Shown here: positions 1 to 64,000 of the stretch, piece by piece
How positions within the stretch are numbered: the first letter of the stretch is position 1
Layout of the letters: each line of letters begins with the position of its first letter
NCBI GenBank assembly: GCA_030710605.1
Contig: CP092863.1
Span: forward strand, 140,437,547 to 140,501,546
Direction: 5' to 3'
DNA from: Cordylochernes scorpioides
Taxonomy: Eukaryota; Arthropoda; Arachnida; Pseudoscorpiones; Chernetidae
DNA: 64,000 nt
Notes under the pieces: model-generated
Databases searched by the model: none
Seen by the model: only the letters and a program-made list of their open reading frames with translations
Told to the model about the DNA's origin: nothing
Position numbers and translations under genes: made by a program

Positions 1-541
1 TCTCATCAGAAGTTACGATTCTGTGCAAAAATGACTTCTTTTCATGCCTGGCGAGAAGCCCTTCGCAGATTACCAGACGCCGTTATTGCTGCCTTTCGCT
101 CAACTCGTGGGGGAACCATCTGGAAAGCTTTTAGGTCATTCCGAGGCTGTTTAAACGTAGAGAAACAGCACCTCGAGACACCTGGAGCTGTTTTGCGAGT
201 TTCTCCTGCATTTGGGTACTGTCCTCATCCAACAAAGCTTGCAGTTCAGCGTCCTCGAACTTTTGGGGCGGTTTTCCATGTGGTTCATCATCAAGTTCAA
301 AATCGCCACTTTGGAATTTTTAAAACCACCTGTAACACTGCGATTTGCTCAGAGCGTGGTCGCTGTAAACTTCCTCGAGCATTCGGTGGGCTTCAGTGGC
401 ACTTTTCTTCCAGTTGAAGGCGAACAACAAAACTTCCCGCAAATGGACACTTTTTGGCTCGGAAATCGCCATTTTCCATGGGCTCCAGAAATTTTTCACG
501 ATTTGAATTTTTCTAAAACTGCACGCATGCTGATGCCACAT
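1..541 (-). pseudogene. mariner transposase, N-terminal half, broken and cut by window edge
   Basis: On the minus strand a mariner-type transposase N-terminal domain reads from a likely start Met at 472-470 (MAISEPK) through the helix-turn-helix segment with FNWKKSATEAHRML and SKSQCYRWF. After RWF (about 320) the frame shifts; the continuation FELDDEPHG and the second helix-turn-helix region are in another frame. The last readable block at the window edge is RIVTSDE, the strand carrying the first catalytic Asp of the DD34D triad. The catalytic core lies beyond the window. The short plus-strand reading frames here are shadows. It is a dead copy, of a different subfamily from the mariners at 14 and 56 kb. 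Confidence 0.8.
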
Positions 542-1783
542 GAGTCAAAGAACAAAACGCCTACAACAGCGCCACCGTCGGCTCAAATAAAGTTGCACAG
601 CGGCCTCTGGCGCCCATTTTCGCGTTTCATACTAATAGACCTGGTATTCCCTTTTCTCTCTCTTTAACTACAATTCGATATAATTAGAAAAAATCCAACC
701 ACGAACGCGCTTTCGGCTTTTATGCCATATTCAGCGTAGTGTAGTCTGTACCTTAACGACTAACTATTTTTTTTTTAATTATAATTTTTTTTTCACAATG
801 AATTTCTTTTTATTTTTAAACGCTAGATTTCAAGCGATAATTGCTCTTCAACGGGCTTAATGAAATATCGACTATATCGTACAAGAAATTGAAATATAAA
901 AATATAAAATGAAAGCTAGCGTTTTGAAATAAAAAGAAACTCACTGTGAGAAAATATTTTATAATTTTAAAACTTTTTCACAATTTAATCATGAATTTAC
1001 TAAAAATTATTAATATGCTTTTGCAATTTTAGTTGGAAATTTATTTGGAACAAATATGCCTATATTTCTTTTTAAAAAACATGTAAATAATTATATTAAC
1101 CTTTCCTTCCAATATGTTCAAACATATATACCAACACATTTATTATCAAAAAGAGCATATATCTATATCCTTATAGCAAAATTGCAAAATTATATAATAG
1201 TTTTACGGTTAAAAGTTAAAATAATTCAATAATGCATACAATTTATATACACAGGGAAAAAAACGGTTATTCAATTTAAAACAAACTAAAAGATCTCTCA
1301 AAGATATAAAAAAGTAGGGGAGATGTAAAAAAGATATCTGGGGGTAGAGTTTGAAGTGGTGGGATAGAACTGACTCGCGCCATTCTAAGTTTGCTCAAAC
1401 TTCTGGGCTCCAACTTTTCCAAAACTTCCAACAATTTATTTAGTTTTGTTTCCAGTTTTCCTCTCGCCGTCCGCAACTAATTGACTGGTGCTTGGAAGAC
1501 GACAAATTGTTTAAAATACCTTTTTCTTTTTTCACTTTTTTATGGTTATTTGTGACCTTCGTGTCTCTCTCTCTATGGTGGGTTGAACGAGTGCTACGAA
1601 CCGGCAACAATCAGGAGCGGAGTTCGATTCTGTGTAGAAGGTGTTTTTTTTTCCAAAGATAAATGTAAACCAATACGATCTAACAGGGGAAAAAGGAGAA
1701 TAGTATTAATAAGTAAACAGTTTATATATATATATCATATATTACACATATTATAATACCATCAATCGAATAAAATTCACATA
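542..1783. other. AT-rich DNA with a degenerate foldback motif and a tRNA-like stretch
   Basis: No gene seen. Around 826-930 there is an inverted pair of the CGCTAG...TTTCAAGCG motif also found at 41.1-41.35 kb (family D). Around 1585-1640 a stretch ending GAGTTCGATTCTG resembles the B box of a degenerate tRNA-derived SINE. The rest is low-complexity AT-rich sequence. Confidence 0.4.
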
Positions 1784-1785
1784 TA

Positions 1786-2009
1786 CACACATGGACAAAA
1801 CTTATAGAAGTTGTACCTTTCAACATGTATATCGGGATTCAGACAATAACTATGAAAGATATTTGTTACACGGTGACCTTTATTAAAGACACACGAGATA
1901 ACCAAGTGTGAACAAAAATATTGCCTCTGGCTCTATCAAAAAAAAAAAAAAAAGCAGAAGACCAGCGACATCTAAGACTTTTCACTTTCTTCAGTTTTGT
2001 CCATGAGTG
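1786..2009 (+). mobile_element. Family T MITE (Tc1-like termini)
   Basis: Non-coding element flanked by TA on both sides (1784-1785 and 2010-2011). The termini are inverted repeats of CACTCATGGACAAAACTTA (here with CACAC at the left). The body carries GGGATTCAGACAATAACT, ACACGAGATAACCAAGTGTG and an internal poly-A run. TA flanks and terminal inverted repeats are the hallmark of Tc1/mariner MITEs. At least fourteen copies or fragments of this family occur in the window. Confidence 0.85.
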
Positions 2010-2466
2010 TAGACCTATACAGCCGAACAGAAAAAAAGACTGGAGAGAGTATAGTAAATAAACAGATTAGATATTCAATTATACATATCAGAATACCACC
2101 TATTGAATAAAATTTGCATATTATTCAAGCACTTTTCTAATCATATAAATCATCAGAAAAAATCCTCTGAAAACCATATCTTGCGATGGTACAAAATGGT
2201 AAGATTAGACAACTTGGCTCATCAGTGGTCAAGCTTCTTTACAGTATCACCCAATTAATGAATATTTTCCAAGGATAAGAAATGCAAATTTTAGATAAAA
2301 GAGTTAACTAATACATAGCAATAACGCGCCATCTATATAATACAAATGAAAACACCAAAACGCGAATGTTTCTTTTCACAAATAAATCAAACTTCTACTG
2401 TCCTAAAAGCTTATGTCCATAGTTTGCTTAAAAACCATTTCTAAGATTCAACCCTTCAGTGTTGCA

Positions 2467-2474
2467 TATAAAAG
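2467..2474 (+). promoter_or_regulatory. TATA-like box upstream of family A2 ribozyme core
   Basis: TATAAAAG lies 49 nt upstream of the predicted cleavage nucleotide (2516). Copies at 44.65 kb and 58.92 kb keep TATATAAG at the same distance, so the spacing looks selected. Transcription from such a box would start about 20 nt before the ribozyme cut. Confidence 0.5.
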
Positions 2475-2509
2475 CAGAATGATGCAATACAGTATTAGAG
2501 ATCTAAAGA

Positions 2510-2576
2510 AGCGGTCTGGTAAATTAAATTGGCGAAACCGCTAGGAGAGTTCACCACTGATGAGCCAAGCCCTCCC
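2510..2576 (+). ncRNA. Hammerhead-like ribozyme with swapped strand order (family A2)
   Basis: Parts in order: stem III 5' strand AGCGGT (2510-2515), cleavage nucleotide C (2516), stem I 5' strand TGGT (2517-2520), 8-nt linker, stem II 3' strand TTGGC (2529-2533), GAA (2534-2536), stem III 3' strand ACCGCT (2537-2542), 10-nt linker, stem I 3' strand ACCA (2553-2556), CTGATGA (2557-2563), stem II 5' strand GCCAA (2564-2568). All three helices pair fully and all core residues match the hammerhead consensus. The order of the three strands is not one of the three natural types. An extra pairing can form between 2543-2549 and 2570-2576. Activity is not shown by sequence alone. Confidence 0.55.
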
Positions 2577-2665
2577 AATATATTTTTTTCATCGCAGTAA
2601 GGGCAGTAGAACTTTGATTTATTTGTGAAAAGAAACATTCGCGTTTTAAGGTTTTCATTTGTAAA

Positions 2666-3092
2666 AGAGTTAACTGTTTAGAAACTAGTATAAGACAGAA
2701 CTACCTGCTATATAAAGTTTGGTGTGTAAGGTGATAGAGAGGTAACAAAAGGGAAGGTAGAGGTTCCAAATGATTGATATTATGGATTAATGATATTGAT
2801 ATAAATAGAACGCCTATACAAATACTTAAAATATCATGAATCAATCATTGTATGGCTATAAGTGATTACAAATGATTAATAGGTAGCTCAATAGATATCT
2901 CGCTCCAATTTGCATAAATCCAAATTCAACAATGAGTGCAAATTGGCAGAAACCTATCGAGCACGTTTCGTTACACTTTCTGGAAATACTTTTAATTTTA
3001 CTACTTCCTCTGATACATTTTAGTAAAAATGGCGAACTCTTCTCATCAAAATATGAATAAAATATGAACGGTTACTTCTTGTGAACTAGTAT
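2666..3092. other. AT-rich intergenic DNA
   Basis: No gene, tRNA or clear repeat family recognised. The text ATGATTGATATTATGG and similar AT-rich words recur without a defined unit. Confidence 0.4.
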
Positions 3093-3119
3093 ATGTATAT
3101 ATATTTACAATGGATCATA

Positions 3120-3245
3120 TTAGACACTGATGATGAAGCACTTCAAGCCTTTATCAATGCCTTAAATTCCCTCTCCGAAGATGACTGGTTTAAGTGCTTC
3201 GATAATTGGTTTTCACGGATGAAATCTTGTATAGGTTTATTTATT
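3120..3245 (+). pseudogene. mariner-type transposase C-terminal remnant
   Basis: The reading frame contains ALNSLSEDDWFKCFDNW followed by FSRMKSC, which matches the conserved C-terminal pattern of mariner transposases (a helix with CF-x-x-W, basic residues, then Cys before the usual GEYFE-type end). No catalytic motif is left upstream and the terminal GEYFE-like block is missing. It is a short fossil of a transposase. The family assignment rests on this one motif. Confidence 0.5.
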
Positions 3246-4187
3246 TATTATCAAATCAGACGCGATATCCCCATAAGGGATGTTTGCGTCAAGCAACAAC
3301 ATTAAATTTAAATACTATATTACATAAACTATTGAATAATTACATGGTTTGAGTAGAGTTTAAAGAAGAAAGGAAAGGACATTAAAATCATGCTTGAATT
3401 TACAACCAACTAATGAAATAAATATACCTAGTTTGGTAATTACGGGTTTTTGAACCAAGTGAGAAAATCATAGATATATATACCGAATTCTCTCTCTCTC
3501 CACATCCTGGATCGTCTATAGCTCCTATTGAAAACAGAAAATCTCCGAAGTTTACATGATTAGTAACGAATTGTACGTTGTAAAAGTCAGGGCGGAAATA
3601 TTTTGGGAAGCCTGAAGGGAAAAAGAGACGAAAGTGAGCACTGGTATTCGAAAAAAAAAAAACCTCTCATTCTTGTTCTTTAAATATCATTCATTATTGA
3701 AGGAGAATGTGGACTGAATGTTCGTTGGTCTTCTTCTCTTAGTTGGTCTAATTCATATTTAATTGCATAGGTGCTAAGGGTGAATACTTTGAGAAACTCA
3801 GAAAATTTGAAGGTTGCAACTTTAATAAAAATAAGTGATTGCATAAACCTTTGGAGTCACCATTGTATATATATATAATAAGGGCATACCGCTCGCATGA
3901 GCATTTTAGAGAGCGCCAACTAAATTTTCTATTTTTTTCTTACTTTTTACTACAAATTTGTTTATAGTTATAATTTCAAAGAGTTTATTTATATATTCGC
4001 TATATCAATTCATATGGGTTTCTCATTCAAAAATAAAAATATCGAAATTTCTAAGTACAAGATGATAAACTACAAAAAACGGCAAGTGTACCATTTTTAA
4101 ACATTCAGCGCAAATAACTATAGATAAAATACCACTTTAATACGCTCCAGGAATCCGGGTTACATCAAGAGAGTATAAGTGAAGACA
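3246..4187. other. AT-rich DNA, nothing recognised
   Basis: I see no gene or assignable repeat here. Short poly-A runs and simple AT sequence dominate. Confidence 0.4.
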
Positions 4188-4490
4188 ACATCATCAACAA
4201 TAAACTTATCAATCCTAATATCTAGTTCAACAATACACAAGAGTATAAAGCATCTTAAATGATTGATAAAATGATAAAATTAACCTTCTCTTTCTACAAG
4301 AGAAAGAGAGAAAAAGATAAAATAGATAATGATATCAAATATCATCATCAACAATAAACTTATCAATCAAAAATTTCTTGATTCCACAATTCAACAAAAG
4401 TATAAAGCATCTTAAATGATTGATAAAATAATAAAATAACCTACTTTCTAAAAGAGAGAGAGAAAAAGATAAAATAGATAATGATATCAA
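4188..4490 (+). repeat. Tandem duplication of a ~155-bp unit
   Basis: Two adjacent copies share ATCATCAACAATAAACTTAT, AGTATAAAGCATCTTAAATG and GAGAAAAAGATAAAATAG in the same order, about 155 bp apart, with scattered substitutions. It looks like a simple local duplication. Confidence 0.75.
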
Positions 4491-5750
4491 AAAGATATAA
4501 TTCTAGCCTATATATAATCCATCTAAAGATAATTTATAAGGTAACAAACAACAGCAAGCAGCATCAATTTTTACAGCATTTCTAACAGGCCTCTTGTGAA
4601 CATCGTAAAGCCGGTCATAATACTATAGCCATTAGACCTCGGGTTATTTCCCAAATAACCATACCATATAGAACACAATGTATTTTAACCCTTCCTTTAA
4701 ATTCATGATGCTTATCGAGAAACTTAATGATTAACTATCCATTTTTTTAGAACCCTCGCGCTGTTTTTATTGCCATCATATTAGCTAACATCGGATCTAT
4801 TTATTTCCGATAAAGAAGCTTGTAAATATGTTATTAACAGTCATTTATAACCTAAAGTACATCGCTACTTCTTCAAAAAATAATAAACTATAATAGGACA
4901 CGTATCGTTAAAAAAAGACTGCACTTCAATAAACCTATAATATATTTTTTTAAAGCAAAGTTTCAGAGGAAATTCTTTTTAAAATTTTGATCTAATGGCG
5001 TTACGCTTAAATTTTTAGATATTCTGTTTAAATTCAAAAAGTTTTTTTGAAAAATATATATTTTCATATCATTAAAAAATATTTTTGTAAATTTACCTAT
5101 ATTTTCATATAAAATTATTAATAAAAAATATAATTATTTTTGTAAATTATATCTATGAGAGCTCTGTGAAAATACTTTAATTCTAATTTAATCATTTTTG
5201 ACCGCGCTGTTGAAAATATTGTTAGGTTTTAAAACGCTATGAAAATAAAATTTTAGATAAAATATATTGCTTCATTTTAATCAATATATATATTTAATTA
5301 AATATATCGATTATTTTAATTTTAATTATTTTTACTGCTTTCCATTTTTTATATATATATAAAAGAAGGAATTAAAAAAAACTTTTAAATTAAAAGAAAA
5401 TAAGTTTGTTTCTATAGTTTGTTCTTAGCGAAGAATTTGAAATTTAACACAAATATTTTAGTTGAGTTTTCTTTAGACTTCTAATACCTTGACTTGTTAA
5501 TAATTGAAATTTTAATTGGTAGTTTTGTTTAACACCCAATATAGTTTACCAATGAATTTTTCAATAATTACATATAGTATGTTTCAAAAATAATTAATAT
5601 AGAATCTCTATACATGTGTGTGTGTGATACACGAAGAAAGAGCAACGATTTAAAATTTAAAATACAAAGAAAACCTTTTTTTTAATTATCCCTAATACAC
5701 GAGGTACAGACCACGATAATCATGAAGGAAGGTAGTTAGCGGCTGCTTTT
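4491..5750. other. AT-rich intergenic DNA
   Basis: Long AT-rich stretch with TATATA runs and no supported coding region. A possible partial element boundary near 5690-5760 (ACACGAGGTACAGACCACG) could not be assigned. Confidence 0.35.
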
Positions 5751-5754
5751 ACTG

Positions 5755-6696
5755 TAAGTACACCACATCTACTTATATATTTGCCTTATTCTGTCTGTTT
5801 GTCTGTATGTCTGAAGCTCACGGATAGAATGCGCGCCCATTGGCTGCCAGCGAACACGTGGCCTCCCTGCCCCCCTCTAGACAACCCTGTTATCAGCTGT
5901 GCGATACATACACCTGTCTATAGCGGCCACTCTAGACAACCCTGTTATCAGCAGTGTGCTACATCCACCTGTCTAAACAGACCACTCTGTCTATAGCGGC
6001 CACTCTAGACAACCCTGTTATCAGCTGTGTGATACATCCACCTGTCTATACAGACCACCCTGTCATAGCGGGCACTCTAGGCAACCCTGTTATCAGCTGT
6101 GTGATACATCCACCTGTCTATACAGACCACCCTGTATATGGCGGCCATTCTAGACAACCCTGTTATCTGCTGTGTGATACATACACCTGTCTATAGCGGC
6201 CACTCTAGACAACCCTGTTATCATCAGTGTGTTAAATTCACCTGTATATACAGACCACCCTGTCTATAGCGGTCACTCTAGGCAACCCTGTTAACAGCAG
6301 TGTGATACATACACCTGTCTATACAGACCACCCTGACTATAGCGACCACTCTAGACAACCCTGTTATCAGCTGCCTGTCTATACAGACCACCCTGTCTAT
6401 AGCGGTCACCTTAGGCAACCCTGTTATCATCAGTGTGTTACATTCACCTGTCTATACAGACCACCCTGTCTATAGCGGTCACCTTAGGCAACCCTGTTAT
6501 CAGCAGTGTGATACATCCACCTGTCTATACAGACCACCCTGTCTATAGCGACCACTCTGGACAACCCTGTTATCAGCTGTGTAATACATCCACCTGTCTA
6601 TACAGACCACCCTGTCAATAGCGACCACCCAAGACAACGTTTTTAAAATATATTCGCACTCGGGTAAACCCCGGGCGTTGCCCGGGCCTTTCGTCT
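5755..6696 (-). mobile_element. Family H-like element (reverse) carrying a minisatellite
   Basis: The right end (6657-6696) has ACTCGGGTAAAC, CGGGCGTTGCCCGGG and a CTAG, the same end signature as family H at 37.7 and 39.4 kb read in reverse. The left part has TCTGTCTGTTTGTCTGTATG and CATTGGCTGCCAGCG. The interior is taken over by the 73-bp minisatellite. Class is unresolved. Confidence 0.5.
5878..6635 (+). repeat. Minisatellite, 73-bp unit with 55-bp short variants
   Basis: About ten units begin GACAACCCTGTTATCAGC and contain ACACCTGTCTATACAGACC and TAGCGGCCACTCTA. The long unit is 73 bp; shorter 55-bp units lack the 18-bp CAGACCACCCTGTCTATA-type segment. Because the unit is not a multiple of three, the reading frames across it have no coding meaning. 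Confidence 0.9.
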
Positions 6697-6699
6697 AGT

Positions 6700-6912
6700 G
6701 TCTACATATGTGAAAAGCAGTTATGACTTTTGCACTTACAAATCTGCCAGAGCCTCGTTTGGTTACTTGCACTCGCTGGTGGTGTTGGACTTTTGCAAGA
6801 ATCGGGGGGCCATTAGAGCATTTTTTTAATTAGAAAAAAAGTGGCCAATGCGGGATTCGATCCCGGGTCGTAGCGGTCGAAAACCAACGGTTTAGACCAT
6901 CCTTCCACCGAC
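6700..6912 (-). mobile_element. SINE1 copy (tRNA-derived), 3' truncated
   Basis: On the minus strand: a tRNA-like head GGTCGGTGGAAGGATGGT with B box GGGATCGAATCC, then GCTCTAATGGCC, CAAGAATC-type body and AGCAGTT...CTTTTCACAT. It is a copy of the family seen complete at 31028, 43952 and 50176. The 3' tail is missing. Confidence 0.8.
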
Positions 6913-7215
6913 CATTTAGACCATGCTTCCATAAAAATATTGAATTGTAGATCAGTGTCGTGTTATCATATATGTAATAGGCACAATAAAAAAAACTGAT
7001 TGAAGGATGGATACATTGACGTCAGTAAATCCTGGAAATGCCATCATTTCTATATTTGTAAATCAACTGAAGATAGAAATTATAAAGCCGGGTCTTACTA
7101 ACATTTTTTAAAAATGGCTTGCTATGGATTGCTTTCCAACTTTTGTCATGGTAAAACAACGTCTTTATTTTTATTTATATTTTGTATTCAATAATTATAT
7201 ACACATATTATATAT

Positions 7216-7275
7216 ATATACAGTGTTTTGTCTTGACAAAGTTCGCGTTTAGCCAACCGAAATATTTGTAATTAA
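7216..7275 (+). repeat. Degenerate hammerhead-like motif (family D type)
   Basis: TTGACAAAG, a hairpin with GTTTAGCCAACC, then GAAATATTTG. It resembles the core of a hammerhead with C3 to U and G8 to A changes. The same motif type stands in both arms of the palindrome at 7909-8328. Confidence 0.35.
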
Positions 7276-7354
7276 ATACTTCTTTGATCCAATATATGCA
7301 CTTTTATTATATATATATATGTATATATCATAGATTTGCGGATGGATGGATTTT

Positions 7355-7560
7355 CATGTACCAAAAGAGGCACCATTTCCTTTAAATATACCTAAAAACA
7401 ATGCAATTTGTTTATCACTCCATTGAAAAATGTAAAGGTGGTGATGAAGAATAAGCCACAACACCAGTTTTGACAAATTCAGACAAAAGCCAACAACCTG
7501 TATACCATGGTTTCGGACTATGGCCCTCATCAGTACAGGGGCGGCTTCGATTTCATAACA
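7355..7560 (-). mobile_element. Family C element with hammerhead
   Basis: Read on the minus strand it begins near the hammerhead (7539), continues with TTGTCTGAATTTG, ACTGGTGTTGTGGCTTATTC and ends near GGTGCCTCTTTTGGTACATG. Other copies or pieces share these words at 11.8, 23.7, 30.4, 40.8, 50.1, 55.8 and 61.4 kb. It is non-coding and short (about 200 bp). Confidence 0.7.
7497..7539 (-). ncRNA. Type I hammerhead ribozyme, minimal stem III (family C)
   Basis: Minus strand: stem I CCTGTA, core CTGATGA, stem II GGGC/GTCC with CATA loop (one G-U pair), GAA, stem III ACC/GGT with a 2-nt loop, cleavage triplet GTA, stem I TACAGG. Every core nucleotide fits the consensus and stem I is a perfect 6-bp helix. 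The 2-nt stem III loop means a monomer would fold poorly; hammerheads of this kind in Penelope-like elements are known to cleave as dimers. Self-cleavage of this copy is inferred from the intact core. Confidence 0.85.
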
Positions 7561-7908
7561 TCCTACGAGGGGAGAGTTATAAAATTGTTCGAATTGTCAA
7601 AAAAAGATGCTTAATTTTTTGAAGTGCCAGACCTGATTTTCAGGATAGAAATCATATAAAATAAATTTACGCGAGAAGATGATATCAATGCACCAAATGA
7701 TGTACCTCTCCTTTCAGCCTATTTCTTAGATAAATCGTATGTTCAAAAGCAGAAGTTAACAGAAACACCTTTTTGAGGCAACTTTATAAACACAACTGAC
7801 CTTTTATCATATAAGATTTTTTTATTTGTAAATATTTTGAAAATGAATCTATATTTATAAAAAGCTATATAGATATATTTTGAAAATAGAGCAATCCATA
7901 CTTAATTC

Positions 7909-8328
7909 ATTAGATAATAAATGGCATATATTGGATTTAATAAAATATTTATTTTGCCAATATTTCGGCTGGCTGAACGCCAACCTTTATCGAGGCATTA
8001 CATTTTTGTATACACAAACTCAGCGCCGCATAGTGTTATAATATCACAGTTGAAATCAATTAAAATACAGAGTAGGTGGAAGAAAATTTGTGTATGAAAA
8101 AATTATTATAAAAAAATAAATTATTAAATAATAATTTTTTCATACACAAATTTTCTTCCACCTACTCTGTATTTTAATTGATTTCAACTGTGATATTATA
8201 ACACTATGCGGCGCTGAGTTTGTGTATACAAAAATGTAATGCCTCGATAAAGGTTGGCGTTCAGCCAGCCGAAATATTGGCAAAATAAATATTTTATTAA
8301 ATCCAATATATGCCATTTATTATCTAAT
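7909..8328. repeat. 420-bp nearly perfect palindrome
   Basis: Arms of about 200 bp are inverted copies: ATTAGATAATAAATGGCA at the left returns as TGCCATTTATTATCTAAT at the right, with an AT-rich centre around 8105-8130. Each arm holds a GTTGGCGTTCAGCCAGCCGA hairpin followed by AAATATT, a degenerate hammerhead-like motif. Arms are nearly identical, so the structure is recent or maintained. Confidence 0.9.
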
Positions 8329-11300
8329 AGATATATTTATTATATTGTGAGGAAGAAATAATTTATTGTTTAATTTAATTTAATTAGTCAATGAAAATAT
8401 TTGAAACAGAATTTTATTATTTTATATTTGTAAAATCATCATTTAGTTGCCTAGCTTGCTTGCTCGATACTCTCTAGCTGTAGATAGTTTTGTATTTAGT
8501 TGTATAGTATTGGTATTTGGTTGATAATTGTCGACTAGTCGTACTGACGCCATTAATAAATACTTTTACATATTCCAAGACTTGATTTCTACGCTACAAT
8601 ACATATAATTCTATATTATAATTTAATAAAATTATATAAAGCTTTTTTCATCTAATGTGGTGAAATCTTACCTTTATTAAAATTAAATTAGAATGCACAT
8701 CTATATTTTCACATATTTATCAGTCAAATTAAAAACCATTTTGAATACCTATTATGAATCAAATATAAGATTTAAAAAAATAAATGGAAAAGAAGGCATT
8801 AAAACAATTATATAAGCTATATTTCACAAAATATTATTCTTAAATGTAAAAAAGGGGTAGAAGATATATTTTATATCCTCACAAAAAAAAAAAAAAAAAA
8901 GAATAGACCTGGAAGCATAGATAACCCCAGATTTAAATTTTGGTTGAGAAAACTAAGAAATGTGAGTTCTTCACGGCATGGCGCATGCGTGGAATGTTCC
9001 AGAAATTGTATCATTTTCCCGCCTTTTCACATCGTCTGCTACATATAAATGTAAATAAGATTCAGCCGAATAATGGCTTCTGGAAACTTTTTTTTTTATT
9101 CATAGAGAATATAAAGGTATCTTTGTTGTATGTACTTCTTTCTTTTGTGAAATGGATAATATATTGTAAATATATGCCAAAAGATACATATGCTTGGTTC
9201 TTTAACGATATTATGCAAATTTTTATAAAATGGCTATTTTTAATCAAATAGTTTATATTGGAAATGAAAGGCGATTTGTAATTGATATTTTAATATTGAA
9301 TCAGTTTTTTTGAAATTCGTGTTTAGCTTCGTCGAAAGTAAAATTTGCATGTTAATTACTTCGTTACAATATCATAAAAGAATATTATGTTTATAGTTTG
9401 CTTTTATATATACAATTTTGCATATTCGATATAGTTTTATTTACTAAATTAGAAAATAACCGAGTTTCATTGAATTATTTTTTTTTTAATTAAAAAAAAA
9501 AAAGTTAACATATTTAAATTTATAAAGTTGTAAATTGAACTTTAAAAGTTTTATTGGAGATTGTAAAATTACTCAAAGTGTTTAAATGCTATGTTATTAC
9601 CAAAATGTCATCTCTATAAAAAAAATGGACACGTCTCCCGTTAAAATAGATTTTAAAAGTCAGGTGACTGTTCAATCTATATTTTGGACATATAGAAGTA
9701 ACCTAGAAATTTTGCAACTGAACATATCGTTGGCAAATTTTGAAGATTTTCTGAATCTTTAATGGAACTCATGAAATAAAATCTCGACTGATAATGGCCA
9801 TTTTCCGAAACCACAGTTTCCAGGTGGGTGTTCTGAATTCATTAAATGTGGTGTTGGACATCGACCAGAGTGTGCTACTTTGCAAATACTGTTAATAAAT
9901 GGCACAATAGATATTGTGTCTATTTTGAAGGGATAAGTGCCCTTTCCTTAATGGAGAATAATTACTTCCCTGCAATGTGTGTGTGTCTGTATTTTATATA
10001 AAAATCTGGCGTTTGCTAAGACCTTCATTTACAAGTATATTTTCGGCATGGAAATGAGGAAGGTATCAAGAAGACCTTGTCTTGAGTAGAACTCAAGATG
10101 CGAAAGCTTCATTCATTGAATAAAGGTGGAAATATTGCTGTATATATACTACAAGAAAAAAAAAAGTCATTTTCATCATCATTACTTATTAGGGTGGTGC
10201 TTCATTCTGACGCATAACAAAAAGGAAAAGAATTACTCCCTTCTCCCACTTCAGTGATTTGCTAGCCATGACGTATGCACAAAGGAACGTGTGGCCATTG
10301 GACATGCGCCGGACCTGGAGGCTGTTGTTGGGTGCTGCGCTGCCTGGAGTATAGGAGCTCCATCTATTATTTCTTCCTGTGGTGAATCTGTATAAGACTG
10401 GTGGTCTTAAAAAAGCTTTTTTGTGTGATATCTGTGCGAATCAGAATTTTTGATGTACATTTTTTGCTTAATACAAAAGCCTTTCCACTAAAGATATTTT
10501 ACCATCACAATTATACTATTACAAAGGAATAAGTGATGCCTAATTAAAATAAAATATATATATATAATTATTTCTTATAACTATTGAATAATAGTCATAA
10601 TATGTTTAAATTGTCTAAATATGAATAGATAAACGTTAATAATGAACTACAATCCTTTTGGTAATACCCAACATTTCTCGTATATTCTCTCTTATTTTTT
10701 TAGCAGTACCGTTTTAAATACCAGAAGCAATAAATATCATATTCAAATAGTTCAGCAATTATATGTAAATATGTCTTGACATTTATTACATAAAAGAGAA
10801 TATTTCTATTCACACAAATATATTCTATATATTATTTTACATTTGAAATAATATACAGTGCTTTTTTTCTATATAGTGCAAATTTCCTATATATTTAAAT
10901 AAATATATTCGAAATGAATTGACGTAGAGTATGTATAAAAGCTTGCATTATCAGGGTCTAAAATATATTTAAAATTTATTTTTATATAAATCTCTCTCTT
11001 TTATAAAAATTGGTTAGTGTTAAACAAAAATTATTTTGTAAAAATCAAATAGAATAGGTATTTAATAAAAACAATATGGTATTATCCATGAAACTAATTT
11101 TCAGCTTATATAAGATATGGATAAAACGTTTAAATAAGAGGATTCCACGTAGTTTCTATAAATGGTGATTTGTAAAAATGTTTGGAATGCCACTAAATAA
11201 AACCTGTCAATTATTTATCCCATTTCGCTTCTTTCTTTTCTTTTTTTTACCGTGTTGCAGCGTGTAATTAAAACCTTTTTTTTAAGAAATAGAAAGGCAA

Positions 11301-11512
11301 ACAAAGATTTTTTTAGACTTTGTGTTGTCAAATTATATAATTATTATATAAGAGCGGAGATAAAATTTAGTTAAACATATGCAGTAATTTTAAATAATTG
11401 GTTTTAAAATGGTTTTAATTTTATCTATTATATATATATATTGTATCGTATTAACCTGAGTTCTTTTTTTGAATAATTCGCTTTCTTTTATTTTTGTCTA
11501 AACCTAACACAT
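8329..11512. other. AT-rich intergenic DNA, no gene recognised
   Basis: Over 3 kb with no convincing coding region. Reading frames at 8940-9251 have no recognisable domain. A less AT-rich patch at 10240-10400 (GCCATTGGACATGCGCC, TGGAGTATAGGAGC) may be an old LTR or promoter-like repeat. Around 9900-9960 GTCTATTTTGAAGGGATAAG matches a block at 15765-15790, so it is a small repeat. Confidence 0.4.
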
Positions 11513-11513
11513 A

Positions 11514-11712
11514 CACTCATGAACAACACTTAAGGACGTTGTACCTTATAGCATGTATATCGGGATTCAGACAATAACTCTGAAAGATATTACAGTGACC
11601 TTTATTGAAGACATACGAGATAACCAAGAGTGAACAAAATTGTGCCTCTGTCTCCAAAAAAAAAAAAGACTACCGGGGAACATCAAAGACTTTCAACTTT
11701 TTCAAGTTTTGT
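11514..11712 (+). mobile_element. Family T MITE, 3' truncated
   Basis: Starts after TA (11512-11513) with CACTCATGAACAACACTTAA, keeps the GGGATTCAGACAATAACT and CACGAGATAACCAAG body and poly-A run, and fades after TTCAAGTTTTGTCC; the last terminal bases are lost. Confidence 0.8.
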
Positions 11713-11759
11713 CCCCCCACAAAAAACACATCCCTTATGAGTATATTATCTTTCACAAG

Positions 11760-11915
11760 AAAAATATACCTTTCCCTTTAAATATATATTAAAACAGTTC
11801 TCAATATGTTTATTCCCCGAGTAAAAAAATTTAAAGATGAAGATAGAGAATGAGTCAAACACCATTTTTGGAAAATTCAGAAAAAAATCAGTTATAAATA
11901 TGCTTGTTCTTCATT
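11760..11915 (-). repeat. Family C fragment, degenerate
   Basis: Retains AGTCAAACACCATTTTTGG and GAAAATTCAG, equivalents of the family C body on the opposite strand. The hammerhead part is not recognisable. Confidence 0.45.
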
Positions 11916-11931
11916 ACCCTGAAAAAAGTCG

Positions 11932-12090
11932 GTGGATGAGAGGGTAACACGCTCGATTCCCGACAGTCATGAACCGGGATTGAATCCCGAGTTAAAATTT
12001 GTTTAATATGTGAATAACCATCACATATTATTCATTGTTCAATTATCATGAACTAGGTTGCTCTTGCTGAGCGGTACCTATTTATGTGAA
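11932..12090 (+). mobile_element. SINE2 copy (tRNA-derived)
   Basis: tRNA-like head GTCGGTGGATGAGAGGGTAA with a B-box-like GGGATTGAATCCCG, followed by a body ending TTGCTCTTGCTGAGCGGTAC. Two reverse copies (33205-33372 and 52510-52680) share head and tail, so this is a second SINE family. Confidence 0.7.
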
Positions 12091-12114
12091 TTTGAACCCA
12101 GAATTCATTACCCT

Positions 12115-12312
12115 TCTTTTTTGTTGCTAAAAATCCCAACATATATCAGCGAGCTCAAGTAGCCAGTAGCCTTTTGTAAGTTGAAATATTGAACTGCTTT
12201 CTACATGTATAGACATGTGGTGTACTTGCAGTAAAATCAGTTCATAACTACTCATCATGATTATCATGGTTAGCACAACGTACTTGTGTACTATGGATAA
12301 TAAACAAAGAAG
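12115..12312 (+). mobile_element. SINE1 3' part, degenerate
   Basis: Carries the body and tail of SINE1: TGAACTGCTTTCTACATGTA, TAGACATGTGGTGTACTTGC, and ATGATTATCATGG before GTACT. The tRNA head is missing. Confidence 0.65.
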
Positions 12313-12349
12313 ATCATATAAATGAATAAAACAAAGCTTCGAGGGCTGC

Positions 12350-12400
12350 GTATCTTTTATTAGAACGAATATAATACTAGCTTTCGGGCACATACGTTCT
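12350..12400 (-). repeat. GAAGA...CCGAAAGC motif (hammerhead-like class)
   Basis: Minus strand: CCTGTAGAAGAACG, then GTGCCCGAAAGCTAG. The same layout recurs at 20.17, 26.92, 30.30 and 53.91 kb. Confidence 0.4.
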
Positions 12401-12589
12401 TCTACAGGAATTAATGAAACGATAATCCGACTAGTTTTTGAAATAGGTTTTATATACACGTAACTATTGTTTTGCATATCACGTGCAATTTGAAAAATAT
12501 TAAAATGAATATCTTAAACGTAGTATCAATGTATGTCCATATTAAAACTAATGAATATAAGGCACTACATTTTCACTAATATAAATTAC

Positions 12590-13455
12590 TAGCGGACGTT
12601 CCCGGCTTCGACCGAGGTTTTACCCGAGTAAAGGTTTTTCTAACGAACATTTGTTAAAACAATTCTCTATAAACTTATAAAAAAAAGATATATTTTGATA
12701 ATTTGAAACTCGTAAATGTGATCTCTCGATAAAGCGAACATTTTTTCCCGGTCCCTGTGTGTCGTGTCATCCTGAATTTTGTCCTCCATAATTTTCTACA
12801 TTACAAAATCATCCGTTTTATCTAGTGAACATATTTTCCCGGTCCCTTGAAAAATATTTGATAAGTTGAATAAAATCATGGTCGTGAATCTCTCGATAAA
12901 GTGATTATTTTTTCCCGGTCCCTGTGAGCCGTGGCATCCTGAATTTTGTCTTTCCTAATTTTCTACATTACAAAATCATCGTTTTATCTACATATTTTCC
13001 CGGCCCCTTGAAAAATACTCGATAAGTTGAATAGAATCATGGTCGTTTATGGAAGATGGACGTAGTTCCCGGAGGTTACCCGCCCCCCCAGCGCCAGGAC
13101 CTCTTGATCCCTCTGATTGGCCGACGGCCGGACGGGGGTGGGGGGGAGGGGGGAGGGAGGGGGGCTCTTGATCCCTCTGATTGGTCGGTGAGAACTTGGA
13201 CTGTCCAATGGCCGGCGGCCGGACGGGGGGGCAGACCTAAGCCTAAGGCGGCGCTGCTTGCGAGTTAAAGCTACAAATCTGCAAATAACTCTAAGGATAT
13301 TAAAGATATTCAAGAAATTATTTTTCGTAAACCTGTCCGGGGATACACCTAATAATATCCCAAAATTTCACGGCGATTGGATGTATGGTTTTTGAATCCA
13401 TAGAAGACACACACACACAGACACACACACAGACATTCAATTTTATATATATAGA
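12590..13455 (+). mobile_element. Family G repeat, unresolved class
   Basis: Begins AGCGGACGTTCCCGGCTTCG, continues with GAGGTTTTACCCGAG, an internal duplication of TTTTTTCCCGGTCCCTGTG, and ends with AATTTCACGGCGATTGGATG, ACACACAGACACACAC, then TTTTATATATATAGA. The copy at 37087 has the same start and end. The 3' microsatellite-like tail recalls some LINEs but no reverse transcriptase is present. A GC-rich block (13080-13260, CTCTGATTGG and long G runs) is internal. Confidence 0.6.
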
Positions 13456-13518
13456 TAACTAATAAAAATTCACTAATAAAATACTAGTAAATTTGCTAAT
13501 AAATATATGTATATGTGA

Positions 13519-13713
13519 TAATAAACAATTTCTACTGCCCTTACTGCAATGGAAAAATTAATGGGAGGACCCCTTGATCATCAGTGGTGAACCCTCCCAT
13601 TAATTTTTTTCCATTGCAGTAAGGGCAGTAGAAATTGTTTATTTTTAAAAAGAATCATACACGTCTATAATAGTTTCGAATTTTGATAACAGATGGCGCG
13701 CTAATGCATCATA
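13519..13713. mobile_element. Family A1 palindromic element, core partly deleted
   Basis: Both arms carry TTCTACTGCCCTTACTGCAA or its complement. The left arm runs through TCATCAGTGGTGAACCCTCC and turns back at once, so the GAA strand and the cleavage strand are missing. The right arm extends to the terminal GATGGCGCGCTAATGCATCA. Confidence 0.75.
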
Positions 13714-13999
13714 ATATATATTTAACCAGAAATATATGTCTGAGAAGAGGAGAAATAAGAAAAAGTTCCGTTCAACTGTGAGATAAATAATGCAGTATAT
13801 AATGTTCTCCAGAGTCCACTTTATATAAAAAGGCTTAACTCGAAATTCCTGTAGCGTTCCCCACTGTCCTTTCTCTGATTGCTCGAATTTATAACCAATT
13901 AGACAGACACAATATACCTTTTATCTTTTATATCAAAAGTACCTTTATACCTGAAGATATTCATATACTTTTTATATAAATATCTGTAATTATATATAT

Positions 14000-15320
14000 A
14001 TTGCAGTAAGGGCGGTAGAAATTGTTTAATTTTTTATCGCGACTTTTGAATTTTCGCGGGTTACGTATATTCGAATTTCGATCTTTTTGTGGCTTTATGT
14101 TGGTACTCATGTCTCTCACTTATGCCGACAAGCTCGGCCATTTTGAATGTTCACTTAATTGTTGACAGCTGCTTTGCTTGCAGGTGTTTTGGATCGTCTT
14201 CGATTTTTACCTATTAAAAAATGGATCAAAGAACCTGTATCAAATTTTGTGTGAAAAACGAAATTAAGTGCGCGGATGCATTCCGAATGTTGGCTGTGGC
14301 ATACAGAGAAGCTACCTTGGACCGAAGCAACGTTTATCGGTGCTACAAAATGTTCTCAGAAGGCCGAGAAGATGTGAACGACGAAGAGCGTGCCGGACGC
14401 CCGAGCACTTCAACAACAGACGAAAAAATGAATGAAGTGGAGAAAATGATATTGGCCAATCGTCGAATCACCGTTAGAGAAGTTGCTGAGGACCTAAACA
14501 TATCGATTGGCTCGTGCCATTCGATTTTTATCAATGATTTGGGCATGAGACGGGTCGCCGCGAAATTCGTACCAAAATTGCTCAATTGCGACCAAAAACA
14601 GCATCGCATGAACATTGCTAATGAGATGTTGGACTCTGTCCGCGACGACCCAAATTTTCTCCAGAGGGTCATAACTGGTGACGAAGCGTGGGTTTATGGT
14701 AATGACGTGGAAATTAAAGCTCAATCATCTCAATGGAAGCTGCCGCACGAACCAAGACCGAAAAAAGCGCGCCAAGTTCGGTCGAATGTGAAAGTTTTGC
14801 TGACAGTTTTCTTCGATTGCAGGGGCGTGGTGCATCATGAGTTCTTGCCACAGGGTAGAAAGGTCAATAAGGAATATTACCTGCAAGTTATGCGTAATTT
14901 GCGCGAAGCAATCCGCCAGAAACGCCCGGATTTGTGGAAGAACAAAAATTGGCTTTTGCACTACGATAACGCCCCTGCTCACACATCGTTGCTTGTGCGC
15001 GACCTTTTGGCCAAAAACAACACACTAATGATTCTGCAGCCACCGTATTCCCCAGATCTGGCCCCCTGTGACTTTTTCTTGTTCCCTAAACTGAAGAGGC
15101 CCATGAAAGAACGACGTTACGCTAGGCTTGAATCGAAGGAGGAGCTGAAAAAGATTTTTAAAAAAGATTTTTTTGAAGTGCTTCGAAGATTGGAAAAACC
15201 GTTGGCACAAGTATATAATATCTCATGGGGATTACTTTGAGGGGACCCAATAGGTATTCATGAAAAATAAATAATATTTGAAAAAACACAAAAGTCGCGA
15301 TACTTTTTGAACACACCTCG
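14000..15320 (+). mobile_element. mariner element with 5' terminus replaced by family A sequence
   Basis: The 3' terminal repeat (15280-15320) reads AAAGTCGCGATACTTTTTGA then ACACACCTCG, followed by TA. At the 5' side only the inner part (about 14034-14050, ATCGCGACTTTTG) matches; the outer ~18 bp are replaced by a family A end (TTGCAGTAAGGGCGGTAGAA at 14001-14020). The element cannot be mobilised from this end. Confidence 0.75.
14221..15240 (+). CDS. mariner transposase (DD34D), C-terminal frameshift
   Basis: 339 residues, close to the usual ~345 of mariner transposases, which cut and rejoin DNA at TA sites in the nucleus. An N-terminal helix-turn-helix pair covers about 1-110. Catalytic Asp residues are D154 (ITGDEAW), D249 (HYDNAPAHTS) and D284 (YSPDLAPCDFF); D249 and D284 are separated by 34 residues, the mariner signature. 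After about residue 315 the frame slips in a T run near 15168-15174. The expected end (CFEDWKNRWHK, then HGDYFEG) is found in the next frame and would stop at 15251-15253. The core is intact but the C-terminus is wrong and the 5' terminal repeat is damaged. Confidence 0.93.
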   Translation: MDQRTCIKFCVKNEIKCADAFRMLAVAYREATLDRSNVYRCYKMFSEGREDVNDEERAGRPSTSTTDEKMNEVEKMILANRRITVREVAEDLNISIGSCHSIFINDLGMRRVAAKFVPKLLNCDQKQHRMNIANEMLDSVRDDPNFLQRVITGDEAWVYGNDVEIKAQSSQWKLPHEPRPKKARQVRSNVKVLLTVFFDCRGVVHHEFLPQGRKVNKEYYLQVMRNLREAIRQKRPDLWKNKNWLLHYDNAPAHTSLLVRDLLAKNNTLMILQPPYSPDLAPCDFFLFPKLKRPMKERRYARLESKEELKKIFKKDFFEVLRRLEKPLAQVYNISWGLL

Positions 15321-15429
15321 TATATATATATAACCCTTTCGTTACCGAGGAAACGTTTTGATTGTAAACCCTTCCTTAGGAGACTCTACACGTCAGCGTG
15401 TTATCCAAAATATAACATTTATTCTTATT

Positions 15430-15645
15430 TTTGGTCGTTAAGATACAGCTTGCACCACTCTGACGAGGGGCAACAGCCCGAAACGCGTAGGTGGTAAGTT
15501 TTTCTTGATTAATCAAGAATGGGTATTTGGCCAATTCTGGAATAATTAAAAATTCCACGAATAGTTTATATTTAATCCGATAGATGGCGAAAGCCATCAT
15601 CAACTTTTAGTTGCACGTTATGGAGATGCCTTTTTCTTCATTTAT
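15430..15645 (+). mobile_element. Family B1 element, full copy
   Basis: Order: TTGGTCGTTAAGATACAGC, hammerhead (15454-15495), CTTGATTAATCAAG, TTGGCCAATTCTGGAATAAT, CCGATAGATGGCG, then GTTGCACGTTATGGAGATGC and CTTTTT. About 215 bp, no coding capacity. The same order is seen in reverse at 19735-19955. Confidence 0.8.
15454..15495 (+). ncRNA. Type I hammerhead ribozyme, minimal stem III (family B)
   Basis: Stem I ACCACT (15454-15459), core CTGACGA (15460-15466; position 7 may be any base), stem II GGG/CCC with loop, GAA (15480-15482), stem III AC/GT closed by only 2 nt, triplet GTA with the cut after A15489, stem I GGTGGT (15490-15495). Stem I has six pairs including one G-U. The core is intact. 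The 2-bp stem III is typical of hammerheads of Penelope-like elements, which act as dimers. Confidence 0.85.
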
Positions 15646-15849
15646 TCTTCTGTTTCAATAAACATTGTATTATATAATATTTTAGTGGTATCCAGGGGAA
15701 ATAAAAGTTGTTATCTAATTGAAAGTGGTATTTTGAAAACATTAATAGATGGTGAAATTGATCTTGCGTCTATTTTGACGGGATAAGGGCCTTTCACTAA
15801 TATAATAATATATTTCTCCATAAATTTGAAATAAAAAATAGTACGCTCG

Positions 15850-16056
15850 TACGCTCATTGACAAACTTGACAAAGTGAAAATTCTTGATAACGCCGGTCG
15901 TCTGTATTTTTGAAGGAAGCAGAGGTAATATTGTTCACACTTGGTTATCTCGTGTGTCTTCAATAAAGGTCACTGTAATATCTTTCAGAGTTATTGACTG
16001 AATCCCGATATACATGCTGAAAGGTACAACTTCCTTAGGTTTTGTCTATGAGTGGA
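15850..16056 (-). mobile_element. Family T MITE, reverse
   Basis: Contains TTCACACTTGGTTATCTCGT, ATCTTTCAGAGTTATTG and GGTACAACTTCCTTAGGTTT, the T family read backwards, ending TTTGTCTATGAGTGG. The first arm is degraded (CATTGACAAACTTG). Confidence 0.75.
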
Positions 16057-16147
16057 TATCAAAAACCACTTTGGAGTTACTCTAGACAAAAGAATTAAAA
16101 TTCGAGACTTCTACTCATAGTTTCTATCCCTCAAAATATAAAATAAA

Positions 16148-16640
16148 AGACATATCCTGACTTCTTACATGAGAATTTTAGATAGCAGAGCATCATCTAG
16201 TAGAAAAACTCCGCCTTTGCCGGTCCCAGGCCCGGATGAAAAAGGAAGAGGGGGAGCAGCAACATGCTCACTAAAAACCTGAGTTCATCTGGCCCGGCTG
16301 ATAGTACCCTGTAAGGGCTCCTAATCCGGGGATACAGGATGAGTACGTTTGTACTCTATGTTAGGAGCTGTTGCACATGGAGTCTGTTCCTCATGTCAGA
16401 GGCGGCCATTTCTTTTGGAGCTAAGTCTGAGTAGTGCTCCCAATCTTAATGACAAAGGCAGACGCATTCTACTTCACCCAGTCATGATGGTTGTCAAACA
16501 GACACCAGCAAGGGTCAAAACTTGATATCCTAATATGATTGAATGGAGATAAGAAAGAATAAGATCTAGTAGAATGCTAACAACGTGAGCGGTCAAGATA
16601 TGATTTTTTTGTTGTTTTTAATATCAACACCTAACTTTCA
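16148..16640. mobile_element. Family B2 palindrome split by a LINE-like insertion
   Basis: Left (16148-16205) is B2 3' sequence on the minus strand; right (16564-16640) is B2 3' sequence on the plus strand (GAGCGGTCAAGATATG, AATATCAACACCTAAC). Between them is a 358-bp insertion flanked by the 11-bp direct repeat ATCTAGTAGAA at 16195-16205 and 16564-16574. Confidence 0.7.
16206..16563 (+). mobile_element. LINE-like fragment with 11-bp target duplication
   Basis: Starts AACTCCGCCTTTGCCGGTCC, then GCCCGGATGAAAAAGGAAGA and GGGCTCCTAATCCGGGGATA, wording typical of the untranslated or early region of non-LTR retrotransposons. There is no reverse transcriptase. The flanking ATCTAGTAGAA repeats show it moved as a unit. 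Confidence 0.55.
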
Positions 16641-17199
16641 TTCAATTTTTTTTCACACATACACATATGTATAGTATTTTTATATTTGAAAATTCTATTT
16701 TTTCCTATTTTTGACAAATTTTAAAGAATCACCAAACGTATGTTGTATAGAAGAAGGGATTAAAGAAATCAATTAAACGCTCCAGAAATGTCTTCCATTC
16801 GACCGTTGGATTCAAAAGTCGATATCGCCCAGTAGCAGAAGACCATTTATCGCCAACCGATTTCTTTCGGAGCTTTGAAATTAAATAAAAGATTTCCGGG
16901 TTGCCAGTTTTAAAAAGCAATGAGGTCATTTTGAAATCTATTGTGTTCTCTCACAGTATGGATTTCTTCATCAAAACCTTTGTCGGCGAAGACTACTTGC
17001 TTTCTTCCGAAATTTGGGGATTTTTTTAAACCAATATTTTCACTTTGTATTTTCAATTGATACGTAAATGTAGGATAGACTTTCTTTATTGATAAAGAAT
17101 ATATATTTTCTTATATACCCTTTCCTTTTTACATTGTTTCAAGAAGAGTTAAGTACATCGGTCAAAAATACTTTCACGGATTTATTATCCGTATTATTG
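16641..17199. other. AT-rich DNA, nothing recognised
   Basis: No gene or assignable repeat. The 66-residue minus frame at 16729-16929 has no recognisable motif. Confidence 0.35.
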
Positions 17200-17286
17200 T
17201 CACTGTAATATCTTTCAGAGTTGTTGTCTGAATCCCGAAATACATGGTAAAAGGTACAACTTCCTTAGGTTTTGTCCATGAGTGTA
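17200..17286 (-). mobile_element. Family T MITE fragment
   Basis: Only the last ~87 bp of the reversed element remain: CACTGTAATATCTTTCAGAG through TTTTGTCCATGAGTGTA. Confidence 0.75.
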
Positions 17287-17356
17287 TATCTACCATATAA
17301 GCAATACATCAAAGCAGGAAAAATAAATTCAAATTATTATCTTTATTACCGATATA

Positions 17357-17456
17357 TTATTCCAGAATTTGCCTAGTACTCTCTTGATTAATCAAGAAAA
17401 GCTAACCATGTACGCGTTTCGGGCTGTTGGTCCTCGTCAACGTGGTGCAAGCTGTA
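17357..17456 (-). mobile_element. 100-bp family B1 insertion with 14-bp target duplication
   Basis: Flanked by TTATTACCGATATA at 17343-17356 and 17457-17470. The sense (minus) strand begins TACAGCTTGC, passes through a hammerhead copy and CTTGATTAATCAAG, and stops short at GAATAA. A short piece with a target duplication of this length points to reverse-transcription-based insertion of a B RNA. Confidence 0.8.
17405..17446 (-). ncRNA. Hammerhead ribozyme relic (family B)
   Basis: Minus strand: ACCACG, TTGACGA (C3 changed to U), stem II with CCAACAG loop, GAA, ACGCGT, A, CATGGT. One mismatch in stem I. Probably inactive because C3 is lost. Confidence 0.7.
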
Positions 17457-17869
17457 TTATTACCGATATAATAACAGTAACTTTTTTGTTTTAATTAAAA
17501 AAAAAATAGATATTCTAAGGGTAAATCTCTATTTATATAAAGACATTTTACCACAAGTTTATAGCTGAGTGAATAGACAAATGTTTATCTAGAGATGTAA
17601 TCCCAAAGTTGTGCTATGAGCAACATCATTAAGAGTCGATTGAAGCAAAGTTGCCATGGGCGACCTAAGAACTGGAAACAAGTGTCCAAATTGGCTAGAG
17701 TTCTTGTGGCTGGACAAACCTTCCTATTTATTGGCTGACTCCATTTTATTCAGTTTCCTAGAGAAACTTTAGTTTCACAAATGATATCGTCTCAATTGAT
17801 GATTTTTAATATATCAAATTGAATAATTTCCTGGTGATCATTTTCTATATTGAGTTACTCCTAAAAATG

Positions 17870-18010
17870 GATATTAAATTGGCGAAACCGCAGAGAGTGT
17901 TCACCACTGATGAGCAAAGCCCTTCAATAACTTTTATCATTGCAGCAAGGTCTGTAGTGATAACATTTGTTGATATTATTAGAAAGAAACATTATTGCCA
18001 AATTATAAAA
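17870..18010 (+). mobile_element. Family A fragment
   Basis: Contains AAATTGGCGAAACCGC, TTCACCACTGATGAGC and a decayed TGCAGCAAGG end. The cleavage strand is missing. Confidence 0.6.
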
Positions 18011-18019
18011 CTATTTTAG

Positions 18020-18300
18020 AGGCGTAATATTCTTTTAAAAATAAAACAATTTCTACTGTCCTTACTGCGATGGAAAAATTAAAGGGAGGGCCTGGCTCAT
18101 CAGTGGTGAACCCTCCCAGCGGTTTCGCCAGTTTAATTGATAATAGTTTAAACTGGCGAAACCGCTGGGAGGGTTCACCAATGATGAGCCAGGCCCTCCC
18201 TTTAATTTTTCCATCGCAGTAAGGACAGTAGAAATTGTTTTATTTTTAAAAGAATATTACGCCTCTAAAATAGTTTTATAATTTGATAACAGATGGCGCT
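18020..18300. mobile_element. Family A1 long palindrome
   Basis: Two arms of about 120 bp meet at TTGATAATAG (about 18138-18147). Both arms share variants not seen in other copies, such as CTGTCCTTACTGCGATGG and its complement. Right end reads AACAGATGGCGC. Each arm has the GAA and CTGATGA strands (ATGATGA in the right arm) but no cleavage strand. Confidence 0.85.
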
Positions 18301-18783
18301 CTAGTACATCGTATAATTATTGGCAAAGTAAAAAATAAATATAATTGTTGTAAATTTTATCGAAAGATGGCAATTGAATTTATAAATAAATATTTATTCA
18401 TTTTGTTTCATGGTATTTCTCATTATCAAGAAAATATAATAGCACATGAACAGAGAGAAGACTAGACCTTGCGGAAATTCGCAATATAAATTTTCCCCAA
18501 ACCACCCAATATCCCTAAAAAGAGAACCATTTCCACAGATCTACTGTGAATCCAGAAGGATTCTGACAGAACAAAGAATAATCCAAGCACAATCGCTGCA
18601 ATTTATTTGGTAATCTTTTTTTACAATGTGATATCACCCAGTAGTCAATAATTATTGTTTAATATAATTTTTTTACTAAGTATTATTGTGATTCCATTTT
18701 TATAAAATATAAAAATTATAATCAATTTTGTACAATATTTAAATGAAGTAAGGTGAAATACTTTCTATATATAGTGAATGTAC
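18301..18783. other. AT-rich DNA, nothing recognised
   Basis: No gene or assignable repeat seen. Confidence 0.35.
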
Positions 18784-19078
18784 ACAACACAACTCATGGA
18801 CAAAACTTAAGGAAGTTGTATCTTTTACCATGTATATCTGTATTCAGACAATAACTCTGAAACATATTACTATGACTTTTATTGGAGGCACACAAGATAA
18901 CCAAGTGTGAACAACCTCTGTCTTCTTCTTCCTCAAAAAAAAAAAAAAAAAAAAGAGACGACCGATTACATCCAATACTTTCGACTTCCTTAAGTTTGTC
19001 TCCTTCAAAAAAATACACGACCGGCGACATCAAAGACTTTATACTTCATGAAGTTTTGTCCACACACACACGAGTGTA
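18784..19078 (+). mobile_element. Family T MITE with internal partial duplication
   Basis: Left terminus AACTCATGGACAAAACTTAA, right terminus TTTTGTCCACACACACACGA-GTG. The segment ACGACCG...CATC...AAGACTT occurs twice, and the right arm contains two TTAAGTTT or GAAGTTTTGTCC ends. Confidence 0.75.
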
Positions 19079-19439
19079 TATAACATTTATAAGGAATTTA
19101 ATAGAAAATATTATTCATTAGAATTTTGTTTTATAATTTTATAATAAAGGATGAATTCTAATTCTCTACTTTTATTCCCTAAACAATTTATTGAAGAGTT
19201 TTTATCTATCGAATTTGGTAAGTTTTACTAAAGTCTCTATTAAGTTTTGTCAGGATATATCGGAGGTTAGGGGTAAAAAAATGGATGATTCGCTTAGTGT
19301 AATTTAGTTTGTAGCTCTGTAAACATTCCTCGACGTATTCGCATACAACTACCGATATTGATAAAATTGACGTTCAATTGTCTTAAATGTATAAATGCTT
19401 CATTAAATGGAAAAGAAATCAAATTTTCTGAAAATACAG

Positions 19440-19582
19440 TACACTTTGATATTTTATACACAGTGAACTTTATTGAAGACATGAACAAAATTGCCTCTGT
19501 CTCCTTAAAAAAAAAAAAAAAAAAAAGACGACCAGCGACATCAAAGATTTTCTCCTTCTTTAGGCTTTGTTCATGAGTGTAT
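19440..19582 (+). mobile_element. Family T MITE fragment
   Basis: Retains GTGAACTTTATTGAAGACAT, GCCTCTGTCTCC, a poly-A run, GACGACCAGCGACATCAAAG and TTTGTTCATGAGTGTA. The left half is missing. Confidence 0.7.
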
Positions 19583-19734
19583 GAACCGAATCAATTTCAA
19601 TTATTTATTAAAAAGTAATATATATATTTATATAAAAGATCAAATGTTGATATATTAAAAATAAAAAGTGCATATCCTGTTGTTCTTCATATTAAAAAAT
19701 AAAATTCACACGCAATGAGCAAAAGGTTATTATT

Positions 19735-19955
19735 TATTAAGAAAAAGGCATCTCCTTATCGTGCAACTAAACGTTGCTGATGGCTTGCGCCATCTATCGG
19801 AATAAATATCAGCTATTCTCGTTGATTTTTAATTATTCCATAATTGGCCAAATACCCATTCTTGATTAATCAAGCAAAGCAAACCACGGACGCGTTTCGG
19901 GCTGTTGGCCCTCATCAGCGTGGTGCTAGCTGTACCTCAACGACCAAAATATTCG
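19735..19955 (-). mobile_element. Family B1 element, full copy in reverse
   Basis: Sense strand is minus: TTTTGGTCGTTGAGGTACAG, hammerhead, CTTGATTAATCAAG, GGCCAAT, CCGATAGATGGCGC, AGCCATCAGCAACG, GATAAGGAGATGCC, TTTTTC. This is the best-preserved full B1 copy in the window. Confidence 0.85.
19883..19924 (-). ncRNA. Type I hammerhead ribozyme, consensus copy (family B)
   Basis: Minus strand: stem I ACCACG, core CTGATGA, stem II GGGC/GCCC with loop CAACA, GAA, stem III AC/GT with 2-nt loop GC, triplet GTC, stem I CGTGGT. Stem I has six Watson-Crick pairs, stem II four, and all core residues are the consensus. The cut is predicted between 19889 and 19888. It is the strongest ribozyme candidate of family B. 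Confidence 0.9.
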
Positions 19956-20154
19956 TCATTAAGGCATCCTGAAAAATCATGAAACGGGTAGTTAAGGCCA
20001 GAATTGCGTGATTTATTGTACAATAAAAATGTTTTAGGCAGTTTTTAAACGTAATTGGGGTAGAGAAGGGCTCTGTATCTCCGTTATTATTATATGATTA
20101 TCATCATAAAATAAGGCAACAGGTTTCTGAAGATGTATTTCTTTTCATTTTGAT

Positions 20155-20240
20155 TTCAATCTCCATCTTTCGGGGATTACCTACCGCCCTTCTACAGGAG
20201 TACAAAAATGAACAATAATGAAACGCCGTCATCTCCAGAA
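20155..20240 (-). repeat. GAAGGGC...CCCGAAAG motif
   Basis: Minus strand: TCCTGTAGAAGGGCGGTAGG then ATCCCCGAAAGATGG. Member of the class noted at 12350. Confidence 0.4.
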
Positions 20241-20341
20241 ACCCCTGTCACCTTACTTAATTCATATACAGGAGATGCCCATCTATTGCTAATACTAAAT
20301 ACTTTCGTCCAAATTTTTATAATACTCAATTTGTTACAAAC

Positions 20342-20533
20342 CACGGTTATTTCAAAAGTTTTTAAAATAGAATAAAGGCAGTGGAGGATTCAAGTTGCTT
20401 TTGTGGTATTGAGGAACAATCATCAAGACATCTACTGATCGATTTCCCAGCATTTCAAGATTATAGAATGAAGAATGAACTAGTTGTTTGTGAACTTAAC
20501 GATTTGATTTCCGATAAAAAAAATCATATTTAA
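20342..20533 (+). pseudogene. LINE reverse-transcriptase C-terminal end, remnant
   Basis: In one frame: HGYFKSF, a stop codon, NRIKAVEDSSCFCG, IEEQSSRHLLIDFPAFQDYR and a stop at 20531-20533. The Cys-x-Cys-Gly...HLL...F(P) arrangement is the C-terminal Cys/His region of jockey/R1-type non-LTR retrotransposon ORF2. One internal stop and only 64 codons show it is dead. The 3' end follows directly. Confidence 0.75.
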
Positions 20534-20716
20534 AGTTCAATTTATATTTTGTAAATACATTCTAAACTTTCTACAAAATCTGGATCTCTAATATTTTCAT
20601 GCGTTGAATAATGTAAATAACTTATGTGAATAAACTTTTCTCCTTGTTTGGCGCAAGTATCCCTTGCGGGATATAGCGCTTTGGAAATAAAATAATTGTA
20701 ATTGTAACATCTATTG
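20534..20716 (+). mobile_element. LINE 3' untranslated end
   Basis: Ends with TTTGGCGCAAGTATCCCTTG, GGGATATAGCGCTTTGGAAA and TAAAATAATTGTAATTGTAA, a typical 3' tail of short repeated units in non-LTR elements, directly downstream of the ORF2 remnant. Confidence 0.65.
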
Positions 20717-20824
20717 CAAATTACATCATTGTTTTAGATATCAAAAATGTATTTACTTTATTTTAGTGAGTATTCAACGAACCATAATTGATCTAATTGA
20801 TTTTTTATCATTATTACAATCATT

Positions 20825-20960
20825 ATAATATGATACATTAGCGCGCCATCTGTTATCAAAATTCAAAACTATTATAGACGTGTATGATTATTTTTTTATT
20901 TATTGTTTATTTTTAAAAAGAATCATACGCGTCTAGAATAGTTTTGAATTTTAATTACAA
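20825..20960. mobile_element. Family A1 palindrome, core deleted
   Basis: Left arm begins TGATACATTAGCGCGCCATC and TTATAGACGTGTATGATT; right arm returns with AATCATACGCGTCTAGAATA. Nothing of the ribozyme part is left between them. Confidence 0.7.
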
Positions 20961-20984
20961 TTATTGTCATCATAATATCTGCAT

Positions 20985-21085
20985 GCCTCAGGCTTATATA
21001 GATGTGATGAACTTACAGTAAAAAGCATTATTTAACTATCCACCATGATAATCATGGCTTATACTACGTGTACTAGGGATATATG
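20985..21085 (+). mobile_element. SINE1 3' tail fragment
   Basis: GAACTTACAGTAAAAAGCAT, CCACCATGATAATCATGGC and GTGTACTAGGGATA match the SINE1 tail. Confidence 0.7.
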
Positions 21086-22562
21086 TGAAAAATCATGATG
21101 ATTTCTTATCATCTGCTCAGTGGCTTTGTATTCATCTAAGCATACTGATAGATTTTGATTTTTACATATGCAGTAAAATCTCTCTTTCTGAAGAAACCCT
21201 AGTTGCAAAACCAAAGTGTATTTTATTGAAAGATGTCTTTTACCAAAAAGTTACTAATAATTTGCAATGAAAACTGTAATTTGTAGAGAAGTGTCCTCTA
21301 GCGGGAGTGTCCTCTCATAGAGCACTTCTATTGTATTATAATATTTATTAACGCGAGTCACAATTATCAAAAATATCAATCATTTTATAAATTAAAATTT
21401 CATGTCATAACTTTCTTTTATTTATTGTATACCATAAATGCATATTGGCGGGTTTTCGAGATATAGCTCTTCTACCATTCGTCATTTATAGTAAGTGTAC
21501 TAAGTGAGACTGATGGATTCGAATAAATTATCCATTAATGACGAGAACATAGTCCGTCTTAGATGTTTTTGAAACCTAAATATAGGTTAAAATATGCTGA
21601 GAAGATATTCAAAATCATTTTTAATATAAAAACGTTTGACTTATACATAAAGAAAATAAAAACATTGCTAACTATATATATATATATATATATGGCCCAA
21701 ATATAAAATATTTTCTAATATATAATAAACAAATTAGACACGTTTCCGAAAAAAAAACTAATAATTTATTTATATATTATGGGATAAAGTATTGAAATAG
21801 TTATGTTTTTTTATTCTTCTTAAAAAAACATTTATCATCGTATTTATAATTTCAATAAAAGGTTTTCGACTGTTTTGGCGGGAAAAAATTAATTTATCAG
21901 AAGATTTTTCTAAAAAGGCAGACGATATTTTTAGTTTGTCATAAGAAAAATAAATTTAATAACAGAAACAATCTTTTACATGCTTTCCCAATATACTTTA
22001 AGATGAAAACCTTTTACGAAATGGTATTTCTTGGTTTGAAGGAGACTTTGTTTGAATTCATTTCATTTAGGAACAAACCTTTGTTAATGTTCGTTCTCTC
22101 TTTTATTTTTAGAAAGCCTTCATTACCTTATAGTCACGGAAATCTCTTTCAATTACCCGACTTCAGCCCAGACTTCTGCTGCTTTCTTCATTAAAGCTTA
22201 TTAAAAATGCATTACAAGGTATAAGCTCTGAAAATTTTACAAATTTGGAATGCTATTTACAATTTTCGATTATAATATTCTATACTACAACTTTATATTC
22301 TGAAGTTAAACGATAGGTTAAAGGGGAATGAAAATTTGTTCGCCGAATTTGCATAAATCGCGAAACAACTTTGCATATTTTCGAAGGTTTTAAAGAAGAT
22401 ATATCTAGACTTTCTTTGATATTGTAGAATGGTCATTGTGCATATAGAGTTCTGCCAAAGCAGTTATATAACTCGAGAAATGATATATATTTATCCAGAT
22501 TGTTGTGTATTTTTCCTCATACAAATTTTGAAGAATTTTCATTAATATATCTCTCTCAGAAT
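21086..22562. other. AT-rich intergenic DNA
   Basis: No gene supported. Reading frames at 21085-21270 and 22003-22194 show no known domain. A TATATA run lies at 21675-21695. Confidence 0.4.
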
Positions 22563-22563
22563 A

Positions 22564-22774
22564 TACACTCATAGACAAAACTTAAGGAATTTGTACTTTT
22601 CAGCATGTATATCGGGATTCAGACAATAACTCTGAAAGATATTACAGTGACCTTTATTGAAGACACACGAGATAACCAAGTGTGAACAACCTCTGTCTCT
22701 TTCTAAAAAAAAAACAGACGATCGGCGACATCAAAGACTTTCCACTTCCTCAGGTTTTGTCTCCATGAGTGTAT
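22564..22774 (+). mobile_element. Family T MITE, full length
   Basis: TA-flanked termini CACTCATAGACAAAACTTAA and CCTCAGGTTTTGTCTCCATG-AGTG. The body is complete with a short poly-A run. Confidence 0.85.
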
Positions 22775-23224
22775 ATTCTCGTATCTTTAGTTGATTAATA
22801 AATGTAGTACATTTTGGCGTTCATTGATCTAGTGCCTTCAATGCGATCTTTAATCAATATTTTACCAGATTATCAACATGTAACAGGTGATTCGTCTAAT
22901 TATTGACATTTTAATTAAGTCTTCTTGTACAAAAACGGCTCCCCTCGATTTTACTACGTGTATTAAAGCTAAGCATTTCTTATACGAGTTATTGATACCA
23001 CTTTTTTCGAATTTGTTAACTGGTGTGTATTGTCGGGTAATCATTGATCTAAATTTGTTTACTTAAAGAAATGTTTTCTCGAAATACATTCAATTTACAA
23101 CATAAGCCTTTTACCACAAAATATTTTTATTACGACATTTCATCTTAAATTGAATTGTCCCAGAGTCCAAGAAAGTGGAAGAAAAAAAGGGCAAACAAGC
23201 TTTTAAAATACCTTAAAAATAAAA
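22775..23224. other. AT-rich DNA, nothing recognised
   Basis: No gene or assignable repeat seen. Confidence 0.35.
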
Positions 23225-23567
23225 GCTTTAAATGTACAAAAAATAAGGAAGTTGTACCTTTTAGCATGTTTATCGGTATTCAGGCAATAACTCTGAAAGT
23301 TATTTAATAAACAGCAGCGACTTTTATTGAAGACACACGAGATAACCAAGTGTGAACAAAACTTAAGGAAGTTGTACCTTTTAGCATGTATATCGGGTTT
23401 GAGACAATAACTCTGAAAGATATTACAGTGACCTTTACTGAAGACACACGAGATAACCAATTGTCAACAAAATTGCCCTGTCTCCTTCAAGAAGAAAATA
23501 GACGACCGACACCGTAACAAAGACTTTCCACGTTTTTAAGGCTTGTCCCCCCTATGAGCGTATATAT
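23225..23567 (+). mobile_element. Family T dimer
   Basis: Two head-to-tail T bodies: AAGGAAGTTGTACC occurs at about 23228 and 23365, each followed by the AGACAATAACTCTGAAAG-type block (AGGCAATAAC in the first). The join reads GTGTGAACAAAACTTAAGG. A reverse copy at 24777-25085 has the same join, so the dimer is a subfamily. Confidence 0.75.
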
Positions 23568-23683
23568 AACATAATTTAAACATAATGAATAACCGCACCA
23601 TCTGCTATTGGAAATTTGAAAATATTTAGACTCGTATGATTTAAAAAATAATAATAGATATTAGATCATTGATATTCATGTAC

Positions 23684-23927
23684 CAAAATTAGTACCTCTC
23701 CCTTCAAAATGCATTAAAACAAAGCCGTCACAATACTGATGAGAGTAAACGCCTGAAACAATGCTAACTATAGGTCAGCTTTTGGCATTGAATTTTCTAA
23801 AACTAGTGTTGTGGCTCATTCTTTACGTTTTCTTACGTTTTGTACTGAGGTAATGATCAAAATGCAGTTTTAATGCATTTATAAAGGGGGAGGTGCCAAT
23901 TTAAGTACATGTATTTTGGAATATATG
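23684..23927 (+). mobile_element. Family C palindromic copy, ribozyme decayed
   Basis: Ends are inverted: GTACCTCTCCCTTC at the left and GGGGGAGGTGCC at the right. The centre has ACTGATGAGAG, then GCCTGAAAC and AACTATAGG, a family C hammerhead with broken stems II and I, then CTAGTGTTGTGGCTCATTCT. Confidence 0.65.
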
Positions 23928-23936
23928 ATCAATTAT

Positions 23937-24180
23937 GAAAAAAGGCATCTCCTTATTGGGCAAATGAAAGTTGCTGATGGCTATCGCCATCTATCGGAAT
24001 AAATATCAACTATTCTCTTTGATTTTTAATTATTCCAGAATTGGCCAATTAAAAATCAACGAGAATAGTTGATATTTATTCCGATAGATGGCGCAAGCCA
24101 TCAGCAACTTTCAGTTTCCCGATAAGGAGATGCCTTTTTTCATAATTATGCACCTTATCCCAGTACAATATCACATTTGT
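23937..24180. mobile_element. Family B1 palindrome without ribozyme
   Basis: Left arm GGCATCTCCTTATTGGGC... and right arm GATAAGGAGATGCC turn around at GAATTGGCCAATTAAAAATC (about 24043-24060). The right tail continues ATTATGCACCTTATCCCAG. Confidence 0.85.
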
Positions 24181-24396
24181 ACTATTTTTTTCACATATAT
24201 AATCAAGTTATATCCACAGAGCTCACTATAATAGAATGTTTATCCTAGGAAGATAATATAGATAGGCAAGGAGAATAAGGTGGCAGGTCTATGCCAACAA
24301 CTATATTATGGCAATATATTCAGGTGATGATGGGCAGAGCTGTAAAATAAATTGTTATTACGCCCTATAAGAATTTATTGAGCCATTAGTACACAC

Positions 24397-24470
24397 ACGT
24401 GTTTGCAGGGACATTTACTTATTGAATGTCAAATTTGGTTTACACACACATCCAAAATGATTGTACCGTT
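24397..24470 (+). pseudogene. LINE ORF2 C-terminal fragment
   Basis: Frame reads CLQGHLLIECQIWFTHTSKM, matching the HLLIECP-x-F motif at the C-terminus of non-LTR ORF2 proteins. Only about 25 codons remain. Confidence 0.5.
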
Positions 24471-24539
24471 AAGGAATTATTATAGAAGGTTTTTGTTCTA
24501 TATATATATACTTGAGTATATTTATATAAGAATCGCGCT

Positions 24540-24765
24540 AACTATTTTAACGGAACTTTTTTATCAATTAAAAAACAATTTTTGTCCTCACTGAAATGAG
24601 AAAATAATATTGTAAAGACTTGGATCATCAGGGGTAAAACCTTCCAGTGGTTTCGCCAGTTTGACGTTGGGAAGGGTCGCTATTGATGAGCCAGGCCCTC
24701 TCAATATTTAATTATTGCAGTAAGATCGATAGGAAATTATTTATTTTCATAATAGAAATCGATGC
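24540..24765. mobile_element. Family A copy, divergent palindrome
   Basis: Left arm on the minus strand (ATCATCAGGGG, GGTTTCGCCAGTTTG) meets a right arm with TTGATGAGCCAGGCC. Both arms are worn; stem strands are incomplete. Confidence 0.6.
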
Positions 24766-24776
24766 GCGTGAATACA

Positions 24777-25085
24777 CTAATGGACAAAACTTGAAGATCT
24801 GCATCTCGTCGGTCGTCTTTTTTTTTTTTTTTTTTTTTAAGAATACAGAAGTTGTTCACACTTGGTTATCTTGTATGTTTTCAATAAAGGTCACTGTAAT
24901 ATCTTTCAGAGTTATTGTCTGAATCCCGATATACATACTAAAAGGTACAACTTCCTTAAGTTGTGTTCACACTTGGTTATCTTGTATGTTTTCAATAAAG
25001 GTCACTGTAATATATTTCAGAGTTATTGTCTGAATCCCGATATACATGCTAAAAGGTACAACTTCCAAAAGTTTTGTTCATGAGT
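24777..25085 (-). mobile_element. Family T dimer, reverse
   Basis: TTCACACTTGGTTATCTTGT occurs twice (24855 and 24967), each followed by the T body and an AACTTCC end. The inner join reads CCTTAAGTTGTGTTCACAC. Outer ends are CACTAATGGACAAAACTTG and TTTTGTTCATGAGTG. Confidence 0.75.
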
Positions 25086-25089
25086 GCGG

Positions 25090-25593
25090 TTGTTAATTTT
25101 GAATACAATTGACAACACGGATGTATCGTGATATTATAAAAGTTTAGAGGGAGATTTTAGACACATAAGCTTATAGAAAACATCTAGAAAAATGAGTTCA
25201 TCACATCAGCTTAGATAAATCCTTTAATTTCTACGGAATACTATTTGGTGGCCTACTCGGTGCATCATCATCGGTCACGTGACGTCCTAATTTCATTTCG
25301 TAAATACACTCTCAGGCAAATATTAAGGAATTTGTACCTTTCGAAAATTTCTATATCATTTTTAGTATATAATAGATTTTAAAAAATATAGGTAATATTA
25401 ATAAAATTGATATGTACAATATTTCGCAGCGTTAAAATCAATCATAAAAGGCAACTCCTTTTCCAAATGGGCACACTATGTAATCTAGAAGTTCCAAGTT
25501 AATAATAAAACCATAACATCAGTTTGAAAAAATTACCATATCCCGCTTGTAGACCAAATTTTCTGGTTGTGGACCTCGTCAATCCAAAGAGGT
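25090..25593. other. Mostly AT-rich; degenerate family C piece at 25495-25590
   Basis: ACCATAACATCAGTTTG and, on the minus strand, TTGACGAGGTCC...ACCAGAAAATTTGGT resemble a worn family C hammerhead. No gene seen. Confidence 0.35.
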
Positions 25594-25805
25594 ACACTCA
25601 TGAACAAAACTTAAGGAAGTTGTACCTTTTACCATGTATATCGGGATTCAGACAATAACTCTGAAAGATATTTCAGTGACCTTTTTTGAAGACACACGAG
25701 ATAACCAAATGTGTACAAATTGCCTCTGTCTCCTTAAAAGAAAAAAAAAGTAGACGACCGGAGACATCAAAAACTTTCCACTTCCTCAATTTCTGTCTAT
25801 GAGGT
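25594..25805 (+). mobile_element. Family T MITE
   Basis: Left terminus CACTCATGAACAAAACTTAA; body intact; right terminus worn (TCAATTTCTGTCTATGAGG). Confidence 0.8.
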
Positions 25806-25914
25806 TTTTTTTTGTTTATATATTTCTCTCAGTCTGTGCGTTTTTAGTGATTTCTGGGAAAAGTTGTAAATAGTGACTAGTTAAACTAAATCTGTTTTAT
25901 TCAATGATTTCTCA

Positions 25915-26200
25915 TTTCCAGGTCTAACTTCCATTCTATATATGGGAACAAGTCGAATGTAGGACGTAAAGCCAAGCCCCCATGAAGGTTGTGTGTAACA
26001 CTATATATATAAAGTTAGAGTTGTATAGAGAGTGCTCGCTGGTACAAAGCCATATTTCAATCAAGGCTGCATTAAAATCGGCTCCAGGTTTATGGCCTGG
26101 AAAGGCCATAAAGGCTCAGTCGGTGTTTTATGACACTGAAGGGACTGTAACCCAACTATAATTATTGTTGTTGCTATAACCCAAATCTCTCTCTCCCTAC
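25915..26200 (+). mobile_element. LINE/SINE-type 3' end
   Basis: A less AT-rich block with GGTTTATGGCCTGGAAAGGC, AGGCTCAGTCGGTGTTTTAT and ACTGAAGGGACTGTAACCC, ending ATTATTGTTGTTGCTATAAC. The short-repeat tail suits a non-LTR retrotransposon 3' end; no coding part is visible. Confidence 0.4.
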
Positions 26201-26369
26201 TCTATCAAATCATAAGGAGAAAATAACACATTTAACCTCTTTTTATTCACGAATGGTATTTAATGAGTGTCATCTTTCAATTGATAATTCCAAGTCTTTT
26301 AAAACCATTTTTTTTTTCAAAATCATCAGTTACCATTATATAATCAAACAACTTAATGCAATATTATAG

Positions 26370-26530
26370 CTGTGAGTAGATTAAACTGGCGAAACCGCTT
26401 GGAGGGTTTACCACTGATGAGCTAGGCCCTCCCATTAATTTATAATTGCAGTAAGGGCAATATAAATTGTTTTATTTTAAAAAGAATGATATATATACGT
26501 TAAAAATAGTTTCAATTAAATAATTATATA
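26370..26530 (+). mobile_element. Family A1, right half
   Basis: AAACTGGCGAAACCGC, TTTACCACTGATGAGC and TGCAGTAAGGGCAA. Stem II can still pair (CTGGC with GCTAG, one G-U). The cleavage strand upstream is lost. Confidence 0.65.
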
Positions 26531-26599
26531 GTGAGAATGTTAAAAGATGATTTATATATATTCAAATAGAATTATTAGAATATCAATCCGGGGATAAGT

Positions 26600-26825
26600 T
26601 TCTCTAAATTCGAAACTATTTTAAAGGCGTAAGATTCTTTTTGATATTAAACAATTTCTACTTCCCTTGCTGCAATGGTAAAATTAATAGGAGGGCCTGG
26701 CTACCATTAATATATTAATACCATTGCAGTAAGAGCAGTAGAAATTGTTTAATATCAAAAAGAATCTTACGCCTTTAATATAGTTTCGAATTTTGATAAC
26801 AGATGGCGCGCTAGTTCATCATATT
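26600..26825. mobile_element. Family A1 palindrome, core deleted
   Basis: Arms share the private block TCTTTTTGATATTAAACAAT and its complement, and end with AACAGATGGCGCGCTAG. The ribozyme segment between arms is reduced to GGAGGGCCTGGC. Confidence 0.8.
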
Positions 26826-26904
26826 ATAAGTTTCTCTCTTTATCAGTTTTTCATCATTTGAACTCAATCAACCTTTCGGACATTTCATTCCTTCAACAGT
26901 AGAA

Positions 26905-26955
26905 ACACACTTTCATTACTCCCGTCGAAGGGCTCATAAATCCGAAAGCTTCAGT
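26905..26955 (+). repeat. GAAGGGCTC...CCGAAAGC motif
   Basis: CCCGTCGAAGGGCTCATAA followed by TCCGAAAGCTTC. Same class as 12350 and 30295. Confidence 0.4.
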
Positions 26956-27144
26956 TCAAATAGTTAAAAAAAAGTTTAAAGAAACTTATCAACGGATTAG
27001 TGTCTTCGGTTTATTTAATTGAACACAGGGGAATAATATCTGTTTAGATGCCATAAATTTTTAACTAAAATGTAATAGGGTAGAATTAAATTCATATAAG
27101 AATTCTCATTATCTATCATCTCAATGTTGCTTTCAGAATCAAAG

Positions 27145-27284
27145 ACAGAGGCAATTTTGTTTACACTTAATTTTTTCGTGTGTCTTCAATGAAGTTCACT
27201 GTAATATCTTTCAGAGTTATTGTCTGAATCCCAATATACATGCTAAAAGGTACAACTTCCTTAAGTTTTGTCCATGAGTGTATA
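27145..27284 (-). mobile_element. Family T MITE fragment, reverse
   Basis: ACAGAGGCAATTTTG through AGTTTTGTCCATGAGTGTA. The first arm is absent. Confidence 0.75.
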
Positions 27285-27289
27285 TTCAA

Positions 27290-27895
27290 GGGGAAAAAAA
27301 CATCTGAAATATATTAAAGTGTAACAAATAAATCAACATTAGGTGTTTCGGAATAATAAAGGAAAAAGAAACACACTTTGGAGTGCTCATTAAACTAGGT
27401 CAAAAAATTGTCGCGAGTGGGAACAGTGAGATGGAAGGAAAATTGCTTATCTCTCCCGGTTTGTGTTCGCTCATTAAAATTGTGTCGTTATTTACTTGGC
27501 TCCAACTTCTGCCATTTTATTTATAACTAGAGATTCACAATTATTTACAAGGGTCAGAACTGTGTTTTGACACACTTCTAATGAATAAAAAGTTGATAGG
27601 TATTTTTTCCTCCATAGATAATCTTGAATTTAAAAAAATATATACAAGGGGCTTGTATATGAATCTCCTTTTAAATATTAAAATAAAACATACAAGTATA
27701 TACTATAGAATATACTTGTTCGCCATCTAAACACACATATGCTAAGGAGAAAAATTATTTTCAAACATTTAAATATTACATTTTCATCATTTTATTTAAC
27801 ACCATCTTCAAGAAGAATAGAATCTTGAAATGTCTAGATAAGAAGACAATATACAATGATTTGTACACAGGTCAGGTAAAATAATGAATATACAT
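27290..27895. other. AT-rich DNA, nothing recognised
   Basis: No gene or assignable repeat seen. Confidence 0.35.
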
Positions 27896-27896
27896 A

Positions 27897-28000
27897 CACT
27901 CATGGACAAATCTTAAGAAAGTGGAAAGTATTTGATGTCGCCGGTCGTTTTTTTTTTTAAGCAAATAGAGAATAGATTTCTTGTGTCTTCAATAAAAGGT
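27897..28000 (-). mobile_element. Family T MITE terminal fragment
   Basis: CACTCATGGACAAATCTTAA, GTCGCCGGTCG, T run, then TTGTGTCTTCAATAAA. The rest is deleted. Confidence 0.65.
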
Positions 28001-28876
28001 ACCTTTGTATAAAATACAAAAATTTATGAATTAAATTAATTTGTAATTTTAAAAGTATACATTTTTCGAATGAGAGATAAGATTTATTGATATCTTTTTT
28101 ATCAAAGGTAGTACCATTCATCGTCGACAGAGGGTGTTGCTTCCTTATGATTTTAACACATTTTAAAAATTTTAATATTCGAGAAAAACGAGCTTCCATG
28201 ACAAGGTGATGTCATTGTCTGTGTCCCTAATTGCCCCGTCACCACCTCTTTACCAACTGGAACTTTTACTTCTTCTGACAACCCACTTTTTCCAACACCA
28301 CTTTGCACATTGTCAGAGATATTGGTTCTCAAATTGTGCTCTACAACATTTCTCAAATAGTTCGTTCACGTCGAATGTACGAGTATATTTGCATAGTTGC
28401 ATATTTTACTAAGTTGCATATTTTGTAAATATGCATATAATAGGTAAGTGTAAAACATGAACCTTTTGAAATATATATTAATAATAGAAATGCTCTCTAA
28501 CACTCTACAGTTTTATTTTATGAATTGTTAGTAGTTTGTCGCAAGAGATCTCTGTGATCTCGTTTTATTATTTTTTAAATATATTTTTAAAAAAAGATAT
28601 ATTTATAATAAATAATTAATTCTTACACACTCTCTCTCTATCTTTCTGTTTAATATTTTTTTTAAATACATATTTTTGCGTGCGTGTTTCCAAGTGTGTA
28701 AAAAATGATACTTTGAAACGAATTTACATCAAAACATTATATATTGGATAAGAAGACTAACCAAACAATTCAAAATATACATGTTAGAAATACATTCAAT
28801 ATGTGATTACAAAGGGGTTGGACAAACTATTTCAAATTTATGCATTTATGTGACTAGAGCTCACACGCGCATAGAT
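28001..28876. other. Unassigned DNA with one odd reading frame
   Basis: The minus-strand frame 28153-28356 (VGKSGLSEEVKVPVGKEV) and the overlapping plus frame have ordinary codon composition, unlike the AT-rich surroundings, but I recognise no family. It may be a piece of a decayed gene or repeat. The rest is AT-rich. Confidence 0.25.
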
Positions 28877-28881
28877 AATAT

Positions 28882-29588
28882 TGTAACAAAGTATTTATTA
28901 ATATTATAATTTTTGTTAACAGAGTGGTCATTTTTATGTTTATATCTTGCTACTCTGTAAATTTTTCTCGTGGCTTATCTTTTGTTTACCATTTATAGTT
29001 TGTTCTTGCCTGAAATAAATTGCTGTCTTATCCCCGAAGTTGGTCTTCCCTAATTTTCCACGTGGCATTTTGGTGGAGATGCTGGGTAAGTTAAGGAAGA
29101 CAAACTGAAGACCGCCGAGAATATCTTGGGTGCCATGGGTGCTGTGATCTACATTTTCGGAGACTGACTCCAGGATTCCACCGCCGTGCTAAAGCCAAGA
29201 CTTCCTTCGAAAATGACGATGTCCCTATAGACAATAAGACGACAAAGCCGCTCATCACGCCGCAAGAAAAAGGACGCAAAGATACTAGGGACAGAGTTCC
29301 AAGACTTCGATGGAATCCTTGGCAGAAGCACGTCAGATCCATGTCAGTATCTACAATAATTGCTAGCTGTGGGTCACAGCTCCCATAGGGAAGAAGCTAT
29401 GTAACAAAGTATTTATTAATTTTATTATTTTTATTAACAGAGTGGTCATTTTTTTTATGTTTATATCTTGCTACTCTGTAAATTTCCCTCGTGGCTTATC
29501 TTTTGTTTATCATTCATAGTTTGTTCTTGCCTGAAATAAATTGCTGTCTTATCCCCGAAGTTGGTCTTCCCTAATTTTCCACGTGGCA
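28882..29588 (+). mobile_element. Complete TRIM (miniature LTR retrotransposon)
   Basis: Two LTRs of 186 and 189 bp (28882-29067 and 29400-29588) start TGTAACAAAGTATTTATTA and end TTTTCCACGTGGCA. The element is flanked by the 4-bp duplication ATAT (28878-28881 and 29589-29592). A primer binding site TGGTGGAGATGCTGGG (29071-29086) fits the 3' end of tRNA-Ala, and a purine run AGGGAAGAAG lies just before the 3' LTR. The 332-bp interior codes for nothing recognisable. It needs enzymes from an autonomous relative. Confidence 0.9.
29071..29086 (+). promoter_or_regulatory. Primer binding site, tRNA-Ala type
   Basis: TGGTGGAGATGCTGGG is complementary to the CCA end and acceptor stem of animal tRNA-Ala (one likely mismatch, CTGGG for CCGGG), three bases after the 5' LTR. 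The comparison rests on recalled tRNA-Ala sequence. Confidence 0.65.
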
Positions 29589-29592
29589 ATAT

Positions 29593-30285
29593 ACATAACA
29601 TGACATTTTATATATACGACATATATATATGACACATTTATATATATATGAATATTTTCAAATAGGAGATATATATATGACATGTTTACATATACGATAT
29701 GTATGACATATATATATATATAAATTGAAAAAAAAAGAATATATTTTACCATTTGGAAATTTGAACACGTTCAATATTCGCTTTTTCAGACTTCCAAATG
29801 GAAGCTAGATTTCAGTCTGAAGGGGGAGGGAAATATATTTGGGAGGGAAATTGATTTCCCATACTACGGCTGAAATTACGAGCGTGAACTTGGAGGAAGC
29901 TGTTGCTGGCTTTGAAAGCTTGTGTGTGTATATAACTAAAATAAATCTATTTTCAGAAATACGAAATAATTATATTTTATGTGATTATAATGTTAATTTA
30001 TTATATACCTAACTCAATAGAATATAAAGTTATATTTTTCCTAAGAGAGCGAAAAGATAATTTGGAATTAATATTTTGTAAATATCAAAATGAATTACCT
30101 CTTTCTTATTTGAAAACTGTATTTATATCGAAATCAACTTCTCTTAGAATCCATATATATTCTAACTATCTTACATATAGACTTGTCCTGTACTGATATG
30201 AGGTTCATAGTATAAAACCATAGTATACAAGTTAGTTTTTCATTTGAGAGAAAAATTCCATCCAGGGGAGATATGCTTGCAAAAG
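29593..30285. other. AT-rich DNA with TATATA runs
   Basis: No gene supported. Many ATATATGACA-like words at 29600-29730. Confidence 0.35.
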
Positions 30286-30289
30286 AATA

Positions 30290-30485
30290 TATAATTTAAT
30301 TGACTCGAGCTTTCGGGACTTGGAGCTCTTCGACTGGAGTATAGTTAAATACAAGTATAACGCCTTTACGACTAGCTTTTGTCTGAATTTTCACAAACTG
30401 GTGTTGTGGCACATTCTGTTACGTTTTGTACTGAGGAAATAAACAAAATCTATTGAGAAAAAAAAATAGTACAAATGTGATATTG
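30290..30485 (-). repeat. GAAGAGCTC...CCGAAAGC motif followed by family C-like piece
   Basis: Minus strand at 30295-30345: CCAGTCGAAGAGCTCCAAG and TCCCGAAAGCTCGAG. Then at 30380-30430 (plus) TTTTGTCTGAATTTTCAC and ACTGGTGTTGTGGC of family C. Confidence 0.45.
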
Positions 30486-30501
30486 TACTGGGATAAGGTG
30501 C

Positions 30502-30785
30502 ATAAATTATAAAAAAAGGCATCTCCTTATCATGCAGCTGAAAGTTTCTGATGGCTTGCGCCATCTATCGGAATAAATATCAACTATTCTCGTTGATTTC
30601 TAATTATTACAGAGCCCGAAACGCGTACGTGGTTAGCTTTTCTTGATTAATAAAGAAAGGGATAATTGGCCAATTATGGAATAATTAGAAATCGACGAGA
30701 ATAGTTGATATTTATTCCGATAGATGGCGTAAGCCATCAGCAACTTTCAGTTGCACGATAAGGAGATGCCTTTTTCATAAAATGT
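30502..30785. mobile_element. Family B1 palindrome with half a hammerhead at the centre
   Basis: Inverted arms GGCATCTCCTTATCATGC... and GATAAGGAGATGCC. At the centre (30611-30633) the sense strand resumes inside ribozyme stem II: AGCCCGAAACGCGTACGTGG. The upstream half with CTGATGA is missing. Confidence 0.85.
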
Positions 30786-30879
30786 ATTGTGTTAATGCCT
30801 TTTTATAAAAGGAGAGGAGCCTCCATTGGCATCTGACTCTTACACACCTACAATTTCACCATAATAAGAAATTTGAACT

Positions 30880-30985
30880 AATTTTGAAGCGTATGATTCT
30901 TTTTAAAAATAAATCAATTTTCTACTGTTCTTACTGCAATGATAAAAATAATGGGAGGGCCCCATTAATTAATAAAATATATATA
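30880..30985 (-). mobile_element. Family A1 half
   Basis: One arm only: TTTCTACTGTTCTTACTGCA through AATGGGAGGGCC, then the element stops. Confidence 0.6.
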
Positions 30986-31027
30986 TGACCGGCGACATTA
31001 AATACTTTCCACTTCCTTAAATTTTGT

Positions 31028-31335
31028 GGGGGTCGGTGGAAGACTGGTTAAACCGTTTGGTTTTAGACCACTAGGACCCGGGTTCGATTCCCGCATTGGA
31101 CACTTTTTTCTGTTTAAAAAAAAAATGCTCCAATGGCCCCCGATTCTTGCAAAAGTCCAACCCCAACAGCGAGTGCAAGTAACCAAACGGGGCTCTGGCA
31201 TTTGTAAGTGCAAAGTCGAACTGCTTTTCACATGTGTAGACATGTGGTGCGCTTACAGAAAAAGCAGTCGCTAACTACCCCCCATGATTATCATGGCCTG
31301 TACCACGTGTACTAGGGATAAGCAAAAGAAAAAAA
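31028..31335 (+). mobile_element. SINE1, full length
   Basis: tRNA-like head with A-box region GGTCGGTGGAAGACTGGTT and B box GGGTTCGATTCCC (31079-31091), body GCTCCAATGGCCCCCGATTC, AGTGCAAGTAACCAAACGGG, ACATGTGTAGACATGTGGTG, tail CATGATTATCATGG and CACGTGTACTAGGGATAAGC, then A-rich end. About 300 bp. Confidence 0.9.
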
Positions 31336-31384
31336 AATTGTTCATGAGTGTAATCTACAACATATCTCTACAAACTATTATATA

Positions 31385-31730
31385 ATATAATGCGGCTTGT
31401 GATTATAAAACGAAATTTTAAAATGATCCCGCATGTGTTTCTTTTGAACGAAAAATCAAAATTTATTTTAAGGAGAAATAACGATTATTTCTAACCTTAG
31501 GGATGAGGTATGAAAGAATGAATTGTGAAGAGTAATCATAAACGGAAAATCCCATCCCTGGACACTTTTATTTTTCCGTTTATCATTACTCTTCACAATT
31601 CATCCTTTCATACTTCATCCCTAAGGTTAGAAATAATCGTTATTTCTCCTTAAAATAAATTTGTATTTTTCGTTCAAAAAAACACATGCGGGATAATTTT
31701 CTCAAATGTCGTTTTATAAACTATTATGTA
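31385..31730. repeat. Long palindrome
   Basis: Left arm GGAGAAATAACGATTATTTC, TAACCTTAGGGATGAGGTAT; right arm ATTTCATC-type return CATCCCTAAGGTTAGAAATA and ATCGTTATTTCTCC. The centre is CCCATCCCTGGACACTTTTA, the end of a tRNA-like head seen at 50750. A related single arm lies at 50583. Confidence 0.85.
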
Positions 31731-31964
31731 AAAAAATTATACAAACTATTATATATTGCGAATGATTATTTTTGACCATTTTATAGAATTATATCTTAAT
31801 TTTCTTATATTCAATAACTATCGTATGTTAAATCTGATTATATAATCTACATTTTAAGATGTAATCTTGGTGTTATAGTGTTTAACGAAACTATAGTAAG
31901 ATGTTTCTTTAACATCTCCATATGTAGCTTTGACACAAGGGCTCCAAAAATGTATTGAAAAATT

Positions 31965-32275
31965 GGGGGTCAGTGGAAGGCTGGTTAAACCGTTTGGTTT
32001 TCGAACACTACGACCCGGATTCGATTCTCGCATTGGGCACTTTTTTCTGTAAAAAAAAAAAATGCTCCAATGGCCCCCGATTCTTGCAAAGTCCAACCCC
32101 ATCAGCGAGTGCAAGTAACCAAACGGGGTTCTGGCATATTTGTAAGTGCAAAGTCGAACTGCTTTTCACATGTGTAGACATGTCGTGCGCTTACAATAAA
32201 AAAAGCAGTTGCTAACTACCCACCATGATTATCATGGCCTGTGCCACGTGTACTAGGGATAAGCAAAAATAAATA
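31965..32275 (+). mobile_element. SINE1, full length
   Basis: Same plan as 31028, with head GGGGGTCAGTGGAAGGCTGG, B box GGATTCGATTCTC and a tail of AAATAAATAAATAA. Confidence 0.9.
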
Positions 32276-32279
32276 AATA

Positions 32280-33200
32280 AATAAAATTATTCGCTAGAGG
32301 CAAATCTAAATTTTTAACTTTTTATGCTAATAAGAAAGTGTAACTGAAAATATTCTATATAAATAAAATGTATAAATCTAAAAAGAATGAAATAGTTTGA
32401 AAAGGTTGTTATAAAAGTAATACAAAGTTACAAACAAAAGAAGAAGTTATAATTTAAGGAGATGGAGTTATATATAGAGAGAGAGAGTTGTGTTATAAAG
32501 TTTCCCTCTAACAACTTCTATGACATTTCCGTGGTCTAACCAATAAACACATCATTATTTTTAACTAAATCCTTTATTTATTTAGTCCAGAAAAGCCTTT
32601 CTTATTTGTCAAATATTTTTTGAAGTTATTTCCCTCCCTCCCTCCCTCTCTCTGGTTTGGTAGAGAGAAACAAAAAAGGTATTTTTTTAAATAAGAGAAA
32701 AGTTTTAATAGAAAGGATTTTAAAAGTTTGAAAAGTACATTTAGGAATCATACTGGCTTGTGTTGACTTGAAGCTAATGGAAATTTTTCCATTTTCCTCT
32801 CTTCTTGAAACATTTCCTTCCCCAAGAAAGAATCAATTTTCACAGAATGATTAGTTCACCTACCACTTTGTAAATGTTTGTTCCAACTTTTTTTTATAAG
32901 TTAATACGGTTTAGAGAAATATTTTTTCTTTGTATATAAGATATTTTGAGAAACTTCTGATACGAGTTCTTTATATTTCAGGAAAAGCTATACTTTTTTA
33001 CAAGGAATAAAGCAACAAAAGCGCTCAAATTATTCTTTATAAATAAACCTCACCACCTACTAGAGACTACCTTAATTCTAAGTTTTTATTTCAATTGAGA
33101 GCGCTATATGACCCCCTTATGGAAACTTGCGCTAACATGCATGTATGTTTCTACATTTGTCTATACATATTTACAATTGTTTTAGGTTTTAAACCGGTTC
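32280..33200. other. AT-rich intergenic DNA
   Basis: No gene supported. CCCTCCCTCCCTCCCTCT microsatellite at about 32632-32650. Confidence 0.4.
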
Positions 33201-33204
33201 AAAA

Positions 33205-33372
33205 TCATTTTATTAGGTACCTCTCAAAAAGAGCAACCCAGTTTATGATAATTGAAACAATGAATAATATGTGAAGGTTATTAACATATTAAACAAAATG
33301 TTAACGCAGGATTCAATCCCGGTTCATGACTGTCGGGAATCGAGGGTGTTACCCACTCGTCCACCGACTTAG
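33205..33372 (-). mobile_element. SINE2 copy, reverse
   Basis: ATTAGGTACCTCTCAAAAAG, GAGCAACCCAG, and the head in reverse: GGATTCAATCCCGGTTCATG, CGAGGGTGTTACCCACTCGT, CCACCGACTTAG. Confidence 0.75.
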
Positions 33373-33539
33373 TTTTGGGTTTTAAAGAATAGTCATAAGA
33401 TATTGACAATATATATATATAAAAAAAAAAGATTAGGATTTTGATAATTTTAAGTTGAAGATTTTCATCATCATTATACATACAATAAACGTTTATAAAA
33501 AATAGTTTAATGGAACATTCAACTTGAATTAACGCTTCT

Positions 33540-33650
33540 TACGGTTTATAACTGGGATGAAAATACAGGAAGTAGCTGATTCATTAATGAAGAACCCTCC
33601 CAGCGGTTTCGCCCGTTTAATCTACCATAACGTTTCTTACAGCTCTGACG
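33540..33650 (-). mobile_element. Family A1 core segment
   Basis: On the minus strand AACGTTATGGTAG, TTAAACGGGCGAAACCGC and TGGGAGGGTTCT. The CTGATGA strand and the outer arm are missing or mutated. Confidence 0.6.
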
Positions 33651-33714
33651 ATAATGATTATAAACCCGATACTATAGGGTTGAATCTTGGTTATTGTGTA
33701 GTTACTCAAGTTAT

Positions 33715-33917
33715 ACCCATGGACCAAACTTATGGAAGTTGTATTAATATCTTTCAGCAAGTCTATTGGGATTCAGACAATAACTCTGAAAGATATTACA
33801 GTGATATTTATTGAAGACACACGAGATAACCAAGTGTGAACAAAATTACCTCTGTCCCCTTAAAAAAACGGCGATATCAAAGATTTTCAGCTTCCTTAAG
33901 TTTTGTTCATGAGTGTA
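33715..33917 (+). mobile_element. Family T MITE
   Basis: ACCCATGGACCAAACTTATG at the left, GGGATTCAGACAATAACT... wait-free body with ATTCAGACAATAACTCTG, and TTAAGTTTTGTTCATGAGTG at the right. Confidence 0.75.
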
Positions 33918-33924
33918 AGTGTAA

Positions 33925-34140
33925 CACATGTCTACAATGGTTGAAAGCAGTTAGGCTCTGAAATTACAGATGTGCTAGAGTCAAGTTTGATCACTCGAAT
34001 TCACTGGGGACATTTATAAGAATTGAGGGATATTTAAGCACCAATATTTTATTCAGAAAAAAATCGCTATGTGAGATTCGATCCCGCGCGCGGGTTGTGG
34101 ATGTCGAATTTCGACGGTTAATGCAACGCCTCCACCAAAC
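33925..34140 (-). mobile_element. SINE1 copy, degenerate, reverse
   Basis: ACATGTCTACAATGG, GAAAGCAGTTAGGCTCTG, then GAGATTCGATCCCGCGCG and CGCCTCCACC at the head end. The 3' tail is lost. Confidence 0.7.
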
Positions 34141-34144
34141 CAAA

Positions 34145-35030
34145 ACATAATTTTTATAATTTAATATTAAACAATTCGTACACCATTAATTATTTGGTAC
34201 ATGTAATGCGTCATCAAGTTATCATTACTGTTATTAAAATCCTATTAAAGGTTATATCAAACTAAAGAAATTATTTTTATGTAAAATATGCTAACGTTAC
34301 ATGATTACAGTATATTCTTTTACAAAAATATAATTTTTTTAAAAATGGTCATGAGAAACCATGGATGATAGCAAAATTCTGATTTCATTTTTGAATCCAG
34401 CATGAAAATTTGCATTAGAAACACTAGAAATGTTTATTGCGATCTTTTTAGCGTTTATATATAATTCAACGACCAATTACAAATATTTCCGCAGAGAATT
34501 TTATAAATCTTTAAAGTTGAACAAAAAGAACCATTGAAAATTGTGCTCTGTATGTTATTCGACCAAATAAAATATTAATACCAAAGTGATTACAGCCCAT
34601 TTCTATTCGGCCATTACATCAGTGGTAATGAGGATAAATCAAAGAGTGTATGTATTGCACGTATATTGGGGGTATAAATATTGAATACGAAAGGTCGTAT
34701 AGCGTCCAATTGGACCATTTGACCTCCATTAATCACATGTTTCACAGATAATGGTCCCACAGCCCAACTATTTGTGCTGCTAAATTTGGCCCGCTGGTGA
34801 TAAATTATTGGCTGAAACGTTACTTTCCAATTTGATATATCTCCACACACTATCCCCACTTCTCATACATATGGATTACTAATGTTTATAACCATTACTG
34901 TTAACCATTAATATTTTATATAAAACGTGTGTGTGTCGCTTAGATATAGAAATAAATGTTTATAGACACATATATCAAAACGTGTCAACTATTTATAAAG
35001 AAATATTCTTATTCTTTCTTATTTTTCTTA
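34145..35030. other. AT-rich DNA with one unassigned reading frame
   Basis: The minus frame 34614-34859 (81 residues, containing NSWAVGPLSVKHVINGG) has less biased composition than its surroundings and begins with Met, but I recognise no family and there is no support from neighbours. Nothing else seen. Confidence 0.25.
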
Positions 35031-35034
35031 TATC

Positions 35035-36305
35035 TCAATCATATTTTGGTATCAAGCTTGTAGAGCTTGTTAATCGTGTTTGTTGGGGATGAGTTTCTTC
35101 TTCTTTCTTATCTACACTCAATCATAATTTGGTATCAAGCTTGTAGAGGTTGTTAATGGTGTCTATTGGGGATGAGTCTCTTCTTTCTTATCTACACTCA
35201 ATCATATTTTGGTATCAAGCTTGTAGAGGTTGTTAATGGTGTCTATTGGGGATGAGTCTCTTCTTTCTTATCTACACTCAATCATAATTTGGTATTAAGC
35301 TTGTAGAGGTTGTTAATGGTGTCTATTGGGGATGAGTCTCTTCTTTCTTATCTACACTCAATCATATTTTGGTATGAAGCTTGTAGAGGTTGTTAATGGT
35401 GTCTATTGGGGATGAGTCTCTTCTTTCTTATCTACACTCAATCATAATTTGGTATTAAGCTTGTAGAGGTTGTTAATGGTGTCTATTGGGGATGAGTCTC
35501 TTCTTTCTTATCTACACTCAATCATAATTTGGTATTAAGCTTGTAGAGGTTGTTAATGGTGTCTATTGGGGATGAGTCTCTTCTTTCTTATCTACACTCA
35601 ATCAAAATTTGGTATTAAGCTTGTAGAGCTTGTTAATGGTGTCTGTTAGGATGAGTCTCTTCTTTCTTATCTACACTCAATCATAATTTGGTATTAAGCT
35701 TGTAGAGGTTGTTAATGGTGTCTATTGGGGATGAGTCTCTTCTTTCTTATCTACACTCAATCAAAATTTGGTATTAAGCTTGTAGAGCTTGTTAATGGTG
35801 TCTGTTAGGATGAGTCTCTTCTTTCTTATCTACACTCAATCAAAATTTGGTATTAGGCTTGTAGAGCTTGTTAATGGTGTCTGTTAGGATGAGTCTCTTC
35901 TTTCTTATCTACACTCAATCAAAATTTGGTATTAAGCTTGTAGAGCTTGTCAATGGTGTCTGTTAGGATGAGTCTCTTCTTTCTTATCTACACTCAATCA
36001 TAATTTGGTATTAGGCTTGTAGAGCTTGTTAATGGTGTCTGTTAGGATGAGCCTCTTCTTCTTTCTTATCTCCACTCAATCATATCAGGGTATCATGCTT
36101 GTAGAGTTTGTTAATGGTGTCTGTTGGGGATGAGCCTCTTCTTCTTTATTATCTACACTCAATCATATCAGGGTATCAAGCTTGTAGAGCATGTTAATGG
36201 TGTCTGCTGGAGATGAGTCTCTTCTTCTTTCTTTATCTACACTCAATCATATTTTGGTATCAAGCTTGTAGAGCTTGTTGATGGTGTCTGTTGGGGATGA
36301 GTAGA
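35035..36305 (+). repeat. Satellite-like array, 80-bp unit, about 16 copies
   Basis: Units read CTACACTCAATCATA, TTTGGTATTAAGCTTGTAGA, GGTTGTTAATGGTGTC, GGGATGAGTCTCTTCTTTCT. Early units are 80 bp; later ones with GTTAGGATGAG are 78-79 bp. The central units are almost identical while the two ends diverge, the usual picture of unequal exchange. Confidence 0.95.
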
Positions 36306-36339
36306 GATCACAATGGATGAGATATAAATAAATAACACT

Positions 36340-36545
36340 CCATTAATCACGAATGCTTCTTTTTGAAGTAAAACAAACCTTTTGCTGTTTTTACTGCGAT
36401 GGAAAAAATATAATCGTAGAGCTCTAAAAAGCGGTCTGGTGGATTAAATTGGCGAAACCGCTAGGATGATTCACTACTGATTAGACACTCCATCCTAATG
36501 TTTCCATCACAGTAAGGACAGTAGGAGTATATGGACGACCTGAAA
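36340..36545 (+). mobile_element. Family A2 copy, shortened arms
   Basis: Left arm ATCACGAATGCTTCTTTTTG, TTTTTACTGCGATGG; core at 36430; right arm CATCACAGTAAGGACAGTAG. No TATA box remains. Confidence 0.7.
36430..36496 (+). ncRNA. Swapped-order hammerhead, mutated copy (family A2)
   Basis: Same 59-nt frame as 2510: AGCGGT, C, TGGT, linker, TTGGC, GAA, ACCGCT, linker, ACTA, CTGATTA. G8 of the core is changed and stem II is lost, so it should be dead. The additional helix survives with changed bases: AGGATG (36463-36468) pairs with CATCCT (36491-36496), where other copies have GGGAGG and CCTCCC. Confidence 0.6.
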
Positions 36546-37085
36546 CAATGGACCGAACGACGTATATAGAAGGAGAGAAAGCGGGTTGCGGGATATAATC
36601 AACACGGCCCACAGTAGAGGAAGGCACTGAAGGAGAGATATATGGAGAGACCTTAATTATATAGAATACTGCTTTTATATAAATATACTGTAAATATATA
36701 TATAATATAAATATATGTTATATAAAAGTTATTCAATTTCAGATTATATTTACAAGAACAAACTACTCTGTAAAGTCGTTCGCCAGATATCTCGGCTTTC
36801 CCTATATTAACTCATTGTTGTTGTTTTACTTTGGCCGGCTCAAATCTTTTTGGTAGATATGTAAATAAGTCTTTTGTTTTCTTTATTCTATACACGCCAT
36901 TAGTCAGGTATTATTTCATCCTCAATTATGTTACCATATCAATTAAAGTAAATTGTGATATAAATTGATTTATTGTATTTTCTTTCAAGATGATTCGACT
37001 ACGAACAATACCATTTAGTAATCATGTACACAACCAGCAATTAATCTCTAATCTCAACATAATATTTTATCATTATATATATAAT
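36546..37085. other. AT-rich DNA, nothing recognised
   Basis: No gene or assignable repeat seen. Confidence 0.35.
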
Positions 37086-37086
37086 T

Positions 37087-37730
37087 AGCGGACGTACCCG
37101 GCTTCGCCCGAGGTTTTACCCGAGTAAAGGTTTGTCTAACGAACATTTGTTAAAACAATTCTCTATAAACTTATAAAAAAATATATATATTTTGATAATT
37201 TGAAACTCGTATATTTGAATCTCTCGATAAAGTGAACATTTTTTCCCGGTCCCTGTTTGCCGTGTCATCCTGAATTTTGTCTTTCATAATTTTCTACATT
37301 ACAAAATCATCGTTTTATCTAGTGAACATTCTTTCCCGGTCCCTTGAAAAATACTCGATAAGGTTGAATAAATTCATGGTCGTTTATGGAAGATGGACGA
37401 AGTTCCCGGAGGTCATCTTGGGCAAGCTCCCGCGAGGCTTTCCCGCACAGCTGTGTCACCAACTCTGAATGATTGGTCGGTGGGTACTTGGAATGTCGGC
37501 CGGCGGCCGGGCGCTGGTGGCAAGGTGCTTGCGAGTTAAAGCTACAATTCTGCAAATAACTCTAAGGATATTATAGATATTCAAGATATTATTTTTCGTA
37601 AACCTTTCCGGGGATATGCCTAATAATATCCCAAAATTTCACGGCGATTGGATGTACGGTTTTTGAATCTATAGAGTACACACAGACCACAGACAAACAG
37701 ACAGACAGACATTCAATTTTATATATATAG
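37087..37730 (+). mobile_element. Family G repeat
   Basis: Starts AGCGGACGTACCCGGCTTCG, ends CACGGCGATTGGATGTACGG, ACAGACAGACAGACATTC, TTTTATATATATAGAC, like 12590-13455 but without its internal duplication. A family H element starts at once at its 3' end. Confidence 0.65.
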
Positions 37731-37732
37731 AC

Positions 37733-38608
37733 TAGCCGAATGACCCGGGCAACGCCCGTGTTTTAATTTAGACACGTGGACCTGTTGGATCATTAACGCC
37801 CGTGTTTTACCCGATTGAATGTTTTTATTCAAATACTATTTGTTACAATTATAAATTGGCGCCTTAAATAAATGCATATGTTAGTTAATAACTATAGCCT
37901 ATGTTGTGCTTTATCTGTCTATGTACTGTTGGCTTCCGTAGGCGTCTCTTACTGGGAAAAAGAAAGAGAGGATTCCATTTAGTTATTAACTAATATATGC
38001 ATTTTTTTAAGGAGCGACCCGCTCCAACACAATATTTACAAAAACCAAAAAGCGAGTGTGAGGGGGGGGGGGGGGGGGGGGGCAAAGTGTCTCGCGCAGT
38101 GGCGGCGCCATCGTAGCGAACCAATAGGAGAGCGCCATTCCAAAAAAAAAGCAAACGGTGACAGAGATGAATAACGCATGACGCTCGTAACTGTATATAG
38201 AACGAGCCGAATGACCCGGGCAACGCCCGTGTTTTACCCGATTGAATGTTTTGATTCAAATACTATTTGTTACAATTATAAATTGGCGCCTTAAATAAAT
38301 GCATATGTTAGTTAATAACTATAGCCTATGTGCTTTATCTGTCTATGTACTGTTGGCTTCCGTAGGCGTCTCTTACTGGGAAAAAGAAAGAGAGGATTCC
38401 ATTTGGTTATTAACTAATATATGCATTTATTTAAGGAGCGACCCGCTCCAACACAATAGTTACAAAAACAACAAAGCGAGTGGGGGGGCAAAGGTGGCGT
38501 GATCGTAGCCAACCAATAGGAGGGCGCCATTCCAAAAAAAAAAGCAAACGGTGACAGAGATGAAAAAGAATTGATGACGCTCGTAACTGTATATAGAATG
38601 ATTTTTCG
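37733..38608 (+). mobile_element. Family H elements, two in tandem
   Basis: CCGAATGACCCGGGCAACGC starts copies at about 37737 and 38207. Each has TTAAATAAATGCATATGTTA, TTCCGTAGGCGTCTCTTACT, GGAGCGACCCGCTCCAACAC, GCGCCATTCC and an A run, GACGCTCGTAACTGTATATA end. The first copy has a G run of about 22 at 38060-38082. Arms TATGCAT and complement inside each copy are inverted. Confidence 0.75.
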
Positions 38609-38952
38609 AGCTATGGATTTCATAAGTAGAAGGTAGGCTTCGATTTCCTAAAATTCTATGAAAGGTATAATGCAATCAACCGTATTTCTAAAAAAAGTTG
38701 TTTTTGTCTAACTTGACAAAGAAATGGTGTTGTGGCTTATATTCACAGATATAAATGATCCCAATATCGGCAGAAACAGATAGAGAAATACTTCGTTTTA
38801 AAGCATTTTCAAACGCAGAGAGATGTATGAAACATAACTACCATCCTTCTGTATAATCAAAATATACAAGTATCAGAGTCATCAACAATCAATTCTGTCA
38901 TCGTTTGCTTTTGTGAATGGGATAAATACCCAAATATGGCCATTTCTTATAA

Positions 38953-39023
38953 GCATCGGTGGTTCAGTGGTAGAATGCTCGCCTGCCACGCGGGCGGCCC
39001 GGGTTCGATTCCCGGCCGATGCA
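38953..39023 (+). tRNA. tRNA-Gly(GCC): tRNA-Gly (anticodon GCC)
   Basis: 71 nt with acceptor stem GCATCGG/CCGATGC and discriminator A, D arm around GGTTCAGTGG, anticodon arm CTCGC-CTGCCAC-GCGGG with GCC at 38985-38987, and T arm GGTTCGATTCC. Internal boxes A (TGGTTCAGTGG) and B (GGTTCGATTCC) are consensus RNA polymerase III promoter elements. A run of T follows immediately (39024 on), serving as terminator. No intron. It matches the known animal tRNA-Gly-GCC closely, so it is probably a functional gene; a recent tRNA retro-copy is the alternative, though no CCA is encoded. Confidence 0.95.
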
Positions 39024-39036
39024 TTTTTTTTTTTTT
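39024..39036 (+). terminator. RNA polymerase III terminator of tRNA-Gly
   Basis: A T run starts at the base after the discriminator. Confidence 0.8.
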
Positions 39037-39059
39037 TACAATTTTTGAAACTCATTTAT

Positions 39060-39435
39060 ATTATTATCCCTATATATATAAAAGTCAGCGTATGTATGAA
39101 TGTATGTTTGTCAACTATACACGTCCACAATACGTAACTAATCTGACTGAAATTTCAACAGTATATAAAGTAGAATCTGGAAAAACTCTTTGTGAAAATT
39201 TCAGGTCTCTATCCCGAATATCCGTCGTGTTATTTGCAAATTTGCTCTTTCGCTCGCGCCTCTAGCGGTGAAAATGGGGGGTAATACCAGCTGACCTAAT
39301 GTACATGTAAAGTTTGGAGCGGGACGTTTCACAAGAGTGACATCCACGGCGCCAATTTATAATTGTAACGAATAGTATTTGAATAAAAACATTTAATCGG
39401 GTAAACCCGAGCGTTGCCCGGGTCATTCGGCTAGT
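39060..39435 (-). mobile_element. Family H-like element, reverse
   Basis: Right end reads CGGGTAAACCCGAGCGTTGC, CCGGGTCATTCGGCTAG, the reverse of the H start at 37737. The inner GGCGCCAATTTATAATTGTA also matches H. The left part (AAAGTCAGCGTATGTATGAA, CTGACTGAAATTTCAAC) is not in the tandem copies. Confidence 0.6.
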
Positions 39436-39655
39436 TCCATTTAATATTCATATTACTAGGACACATTAACGCGCCATCTGATATAAGAAATTTAAGTTGT
39501 TTTTGATTTTTATGTTTCTTTTTTCTAAATAACATTTTCTACTGCCCTTACTGAACCATAACGTTCGATCGCGAATAAAATTATATTACTAAACTGCCCT
39601 TGCTGCAATGTAAAGTGTAAATGTAAGGCAAATGTGAGGGCCTGTTTCATCAGTG

Positions 39656-39664
39656 TATAAAAGG
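39656..39664 (+). promoter_or_regulatory. TATA box of family A1
   Basis: TATAAAAGG, 38 nt upstream of the predicted cleavage base (39694). The copy at 57982 has the same sequence at the same distance. Confidence 0.5.
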
Positions 39665-39687
39665 AAAACAGCCGAATGCAATATTAC

Positions 39688-39746
39688 AGGAGTATGGTAG
39701 ATTAAAATGACGAAACCGCTGGGAGGGTTCACCACTGACGAGCCAG
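39688..39746 (+). ncRNA. Swapped-order hammerhead, worn copy (family A1)
   Basis: 59-nt frame: AGGAGT, A, TGGT, linker, ATGAC, GAA, ACCGCT, linker, ACCA, CTGACGA, GCCAG. Core residues are all acceptable, but stem III keeps only its two pairs next to the cut and stem II has two mismatches. Confidence 0.5.
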
Positions 39747-39844
39747 GTCCTCCCATTATTTTATCTTTGCAGTAAGGGCAGTAGAAAATTGTTTATTTAA
39801 AAAAGAAACATACGCTTCAAAAATAGTTAAAATCTCTTTATATT

Positions 39845-40380
39845 AGAACCAAAATTATTTGATTCTTTTCAATTTTTCCAAAGAGTGGAACAAGTGTTTC
39901 TATCAAGTGATATATATTAATAGGCGTATAGACTATGGCTAAGTGAAGAGGAAAAAAAAGAAATCTATGGGAAGACTTCCCTAAGGATTTCCTGCCAAAT
40001 TGGCTCTTTCAAGATGGCGTCAGTAATGTAATAGATCTTGTGCCTCCTCCACCGCCAATTTATTTATAAATTACGACATAATTCCGAAATGGCCGATTCC
40101 TCTCAATTTCAAATTTATTGATAGTACGCCATAGATTAAATTTACCCCTGGAACAAAGCCTTCTTCTCTTTTAAAAACTTTGTGATGGATTTTTTTAATG
40201 GGAAAAAAAACTATAATTCTACTTTAAATTTATGAAACAATACACAACATCTTTGAGGTTATAAATTATGAAAGACGGCTTAAAATAAATAAAAAATAAT
40301 AGAAAATATTTGAGGTTATGTAAATTAGTGGAAAATGTAATAAATATTAACAAGAGACGTTGAAAATTATTAAGAGGTTC
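39845..40380. other. AT-rich DNA, nothing recognised
   Basis: No gene or assignable repeat seen. Confidence 0.35.
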
Positions 40381-40384
40381 ATCC

Positions 40385-40580
40385 TGATCACTCATATAAA
40401 GATTTTAAATGACAGAGCGCCATCTAGTGTAACAAAAATCAACTAAGCGTTGATTAAGCTTGTTTTATAATATGTGGCTAACCCATTTCCTGATAAATCA
40501 AGAAAAAAATTATCACGAACGCGTTTCGGGCTGTGGAACTCGTCAGCGTAGTGAAGGCTGTATCTTAATTTTAACCTTTT
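40385..40580 (-). mobile_element. Family B2 element, reverse
   Basis: GAGCGCCATCTAGTG, CAACTAAGCGTTGATT, TTCCTGATAAATCAAG, then the hammerhead relic and GGCTGTATCTTAA. Confidence 0.8.
40512..40552 (-). ncRNA. Hammerhead ribozyme relic (family B2)
   Basis: Minus strand: ACTACG, CTGACGA, 12-nt decayed stem II (GTTCC...GCCC), GAA, ACGCGT, T, CGTGAT. The core is intact, stem I has four pairs, stem II is broken. Confidence 0.7.
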
Positions 40581-40734
40581 CAGATGACAATAATATAAGA
40601 ATTGAAGTTAGAGCTACATTTATATATTAATGTGAAACACTTCTCCTGTTTGTGTAATTAAAGGTTACTGAGAGGGCCTGTACCATCTGTCATTATGATT
40701 ATTAACTCATCGTTCATTCAAAAATACATTAATG

Positions 40735-40990
40735 ATTTTTTTGTTTATAACTTCGGTACAGAACATGATGTTGGTGATAAAGAATGTACCACAACAATAG
40801 GTTTGATAAATTCAGACAAAAGACCAACCTGTATAACTGCTAGGATGCTCTGAAATTGAAGTCACCCCTTACATAGCTCGGAATTATGGTTTAGATTTTG
40901 TATGAATTTGCTGAAACTGGTGTTGTCGTCTATTCTTTTTTTATTATCACCAACATTACTTCCTGTACTGGGGTGTCTAAGCGCGCCATC
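40735..40990. mobile_element. Family C palindromic copy, ribozyme lost
   Basis: ACCACAACAATAGGTTTGAT and AAAGACCAACCTGTATAACT on one side, TTGCTGAAACTGGTGTTGTC on the other. The hammerhead is replaced by unrelated-looking sequence. Confidence 0.6.
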
Positions 40991-41084
40991 TGTTATCGAA
41001 AATATAAACTAATTTTTGACGTATTTTCTTTCAAGTAAAACAATTTTCTATTCATGATAAAATTGTTTAAAAAGTATTAAAATT

Positions 41085-41385
41085 ACAAATAAATTCTCAC
41101 AATGAGTATCTTTTTTATTTAAAAAACGCTAGCTTTCAAGCGTTAATCGCTCTTCAACGGGCTTACTTTGTATAATATTGACTTGATCCCACCAGAAATA
41201 TTTACAAAAACAAGCGCGCGCATTTCTTAAAAATCTGATCATTGAATTTTTTTTTTTTTTGTTTTTGTAAATATTTCTGGTGCGATTGTGTCGATATTAT
41301 AGTAATCCCGTTGAAGAGCGATTAACGCTTGAAAGCTAGCGTTTTTTAAATAAAAAAGATACTCATTGTGAGAATATATTTGTAA
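41085..41385. repeat. Family D palindrome
   Basis: CGCTAGCTTTCAAGCGTTAA and GAGCGATTAACGCTTGAAAG are the inverted arms, with ACAATGAGTATC and GATACTCATTGTGAG outside them. Each arm holds GTTGAAGAGCG, a small hairpin, then TTGAAAGC, a possible worn hammerhead (C3 to U). Confidence 0.75.
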
Positions 41386-41394
41386 TTTTAAAAC

Positions 41395-41575
41395 AATTTT
41401 CTATTGCCGTTACTACAATGGTAAAAAATAATGAGATGACCTCTATGGCTCATCAGTGGTAAACCCTCACAGCATTTTCGCCAGTTTATACTACACATCT
41501 TTATCAGTGCAGTGTAAGATCAGTAGAGAATTGTTTTATATAAAAGAAACGCGTCAAAAGATAGTTTATAATTTT
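41395..41575 (-). mobile_element. Family A1 copy, degenerate
   Basis: CTCATCAGTGGTAAACCC, CATTTTCGCCAGTTTATACT and TGCAGTGTAAGATCAGTAGA. Confidence 0.55.
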
Positions 41576-41579
41576 AAAA

Positions 41580-42780
41580 AATATATAAAATTCTGAACAC
41601 TTTTAAAATAAATTCTTTACTCATAAATCCCGAATTTTATGTAAAAACTTCTTTTTTTTTTAAATAACGGTGTTGCTTCAAAATATAAAATATGATATCG
41701 CCTCTATTCATATTTTAATAAAATTCTACAAAATATCTGAATAAACTTTTCAAAACTCATTAAATAGAAACGATATATAGGTGATATAAATATATATAAT
41801 AAAGTATATGTTTTTAACTTGTATAAAAGGACACGAAGTTAAAATATATATATTCACCAAGGAATATAAAATAAAAAACTCTTTTTAGCATATACATTTT
41901 AAAAAATGGATTAAATTTCGTTAGTATATGTAATATGTTCTTTTTTAACGAATTTAAATTGGCGTTGGGTTTTTTTAGGATGTAGAAACTGTTTTTAAAA
42001 AAAAAAGGTAGGGGGGGGGGGGTGGTTAGGGGTGAAAGGTTTCTTCAAACCTGTATTGGAAATGGTAAAAAAGAAAAAGTTAAATTATGTCTATATACAT
42101 GGTAAAACTTTCTAGCAATTTGTCTTTCGAAAATAGAAATATGGTAGAAAAATCTGTGAGGAGTAAGATAATATTTGCGGGGAAATTTTATAACTTTTTT
42201 TTTCCTTTTCGAAATGGAATATAGATTCGCCTTTCTCGGAATGAAAATCTTTCATAAATAAAGATCCCCCAGAATGTGTGTGTTTTTTTTTTTTAAAGGG
42301 AAAAATATTTACCCTTAAGTAAAACTATCAGTGGAGTTTTTAAAAAGTTGGAATTTTTTATTAATAATATCGTATGTGTGTGGTTAAGTTTAATATTAAT
42401 GGGAAATAATTTTCTACCTATATTTGATTTCTGATTTTTTCCTTTTAAATTTGAATGCATTAAATTTTTGTGGAAGGAAATGTTTTCATAAGGAGAGAGA
42501 GGGTGAATGTGTGTTGATGGTATAGTTTATTGATTCTACTTAAAATTAAATTGAGAGATATTTTTATATTTGAAATATATTAGCTTGTGATTCTAATTTT
42601 AGAAAATATCTTTCTCACTGACCTTTAGTATATCTTTAAGTTTCTTATGTTATTATATAGGGAGTCTAGTTATATACATATTTCTATTTTGTTCTTGATT
42701 TTTTTAACATGAAAAGCGTCTTTAGGCAAATTTGGCTTTAACTACCCATTTCTTGTTATCTCAGGAAGCCTCTGGGAACA
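41580..42780. other. AT-rich DNA
   Basis: No gene supported. A G run lies at about 42010-42022. ORFs are absent. Confidence 0.4.
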
Positions 42781-43015
42781 AATCTTTGGTCGTAGAGGTA
42801 CAGTCTGCACCACGCTGACGAGGACCAACAGCCCGAAACGCGGACGTGGTTGACTTTCTTGATTTATTAAGAAATTGGGTTGGCTAAATATATTTGGAAC
42901 ACATATTTGTTCCACTAGATGGCGCTCTGCCCTCTAAAATGTTAATGTGAGCGGTCAGGAAATGTCAATTTTGTTTTTAATATTAACACCTAACCATTTT
43001 TCTATTTTTTTCATG
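42781..43015 (+). mobile_element. Family B2 element, full copy
   Basis: TTTGGTCGTAGAGGTACAG, hammerhead, TTTCTTGATTTATTAAGAA, GGTTGGC, GTTCCACTAGATGGCGCTCT, GTGAGCGGTCAGGAAATG, AATATTAACACCTAACC. Confidence 0.8.
42809..42850 (+). ncRNA. Hammerhead ribozyme, cleavage triplet mutated (family B2)
   Basis: ACCACG, CTGACGA, stem II GGAC/GCCC (one mismatch), GAA, ACGCGG, A, CGTGGT. Stem I is perfect over six pairs. U16.1 is G, so the triplet is GGA and cleavage is unlikely. Confidence 0.75.
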
Positions 43016-43034
43016 ATTTTTAACATATATATAT

Positions 43035-43270
43035 ATATATATATTAAAAATGGCATTTCTTGACCAGGAGCACATGTGCTTTACAGAAGTCAGAGCGCCA
43101 TCTGGTGGAACAGAAATCAACTAAACATTGATTTAGCCTGTTCCCTGATATTTGGCCAACCCAATTTCTTGATAAATCAAGAAAAGCCATCCACGAGATG
43201 GCGCTCTGCCTTCTGTAAAGCACATGTGCTCCTGGTCAGGAAATGTCATTTTTAATATTGATTTCAACAC
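43035..43270. mobile_element. Family B2 snap-back palindrome joined at the ribozyme cut
   Basis: Arms: AGGAGCACATGTGCTTTACA and TGTAAAGCACATGTGCTCCT. The left arm (antisense) runs back to CCACG at 43195, which is the complement of the first five bases after the hammerhead cut in other copies (CGTGG). The next base, 43196, begins the sense tag AGATGGCGC. Confidence 0.85.
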
Positions 43271-43300
43271 CTGATCTTTTTATATTTTTTTTTCTTTCGT

Positions 43301-43356
<56 letters not shown>

Positions 43357-43402
43357 AGACAAGGATCCAATCCAAAATTTCCATCTATATATATATATAT
43401 AT
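43301..43402. repeat. TA microsatellites
   Basis: TA repeats at about 43305-43353 and 43384-43402. Frames through them have no coding meaning. Confidence 0.9.
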
Positions 43403-43729
43403 CATTATATTTATTTTTAATTAACCAGCCGCGATATTAAGATATTTGAACTTATTACAGAGGAAACAAACAAATTAGAACTTAGAATTAAATATTTACA
43501 AATTTACATGTATTAATCGACAGAGTTCATAAAATGTATATAGACAGAGTAGCTGATGTAAGAAAGTTAAATCATTTATATCGGGGAACAATCGATGTCT
43601 CACTTCTGTAAAGTTCGGACAGTCATAGATAAGGTGAAGAGTAGTTTGTTCAGATTAGTTAGGTATAGGTAGAGGGCTAAAAAATGGAGGGATGGCATCA
43701 ACTCTGTTGATTTTCTATTTTAAAAAATG

Positions 43730-44290
43730 ACCTTAGATCGAATCCCGCCTTGAACACTTTTCTTTTTTTTTTTTGCTTTAATGGCCTCTGATTTTTGCAC
43801 ATGTATAATTCTATCAGTAAGTGCAATTGAACAATATGGACTCTGGTACCTTCTAAGTGTAAAATTCGAACTGATTTCCACATGTATAGACATGTTGTGT
43901 ACTTACAATAAAAGCAGCCACAAACTATTCACCATGATTATCATAGCCTGTGGGGGTCGGTGGAAGGCTGGTTAAACCGTTTGGGTTTCGGCCACTAGGA
44001 CCCGGGTTCGATTCCCGCATTGGACACTTTTTTCTGTTTAAAAAAAAATGCTCCAATGGCCCCCGATTCTTGCAAAAGTCCAACCCCACCAGCGAGTGCA
44101 AGTAACCAAACCGGGCTCTGGCATTTGTAAGTGCAAAGTCGAACTGCTTTTCACATGTGTAGACATGTGGTGCGCTTACAGTAAAAAGCAGTCGCTAACT
44201 ACCCACCATGATTATCATGGCCTGTACCACGTGTACTAGGGATAAGCAAAAAAAAATCATAGCCTGTTAAACGTGTAATAGTGAAAATAA
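43730..44290 (+). mobile_element. SINE1 copy interrupted by a second SINE1
   Basis: The outer copy lacks most of its head (GATCGAATCCCGCCTTG onward), runs to CATGATTATCATAGCCTG (43950) and resumes at 44256 with ATCATAGCCTGTTAAACGTG. Confidence 0.85.
43952..44255 (+). mobile_element. SINE1, full length, nested
   Basis: Inserted into the tail of another SINE1 with a 12-bp target duplication ATCATAGCCTGT at 43940-43951 and 44256-44267. Head GGGGGTCGGTGGAAGGCTGG, B box GGGTTCGATTCCC, tail GTACTAGGGATAAGC and A run. The clean duplication and high similarity to 31028 mark a recent insertion. Confidence 0.9.
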
Positions 44291-44553
44291 TATATACACT
44301 CATTGACAAAACTTGAGTAAGAGGAATTTCTTTGATATTGCCGGACGTCTATTTATATCTGTGTATATATAAATAAATATATATTTTTTTAAGGAAACGG
44401 AGAGAATTTTGTTCATACTCGGTTATCTCGTGTGTTATCAACAAAGGTAACTCTGTACAGCAAAATAAAAACATTAAGACGCGAATGTTCCTTTTACACA
44501 TAAAATCAAACTTTTACACTGTCCTTACTGAGATGAAAAAATATTGTGAACGC

Positions 44554-44612
44554 TTGGCTCATCAGTGGTGAACCCTCCCGGCGGTTACGCCAATTTAATC
44601 TACCAGACCGCT
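44554..44612 (-). ncRNA. Swapped-order hammerhead, one core change (family A2)
   Basis: Minus strand, 59-nt frame: AGCGGT, C, TGGT, linker, TTGGC, GTA (A13 changed to U), ACCGCC, linker, ACCA, CTGATGA, GCCAA. All three helices pair (five of six in stem III). The A13 change should reduce or abolish activity. Confidence 0.6.
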
Positions 44613-44647
44613 TCTTTATAGCTCTAATACTGTATTGGATAATTCAG

Positions 44648-44655
44648 CTTATATA
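44648..44655 (-). promoter_or_regulatory. TATA-like box of family A2
   Basis: TATATAAG on the minus strand, 49 nt upstream of the predicted cleavage base at 44606. Confidence 0.45.
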
Positions 44656-44894
44656 TGCTACACTGAAGGGTGGAATCTTATAAATGTAATTCAATCAATC
44701 TATAGACATAAGCTTTTTTTTTTCATCGCAGTAAGAACAGTAGAAGTTTGAATGATGTGTGAGAGAAACATTCGCGTCTTAATGTTTTCATTTGCTGTAT
44801 ATAGGTAGGTCTGTATCAAATATCTTTCAGAGTTATTGTCCCAGTACATGTTAAAATATACAACTTCCTTATGTTTTGTCCATGAGGATACATA

Positions 44895-45168
44895 AATATA
44901 AGTAGAAACATATATATATATATGTCATAATTTGTATATGTATATAGTTAATAATAGTTGTATTTATATATAGTTAATGCCAAGAGATACAATTTATTCT
45001 CGTCAAATAAGTATGTAAATATGTTACGCTTGCGTTAAAATGTAAATATGTAAATTCATCCATGTATAAAAGGCGGCACAAAAAATAAAGTGGCAGACAT
45101 CGCGGGTGCGCTGCTCGCTAGGCATAACGACTGCGCCTCTTCATTTAGCTACGACATATATATATATA
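44895..45168. other. Unassigned, possible promoter-like repeat
   Basis: TTACGCTTGCGTTAAAATG, GTATAAAAGGCGGCAC and AGACATCGCGGGTGCGCTGC suggest the end of an LTR-like repeat with a TATA box at about 45064, but I find no partner copy. It ends in a TA repeat. Confidence 0.3.
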
Positions 45169-47814
45169 TGTGATATGATCCTGTCGACTCTTCTGTGATA
45201 TGATCCTGTCGACTTTCAATGTGGCAATATAGTGATAATAATGTGGGGAGAGAGAAATAAGGAAACCACAAGTTTGGAAGGGGAATTCCAGGCGATCAGC
45301 GAGAGAGAGGGAGCGCGAGAGGTTATATCACCGCTGAACGACCGTTCGTGTCCCACCCCACCCCCCAACTGTCCAAAAATAGTCCTGAGGTTCTACGAAA
45401 ATGGGCCCCTTGGAATGTGACTGATGTATCAAGTGACCGCCTTTACATCCTCCTCTCTACGTCTCTCTCTGGTCGACTGTAGATTTACTTTATTATTCCT
45501 GGAAGGATAATATTATGACATATGGCCCCCGTTGAAGAAGGCTGAACATGGTTTGAGTATACTTAAAGCTGGAGAAGCCAGGAATAGAGAAAATAATTTT
45601 ACAGTTGAAATTAATTAAGGTAATGGTGACATAGTTTTATGTAAATAAAATATTGTATAGTACACAAGTAAATATTATTTACAAGCAGTTTTACAAAACC
45701 GGAGAGTTTGATATTTAAGGGAATTTTGGATAATATCAAAGCTACAAAAGGCTATATACAATAACATCTAATGTATTATAAGGGAAATGTTATTGAGGAG
45801 TGTGAACAAGGAGAAGGGGAGTCACATACACATGATGAAATTCTGAAGGTCATTAAGACTGGGGAACTCTACACTTTAAGATATTTTTCAGGCGGACATG
45901 GCAAGGAGAAACTTGGCATGGGCTTTCTATGCTATGCTAGTCGAATGGACTTATATTTAATCGGAGGAAAGTATGCGCGCACAGTGCCAAAAATTGAGAC
46001 GAGGACGGCGTTGTCCGTTACAAGTGACAAGCTGCTCGGACACGAGGTGTTTGAACCGTCGTGGGAGCTTGTGCAAGGCGATGATTTCGCGGTGGGTTGA
46101 ACGTAAAACCCATGTCTGCGCGAAATGATGACGGACCGGACAGAATCAGCGACGATGTTTAACGTACCTCTGTGGGAAATATCGGAGGTAGGCTATATCG
46201 TGCTGGTTTGGACAAGGGACAAACATAGATTTGAAGACAGGGTCCGTGTGGCGCGAGAAGAAGAAGCGAACTGTGCCGCTCGATGCAGATTGTTCAAGTG
46301 AGAACAACAAGGAGTTGATAGACATCTAGCAGTTAGTCAATCTGCATCCTGTGACGAACACACCATTGGCTAGATGGTGTGGTTCGGTGGATATGCTAGA
46401 GATGAACTACGAAATATATTATCATAAATGAAGGGCGAAGATTAGGATTTTGAAATGACAATATAGAAGTTCGATAATTGATTAATCAATAATTCTATAA
46501 AAGGTCCTGAGCTGGTATAAGGTCAACAAAGTTGTAAGAATGAGAGGGGCATTCAGGGGAAGATAGATAAGAGTCACCAAGAGTTGGTTGTAAGCAAGGC
46601 TCACGTGGTGGTTGGAATTCTTCGACGCCTGAATTACAGGGTGAATTTTGAGTCGTTTAGGGAAAGAAATTATTTTTCGTGAGCCGTGCTTACAAGTAGG
46701 AGAGGTCATATACAAATAGGTATACAAAAGTTTAGGTGCTGGAGGCATATTTTTATAGATAAATTGATTATGAAAAATCTATTGTTAATAGTAAAAATCG
46801 TAAAGCATTAATAGGTAGAATTCCATCTTTTTTTTTTTAAGAGTTACGTTAAAATAAAATTATTTAATTAAAATGAGGATTGTTAAATTCCACTGGTAAG
46901 GTAACTAATTAAATGAGTTACAAATATCTAGATAAATAGTATGGAGGATAAAATCATTGTTAATAGGCGTGGAGAGAATAAATGGAGCTAATTATGTGAA
47001 TATTGGGACAATTTACAAGGAATGACTTATTTAAAGAATGAATGGTAGGAGTTAAAACAATTACACTCACGAGTTATGTTGGTTTAGGGAGCAGGTAAGT
47101 TCATTGAGCTTCGGGAGAGTTCTGTCTGTGACACTGTGCGTACCAGTGTTGTACATCACAGTAGCGGCAAGGATATGGCAGAGTCTTGTCCATGATGGAG
47201 GAAGGTGTCCTGCCCTGGCACGGTGGTCGTTCTTGGGCAGATCTAGTGCTGGAAGAAGTGTGTGTCAGCTCCATCTCCGTCGTAGGTGAAAACTTCTTCG
47301 GGATCACGGTTCAAAGGTTGGCGAAGAAGGGGTTGAGGGCTCGAAGAGGAGTGGTTACAGTTGAGTTGGGTTTGGCCGGTCATCGTGGCTTGGCTTCTTG
47401 TTTCTTCATACTACGGTATATGAGGGTTTTGTTTCCCGGTCAGGTCTTATCCTGTCGACTCTTTATGTGATATGATCCTGTCGACTCTTCTGTGATATGA
47501 TCCTGTCGACTTTCAATGTGGCAATATAGTGATAATAATGTGGGGAGAGAGAAATAAGGAAACCACAAGTTTGGAAGGGGGATTCCAGGCGACCAGCGAG
47601 AGAGAGGGAGCGCGAGCGGCTGCCCACCGCTGAACGACCGTTCGTGTCCCACCCCACCCCCAACTGTCCAAAAATAGTCCTGAGGTTCTACGAAAATGGG
47701 CCCCTTGGAATGTGACTGATATATCAAGTGACCGGCCTTTACCTCCTCCTCTAAACGTCTCTCTCTGGTCGACTGTAGATTTACTTTATTATTCCTGGAA
47801 GGATAATATTATGA
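45169..47814 (+). mobile_element. LTR retrotransposon with unidentified interior
   Basis: LTRs of 350 and 349 bp (45169-45518 and 47466-47814) begin TGTGATATGATCCTGTCGAC and end GGAAGGATAATATTATGA. They share GGGGAGAGAGAAATAAGGAA and CGAAAATGGGCCCCTTGG with few differences, one being GTTATATCACC against GGCTGCCCACC. A possible primer site begins TGGCCCCCGTTG at 45523. The interior (about 1.95 kb) has no reverse transcriptase, integrase or protease motif; only the decayed frame at 45771 stands out. It is inserted in a TA repeat, so no target duplication can be read. Non-autonomous. Confidence 0.85.
45771..46301 (+). pseudogene. Unidentified decayed ORF inside the LTR element
   Basis: One frame runs about 176 codons from Met at 45771, with two close stops at 46098 and 46104. 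The first part holds HDEILKVIKTGELYTLRYF and SGGHGKEKLGMGFLCYA; the second holds FNVPLWEISEVGYIVLVW and a charged end with REEEANCAARC. Codon use is much less AT-biased than the surrounding DNA. I do not recognise a domain. It could be a worn gag-like protein or a captured host fragment. Confidence 0.4.
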
Positions 47815-47867
47815 TATATATATATATATATATATATATATCATGGCCTGTACCATGTGTACTAGGG
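47815..47867. repeat. TA repeat plus SINE1 tail scrap
   Basis: A TA run to about 47840, then CATGGCCTGTACCATGTGTA, CTAGGGATAAGC of a SINE1 tail on the plus strand. Confidence 0.6.
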
Positions 47868-48154
47868 ATAAGCACACTTGGTACAGCCCATGATAATCGT
47901 GGTGGGTAGGTATAAAGTAAGTTCACCACATGTCTACACATGTTGAAAGCAGTTCAGATTTGCACTTAAAAATGTGCCAGAGCCCCGTTTGGTTACTTGC
48001 ACTCGCCAGTGGTTTTGGACTTTTGCAAGAATCAGGGGCCATTGGAGCAATTTCTTTTTTATCAGAAAAAAAAAAATACTCCAATGCGCGGGGATTCGAT
48101 TCCCGGGTCGTAGCGATCGAAAACCAACGGTTTAGACCATCCTTCCATCGACCC
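47868..48154 (-). mobile_element. SINE1, reverse
   Basis: Tail GTACAGCCCATGATAATCGT, body CACATGTCTACACATGTTGA, GTTTGGTTACTTGCACTCGC, GGGGCCATTGGAGCAA, head GGATTCGATTCCCGGGTCG, CATCCTTCCATCGACCCC. Confidence 0.85.
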
Positions 48155-48685
48155 CTAGAAATATATTTAATTTATTGTACTAAAACTAATTCAATAAAAG
48201 TATTTTTGTTAATATTGAAGCCTAAAAAAGAATGCGACTAAAAAGAACCCGGCATATTAATAATTCTTCAAACTTTAGGATTAAATAATATTCAAATTTT
48301 CCAATAATTTTAATCGTTCAGAGAAAAAAAAAAGAGGATTTTCTATATTTGATTTTAATTTCGTCTTTTTCGTCGAAGATTCACGTAGGATCTATTTAAT
48401 TGAATCTGGTCTCACACAAATTGATAGAGGCAATGTGATGGAAGAGAAATTTTGTGGATCGCCTGCTTTAGAAATAAAGATTTTAATAAATATTCTGAAC
48501 AAAAAAAAAACGAATACCTTCCCCAATTTTTATTAATATTTTATCTTAATTTCTATTTTTAAATATTTTATAGTAATTCATTCTTGCAATGAACCTATAG
48601 AATTAAATTCTATCTTTTAATCAAAATGGTATATATTAAATACCAATTTCTTGATTTCTCAACTAGTCGTTTAGATCAAATATTT
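48155..48685. other. AT-rich DNA, nothing recognised
   Basis: No gene or assignable repeat seen. Confidence 0.35.
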
Positions 48686-48687
48686 TG

Positions 48688-48935
48688 GTCGTAGAGGTAC
48701 AGCCTGCACCACGCTGACGGGGACCAACAACCCGAAACGCGTACGTGATGGTCATTTATTGATTTATCAAGAATATGGGTCAGCAAAATCTCATGGAAAA
48801 AGCTTAGATCAACGTTTAGTTGTTTTTTGTTCCACTAGATGTCACTCTGCCATCTAAAAATCTCGTGCGAGCGGTAAGGACATGACTTTTTGTTTTTAAC
48901 ATCAACACATTACCTATTCTATTTTCCATATAGTT
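48688..48935 (+). mobile_element. Family B2 element, full copy
   Basis: TTGGTCGTAGAGGTACAGCC, hammerhead, TTGATTTATCAAGAA, TGTTCCACTAGATGTCACTC, GCGAGCGGTAAGGACATG, AACATCAACACATTACC. Confidence 0.8.
48708..48749 (+). ncRNA. Hammerhead ribozyme, A9 mutated (family B2)
   Basis: ACCACG, CTGACGG (A9 to G), stem II with CCAACA loop, GAA, ACGCGT, A, CGTGAT. One mismatch in stem I. Probably inactive. Confidence 0.75.
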
Positions 48936-48952
48936 TCACATATTACATTCAT

Positions 48953-49135
48953 AAATCATGGTAGATTAAACTGGCGAAACCGCTGGGAGGGTTCACTACT
49001 GATGAGCCAGACACTCCCATTAATATTTCGATTGCAGTAAGGGCAGTAGAAATTGTTTTATTTTAAAAAAGAATCATACGCTTCTAAAATAGTTTCGAAT
49101 TTTCATAACAGATGGCGTGCTAATGCATCAACATA
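48953..49135 (+). mobile_element. Family A1, right part
   Basis: TGGTAGATTAAACTGGCGAA, ACCGCTGGGAGGGTTCAC, TACTGATGAGCCAG, TGCAGTAAGGGCAGTAGAAA and terminus ACAGATGGCGTGCTAATGCA. Stems I and II can form, but stem III has no partner strand. Confidence 0.7.
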
Positions 49136-49149
49136 TTACATTGTATTTC

Positions 49150-49345
49150 AAAATAGATAAAACTTAAATAAGTAGAAACTCCTTGACATCAACGGTCTTT
49201 TAAGGAGACAGAGGCAATTTTGTTCACAACTTGGTTATCTGGTATGTCTTCAATAAAGGTCACTGTAATTTTTTTCAGAGTAATTGTCTGAATCCCGATA
49301 TACATGCTGCGAGTTACAACTTTCTTAATTTTGTCCAAGAGTGTA
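49150..49345 (-). mobile_element. Family T MITE, reverse, worn
   Basis: TTGACATCAACGGTC, GAGACAGAGGCAATTTTG, CACTGTAATTTTTTTCAGAG, GTTACAACTTTCTTAATTTT, GTCCAAGAGTG. Confidence 0.7.
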
Positions 49346-49349
49346 TTGT

Positions 49350-49819
49350 GTTTACTTTTTATGCTAAGGCTATTCCATATATTCTTTTTTGAGGCTTAAA
49401 AAGATAGAGGTAATCTAAATGTAACGAATTAGGGTGATATTGAAGAATATAAAAAGAACAGCTTCTGATCTTGAAACTGAATTTACCCAGATAGCTCACT
49501 GCCATCTCTCTATCAAAATTCTATCGATCAATATCTTCTTCTTCAAATAAAAGTAAGGCAAGAAGTTGAATATTCTTTGAGTGTGAAAGCTTGTAAAAAA
49601 TAGGAACTTACCCTCTATTATTAATTTGTTTATTTTTTGCTTTGTCGTCTGTTTTGCACAAGTTGAATCTGGTTAGAACGATGTATGTAAATTAGATGAT
49701 TCTTTTGTTGCCTTAAATACAAGGTAATTAACTCGTTTCTATATATATATATAAATGTTTAAAGTTAAATAAATTAATTTTATAAATCTGAGAGTTATCT
49801 TCAAAAACGATCCATCAAA
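49350..49819. other. AT-rich DNA, nothing recognised
   Basis: No gene or assignable repeat seen. Confidence 0.35.
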
Positions 49820-50085
49820 AAGACACTTCGGCCAGTAAATCTTTTTATTATCTCGACATTTCGACGAAAATCTTTTGTCCTCGTTAGGAGCGAACAAAAA
49901 TGACAACATTTGGCAAGCAAAGCGTTAGAAATATTTATTTGAAGAAATATGAATGCCGGCCAGGCAACCTCTATTTTTAAGACTATCAATATCTGTTGAT
50001 ATTTTTACTTTTCAGTGTTGGTCTATACTCCTTTCATGTAATAAATAAGAAACAGGTACGCATCTCGGGCTGTTTCCTGCCACAC
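49820..50085 (-). repeat. Two worn hammerhead-like motifs
   Basis: Minus strand at 49850-49895: CTAACGAGGAC, loop, GTCGAAATGTCGAG, a hammerhead layout with G5 changed. At 50050-50085: AACAGCCCGAGATGCGTACC, a family B core in which GAAAC became GAGAT. Confidence 0.4.
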
Positions 50086-50094
50086 ACACGCACA

Positions 50095-50560
50095 GACAAC
50101 ATCAGTTTTGGAAAATCCAGACAAAAGGCCAACCTGAATACCTTGGTTTCGGGTTTTGACCCTCACCATTTATCTAGGGGGGTCGGTGGGAGGATGGTCT
50201 AAACCGTTGGTTTTCGACCACTACGACCCGGGTTCGATTCCCGCATTGGGCACTTTTTTTTTTATAAAAAAAATATGCTCCAATGGCCCCCGATTCTTGC
50301 AAAAGTCCAACCCCACCAGTGAGTGCAAGTAACCAAACGGGGCTCTGGCACATTTGTAAGTGCAAAGTCGAACTGCTTTTCACATGAGTAGACATGTGGT
50401 GCACTTACAGTAAAAGCAGTCGCTAACTACCTACCATGATAATCATGGCCTGTACCACGTGTACTAGGGATTAGCAAAAAAAAAAACCATTTATCTGAAT
50501 TTGTCCAAACTGGTGTTGTGGCTTATACTTTATCATCACTATTAAAGTATTTTACTAGGG
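50095..50560. mobile_element. Family C copy interrupted by a SINE1
   Basis: Left part ATCAGTTTTGGAAAATCC, CAACCTGAATACCTTGGTTT, CGGGTTTTGACCCTCACC; right part from 50497 GAATTTGTCCAAACTGGTGT. On the minus strand the hammerhead reads TGGTGAGGGTCAAAACCC, GAAACCAAGGTA, TTCAGG: stem II is perfect but the CTGATGA core and stem I are damaged. Confidence 0.75.
50176..50485 (+). mobile_element. SINE1, full length
   Basis: Inserted into family C with an 11-bp target duplication ACCATTTATCT at 50165-50175 and 50486-50496. Head GGGGGGTCGGTGGGAGG, B box GGGTTCGATTCCC, tail GTACTAGGGATTAGC and A run. Confidence 0.92.
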
Positions 50561-50582
50561 TGATGCAATGTTATATATAATA

Positions 50583-50830
50583 TAATGCGGCCTGTGATTG
50601 TAAAACGTAAATTGAAGTTACACCGCATGAGTTTCTTTTCAAAGAAAAATCAAAATTTATTTCGAGGAGAAACAACGATTATTTCTAACCTTTTTGGATG
50701 AGGTATGAAAGGGTGAATTGTGAAGAATAATGATAAACGGAAAAATAAAAGTGTCCAGGGATGGGAATCGAACCAACAGTGTTCCGCTTACCGGGCAGAT
50801 GCCAATGTTTCAACGTTTTTATTCATAATT
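50583..50830. mobile_element. Repeat with reversed tRNA-like head (SINE3)
   Basis: GCGGCCTGTGATTGTAAAAC, TTTCGAGGAGAAACAACG, GATGAGGTATGAAAGGGTG match one arm of the palindrome at 31385. At 50755-50815 the minus strand gives GGCATCTGCCCGGTAAGCGG and GGTTCGATTCCCATCCC, a tRNA-like A/B box pair. Confidence 0.6.
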
Positions 50831-50948
50831 AAAGGGAGAGGTACCTCTTCTGTTACATGAATATCATCCCTCCGCAACTTTATATTGTATACATAATTAT
50901 ATTAATTAATAATATTTACGCACACAATAAATAATATTGTAACAAAGT

Positions 50949-51302
50949 ATTTATTAATTTTATTATTTTTATTAACAGAGTGGTCATTTTTATGTTTATA
51001 TTTTGCTACTCTGTAAATTTCCCTCGTGGCTTATCTTTTGTTTACCATTATTAGTTTAAGAAAAAAAGCATCTCCTTATCGTGCAACTGAAAGTTGTTGA
51101 TGGCTTGCGCCATCTATCGGAATAAATATCAACTATTCTCGTTGATTTTTATTTATTTCAGAATTGGCCAAATACCCATTCTTGATTAATCAATATATTA
51201 CATTTGTACTATTTCTACACATTCATAGTTTGTCCTTCCCTGAAATAAATTGTTGTCCCCTCCTGAAGTATTTGTCTTCCCTAATTTTCCACGTGGCAAT
51301 AT
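50949..51302 (+). mobile_element. Solo LTR (TRIM family) interrupted by a family B1 piece
   Basis: TGTAACAAAGTATTTATTAA to TTACCATTATTAGTTTAAG, then B1 sequence in reverse (about 51062-51195, GCATCTCCTTATCGTGCAAC to CTTGATTAATCAA), then CATTCATAGTTTGTCCTTCC to TTTTCCACGTGGCA. ATAT flanks both ends, as in the complete TRIM. Confidence 0.85.
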
Positions 51303-51305
51303 AAT

Positions 51306-52200
51306 TCAAAGGAATCAAGCGAACATATGTATAAAATACTATCAGGTATTATACATTCGAAAATACAAATTAGGAATAATATAACATAGAAAATTTAAAT
51401 TAAATACATTTATAAAGTAAACACTGAACGCAGGTCTCTTTAAATGGTGAATAATTTCGGCTGTTGATTATATAAAATTTAATTACAGACGAAAATTTAG
51501 GACCTGCTCTCGCATTAAAATTTTCGTCCGGTGTAAAATGTAAATTATTAACGTATGTAAATTATTCGCTTACTGGGTAATAGTTTAAAATTGTCTTTCG
51601 CGTGTATCCTTTTTAAAATTTACAGACGAAAAATTTGTCATCGTATTTTGGTAAATGAGATTTTAGGTTAAAATTGTGGGGAGAAATGTACTCATCATAG
51701 AGGCCTGGCACTTATTTAATGAACGTAGGTGGAAAACTAATTAAAACTTGGGTTAAGGGAATTTTCACGCCCTAATACTGAAATAATTAACCTTCATTAT
51801 AGTCAATTTATTGAACTTAGAGAACAGTGATAACGTTCCCCGCGCTTCTGTGAATTTACTAAAAATAAAATAAAAATATTTGACCATGGACTGATTTAAT
51901 TTTATTTGAGGTTGTAGTAGGTTAAATGATATTCATCTATTTCCTCGCCTTATTCAGATGATAAACATGATGTATAGAGAGTTCTATTAGTTAAATGTAT
52001 ATCCTTATTGTTACCGAGAATTTATTCAAATAAACCTAAATGTACTCTGTGTGCCAAGGAGAGGGATTTCAAGTAATGGTTTAGTTTCCCCCAGAAAATA
52101 AGAAATGAATACATTAGTGAAATATATTTCAATATAGAAATGTGAACATTGTTTCTTTCAACTTTTCTCTCTTAAAATGAAAGTTGAACACAATATATGC
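51306..52200. other. AT-rich DNA, nothing recognised
   Basis: No gene supported. At 51481-51545 and 51620-51640 ACAGACGAAAATTTAGG-like words recur in both orientations. Confidence 0.35.
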
Positions 52201-52204
52201 TTCA

Positions 52205-52380
52205 AACTATATAATAATATATTATGAAAAAGGCATCTCCTTATCGTGCAACTGAAAGTTGCTGATGGCTTGCGCCATCTATCGGAATAAATATCAACTA
52301 TTCTCGTTGATTTTCATAATTTATGCACCTTATCCCAGTACAATATCACATTTGTACTATATTTTCACATAATAATATAT
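52205..52380 (-). mobile_element. Family B1, 3' part with snap-back end
   Basis: Antisense GGCATCTCCTTATCGTGCAA to TCGTTGATTTT, then sense CATAATTTATGCACCTTATC, CCAGTACAATATCACATTTG. The ribozyme end is absent. Confidence 0.75.
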
Positions 52381-52509
52381 ATGCATGGCAAATAGTACGA
52401 GCTATTCTCTCTTATTTACCTATTCTATTGATATATAAATTTAAAAAATCCTTTAACACTATTTATTCGAATAAACAAATCTATTATTTATAAGACTCCT
52501 GCTCTCTAA

Positions 52510-52680
52510 TTCCAAAATCACTTTATTAGGTATCGGTCAAAAAGAGAAGCAACCTAGCTTATGTTATTTACAATGGAAAATATGAACAGGTTCTTTACAG
52601 AAAAAAAAAGGTGCACAATTCGGGATTCGATCCCGGTTCATGGTTGTCGGGAATCGAGGGTTTTAACCACTTGTCCCCAT
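52510..52680 (-). mobile_element. SINE2 copy, reverse
   Basis: ATTAGGTATCGGTCAAAAAG, AAGCAACCTAGC, then GGGATTCGATCCCGGTTCAT, GAATCGAGGGTTTTAACCAC at the head. Confidence 0.75.
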
Positions 52681-52693
52681 TATAAGACTAAAT

Positions 52694-52770
52694 AACGCGC
52701 CATCTATATGTAAGTAAAAACACTATTAAAACGGATGTTTCTTATTTACATATAGACCAATACATATATG
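52694..52770. mobile_element. Family A2 end, two short arms
   Basis: GCGCCATCTATATGTAAG, ACACTATTAAAACGGATG, then TTCTTATTTACATATAG. Confidence 0.45.
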
Positions 52771-52799
52771 TATTGAATCGTTGTTATTTTTATCTTCTA

Positions 52800-53190
52800 C
52801 CACACACACACGAGCATGGATCCCAGAATTGTCCTGTCCAAACTTAGGACCGCTCTCGGCTCCTGATAGGATCCAGACGTCCCTTCAGAGAAGGCCTCGT
52901 CTGGTGTATATATTATTTATTTAGTGTTTTAAACTCTGAAACTCTCTCTTGACTGTTAAATAGATGTCAATAAACTGTTTTTAATTGTCAATTGTCACAC
53001 ACAACATGGCAGGGATCTGTCTAGATTCAAGGCGGCTTTAAGCTCCTGATCCGGACGTGCCCTCGGAGAGGGCTACGTCGATTGTATATATCTCTCTTCA
53101 TTCCTACCATTATTATTACCTTATAACTCCCTTTGAGTGTGAATATTGACGAGATGTCAATAAAGTTGTTTAATTGTCACACACACACAG
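52800..53190 (+). repeat. Tandem pair of ~190-bp units
   Basis: Each unit has a TCTAGATTC or CCAGAATTG start, GGCTCCTGATAGGATCCAGA or AGCTCCTGATCCGGACGTGC, AGAGAAGGCCTCGTCTGG or GAGAGGGCTACGTCG, GATGTCAATAAA and TTAATTGTCACACACA. ATAAA near each unit end looks like a polyadenylation signal. Class unknown. Confidence 0.65.
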
Positions 53191-53279
53191 CACACTTGAC
53201 AAGAAATCAATGTAATTGTAACAATTGCCGTCGGATATACCATTATGGTGTAAATATGGCTTTCATAGAGATAAGTAAA

Positions 53280-53510
53280 AATAAACAAATTAGGCATATC
53301 TGACCACTAAAATGAGCGTTTTTAGATAGCAGAGCGCCATCTAGTGGAACAGATATCAACTAAACGTTGATTTAACCTGTTCCTTTAAATTTGGCCAACC
53401 CATTTTCTTGATAAATAAAGAAAAACCTTCATGTTAGTGGTCAGAATATGCCAAATATTTGTTTTTAATATCAACACCTGACTTTTTAAATTAGTTTTTC
53501 ACACATATAT
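53280..53510. mobile_element. Family B2 snap-back palindrome
   Basis: GGCATATCTGACCACTAAAA and TTAGTGGTCAGAATATGCC are the arms. The antisense arm ends at CCTTCATG (about 53430), at or within a few bases of the position of the ribozyme cut. Confidence 0.75.
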
Positions 53511-53554
53511 AGAGATACGTTTATTTTAATTGTTTTAAAAAAACTTATCAATGG

Positions 53555-53780
53555 AAAAAATAGTACAAATGTGATATTGTACTGGGATAAGGTCCATAAA
53601 TTAAGAAAAAGGCATCTCCTTATTGTGCAACAGAAAGTTGCTGACGGCTTGCGCCATCATCGGAATAAATATCAATTATTCTCGTTTATTTTTAATTATT
53701 CCAAAATTGGCCAATTGGCGCAAGACGTCAGCAACTTTCAGTTGCACGATTCAGTTGCCTTTTTCATAAATTATCAATGG
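53555..53780. mobile_element. Family B1 palindrome without ribozyme
   Basis: ACAAATGTGATATTGTACTG, GGCATCTCCTTATTGTGC, AATTGGCCAATTGGCGCAAG turn-around, then GCAACTTTCAGTTGCACGAT. Confidence 0.75.
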
Positions 53781-53879
53781 AAGCCTGAGATATATTTTTA
53801 CCTTTAAATTGATACGAAGGATTATTTTGTCGTATTGTGATATACTAGGATGAAACAAAATTAAATAATTGACTTTTAA

Positions 53880-54760
53880 CTCAAGTTTTTAAATATATAT
53901 TCATGGAGAGCTTTCGGGTCTTGCTCTTTCTCATCCCTTAGGTAAAATATGAATGGAAGATATATTAGAGAAATGAATATATACAATAAGGCCGTGCAAT
54001 GTATCTTTAATTCTTTCTTTTTTTTAAACTTGCGATAAGTGATTTATTTAATTTTTTGTTTAAAAACCAATGTAAGGTCAGAAATGGCAGCATGAAGAAA
54101 GTAACTATCAAGGAGAGTGGAAATTTTGCCGGCAGGAAATTGATTTATAAAAATAAAGGTCTTCTTTCTCGGCAAAATAGACGCTAAAACTAGTTTATAT
54201 ATATATATTTATATAATCTCTTTCCATCCTGGTTTAACCATTATGGTTTCCATTAGCACAAAACATGAACAAATTTGACTCCAATTTGCAATAGCAATTT
54301 TATTAAAAGTTATATTTTAACACAAAATAAAATTTAAAAGGTTTTTAAAAAAATACATTAAAAAATTCTATTTTCTTTCTTTTTACCTTTAAAATTTTGA
54401 TGAAAGGTTAACATGGTTCTGTCTTTTCTCTTTTTCTTATCTTAATACCTTCAATTCTTTTTTTCCTATGTTCTGGTACTATGACGCGTAACTGCCGAAG
54501 CTACAGCGTGAACTTGGTGTGGTATCCCTATTTTGTTACCAAAAATGCAAATCTTTTTGATACCTTAAAAAAAAATTATTTATATGATTTCTTTTTAACT
54601 ACCAATATTCTTTCTTTTATACCAATTTTCTTTCATATATATATATATGTGGCGAGCAAATATTCTATATATAATGTCTACTAATCTCAAAGGGTCAATG
54701 TGAGATCAGATATGGTAGCATAAAGAGGGTAAAAACCAACATGGAACCCAGCCCAGTGCA
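53880..54760. other. AT-rich DNA with a CCGAAAGC-class motif
   Basis: Minus strand at 53910-53945: GGGATGAGAAAGAGC, ACCCGAAAGCTC. GTCAGAAATGGCAGCATGAA (54078) resembles GATCAGATATGGTAGCATAA (54705), so part is duplicated. No gene supported. Confidence 0.35.
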
Positions 54761-54765
54761 GTATT

Positions 54766-55074
54766 ATGGCTACAGATCGACGCTATCCATTCTGGTCACG
54801 TCCCCCAGACCTACGCACCGGTGCTCCTACCTCTGTAATTCATTACGTTAACAAGGGCTCCCCACCGACAACTGATGAGCTTGCTGAATTCATTGGATTT
54901 ATTCAACATTTTGGCCTGAATCACACGCTGAATTTGGTCCTTTCTGTATTCCACTCACCCATGTCAGAATCCTTATTAATGTTGATACAGCCCCGTTTTT
55001 TGCATTTATTCGGTTCTTTTATTATTTTGTCCATTAAATATATAGTGAGTCTTTATATATATAATGATATTTAA
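54766..55074 (+). CDS. Unidentified 102-residue reading frame
   Basis: Starts MATDRRYPFWSRPPDLRTG and holds FIGFIQHFGLNHTLNL. The first 70 residues have balanced codon use in an AT-rich setting; the end runs into AT-rich, hydrophobic codons and looks accidental. It could be a fragment of a repeat-borne or host gene. I recognise no domain, and nothing nearby supports expression. Confidence 0.25.
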   Translation: MATDRRYPFWSRPPDLRTGAPTSVIHYVNKGSPPTTDELAEFIGFIQHFGLNHTLNLVLSVFHSPMSESLLMLIQPRFLHLFGSFIILSIKYIVSLYIYNDI

Positions 55075-55317
55075 AAATATAATGTTAAAAAATAATGATA
55101 TTTTCGATTTTTCAGAGATATATATATATGTTAAAAATCTGTATTTATACTTTAGCAATTTGTTTCTCTTATGATATATATATATATATATAGTGTAAAA
55201 ACTATATAACAAAAATATAACAGTGATTCCACATTTAAAACTCAAGGAGCAAACTGATAAGAATGATAAATCATATCAAGTAGATTTGGTTAGATTAGCA
55301 AGCTAAATCTAAATTAA

Positions 55318-55647
55318 TTATAACAATAAATAGTTGTATAGTTTTATAGTTAAGTTTTATATTAAAATTATCTTCATTAATTTGATTATTTAAATTCAAA
55401 TTATAAAATTTGTAAATTGTTATTATTTAGTATAGATAGAGAGAAAAAAAAAAGTCCTTTACTTCTAAAACATCATATAAATATATAATTAACTAGATGA
55501 TGTTTTAGAAGTAAAGGACTTTTTTTTCTCTCTATCTATACTAAATAATAACAATTTACAAATTTTATAATTTGAATTTAAATAATCAAATTAATGAAGA
55601 TAATTTTAATACAAAACTTAACTATAAAACTATACAACTATTTATTG

Positions 55648-55652
<5 letters not shown>
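55318..55652. repeat. 335-bp nearly perfect palindrome
   Basis: Arms of about 155 bp: GTATAGTTTTATAGTTAAG and CTTAACTATAAAACTATAC near the ends, AAGTCCTTTACTTCTAAAAC and GTTTTAGAAGTAAAGGACTT near the centre, with TATAAATATATAATTAACTA between. A TA repeat follows (55650-55680). Confidence 0.9.
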
Positions 55653-55682
<30 letters not shown>

Positions 55683-55689
55683 CGGATAT

Positions 55690-55800
55690 TATATATAAAT
55701 AACTTACTGCAATGATAAAATTTATTATATAAAAATGCTTGGCTCATCAGTGGAGAACCCTCTCAGTGATATCGTCATGACCAATCTCTAGCTACTGTAT
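55690..55800 (-). mobile_element. Family A fragment
   Basis: TTACTGCAATGATAAAA, GCTCATCAGTGGAGAACCCT and a decayed GATATCGTCATG. Confidence 0.5.
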
Positions 55801-55811
55801 GGGATTTTTTT

Positions 55812-55964
55812 CTTATAATGAGGGGTTTTTGTCTGAATTTTCTAAAACTGGCGTTGTGGCTCATTCGTCATCCCCGCTAATGAATATTTTACTAGGTTGA
55901 TGTACAGTGCATCAGTCTGATGCATATTTAAAGGGAGAGGTGCCTCTTTTGTTACATATATATG
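55812..55964 (+). mobile_element. Family C 3' part, host of a mariner
   Basis: TTTTTGTCTGAATTTTCTAA, ACTGGCGTTGTGGCTCATTC, GGGAGAGGTGCCTCTTTTG. The mariner lies at its 3' end. Confidence 0.65.
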
Positions 55965-55966
55965 TA

Positions 55967-57274
55967 CAAGGTATGTCCCATAAGTTCCCGGACTGGGTCC
56001 ATAAAAAAATAAATAAATGGAAAATGTAAAAAAATTTGACTGTTTATTATAGAAAAAATATCTGGCAACACGGTGGTACCAATATCGAGTCGGTAGGTGC
56101 GCGCGCGCCAAGGTAATTCTAATTTATTTAAAGGTCACACCTAGCGCTGCGGCGATTTTACGATGGAACAAAAATTGAAGCAGAGGATTTGCATAGAATT
56201 TTGTGTGAAACTTCAAATATCTGCAACCGAAACTTTTGAAATGCTTAATAAAGTATTCCCCAATGACTCTCCAAAGAGAACAACTGTTTTTGAATGGCAT
56301 TCTAGATTTAAAGCTGGCAGAATTTCCATTGAAGATGAACCTCGGCAAGGACGCCCAAAATGTGCAAAAAATCACCGATTTGATAAAAGAAAATCCTCGA
56401 ACCACTTTGCTGGAGCTAGAGCAAGACACAGGCATCTCTAAAACAACGATTGGAAGGATCGTAACCAAAGATTTGAAGCTCAAAAAGACTCCTGCAAAAT
56501 TCATTCCAAGATTCCTCACTAATGAGCAAAAACTGTGTCGGCTTGCAACCTGTGAGAACACGTTGGAAATGACAAGAACGGATCCGGAATGGAAAGACAA
56601 GATAATCACAGGCGACGAGACATAGGTCTATGACTATGACCCTGAAACCAAGCGTCAATATGCCGAGTGGAGAGGTCAGGGTGAGCCTAGACCAAAAAAA
56701 TCCAGGATATTGAAATCCAGAAACAAGGTGTTGCTGGTCGCTTTTTTGGATAACAAGGGCATTGTTCATCACGAGTATCTTCCTGCAGGCCAAACAGTTA
56801 TTAAGGAAATGTATTTGGGCATTCTTCGCCGTCTAAGGGAAGCGATTCGAAAAAAAGGCCAGAAAAATCGTCTAATGGTGACTGGATCCTACACCATAAC
56901 AATGCCCGCCCTCACACAGCGCACTTGGTGACGAGTTTTTTTTTTTTTGGCTAAAAATGGGACAGAAATCCTGCCTCAACCACCCTATTCCCCAGACATC
57001 GCACCAATTGACTTTTTCCTGTTCCCCAAACTTAAAGCAGTTCTAAAAGGAAGACATTTTGACACCAGGGATGATATAATAGAAAAATCGCTGTTGGCAT
57101 TGAAGAGCATTCCAAAAGAGCTCTATAAAAACTGTTTCGACAATTTGGGGAAACGATGGCGCTGGTGCGTTGAAGCAAGGGGGGATTACTTTAAAAAGTT
57201 TTAATAATTTTTTAAAAAAATATCTTACCTTTTTTTTTATGGACCCAGTCCGGGAACTTATGGGACATACCTTG
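55967..57274 (+). mobile_element. mariner element with intact terminal inverted repeats
   Basis: 1308 bp between TA dinucleotides (55965-55966 and 57275-57276). The termini CAAGGTATGTCCCATAAGTT and, inverted, AACTTATGGGACATACCTTG match perfectly and continue through CCCGGACTGGGTCCAT, about 43 bp in all. The transposase inside is dead, so it could only move with help. Confidence 0.93.
56163..57204 (+). pseudogene. mariner transposase, inactivated
   Basis: Starts MEQKLKQRICIEFCVKLQI. A frameshift near 56358 separates GRISIEDEPRQGRPK from the continuation DLIKENPRTTLLELEQDTG. ITGDE with the first Asp is followed by a stop (TAG, 56623-56625) where Trp is expected. HHEYLPAGQ and RRLREAIRKK follow. 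In the second catalytic motif the Asp codon is AAC (56898-56900), giving HHNNARPHT. More frame breaks lie near 56870 and at the T run 56937-56948. The third motif YSPDIAPIDFFLFPKLK and the C-terminal RGDYFKKF are present. At least five lesions; different subfamily from the 14-kb copy. Confidence 0.93.
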
Positions 57275-57276
57275 TA

Positions 57277-57960
57277 TGTTATGATTATATTTTGTTTTGT
57301 TGTTGAAAAGATATAATTGGAGGTGCAGTCGTGAAAAAGGAAAGATTGTTATTTACCTTTCAAGTAGTTTTTATTTTGAATTACTTGAAGTAATTTACAC
57401 ATAGAATTATTTTTCACAGTAATATAGAATTTATAAAATGAATTCTATAATCGTGAATTAAAAAAAAAATAGTAAGGGTTCAACTATACATATCTACAAC
57501 AATAATTAAAAAGTGGTATATTCTAAATCTATGGTCAAAAATGTGGAACAGTCAATGAATGAAAATAAAATATGTATATATTCAAAATTATAAACCATTT
57601 ATGCGAATATCTTTTTAAGAGCAAATAAGAAGTTCCCTTTAAATCATTACTCCAATGATAACATATTGAGAGAGCTTGGCTCATCAGTGGTGAACCCTCT
57701 CACAGTTTCGCCAGTACCTAAAATAAAAAATAAACATACGCGCCTAAATAGTTGACAATTTTGAATATAGATAGCGTGATGATATCATATAAAATATATA
57801 GCTAGTCATTTTATAAAGAGAAAACTTTAAAGTAGAGAAAATACGACATTAATTGACATTTTTATAATTACAGCTTTAACCTGATGACGTTGATAATTTG
57901 ATTGATGAAACGTACGGATAAATACATAACTCGATACTATTTCATGGAAGAGTCATTCCA
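57277..57960. other. AT-rich DNA with a worn family A copy
   Basis: 57640-57790 on the minus strand has CTGGCGAAACTGTGAG, TTCACCACTGATGAGCCAAG and a worn end AGATAGCGTGATG. The rest is AT-rich with no gene. Confidence 0.5.
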
Positions 57961-57981
57961 AGAGTCTAGCAACAGTATCAC

Positions 57982-57990
57982 TATAAAAGG
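57982..57990 (+). promoter_or_regulatory. TATA box of family A1
   Basis: TATAAAAGG, 38 nt upstream of the predicted cleavage base 58020. Confidence 0.5.
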
Positions 57991-58013
57991 ACGTTCAAAA
58001 AATGCAATATAAC

Positions 58014-58079
58014 ACCGGTATGATAGATTAAACTGGCGAAACCGCTGGGAGGGTTCACCACTGATGAGCCAGGCTCTCC
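58014..58079 (+). ncRNA. Swapped-order hammerhead (family A1)
   Basis: 59-nt frame: ACCGGT (58014-58019), A (58020), TGAT (58021-58024), 8-nt linker, CTGGC, GAA (58038-58040), ACCGCT, 10-nt linker, ACCA, CTGATGA (58061-58067), GCCAG (58068-58072). Stem II is perfect with C-G where A2 copies have T-A. Stem III keeps four pairs next to the cut, stem I three of four. The triplet is GTA. GGGAGGG can pair with CTCTCCC just downstream. Confidence 0.55.
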
Positions 58080-58199
58080 CTTTAATTTTTCCATTGCAGT
58101 AAGGGCAGTAGAAATTGTTTAATTTCAAAAAGAATCTTACGCGTTTAAAATAGTTTCGAATTTTGATAACAGATGGCGCGATAGTGCATCATATATCAA

Positions 58200-58553
58200 A
58201 ATACATAACTAGCAGATAGATTGGAAAAATCAAAACATCAGATCTGTATTAGATGTAAGGTATGGAAACATACCTTAAAAACTATCCACCATGATTATCA
58301 TACGCTACGTGTGTTTGGAACAAGTAGCACACCTTTCTTAGACTGCTTGAAAGTATATTCTAGTGGAAAATAGATATGTTAATCCATTTCAAATCAAATT
58401 TGCATATTGCCACGTCGAAAAACGATAATAAAACTAAACAGGATGATAACCAAGTTATTTATTTTGACCACAAACATCAACCAACCTATTTAAAAACAAT
58501 AAAGAAAGACAATAAGAGACATAGATTTGAATAACAAAAATTATTCAAGGTGA
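58200..58553. other. AT-rich DNA, SINE1 scrap
   Basis: ACTATCCACCATGATTATCA at about 58279-58300 is a SINE1 tail scrap. Nothing else recognised. Confidence 0.4.
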
Positions 58554-58554
58554 A

Positions 58555-58765
58555 ATTTGGTCGTTGAAGTACAGTTTGCACCACCTTGACAAGGACCAAC
58601 AGCCCGAAACGCGTACGTGGTTAGCTTTCCTTGATTAATCAAGAATGGGTATTTGGCCAATTCTCTAATAATTACAAATCAACGAATAATTAATATTTAT
58701 TCCGATAGATGGCGCAAGCCATCAACAACTTTCATTTGCACGATAAGGAGATGCCTTTTTTTCCT
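58555..58765 (+). mobile_element. Family B1 element, full copy
   Basis: TTTGGTCGTTGAAGTACAG, hammerhead relic, TTCCTTGATTAATCAAGAAT, CCGATAGATGGCGCAAGCCA, GATAAGGAGATGCC, TTTTTTT. Confidence 0.85.
58580..58621 (+). ncRNA. Hammerhead ribozyme with U3-A8 exchange (family B1)
   Basis: ACCACC, TTGACAA (C3 to U and G8 to A), stem II, GAA, ACGCGT, A, CGTGGT. Positions 3 and 8 pair with each other in the active fold, so the double change keeps a pair. Stem I loses its first pair. Confidence 0.6.
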
Positions 58766-58922
58766 GCCTATTTTTCTTTCCCAAAATTATTCAAGTTAAT
58801 TATCTACTGATTATTATAAGGCGATTAACGTGCCATCTATATATATTGAATGGAAGCATCAAAGCACGAATGTTTCTTTTGACATAAAACAAACTTCTAA
58901 GATTCCACCCCCAATTGCAACA

Positions 58923-58930
58923 TATATAAG
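58923..58930 (+). promoter_or_regulatory. TATA-like box of family A2
   Basis: TATATAAG, 48 nt upstream of the predicted cleavage base 58971. Confidence 0.45.
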
Positions 58931-58964
58931 TAGACTCGTCCAATACAGTATTAGAGCTCTAAGA

Positions 58965-59031
58965 AGCGGTCTGGTAGATTAAATTGGCGAAACCGCTGAG
59001 GGAATTAACCACTGATGAGCCAAGCCTTCCC
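58965..59031 (+). ncRNA. Swapped-order hammerhead, fully paired copy (family A2)
   Basis: AGCGGT (58965-58970), C (58971), TGGT (58972-58975), AGATTAAA, TTGGC (58984-58988), GAA (58989-58991), ACCGCT (58992-58997), 10-nt linker, ACCA (59008-59011), CTGATGA (59012-59018), GCCAA (59019-59023). All helices are perfect and the core is consensus with a GTC triplet. The additional helix is GGGAA (59000-59004) with TTCCC (59027-59031), different from other copies but still paired. Best copy for testing. Confidence 0.6.
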
Positions 59032-59154
59032 AATATTTTTTCATCACAGTAAGGACAATAGAAAAGTTTGTTCTATGTTCAAAAGAAACATTCGTGCTTT
59101 AATACTTCCATTTATTATAATCTACCTATTATATAATAAACGCAATTTTATTAT

Positions 59155-59345
59155 GATGCATTAGCGCGCCATCTGTTATGAAAATACGAAGCTATTATAG
59201 ACGCGGATGATTCTTTTAAAAATTAAACAATTTAACAATTTCTATTGCCCTTACTACAATAGAATTTTTCAATTGCAGTAAGGGCAGTAGAAATTGTTTA
59301 ATTTTTAAAAGAATTATACGCGTCTAAAATAGTTTCGAATTTCCC
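59155..59345. mobile_element. Family A1 palindrome, core deleted
   Basis: TGCATTAGCGCGCCATCTGT, GACGCGGATGATTC on the left; TGCAGTAAGGGCAGTAGAAA, TACGCGTCTAAAATAG on the right. The ribozyme is absent. Confidence 0.75.
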
Positions 59346-59349
59346 AAAC

Positions 59350-59765
59350 ACAATTTTATTGCGGTATTTGAGAAACAAAATTTATAAAGAACTAAAAAAA
59401 CTTTCGAGATATCGTTAATTAAATCGCAGATTGTGACATCGCTGTATATAGCGCGGGTTACCCGCCATCCTATAACGCTGACTTCTCGACAACATAGAAC
59501 AAAGAAGTTCTCCTGTCATTAGGAAGTGAGCTTCTATTGGTGGAACCTCAAGCGTGCTGTGAGTGGCTATCAGAACTTGATGATGTAGCTGCGCTGTTCT
59601 CTAGACATTTCTTTAGAGTTACTTTAATATTTTTTTCTTTTATCTATCTTCATTTATTTAACATTTTTATGAATTTGTCTTTCATGTTATTGCTTTTTTT
59701 CCATATTGTTTCTATCAATACGAAAGACTATATTTGATAATTAAAATAAAAAGGCTATAAAATAG
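59350..59765. other. No gene recognised
   Basis: A less AT-rich patch at 59440-59590 (GTATATAGCGCGGGTTACCC, TCTATTGGTGGAACC) could be a remnant of an LTR or other repeat. The frame at 59537-59737 turns into low-complexity hydrophobic sequence. Confidence 0.3.
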
Positions 59766-59771
59766 AGATTT

Positions 59772-59981
59772 ACTTATAGACAAAACTTAAGGAATTGCAA
59801 AGTATTTGATGTCGTCGTTCGTCTTTTTTTTTTTTTCGAAAGAGACAAAAAATATTTTGTTCACACTTTGTTATATCATATGTCTTCAATAAAGGTCACT
59901 GTAATATATTTCAGAATTATTGTCTGAATCCTGATATACATGCTAAAAGGTACAACTTTCTTAAGTTCTGTGAATGAGTGT
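59772..59981 (-). mobile_element. Family T MITE, reverse
   Basis: TTATAGACAAAACTTAAGGA, GATGTCGTCGTTCG, T run, ATATTTCAGAATTATTG, GGTACAACTTTCTTAAGTTC, TGTGAATGAGTGTA. Confidence 0.8.
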
Positions 59982-59984
59982 AGA

Positions 59985-60885
59985 GATTTAGTGTTTAGCG
60001 TCATCTTCTAAGAATATATTTTTCAAAGAAGGTTTTTTCCGGGTATAAAACTCCGAATAGAAATTTCCCCAAACGTAAATAACTGATATATAAGAAATAA
60101 AAGTAACCAAAGCTATCAAGGAAAAGGTAACAATGGATGTTGAGCATTTGCAATGTTTACGTTTCGTAAATAAATAAAAAATATATTAATTTATGTAATA
60201 TTTCTCTTATTAAAATAGTTAAGGTATATATTTTGATGTTACACAAAAATATTCTCTATCTTGTTTTACATAAGTGTTTAAAATTTGGTTAAACTTGAAT
60301 TCTAACCAAAATTTTTAGCAAAGCCCACTTATAAAAATTCGCACTTATAAATATATATAGATTTTCTTGCAAAAAAAAACTATAAGAAAAGAGTGTGTGC
60401 TAAAGAAATTTTGATCAGAGAAGCAAAGAAATAATTGAGCAGTGAGTCGCGCCTGGCAACCCGGATAAAGCCCTAAGGGGATTTTCTGGGCAGCCGAAAC
60501 CAATTCGAGGCATAAGATCCAATCTGACCACAGTTCCTCCCGCCATTCAGGGGATTTCCCGATCCGCAGCCTTATTATCGGTCGTGCAACTTTACAATAA
60601 CCAATCGCACCAAGTTGCCACACCTGCTAATTTACCAATAGCACAACCTTCATACGTAGGAACGGAGCTATATACAAACTTGATTGTTGTTTCAATCCAA
60701 TTCGTTCTTTGAATAGATTTCCTGTAAATATATATAAAGATTCGAAATATTTTTGTAAATAATATTTACTTTCCTATTATAATTTATTATAAATCTCTAT
60801 AATTTATTTAGAGCTAAATTTAAAAAAATAGTTTTAAAATAATAATATATGAAAAAAACAATTAAAAAAATAAAAGATAAGTGGG
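59985..60885. other. AT-rich DNA with one GC-richer unknown block
   Basis: 60420-60660 is much less AT-rich (GCGCCTGGCAACCCGGATAA, GGGCAGCCGAAACCAATTCG, CAGGGGATTTCCCGATCCGC). It may be part of an unidentified transposable element; no partner copy is present here. No coding motif seen. Confidence 0.35.
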
Positions 60886-60889
60886 TCAG

Positions 60890-61045
60890 GTGTTGATATT
60901 AAAAATAAAGAAGGCATCTCCTGACAACGAGCACATGTGCTTTTTATAAATAAACGTTTTGTTTATTTCTGTTCCACTAGATGGCGCTCTGCCATCTAAA
61001 AAGCACATGTGCTCGTGGTCAGGATATGCCTTCTTTATTTTTAAT
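60890..61045. mobile_element. Family B2 snap-back palindrome
   Basis: AATAAAGAAGGCATCTCCTG and ACGAGCACATGTGCTTTT return as AAAAGCACATGTGCTCG and ATGCCTTCTTTATT. CACTAGATGGCGCTCTGCC lies between. No ribozyme part. Confidence 0.85.
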
Positions 61046-61065
61046 AATAATAATATATATAGTCA

Positions 61066-61146
61066 TATATAAACGGTATATACCAATAGGATTAATTACA
61101 AAAGGTTTCTTTATTAAATTAATCCTATTGGTATATACCGTTTAAA
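61066..61146. repeat. Short palindrome
   Basis: AACGGTATATACCAATAGGA and TCCTATTGGTATATACCGTT are the outer parts of ~32-bp arms. Confidence 0.85.
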
Positions 61147-61339
61147 TTCCATTGCAATTATTTCACAATCTAACTTAAGATAGTCATATATATCTACAAC
61201 AGAAAAATATTTTCTTTACTTAAAAAAATGATAAATACACTAATGGCTAGAGAAAAACATTTTTCTCTTATTTTTCCATAAATAACGAATGATATATTTT
61301 GAGCAAATAGTCCTAAACGGACCTAACCAGACGCATAAA

Positions 61340-61520
61340 ACAAGTCCAACACCAGTTTCAGCTAATTCAGATAAAAAAAGCCAACAACCTGTATAACATG
61401 GTTTCGGTTTATGGCCCTCATCAGTACAGGAGAGCCTTCGATTTTATAACAACCTACGAAAAGGTTTATGAAATCAGTAGAATTTGTCGAAAAGATGTTC
61501 AAGAGGTGCACTTTCGGTAC
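61340..61520 (-). mobile_element. Family C element
   Basis: AACACCAGTTTCAGCTAATT, CAACAACCTGTATAACATGG and, after the ribozyme, GAGAGCCTTCGATTTTATAA and AAGGTTTATGAAATC, as at 7355-7600. Confidence 0.75.
61388..61430 (-). ncRNA. Type I hammerhead ribozyme, weakened (family C)
   Basis: Minus strand: CCTGTA, CTGATGA, stem II GGGCCATAAACC with two firm pairs, GAA, ACCATGTT with a mismatch in stem III, A, TACAGG. Core and stem I are perfect. Activity is less likely than for 7497-7539. Confidence 0.75.
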
Positions 61521-62102
61521 AGGAATATCATATTCCTGCAATCTTCCAAAATAAAAAAATATATTTACTAAATGTCTATATAACTATTCATTTATTTATT
61601 TATTACCATTTACAAACAAGACACACTATATCCGATCTGGATAATTGCGCGTGAAACTATTTACAATAATTGTAGTAGAGTAGGTAACAGAATTATCAAA
61701 AAGAAAATAAACAATTAAGAAAAAGAGCATTGAATAAACATATACATTAAACAAATAAGCAACAACATAAGCAGATAGAAGAAATCGCAAGGTAGTTATT
61801 TACAATATGTTAAGCAATGATGGAAGTTGATGAAGTTATCTGTAATAATTAGTATTGTGGAGAGAGAAAGTTGATCAAGTTGAGATATTTACAATGAGTT
61901 ATATTCTAAAGTAACTTATTAATTATTTACATTGATGTAAATCAAGTTGCATAGTAGTGTAGTTCCTCATGCTGCATGACTGCTCTATATCTATATATAA
62001 TGTTTATATTTAAAAACTTACATTATATCTTGGCTGCAAATTCCTCTTCTAGATTCAAATGGATTGATGATATTTTCAGAGATTTCTTTAATGGGTGATA
62101 TT
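61521..62102. other. AT-rich DNA, nothing recognised
   Basis: No gene or assignable repeat. TTATTTATTTATTACC at about 61590 is simple sequence. Confidence 0.35.
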
Positions 62103-62106
62103 ATAT

Positions 62107-62648
62107 TGTTACGTAGAAATAAAAGCACATTCCAGATGGAGAGAGAATGTTCTAGAGCGTTTAAGAATAATGTAGAAAAAGCGGAAGACAACTGATTGGC
62201 CAATCTACAGCTATTACGCAACGCTCGGTGCTGGCGGCTTTCTGATTGGCTGACCAACCGTGACCGTTCTGGAAAGATCTACTCCGGGATATATAGGGAT
62301 GAGAAACTCATGCCAGAGGAGGAAGAAAGATAAGAAAAAGGAGGTCGAAGAACGAAGCTACCTGGTGTACTCCAAGCAAGCTGCTGTCTCAAGAGGACGG
62401 ACTGCTGCTTACCGCCAAAGGCGGTGTACTTCTTGGAAGATTCTAGAAGGTTCTACGAACTTCTGTCTCCTGTTCTGCTTCTGCTTTTCCTCACCGTGCT
62501 GAATTTGGTGAGTTTGTAACTGTTGTTTTCTTTATTGTTGTTTTATTTTTGCACTCTTCTGTAATTATTTTATCGATTAGGCTTAAATAAAGTCCTAAAG
62601 ATCCTTTGTACCCACGGAAGTTATTCTTTGTCAACCAACAACGCAACA
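62107..62648 (+). mobile_element. Solo LTR, 542 bp
   Basis: Starts TGTTACGTAGAAATAAAAGC and ends CAACAACGCAACA, with the 4-bp duplication ATAT at 62103-62106 and 62649-62652. It contains CTGATTGGC motifs, a TATA box (GGGATATATAGGGATG at about 62287) and AATAAAG (about 62586) as likely polyadenylation signal. It is left by recombination between two LTRs. The frame at 62260-62502 lies in the transcribed part and is not a likely gene. Confidence 0.85.
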
Positions 62649-62652
62649 ATAT

Positions 62653-63915
62653 AATGACTTTCTCACGAAGTTTCCAGAAAAAGCGAACTTATCTTCTTTT
62701 ATTTGAATAATCTGCAATATTTTGAATGAATATCTTCCAAATTGTGGTTGAAATTTACTTGATTCACTTCAAAAATTGGAATTCATATGAATGTTCGAAG
62801 CTTCTTTATATCTTATTCGAAGTAAATATTTGAAATAATTTCTATCATTCTTTCGATGGGATATCTCGTTCATTTTTCAAATAAAAAAAAAAAGAAATTG
62901 AACCGTTTCGAAGCGTCTTGTTATTTTTGCAGCTTGCAATCATCTTAATAAGTCTTTTCTATGTTTCAATATTGGTCAAATCTCACTAAGATTAAGAATT
63001 TTCATGATAGAATGTTTATATTCTTCCGATCAAAATCTTGGTAAGTTTGAATCTTTTGAATGAACCTTCTTCCATTGTTGACTGAACATCAATTGACCAA
63101 GTTTCTTATCTAAAAAAAGTTAATAAATATATTCATATTTTATTTCATTTCTATTTTATTAAGCAAACCCTTTGATAAACATATAGAATGTAAATTCTAT
63201 TAAGTTATATAGAATTTATTTCTTATTCACTTTTAGTTCAAATCTTCTATAATTTTTATCAAATCTTCATTGGGTAGATATAATGCCAAATTACAAATTA
63301 TGAAATTGGTTTCTTTTTAAATATTCCAAAAATTATTCTTGTTTACATTATATTTGCAGTGATATTGATCAATTCTTTCCATTTTATAAGTAGGATTTAT
63401 AATTGACCCAATATAGAAGATATAACTTCATCATACATTTTTGAAATATCATTATTTTAATACTTCAGGAGAATCATTATCTATTATCATATTCTACATA
63501 TATTAACAAGATATAGCATTGGTTATTCTTTTGTTGTATTGATCAGGGTTCTTAATGAACTAAGGGATATGCCTATATCTTTATAAACATTTCAAAATAT
63601 TCATATATTGTCTTCATTATCTTCATTAATCCTTTATGTAAAGTTGGGAAGACGTCTAGCAACAACTTGTTCTTCTATCAACTATCTCAGAATCATTCGT
63701 TTCTCTTTCTTTTCACATTCCTGATTGTTATTGTGCTGATTGAATTAGAGGAAAAGCAAGTTATATGTTTACTGAAGAAATGTCTTAATATAGTTTCCTA
63801 CAACAATGGAATTCGAAAAGATAAATCATCACCCAGGAATTTTTATATGTTTAGAATATCTATATCTTATAGATGGCATTTTTTTGCCGGGAGTAAATTG
63901 ATCTAAAAAAGCATA
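62653..63915. other. AT-rich DNA, nothing recognised
   Basis: No gene supported. The frame at 63667-63906 shows no domain. Confidence 0.35.
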
Positions 63916-64000
63916 GGGTTCCAGGACTCGAGACACCTACTCCTGGAATGCCCAATCTTCTTCACCGCTAGACAACAGACAATAAACAATGTTGTAGATC
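63916..64000 (+). pseudogene. LINE ORF2 C-terminal fragment at window edge
   Basis: Frame reads GFQDSRHLLLECPIFFTARQ, matching the HLLLECP-x-F motif of non-LTR retrotransposon ORF2 C-termini. It continues past the window. Confidence 0.6.

Follow-up and report, generated by a model that had tools for sequence, protein, structure and literature searches.

A predicted type-SGC hammerhead ribozyme in an abundant retrozyme-like element of the pseudoscorpion Cordylochernes scorpioides

The closest described relatives of the locus reported here are the permuted hammerheads of Eckert, Friedrich, Weinberg and Weinberg (2023; PMC10085705), who describe the hammerhead as three blocks, S, G and C, and found natural ribozymes in the order S-G-C (type SGC). 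The part of that paper drawn on here gives 583 predicted SGC sequences, five of which were tested and cleave at the expected site, and describes an additional helix that ties stems I and II together at their far sides; disrupting it stops cleavage in the one such mutant tested (M8). Between stem III and this additional helix lie 0-44 nt, a few cases lacking a linker. According to the same part, non-circular permutations come from metatranscriptomes and metagenomes with unknown carriers, plus one weak bacterial candidate, and no SGC is given from the genome of a known organism (PMC10085705). Two further systems resemble the carrier of our motif. Animal non-LTR retrozymes, in the sections cited, are tandem units of ~300 bp with low GC content and type I hammerheads (PMC7229834), and the Penelope protein cuts and extends both strands of its target, the cited sections of the same paper recording no RNA-seq ends at the element's own hammerhead cut (PMC11167929). 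A literature search that reached few subscription journals found type SGC together with the hammerhead only in Eckert et al. 2023 (PMC10085705), a paper otherwise cited, as far as these records go, in two papers on structure superposition. At the level of titles and abstract openings, it returned no such permutation from an animal or plant genome. Cervera and De la Pena have reportedly described minimal type I hammerheads in Penelope-like elements.

We analysed a window of 64,000 nt of the C. scorpioides genome (contig CP092863.1), in which a first-pass annotation had noticed hammerhead parts in the strand order X-Z-Y, where X holds the 5' strands of stems III and I on either side of the cut, Y the 3' strand of stem I, CTGATGA and the 5' strand of stem II, and Z the 3' strand of stem II, GAA and the 3' strand of stem III. 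The letters at 58965-59031 and 2510-2576 match its description (Table 1), and both the order and the pseudoknot fold that it implies are borne out: all invariant hammerhead positions are present, with stems I, II and III in X-Z-Y order, in the repeat-family consensus and in the subfamilies A1, A2 and A3. The accompanying statement that no hammerhead with such an order had been described was wrong, the arrangement being type SGC as defined in the cited part of Eckert et al. (PMC10085705). All six copies said to share one frame exist, the one placed at 44554 running from 44612 to 44554 on the minus strand, and the core and stems I-III are intact in two of them (2510 and 58965). Both had been credited with a perfect core and all helices, which holds for the core and stems I-III only, since a fourth helix keeps five of seven pairs at 2510 and four of seven at 58965.

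Table 1. Coordinates of the SGC motif at 58965, of other family copies and of associated features in the window.
Feature	Position	Strand	Details
Block S: stem III 5' strand AGCGGT	58965-58970	+	equals A2 consensus
Nucleotide 17 = C	58971	+	predicted cut 3' of 58971
Stem I 5' strand TGGT	58972..58975	+	
Stem II 3' strand TTGGC, block G	58984..58988	+	
Core GAA (G12 A13 A14)	58989..58991	+	
Stem III 3' strand ACCGCT	58992..58997	+	
Fourth helix 5' strand GAGGGAA	58998..59004	+	consensus GGGAGGG; decayed, 4/7 pairs
Stem I 3' strand ACCA	59008..59011	+	
Core CTGATGA, block C	59012..59018	+	
Stem II 5' strand GCCAA	59019..59023	+	
Fourth helix 3' strand CCTTCCC	59025..59031	+	consensus CCCTCCC
SGC copy, A2	2510..2576	+	core GAA 2534-2536, CTGATGA 2557-2563
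Copy 2510, stem III	2510-2515/2537-2542	+	
Copy 2510, stem I	2517-2520/2553-2556	+	
Copy 2510, stem II	2529-2533/2564-2568	+	
Copy 2510, fourth helix	2543-2549/2570-2576	+	5/7 pairs
A2 element, best full window copy	2341..2663	+	13-bp target duplication aaaagagttaact, by eye
TATA-like box TATAAAAG	2467..2474	+	upstream of ribozyme; putative promoter
SGC copy, A1, nucleotide 17 = A	58014..58080	+	I 3/4, II 5/5, III 5/6, fourth helix 7/7
SGC copy, A1, decayed, core CTGACGA	39688..39754	+	I 4/4, II 3/5, III 4/6, fourth helix 7/7
A2 copy, broken core	44545..44612	-	GTA instead of GAA
A2 copy, broken core	36430..36496	+	CTGATTA
A1 copy without block S	48958..49085	+	starts at predicted cut (ATGGTAG)
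Copy 48958, 12-bp duplication			ACATATTACATT, by eye
Head-to-head A1 pair, both without block S	18018..18266		18140-18018 minus, 18144-18266 plus

To place the motif against chance, we used a descriptor comprising CTGANGA, GAAA, a T-H cut and contiguous stems, applied to both strands in all six block orders. At ≥13 bp it matched the window twice, at 2510 and 58965, both in S-G-C order with 4+5+6 bp, and 400 dinucleotide shuffles (one strand) gave 14 matches across the six orders, two of them SGC and a single one (GCS) at ≥15 bp; these controls rule out a chance origin. The same descriptor at ≥11 bp was run over the family loci and the window (718,938 nt, both strands, the loci having been picked for the family) and returned 58 distinct matches, all SGC and all of the same family (nine judged by eye), with the cyclic S-C-G order of type I, II or III hammerheads in none of the 58. 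Rfam reported no hammerhead at gathering cut-off in the window or in the 20 of 110 loci scanned, and likeness to a C/D snoRNA was set aside, the best Rfam match (snoU61) reaching 17.3 bits against a cut-off of 55. Elsewhere in the window lie an open mariner-type transposase frame (14221-15240; Transposase_1, 1.4e-17), a mariner-like stretch seen by eye near 56209-56620 and a tRNA-Gly (gcc) gene (38953-39023).

That a dispersed repeat carries the motif, as the annotation had proposed, is confirmed at genome scale. Whole-genome searches of the 2.62 Gb genome yielded 110 family loci in addition to those of the window; the loci are partly redundant (L001 and L031 repeat window copies, and L061 overlaps L038), and counts are therefore given as distinct sequences. 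With up to three mismatches, a 48-bp piece of A1 matches the genome 37,915 times (18,812 forward and 19,103 reverse), and the control, the same pattern read backwards, not at all. An exact pattern search of the genome_contigs and viral_contigs collections gave 0 matches in each, with no match in phages. Three subfamilies were distinguished, A1 (nucleotide 17 = A), A2 (C) and A3 (C, with a stem I reduced to three pairs). The core and four helices are complete in the A1 and A2 consensuses and, with the three-pair stem I, in that of A3; the hammerhead invariants CUGANGA, GAA, A15.1-U16.1 and A, C or U at nucleotide 17 hold in all three consensuses and in 71 distinct copies. Between subfamily consensuses, identity is 88-96% in the ribozyme, 64-75% in the 70 bases upstream and 78-84% in the 60 bases downstream. 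Among the 71 full A1/A2 rows, nucleotide 17 is C in 37, A in 31, T in two and G in one. Pairing was counted on 71 distinct copies that keep the core, lack indels and leave no more than two positions unpaired in any helix, a set that differs from the 71 full A1/A2 rows and equals them in number by coincidence; 20 of these copies (11 A1, 3 A2 and 6 A3) pair at every counted position of stems I-III and the fourth helix.

Covariation among genome-wide copies, which the annotation had named as a check on the fold, is present in three helices, namely stems I and II and the fourth helix, where it falls between subfamilies, and absent from stem III. The alignment comprised 40 hand-picked, well-preserved copies (39 distinct), made up of 20 of the 71 full A1/A2 rows and 20 A3 rows from a set of 21, the excluded row being A2. 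Across the 39 distinct rows, 96.1% of 838 cells were paired, against 35.9-55.9% with the partner slid by 1-3 columns, and both partners had changed in 37 cells, where shuffles gave 13.1 and 0 of 500 reached the observed value. Two of the five covariation measures showed no excess over shuffles, namely the number of doubly changed pairs (4 against 3.7; 260/500) and that of further pair types (15 against 15.9; 493/500). The stem II change already pointed out, TTGGC/GCCAA against CTGGC/GCCAG, is correct, and across the 39 distinct rows the outer pair of this stem is U-A in 29 and C-G in 10, its inner pair C-G in 31, U-A in 2, U-G in 1 and other in 5. Over the same rows, stem I pair 2 is G-C in 23, A-U in 8, G-U in 7 and other in 1, and fourth-helix pair 2 is A-U in 20, G-C in 17, G-U in 1 and other in 1. 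A hand tally of 20 distinct A3 copies gave G-C 5, G-U 6, A-U 8, A-G 1 and A-C 0 for the stem I pair, the path through a wobble that is expected for a maintained helix; the A-C form has 33 exact copies genome-wide, a bare count. Stem III shows no compensatory change in the 39 rows, two of its pairs being constant and the rest departing mainly by unpaired cells. Independent compensatory events are few and nearly all between subfamilies, on rows chosen for preservation, and across all 71 of the full rows individual pairs are frequently disrupted, the pattern of decaying repeats, with fourth-helix pair 40-63 being G-C in 51 of 71.

The fourth helix, overlooked by the annotation and reading GGGAGGG/CCCTCCC in the family consensus, has seven of seven pairs there and joins strands lying 3' of stem III and 3' of stem II, with TTC and G as its joints. 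It links the far sides of stems I and II in the family and is decayed at 2510 and 58965, which makes these two copies, the ones put forward for a cleavage assay, poor choices. Its presence also alters the reading of the linkers, given earlier as 8 and 10 nt: the I-II linker is indeed 8 nt, whereas the "10-nt linker" is mostly a strand of this helix. Stem III and the fourth helix are separated by 0 nt, and an objection that such a helix would be sterically impossible was dropped on finding the same direct join in the cited part of Eckert et al. (PMC10085705). Compared by description with that part, the pseudoscorpion motif resembles type SGC (HRIMA-1 motif) in its S-G-C order, core nucleotides, stems I-III and covariation of stems I and II, and in a helix that joins the far sides of I and II directly 3' of stem III (PMC10085705). 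It departs from the SGC set described there in its I-II linker (8 nt against typically 3), in a stem III that shows no compensatory change and in sitting in a genome, within retroelements, at tens of thousands of matches (PMC10085705). Block order, core nucleotides, the fourth helix and covariation in stems I and II mark the motif, as judged from its sequence, as type SGC, and its cleavage is a prediction.

The annotation missed the tandem, retrozyme-like nature of the carrier. Locus L038 contains a tandem dimer, positions 2331-2630 recurring at 2702-3001 (300 bases, 100% identity, spacing 371), and an inverted copy that is perfect over 267 nt. Within 600 bases, 18 neighbours on the same strand were listed, at spacings of 206-581, and six same-strand entries (L038, its duplicate L061, L016, L072, L081 and L084) have spacings of 362-390. 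Opposite-strand neighbours stand head to head in 52 of 58 cases, a few of which, at very short distance, may be one palindrome read twice. Element ends are variable, and eight copies show, by eye, target duplications of 10-15 bp: L001, L009, L012, L020, L024 and L028 (6 of 30 loci), L038 and the window copy at 48958. Within the best full window copy, 2341-2404 is an inverted copy of 2600-2663 at 92% identity. Set beside the cited sections on non-LTR retrozymes (PMC7229834), the family shares AT-rich tandem units of ~300-370 bp, duplications longer than 4 bp (by eye) and one hammerhead per unit; it has SGC in place of their type I hammerhead, which was absent from the loci and window scanned. 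With Penelope-like elements, as presented in the cited sections of PMC11167929, it shares tandem units and a pseudo-LTR that contains a hammerhead, and would share the cutting and extension of both target strands; it differs in the SGC order of its motif, no type I having been found in the sequence scanned.

The TATA-like box TATAAAAG recurs in the A1 consensus and takes the form TATATAAC in A3, beginning 32 bases 5' of the ribozyme in the A1 and A3 consensuses and 43 bases in A2. Several other features of the units were noted. In A2, the ribozyme is flanked by two complementary stretches, TTCTACTGTCC upstream and GGACAGTAGAA downstream (L038 2331-2701, A2/A3 units), and in A3 both flanking strands differ together (CTACAGACC/GGTCTGTAG); these flanks either form a closing RNA stem or are what is left of an inverted arm. 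A small hairpin like TTTGCGGAAGAGC..GCTCGATGCAAA occurs close to the 5' end of the unit in A1, A2 and A3 sequences (L015 1850-1780 minus, L038 2331-2355 and the A3 consensus). Two tRNA matches of equal score and with near-identical flanks lie near A3 elements (L069 1975-2047, L084 169-241) and are perhaps a tRNA-derived SINE.

Beside locus L015, across an N run and on the opposite strand, lies a reverse-transcriptase (RT) fragment (RVT_1, E 5.5e-8). A genome search with it gave 18,221 first-look candidates, the best 150 scored of which share 97-100% identity with the query; many of them keep an open frame of 815-817 codons, and among these 150 at least four pairs stand in tandem 4.25-4.28 kb apart. 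From its RT motifs, we take this 4.25-4.30 kb element to be of Penelope type. A GIY-YIG-like stretch was seen by eye, Pfam assigned no family (E up to 1) to the 577 codons submitted, and the literature search found no paper joining Naiad with a hammerhead. The genome contains a Penelope-type element laid out like the short elements, and this shared layout suggests that the latter may be moved by it.

The stretch between two of these RT genes (L111) has a single CTGANGA, at 619, and, at 570-650 in the untranslated part of the element, a second SGC layout: GACAT A | ATAAA, TAA, GGGG TT GAA ATGTC, GCTGGAA, T, TTTAT CTGATGA TCCCC G TTCCAGC. The two motifs are unrelated in sequence and share no helix sequences (AGCGGT/ACCGCT against GACAT/ATGTC, and likewise for the others). 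A four-helix SGC descriptor allowing up to two extra bases beside stem II, composed after the L111 motif had been seen, scored that motif at 23 bp and the 58965 copy at 20 bp, missed 2510, and gave none at ≥16 in 1000 one-strand window shuffles. The L111 motif has 809 genome matches with up to three mismatches (386 + 423; control 0). Among the matches listed, judged by eye, the first eight are exact and form one array, and the others carry one identical linker change; neighbours are mostly ~4.26-4.30 kb apart, and in mixed clusters minus-strand copies precede plus-strand ones, as in the short elements. One irregularity, an additional TT that separates stem II from GAA, occurs in every listed copy; the cited part of Eckert et al. 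notes additional bases (one or two) next to CUGANGA, not on the GAA side (PMC10085705). An outer pair, GAGATCT/AGATCTC, encloses the 570-650 motif, and Rfam found nothing at this stretch.

If linear cut RNA had been copied back, copies would be expected to start with TGGTAG, and copy starts were compared with the predicted cut. Eleven of 122 copies start at -1/0, all in L031-L060, loci fetched by a query that itself starts there, and several of these starts are also junctions with short matching bases. Among 20 copies picked by the downstream part (20 of the first 21 match places of the 48-bp A1 piece, the omitted one lying in L042), none starts at the predicted cut and three or four start about six bases downstream; since the footprint in L031-L060 is absent from these copies, we do not use it as evidence. 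Starts at or beside ATTAAAC/ATTAAAT, about six bases past the predicted cut, were noted in L100, L104, L107, L110 and L048 and at window positions 18140 and 17870.

We consider it very probable that these copies represent a type-SGC hammerhead in a short non-autonomous retroelement of ~371-bp units, present in tens of thousands of copies and working as set out below. A minor though real chance attaches to a fossil, that is, an SGC ribozyme active in source elements with nothing cut today; many copies, both named ones included, have lost parts of the fourth helix or core, but the 100% identical tandem and inverted units of L038, the 20 distinct fully paired copies and the near-identity of the 150 best-scored of 18,221 candidate RT copies, many with long open frames, point to recent activity. 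Conservation and covariation alone are also compatible with a fold that is conserved for reasons other than catalysis, with stem III and the fourth helix as two hairpins whose loops kiss and which serve as a signal for RT binding or priming; both hairpins are of the ordinary nested kind, and none of the 20 unselected copies starts at the cut. We nevertheless hold such a fold to be quite improbable, as the hammerhead invariants are kept in three subfamily consensuses, nucleotide 17 is nearly always A or C (G in one of 71 full rows), stems I and II covary as a hammerhead requires, and the layout is that of SGC ribozymes which, in the cited part of PMC10085705, cleave.

The inverted ends first suggested a plain MITE. 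A MITE derived from a DNA transposon and bounded by terminal inverted repeats, its palindromes producing the likeness to a hammerhead as a by-product, could draw on the inverse relation of 2341-2404 to 2600-2663 and on the mariner transposase within the window. Target duplications of varying length (10-15 bp, by eye), variable ends and tandem units rule out the plain form, and, together with the rarity of the motif in shuffles, leave this origin highly implausible.

For the type-SGC retroelement that we favour, the working would run as follows. A transcript would read through tandem units, and in it the SGC ribozyme would fold, with stems I-III and the helix tying stems I and II, and cut 3' of nucleotide 17, after AGCGGTC or AGCGGTA and before TGGT or TAGA. 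The product would be a unit RNA of ~371 nt with 5'-OH and 2',3'-cyclic phosphate ends, possibly circularised, which a Penelope-type enzyme would copy back at AT-rich targets, extending from both strands; such extension of both target strands would explain the head-to-head (and tandem) units. Cleavage, the processing of tandem transcripts, circles and mobilisation by the Penelope-type element are what we infer from the features above. TATA promoters set the transcript start at the usual distance downstream, so that, with the TATA-like box beginning 32 (A1, A3) or 43 (A2) bases 5' of the ribozyme, transcripts should begin at or just before it. A wider proposal, which we hold in even balance, is that in one eukaryotic lineage SGC has taken over from the type I hammerhead the task of processing the RNA of a Penelope-type retrotransposon and of its short satellites, two unrelated SGCs serving the autonomous and non-autonomous elements, and that A1 and A3 transcripts start at the ribozyme and shed the cap with about seven bases.

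The block order itself was already known; what is new is its place, in a genome, at such numbers and in a retrozyme-like element, to our knowledge for the first time, together with the presence in that genome of another SGC candidate, unrelated in sequence, within a Penelope-type element. The pseudoscorpion family numbers tens of thousands of matches, falls into several subfamilies and has a partner element that looks young; it provides this permutation with a host, a likely means of spreading and a history of compensatory changes. It thereby makes testable how such a permutation of the hammerhead arises, and how a linker-less helix 3' of stem III fits the hammerhead fold.
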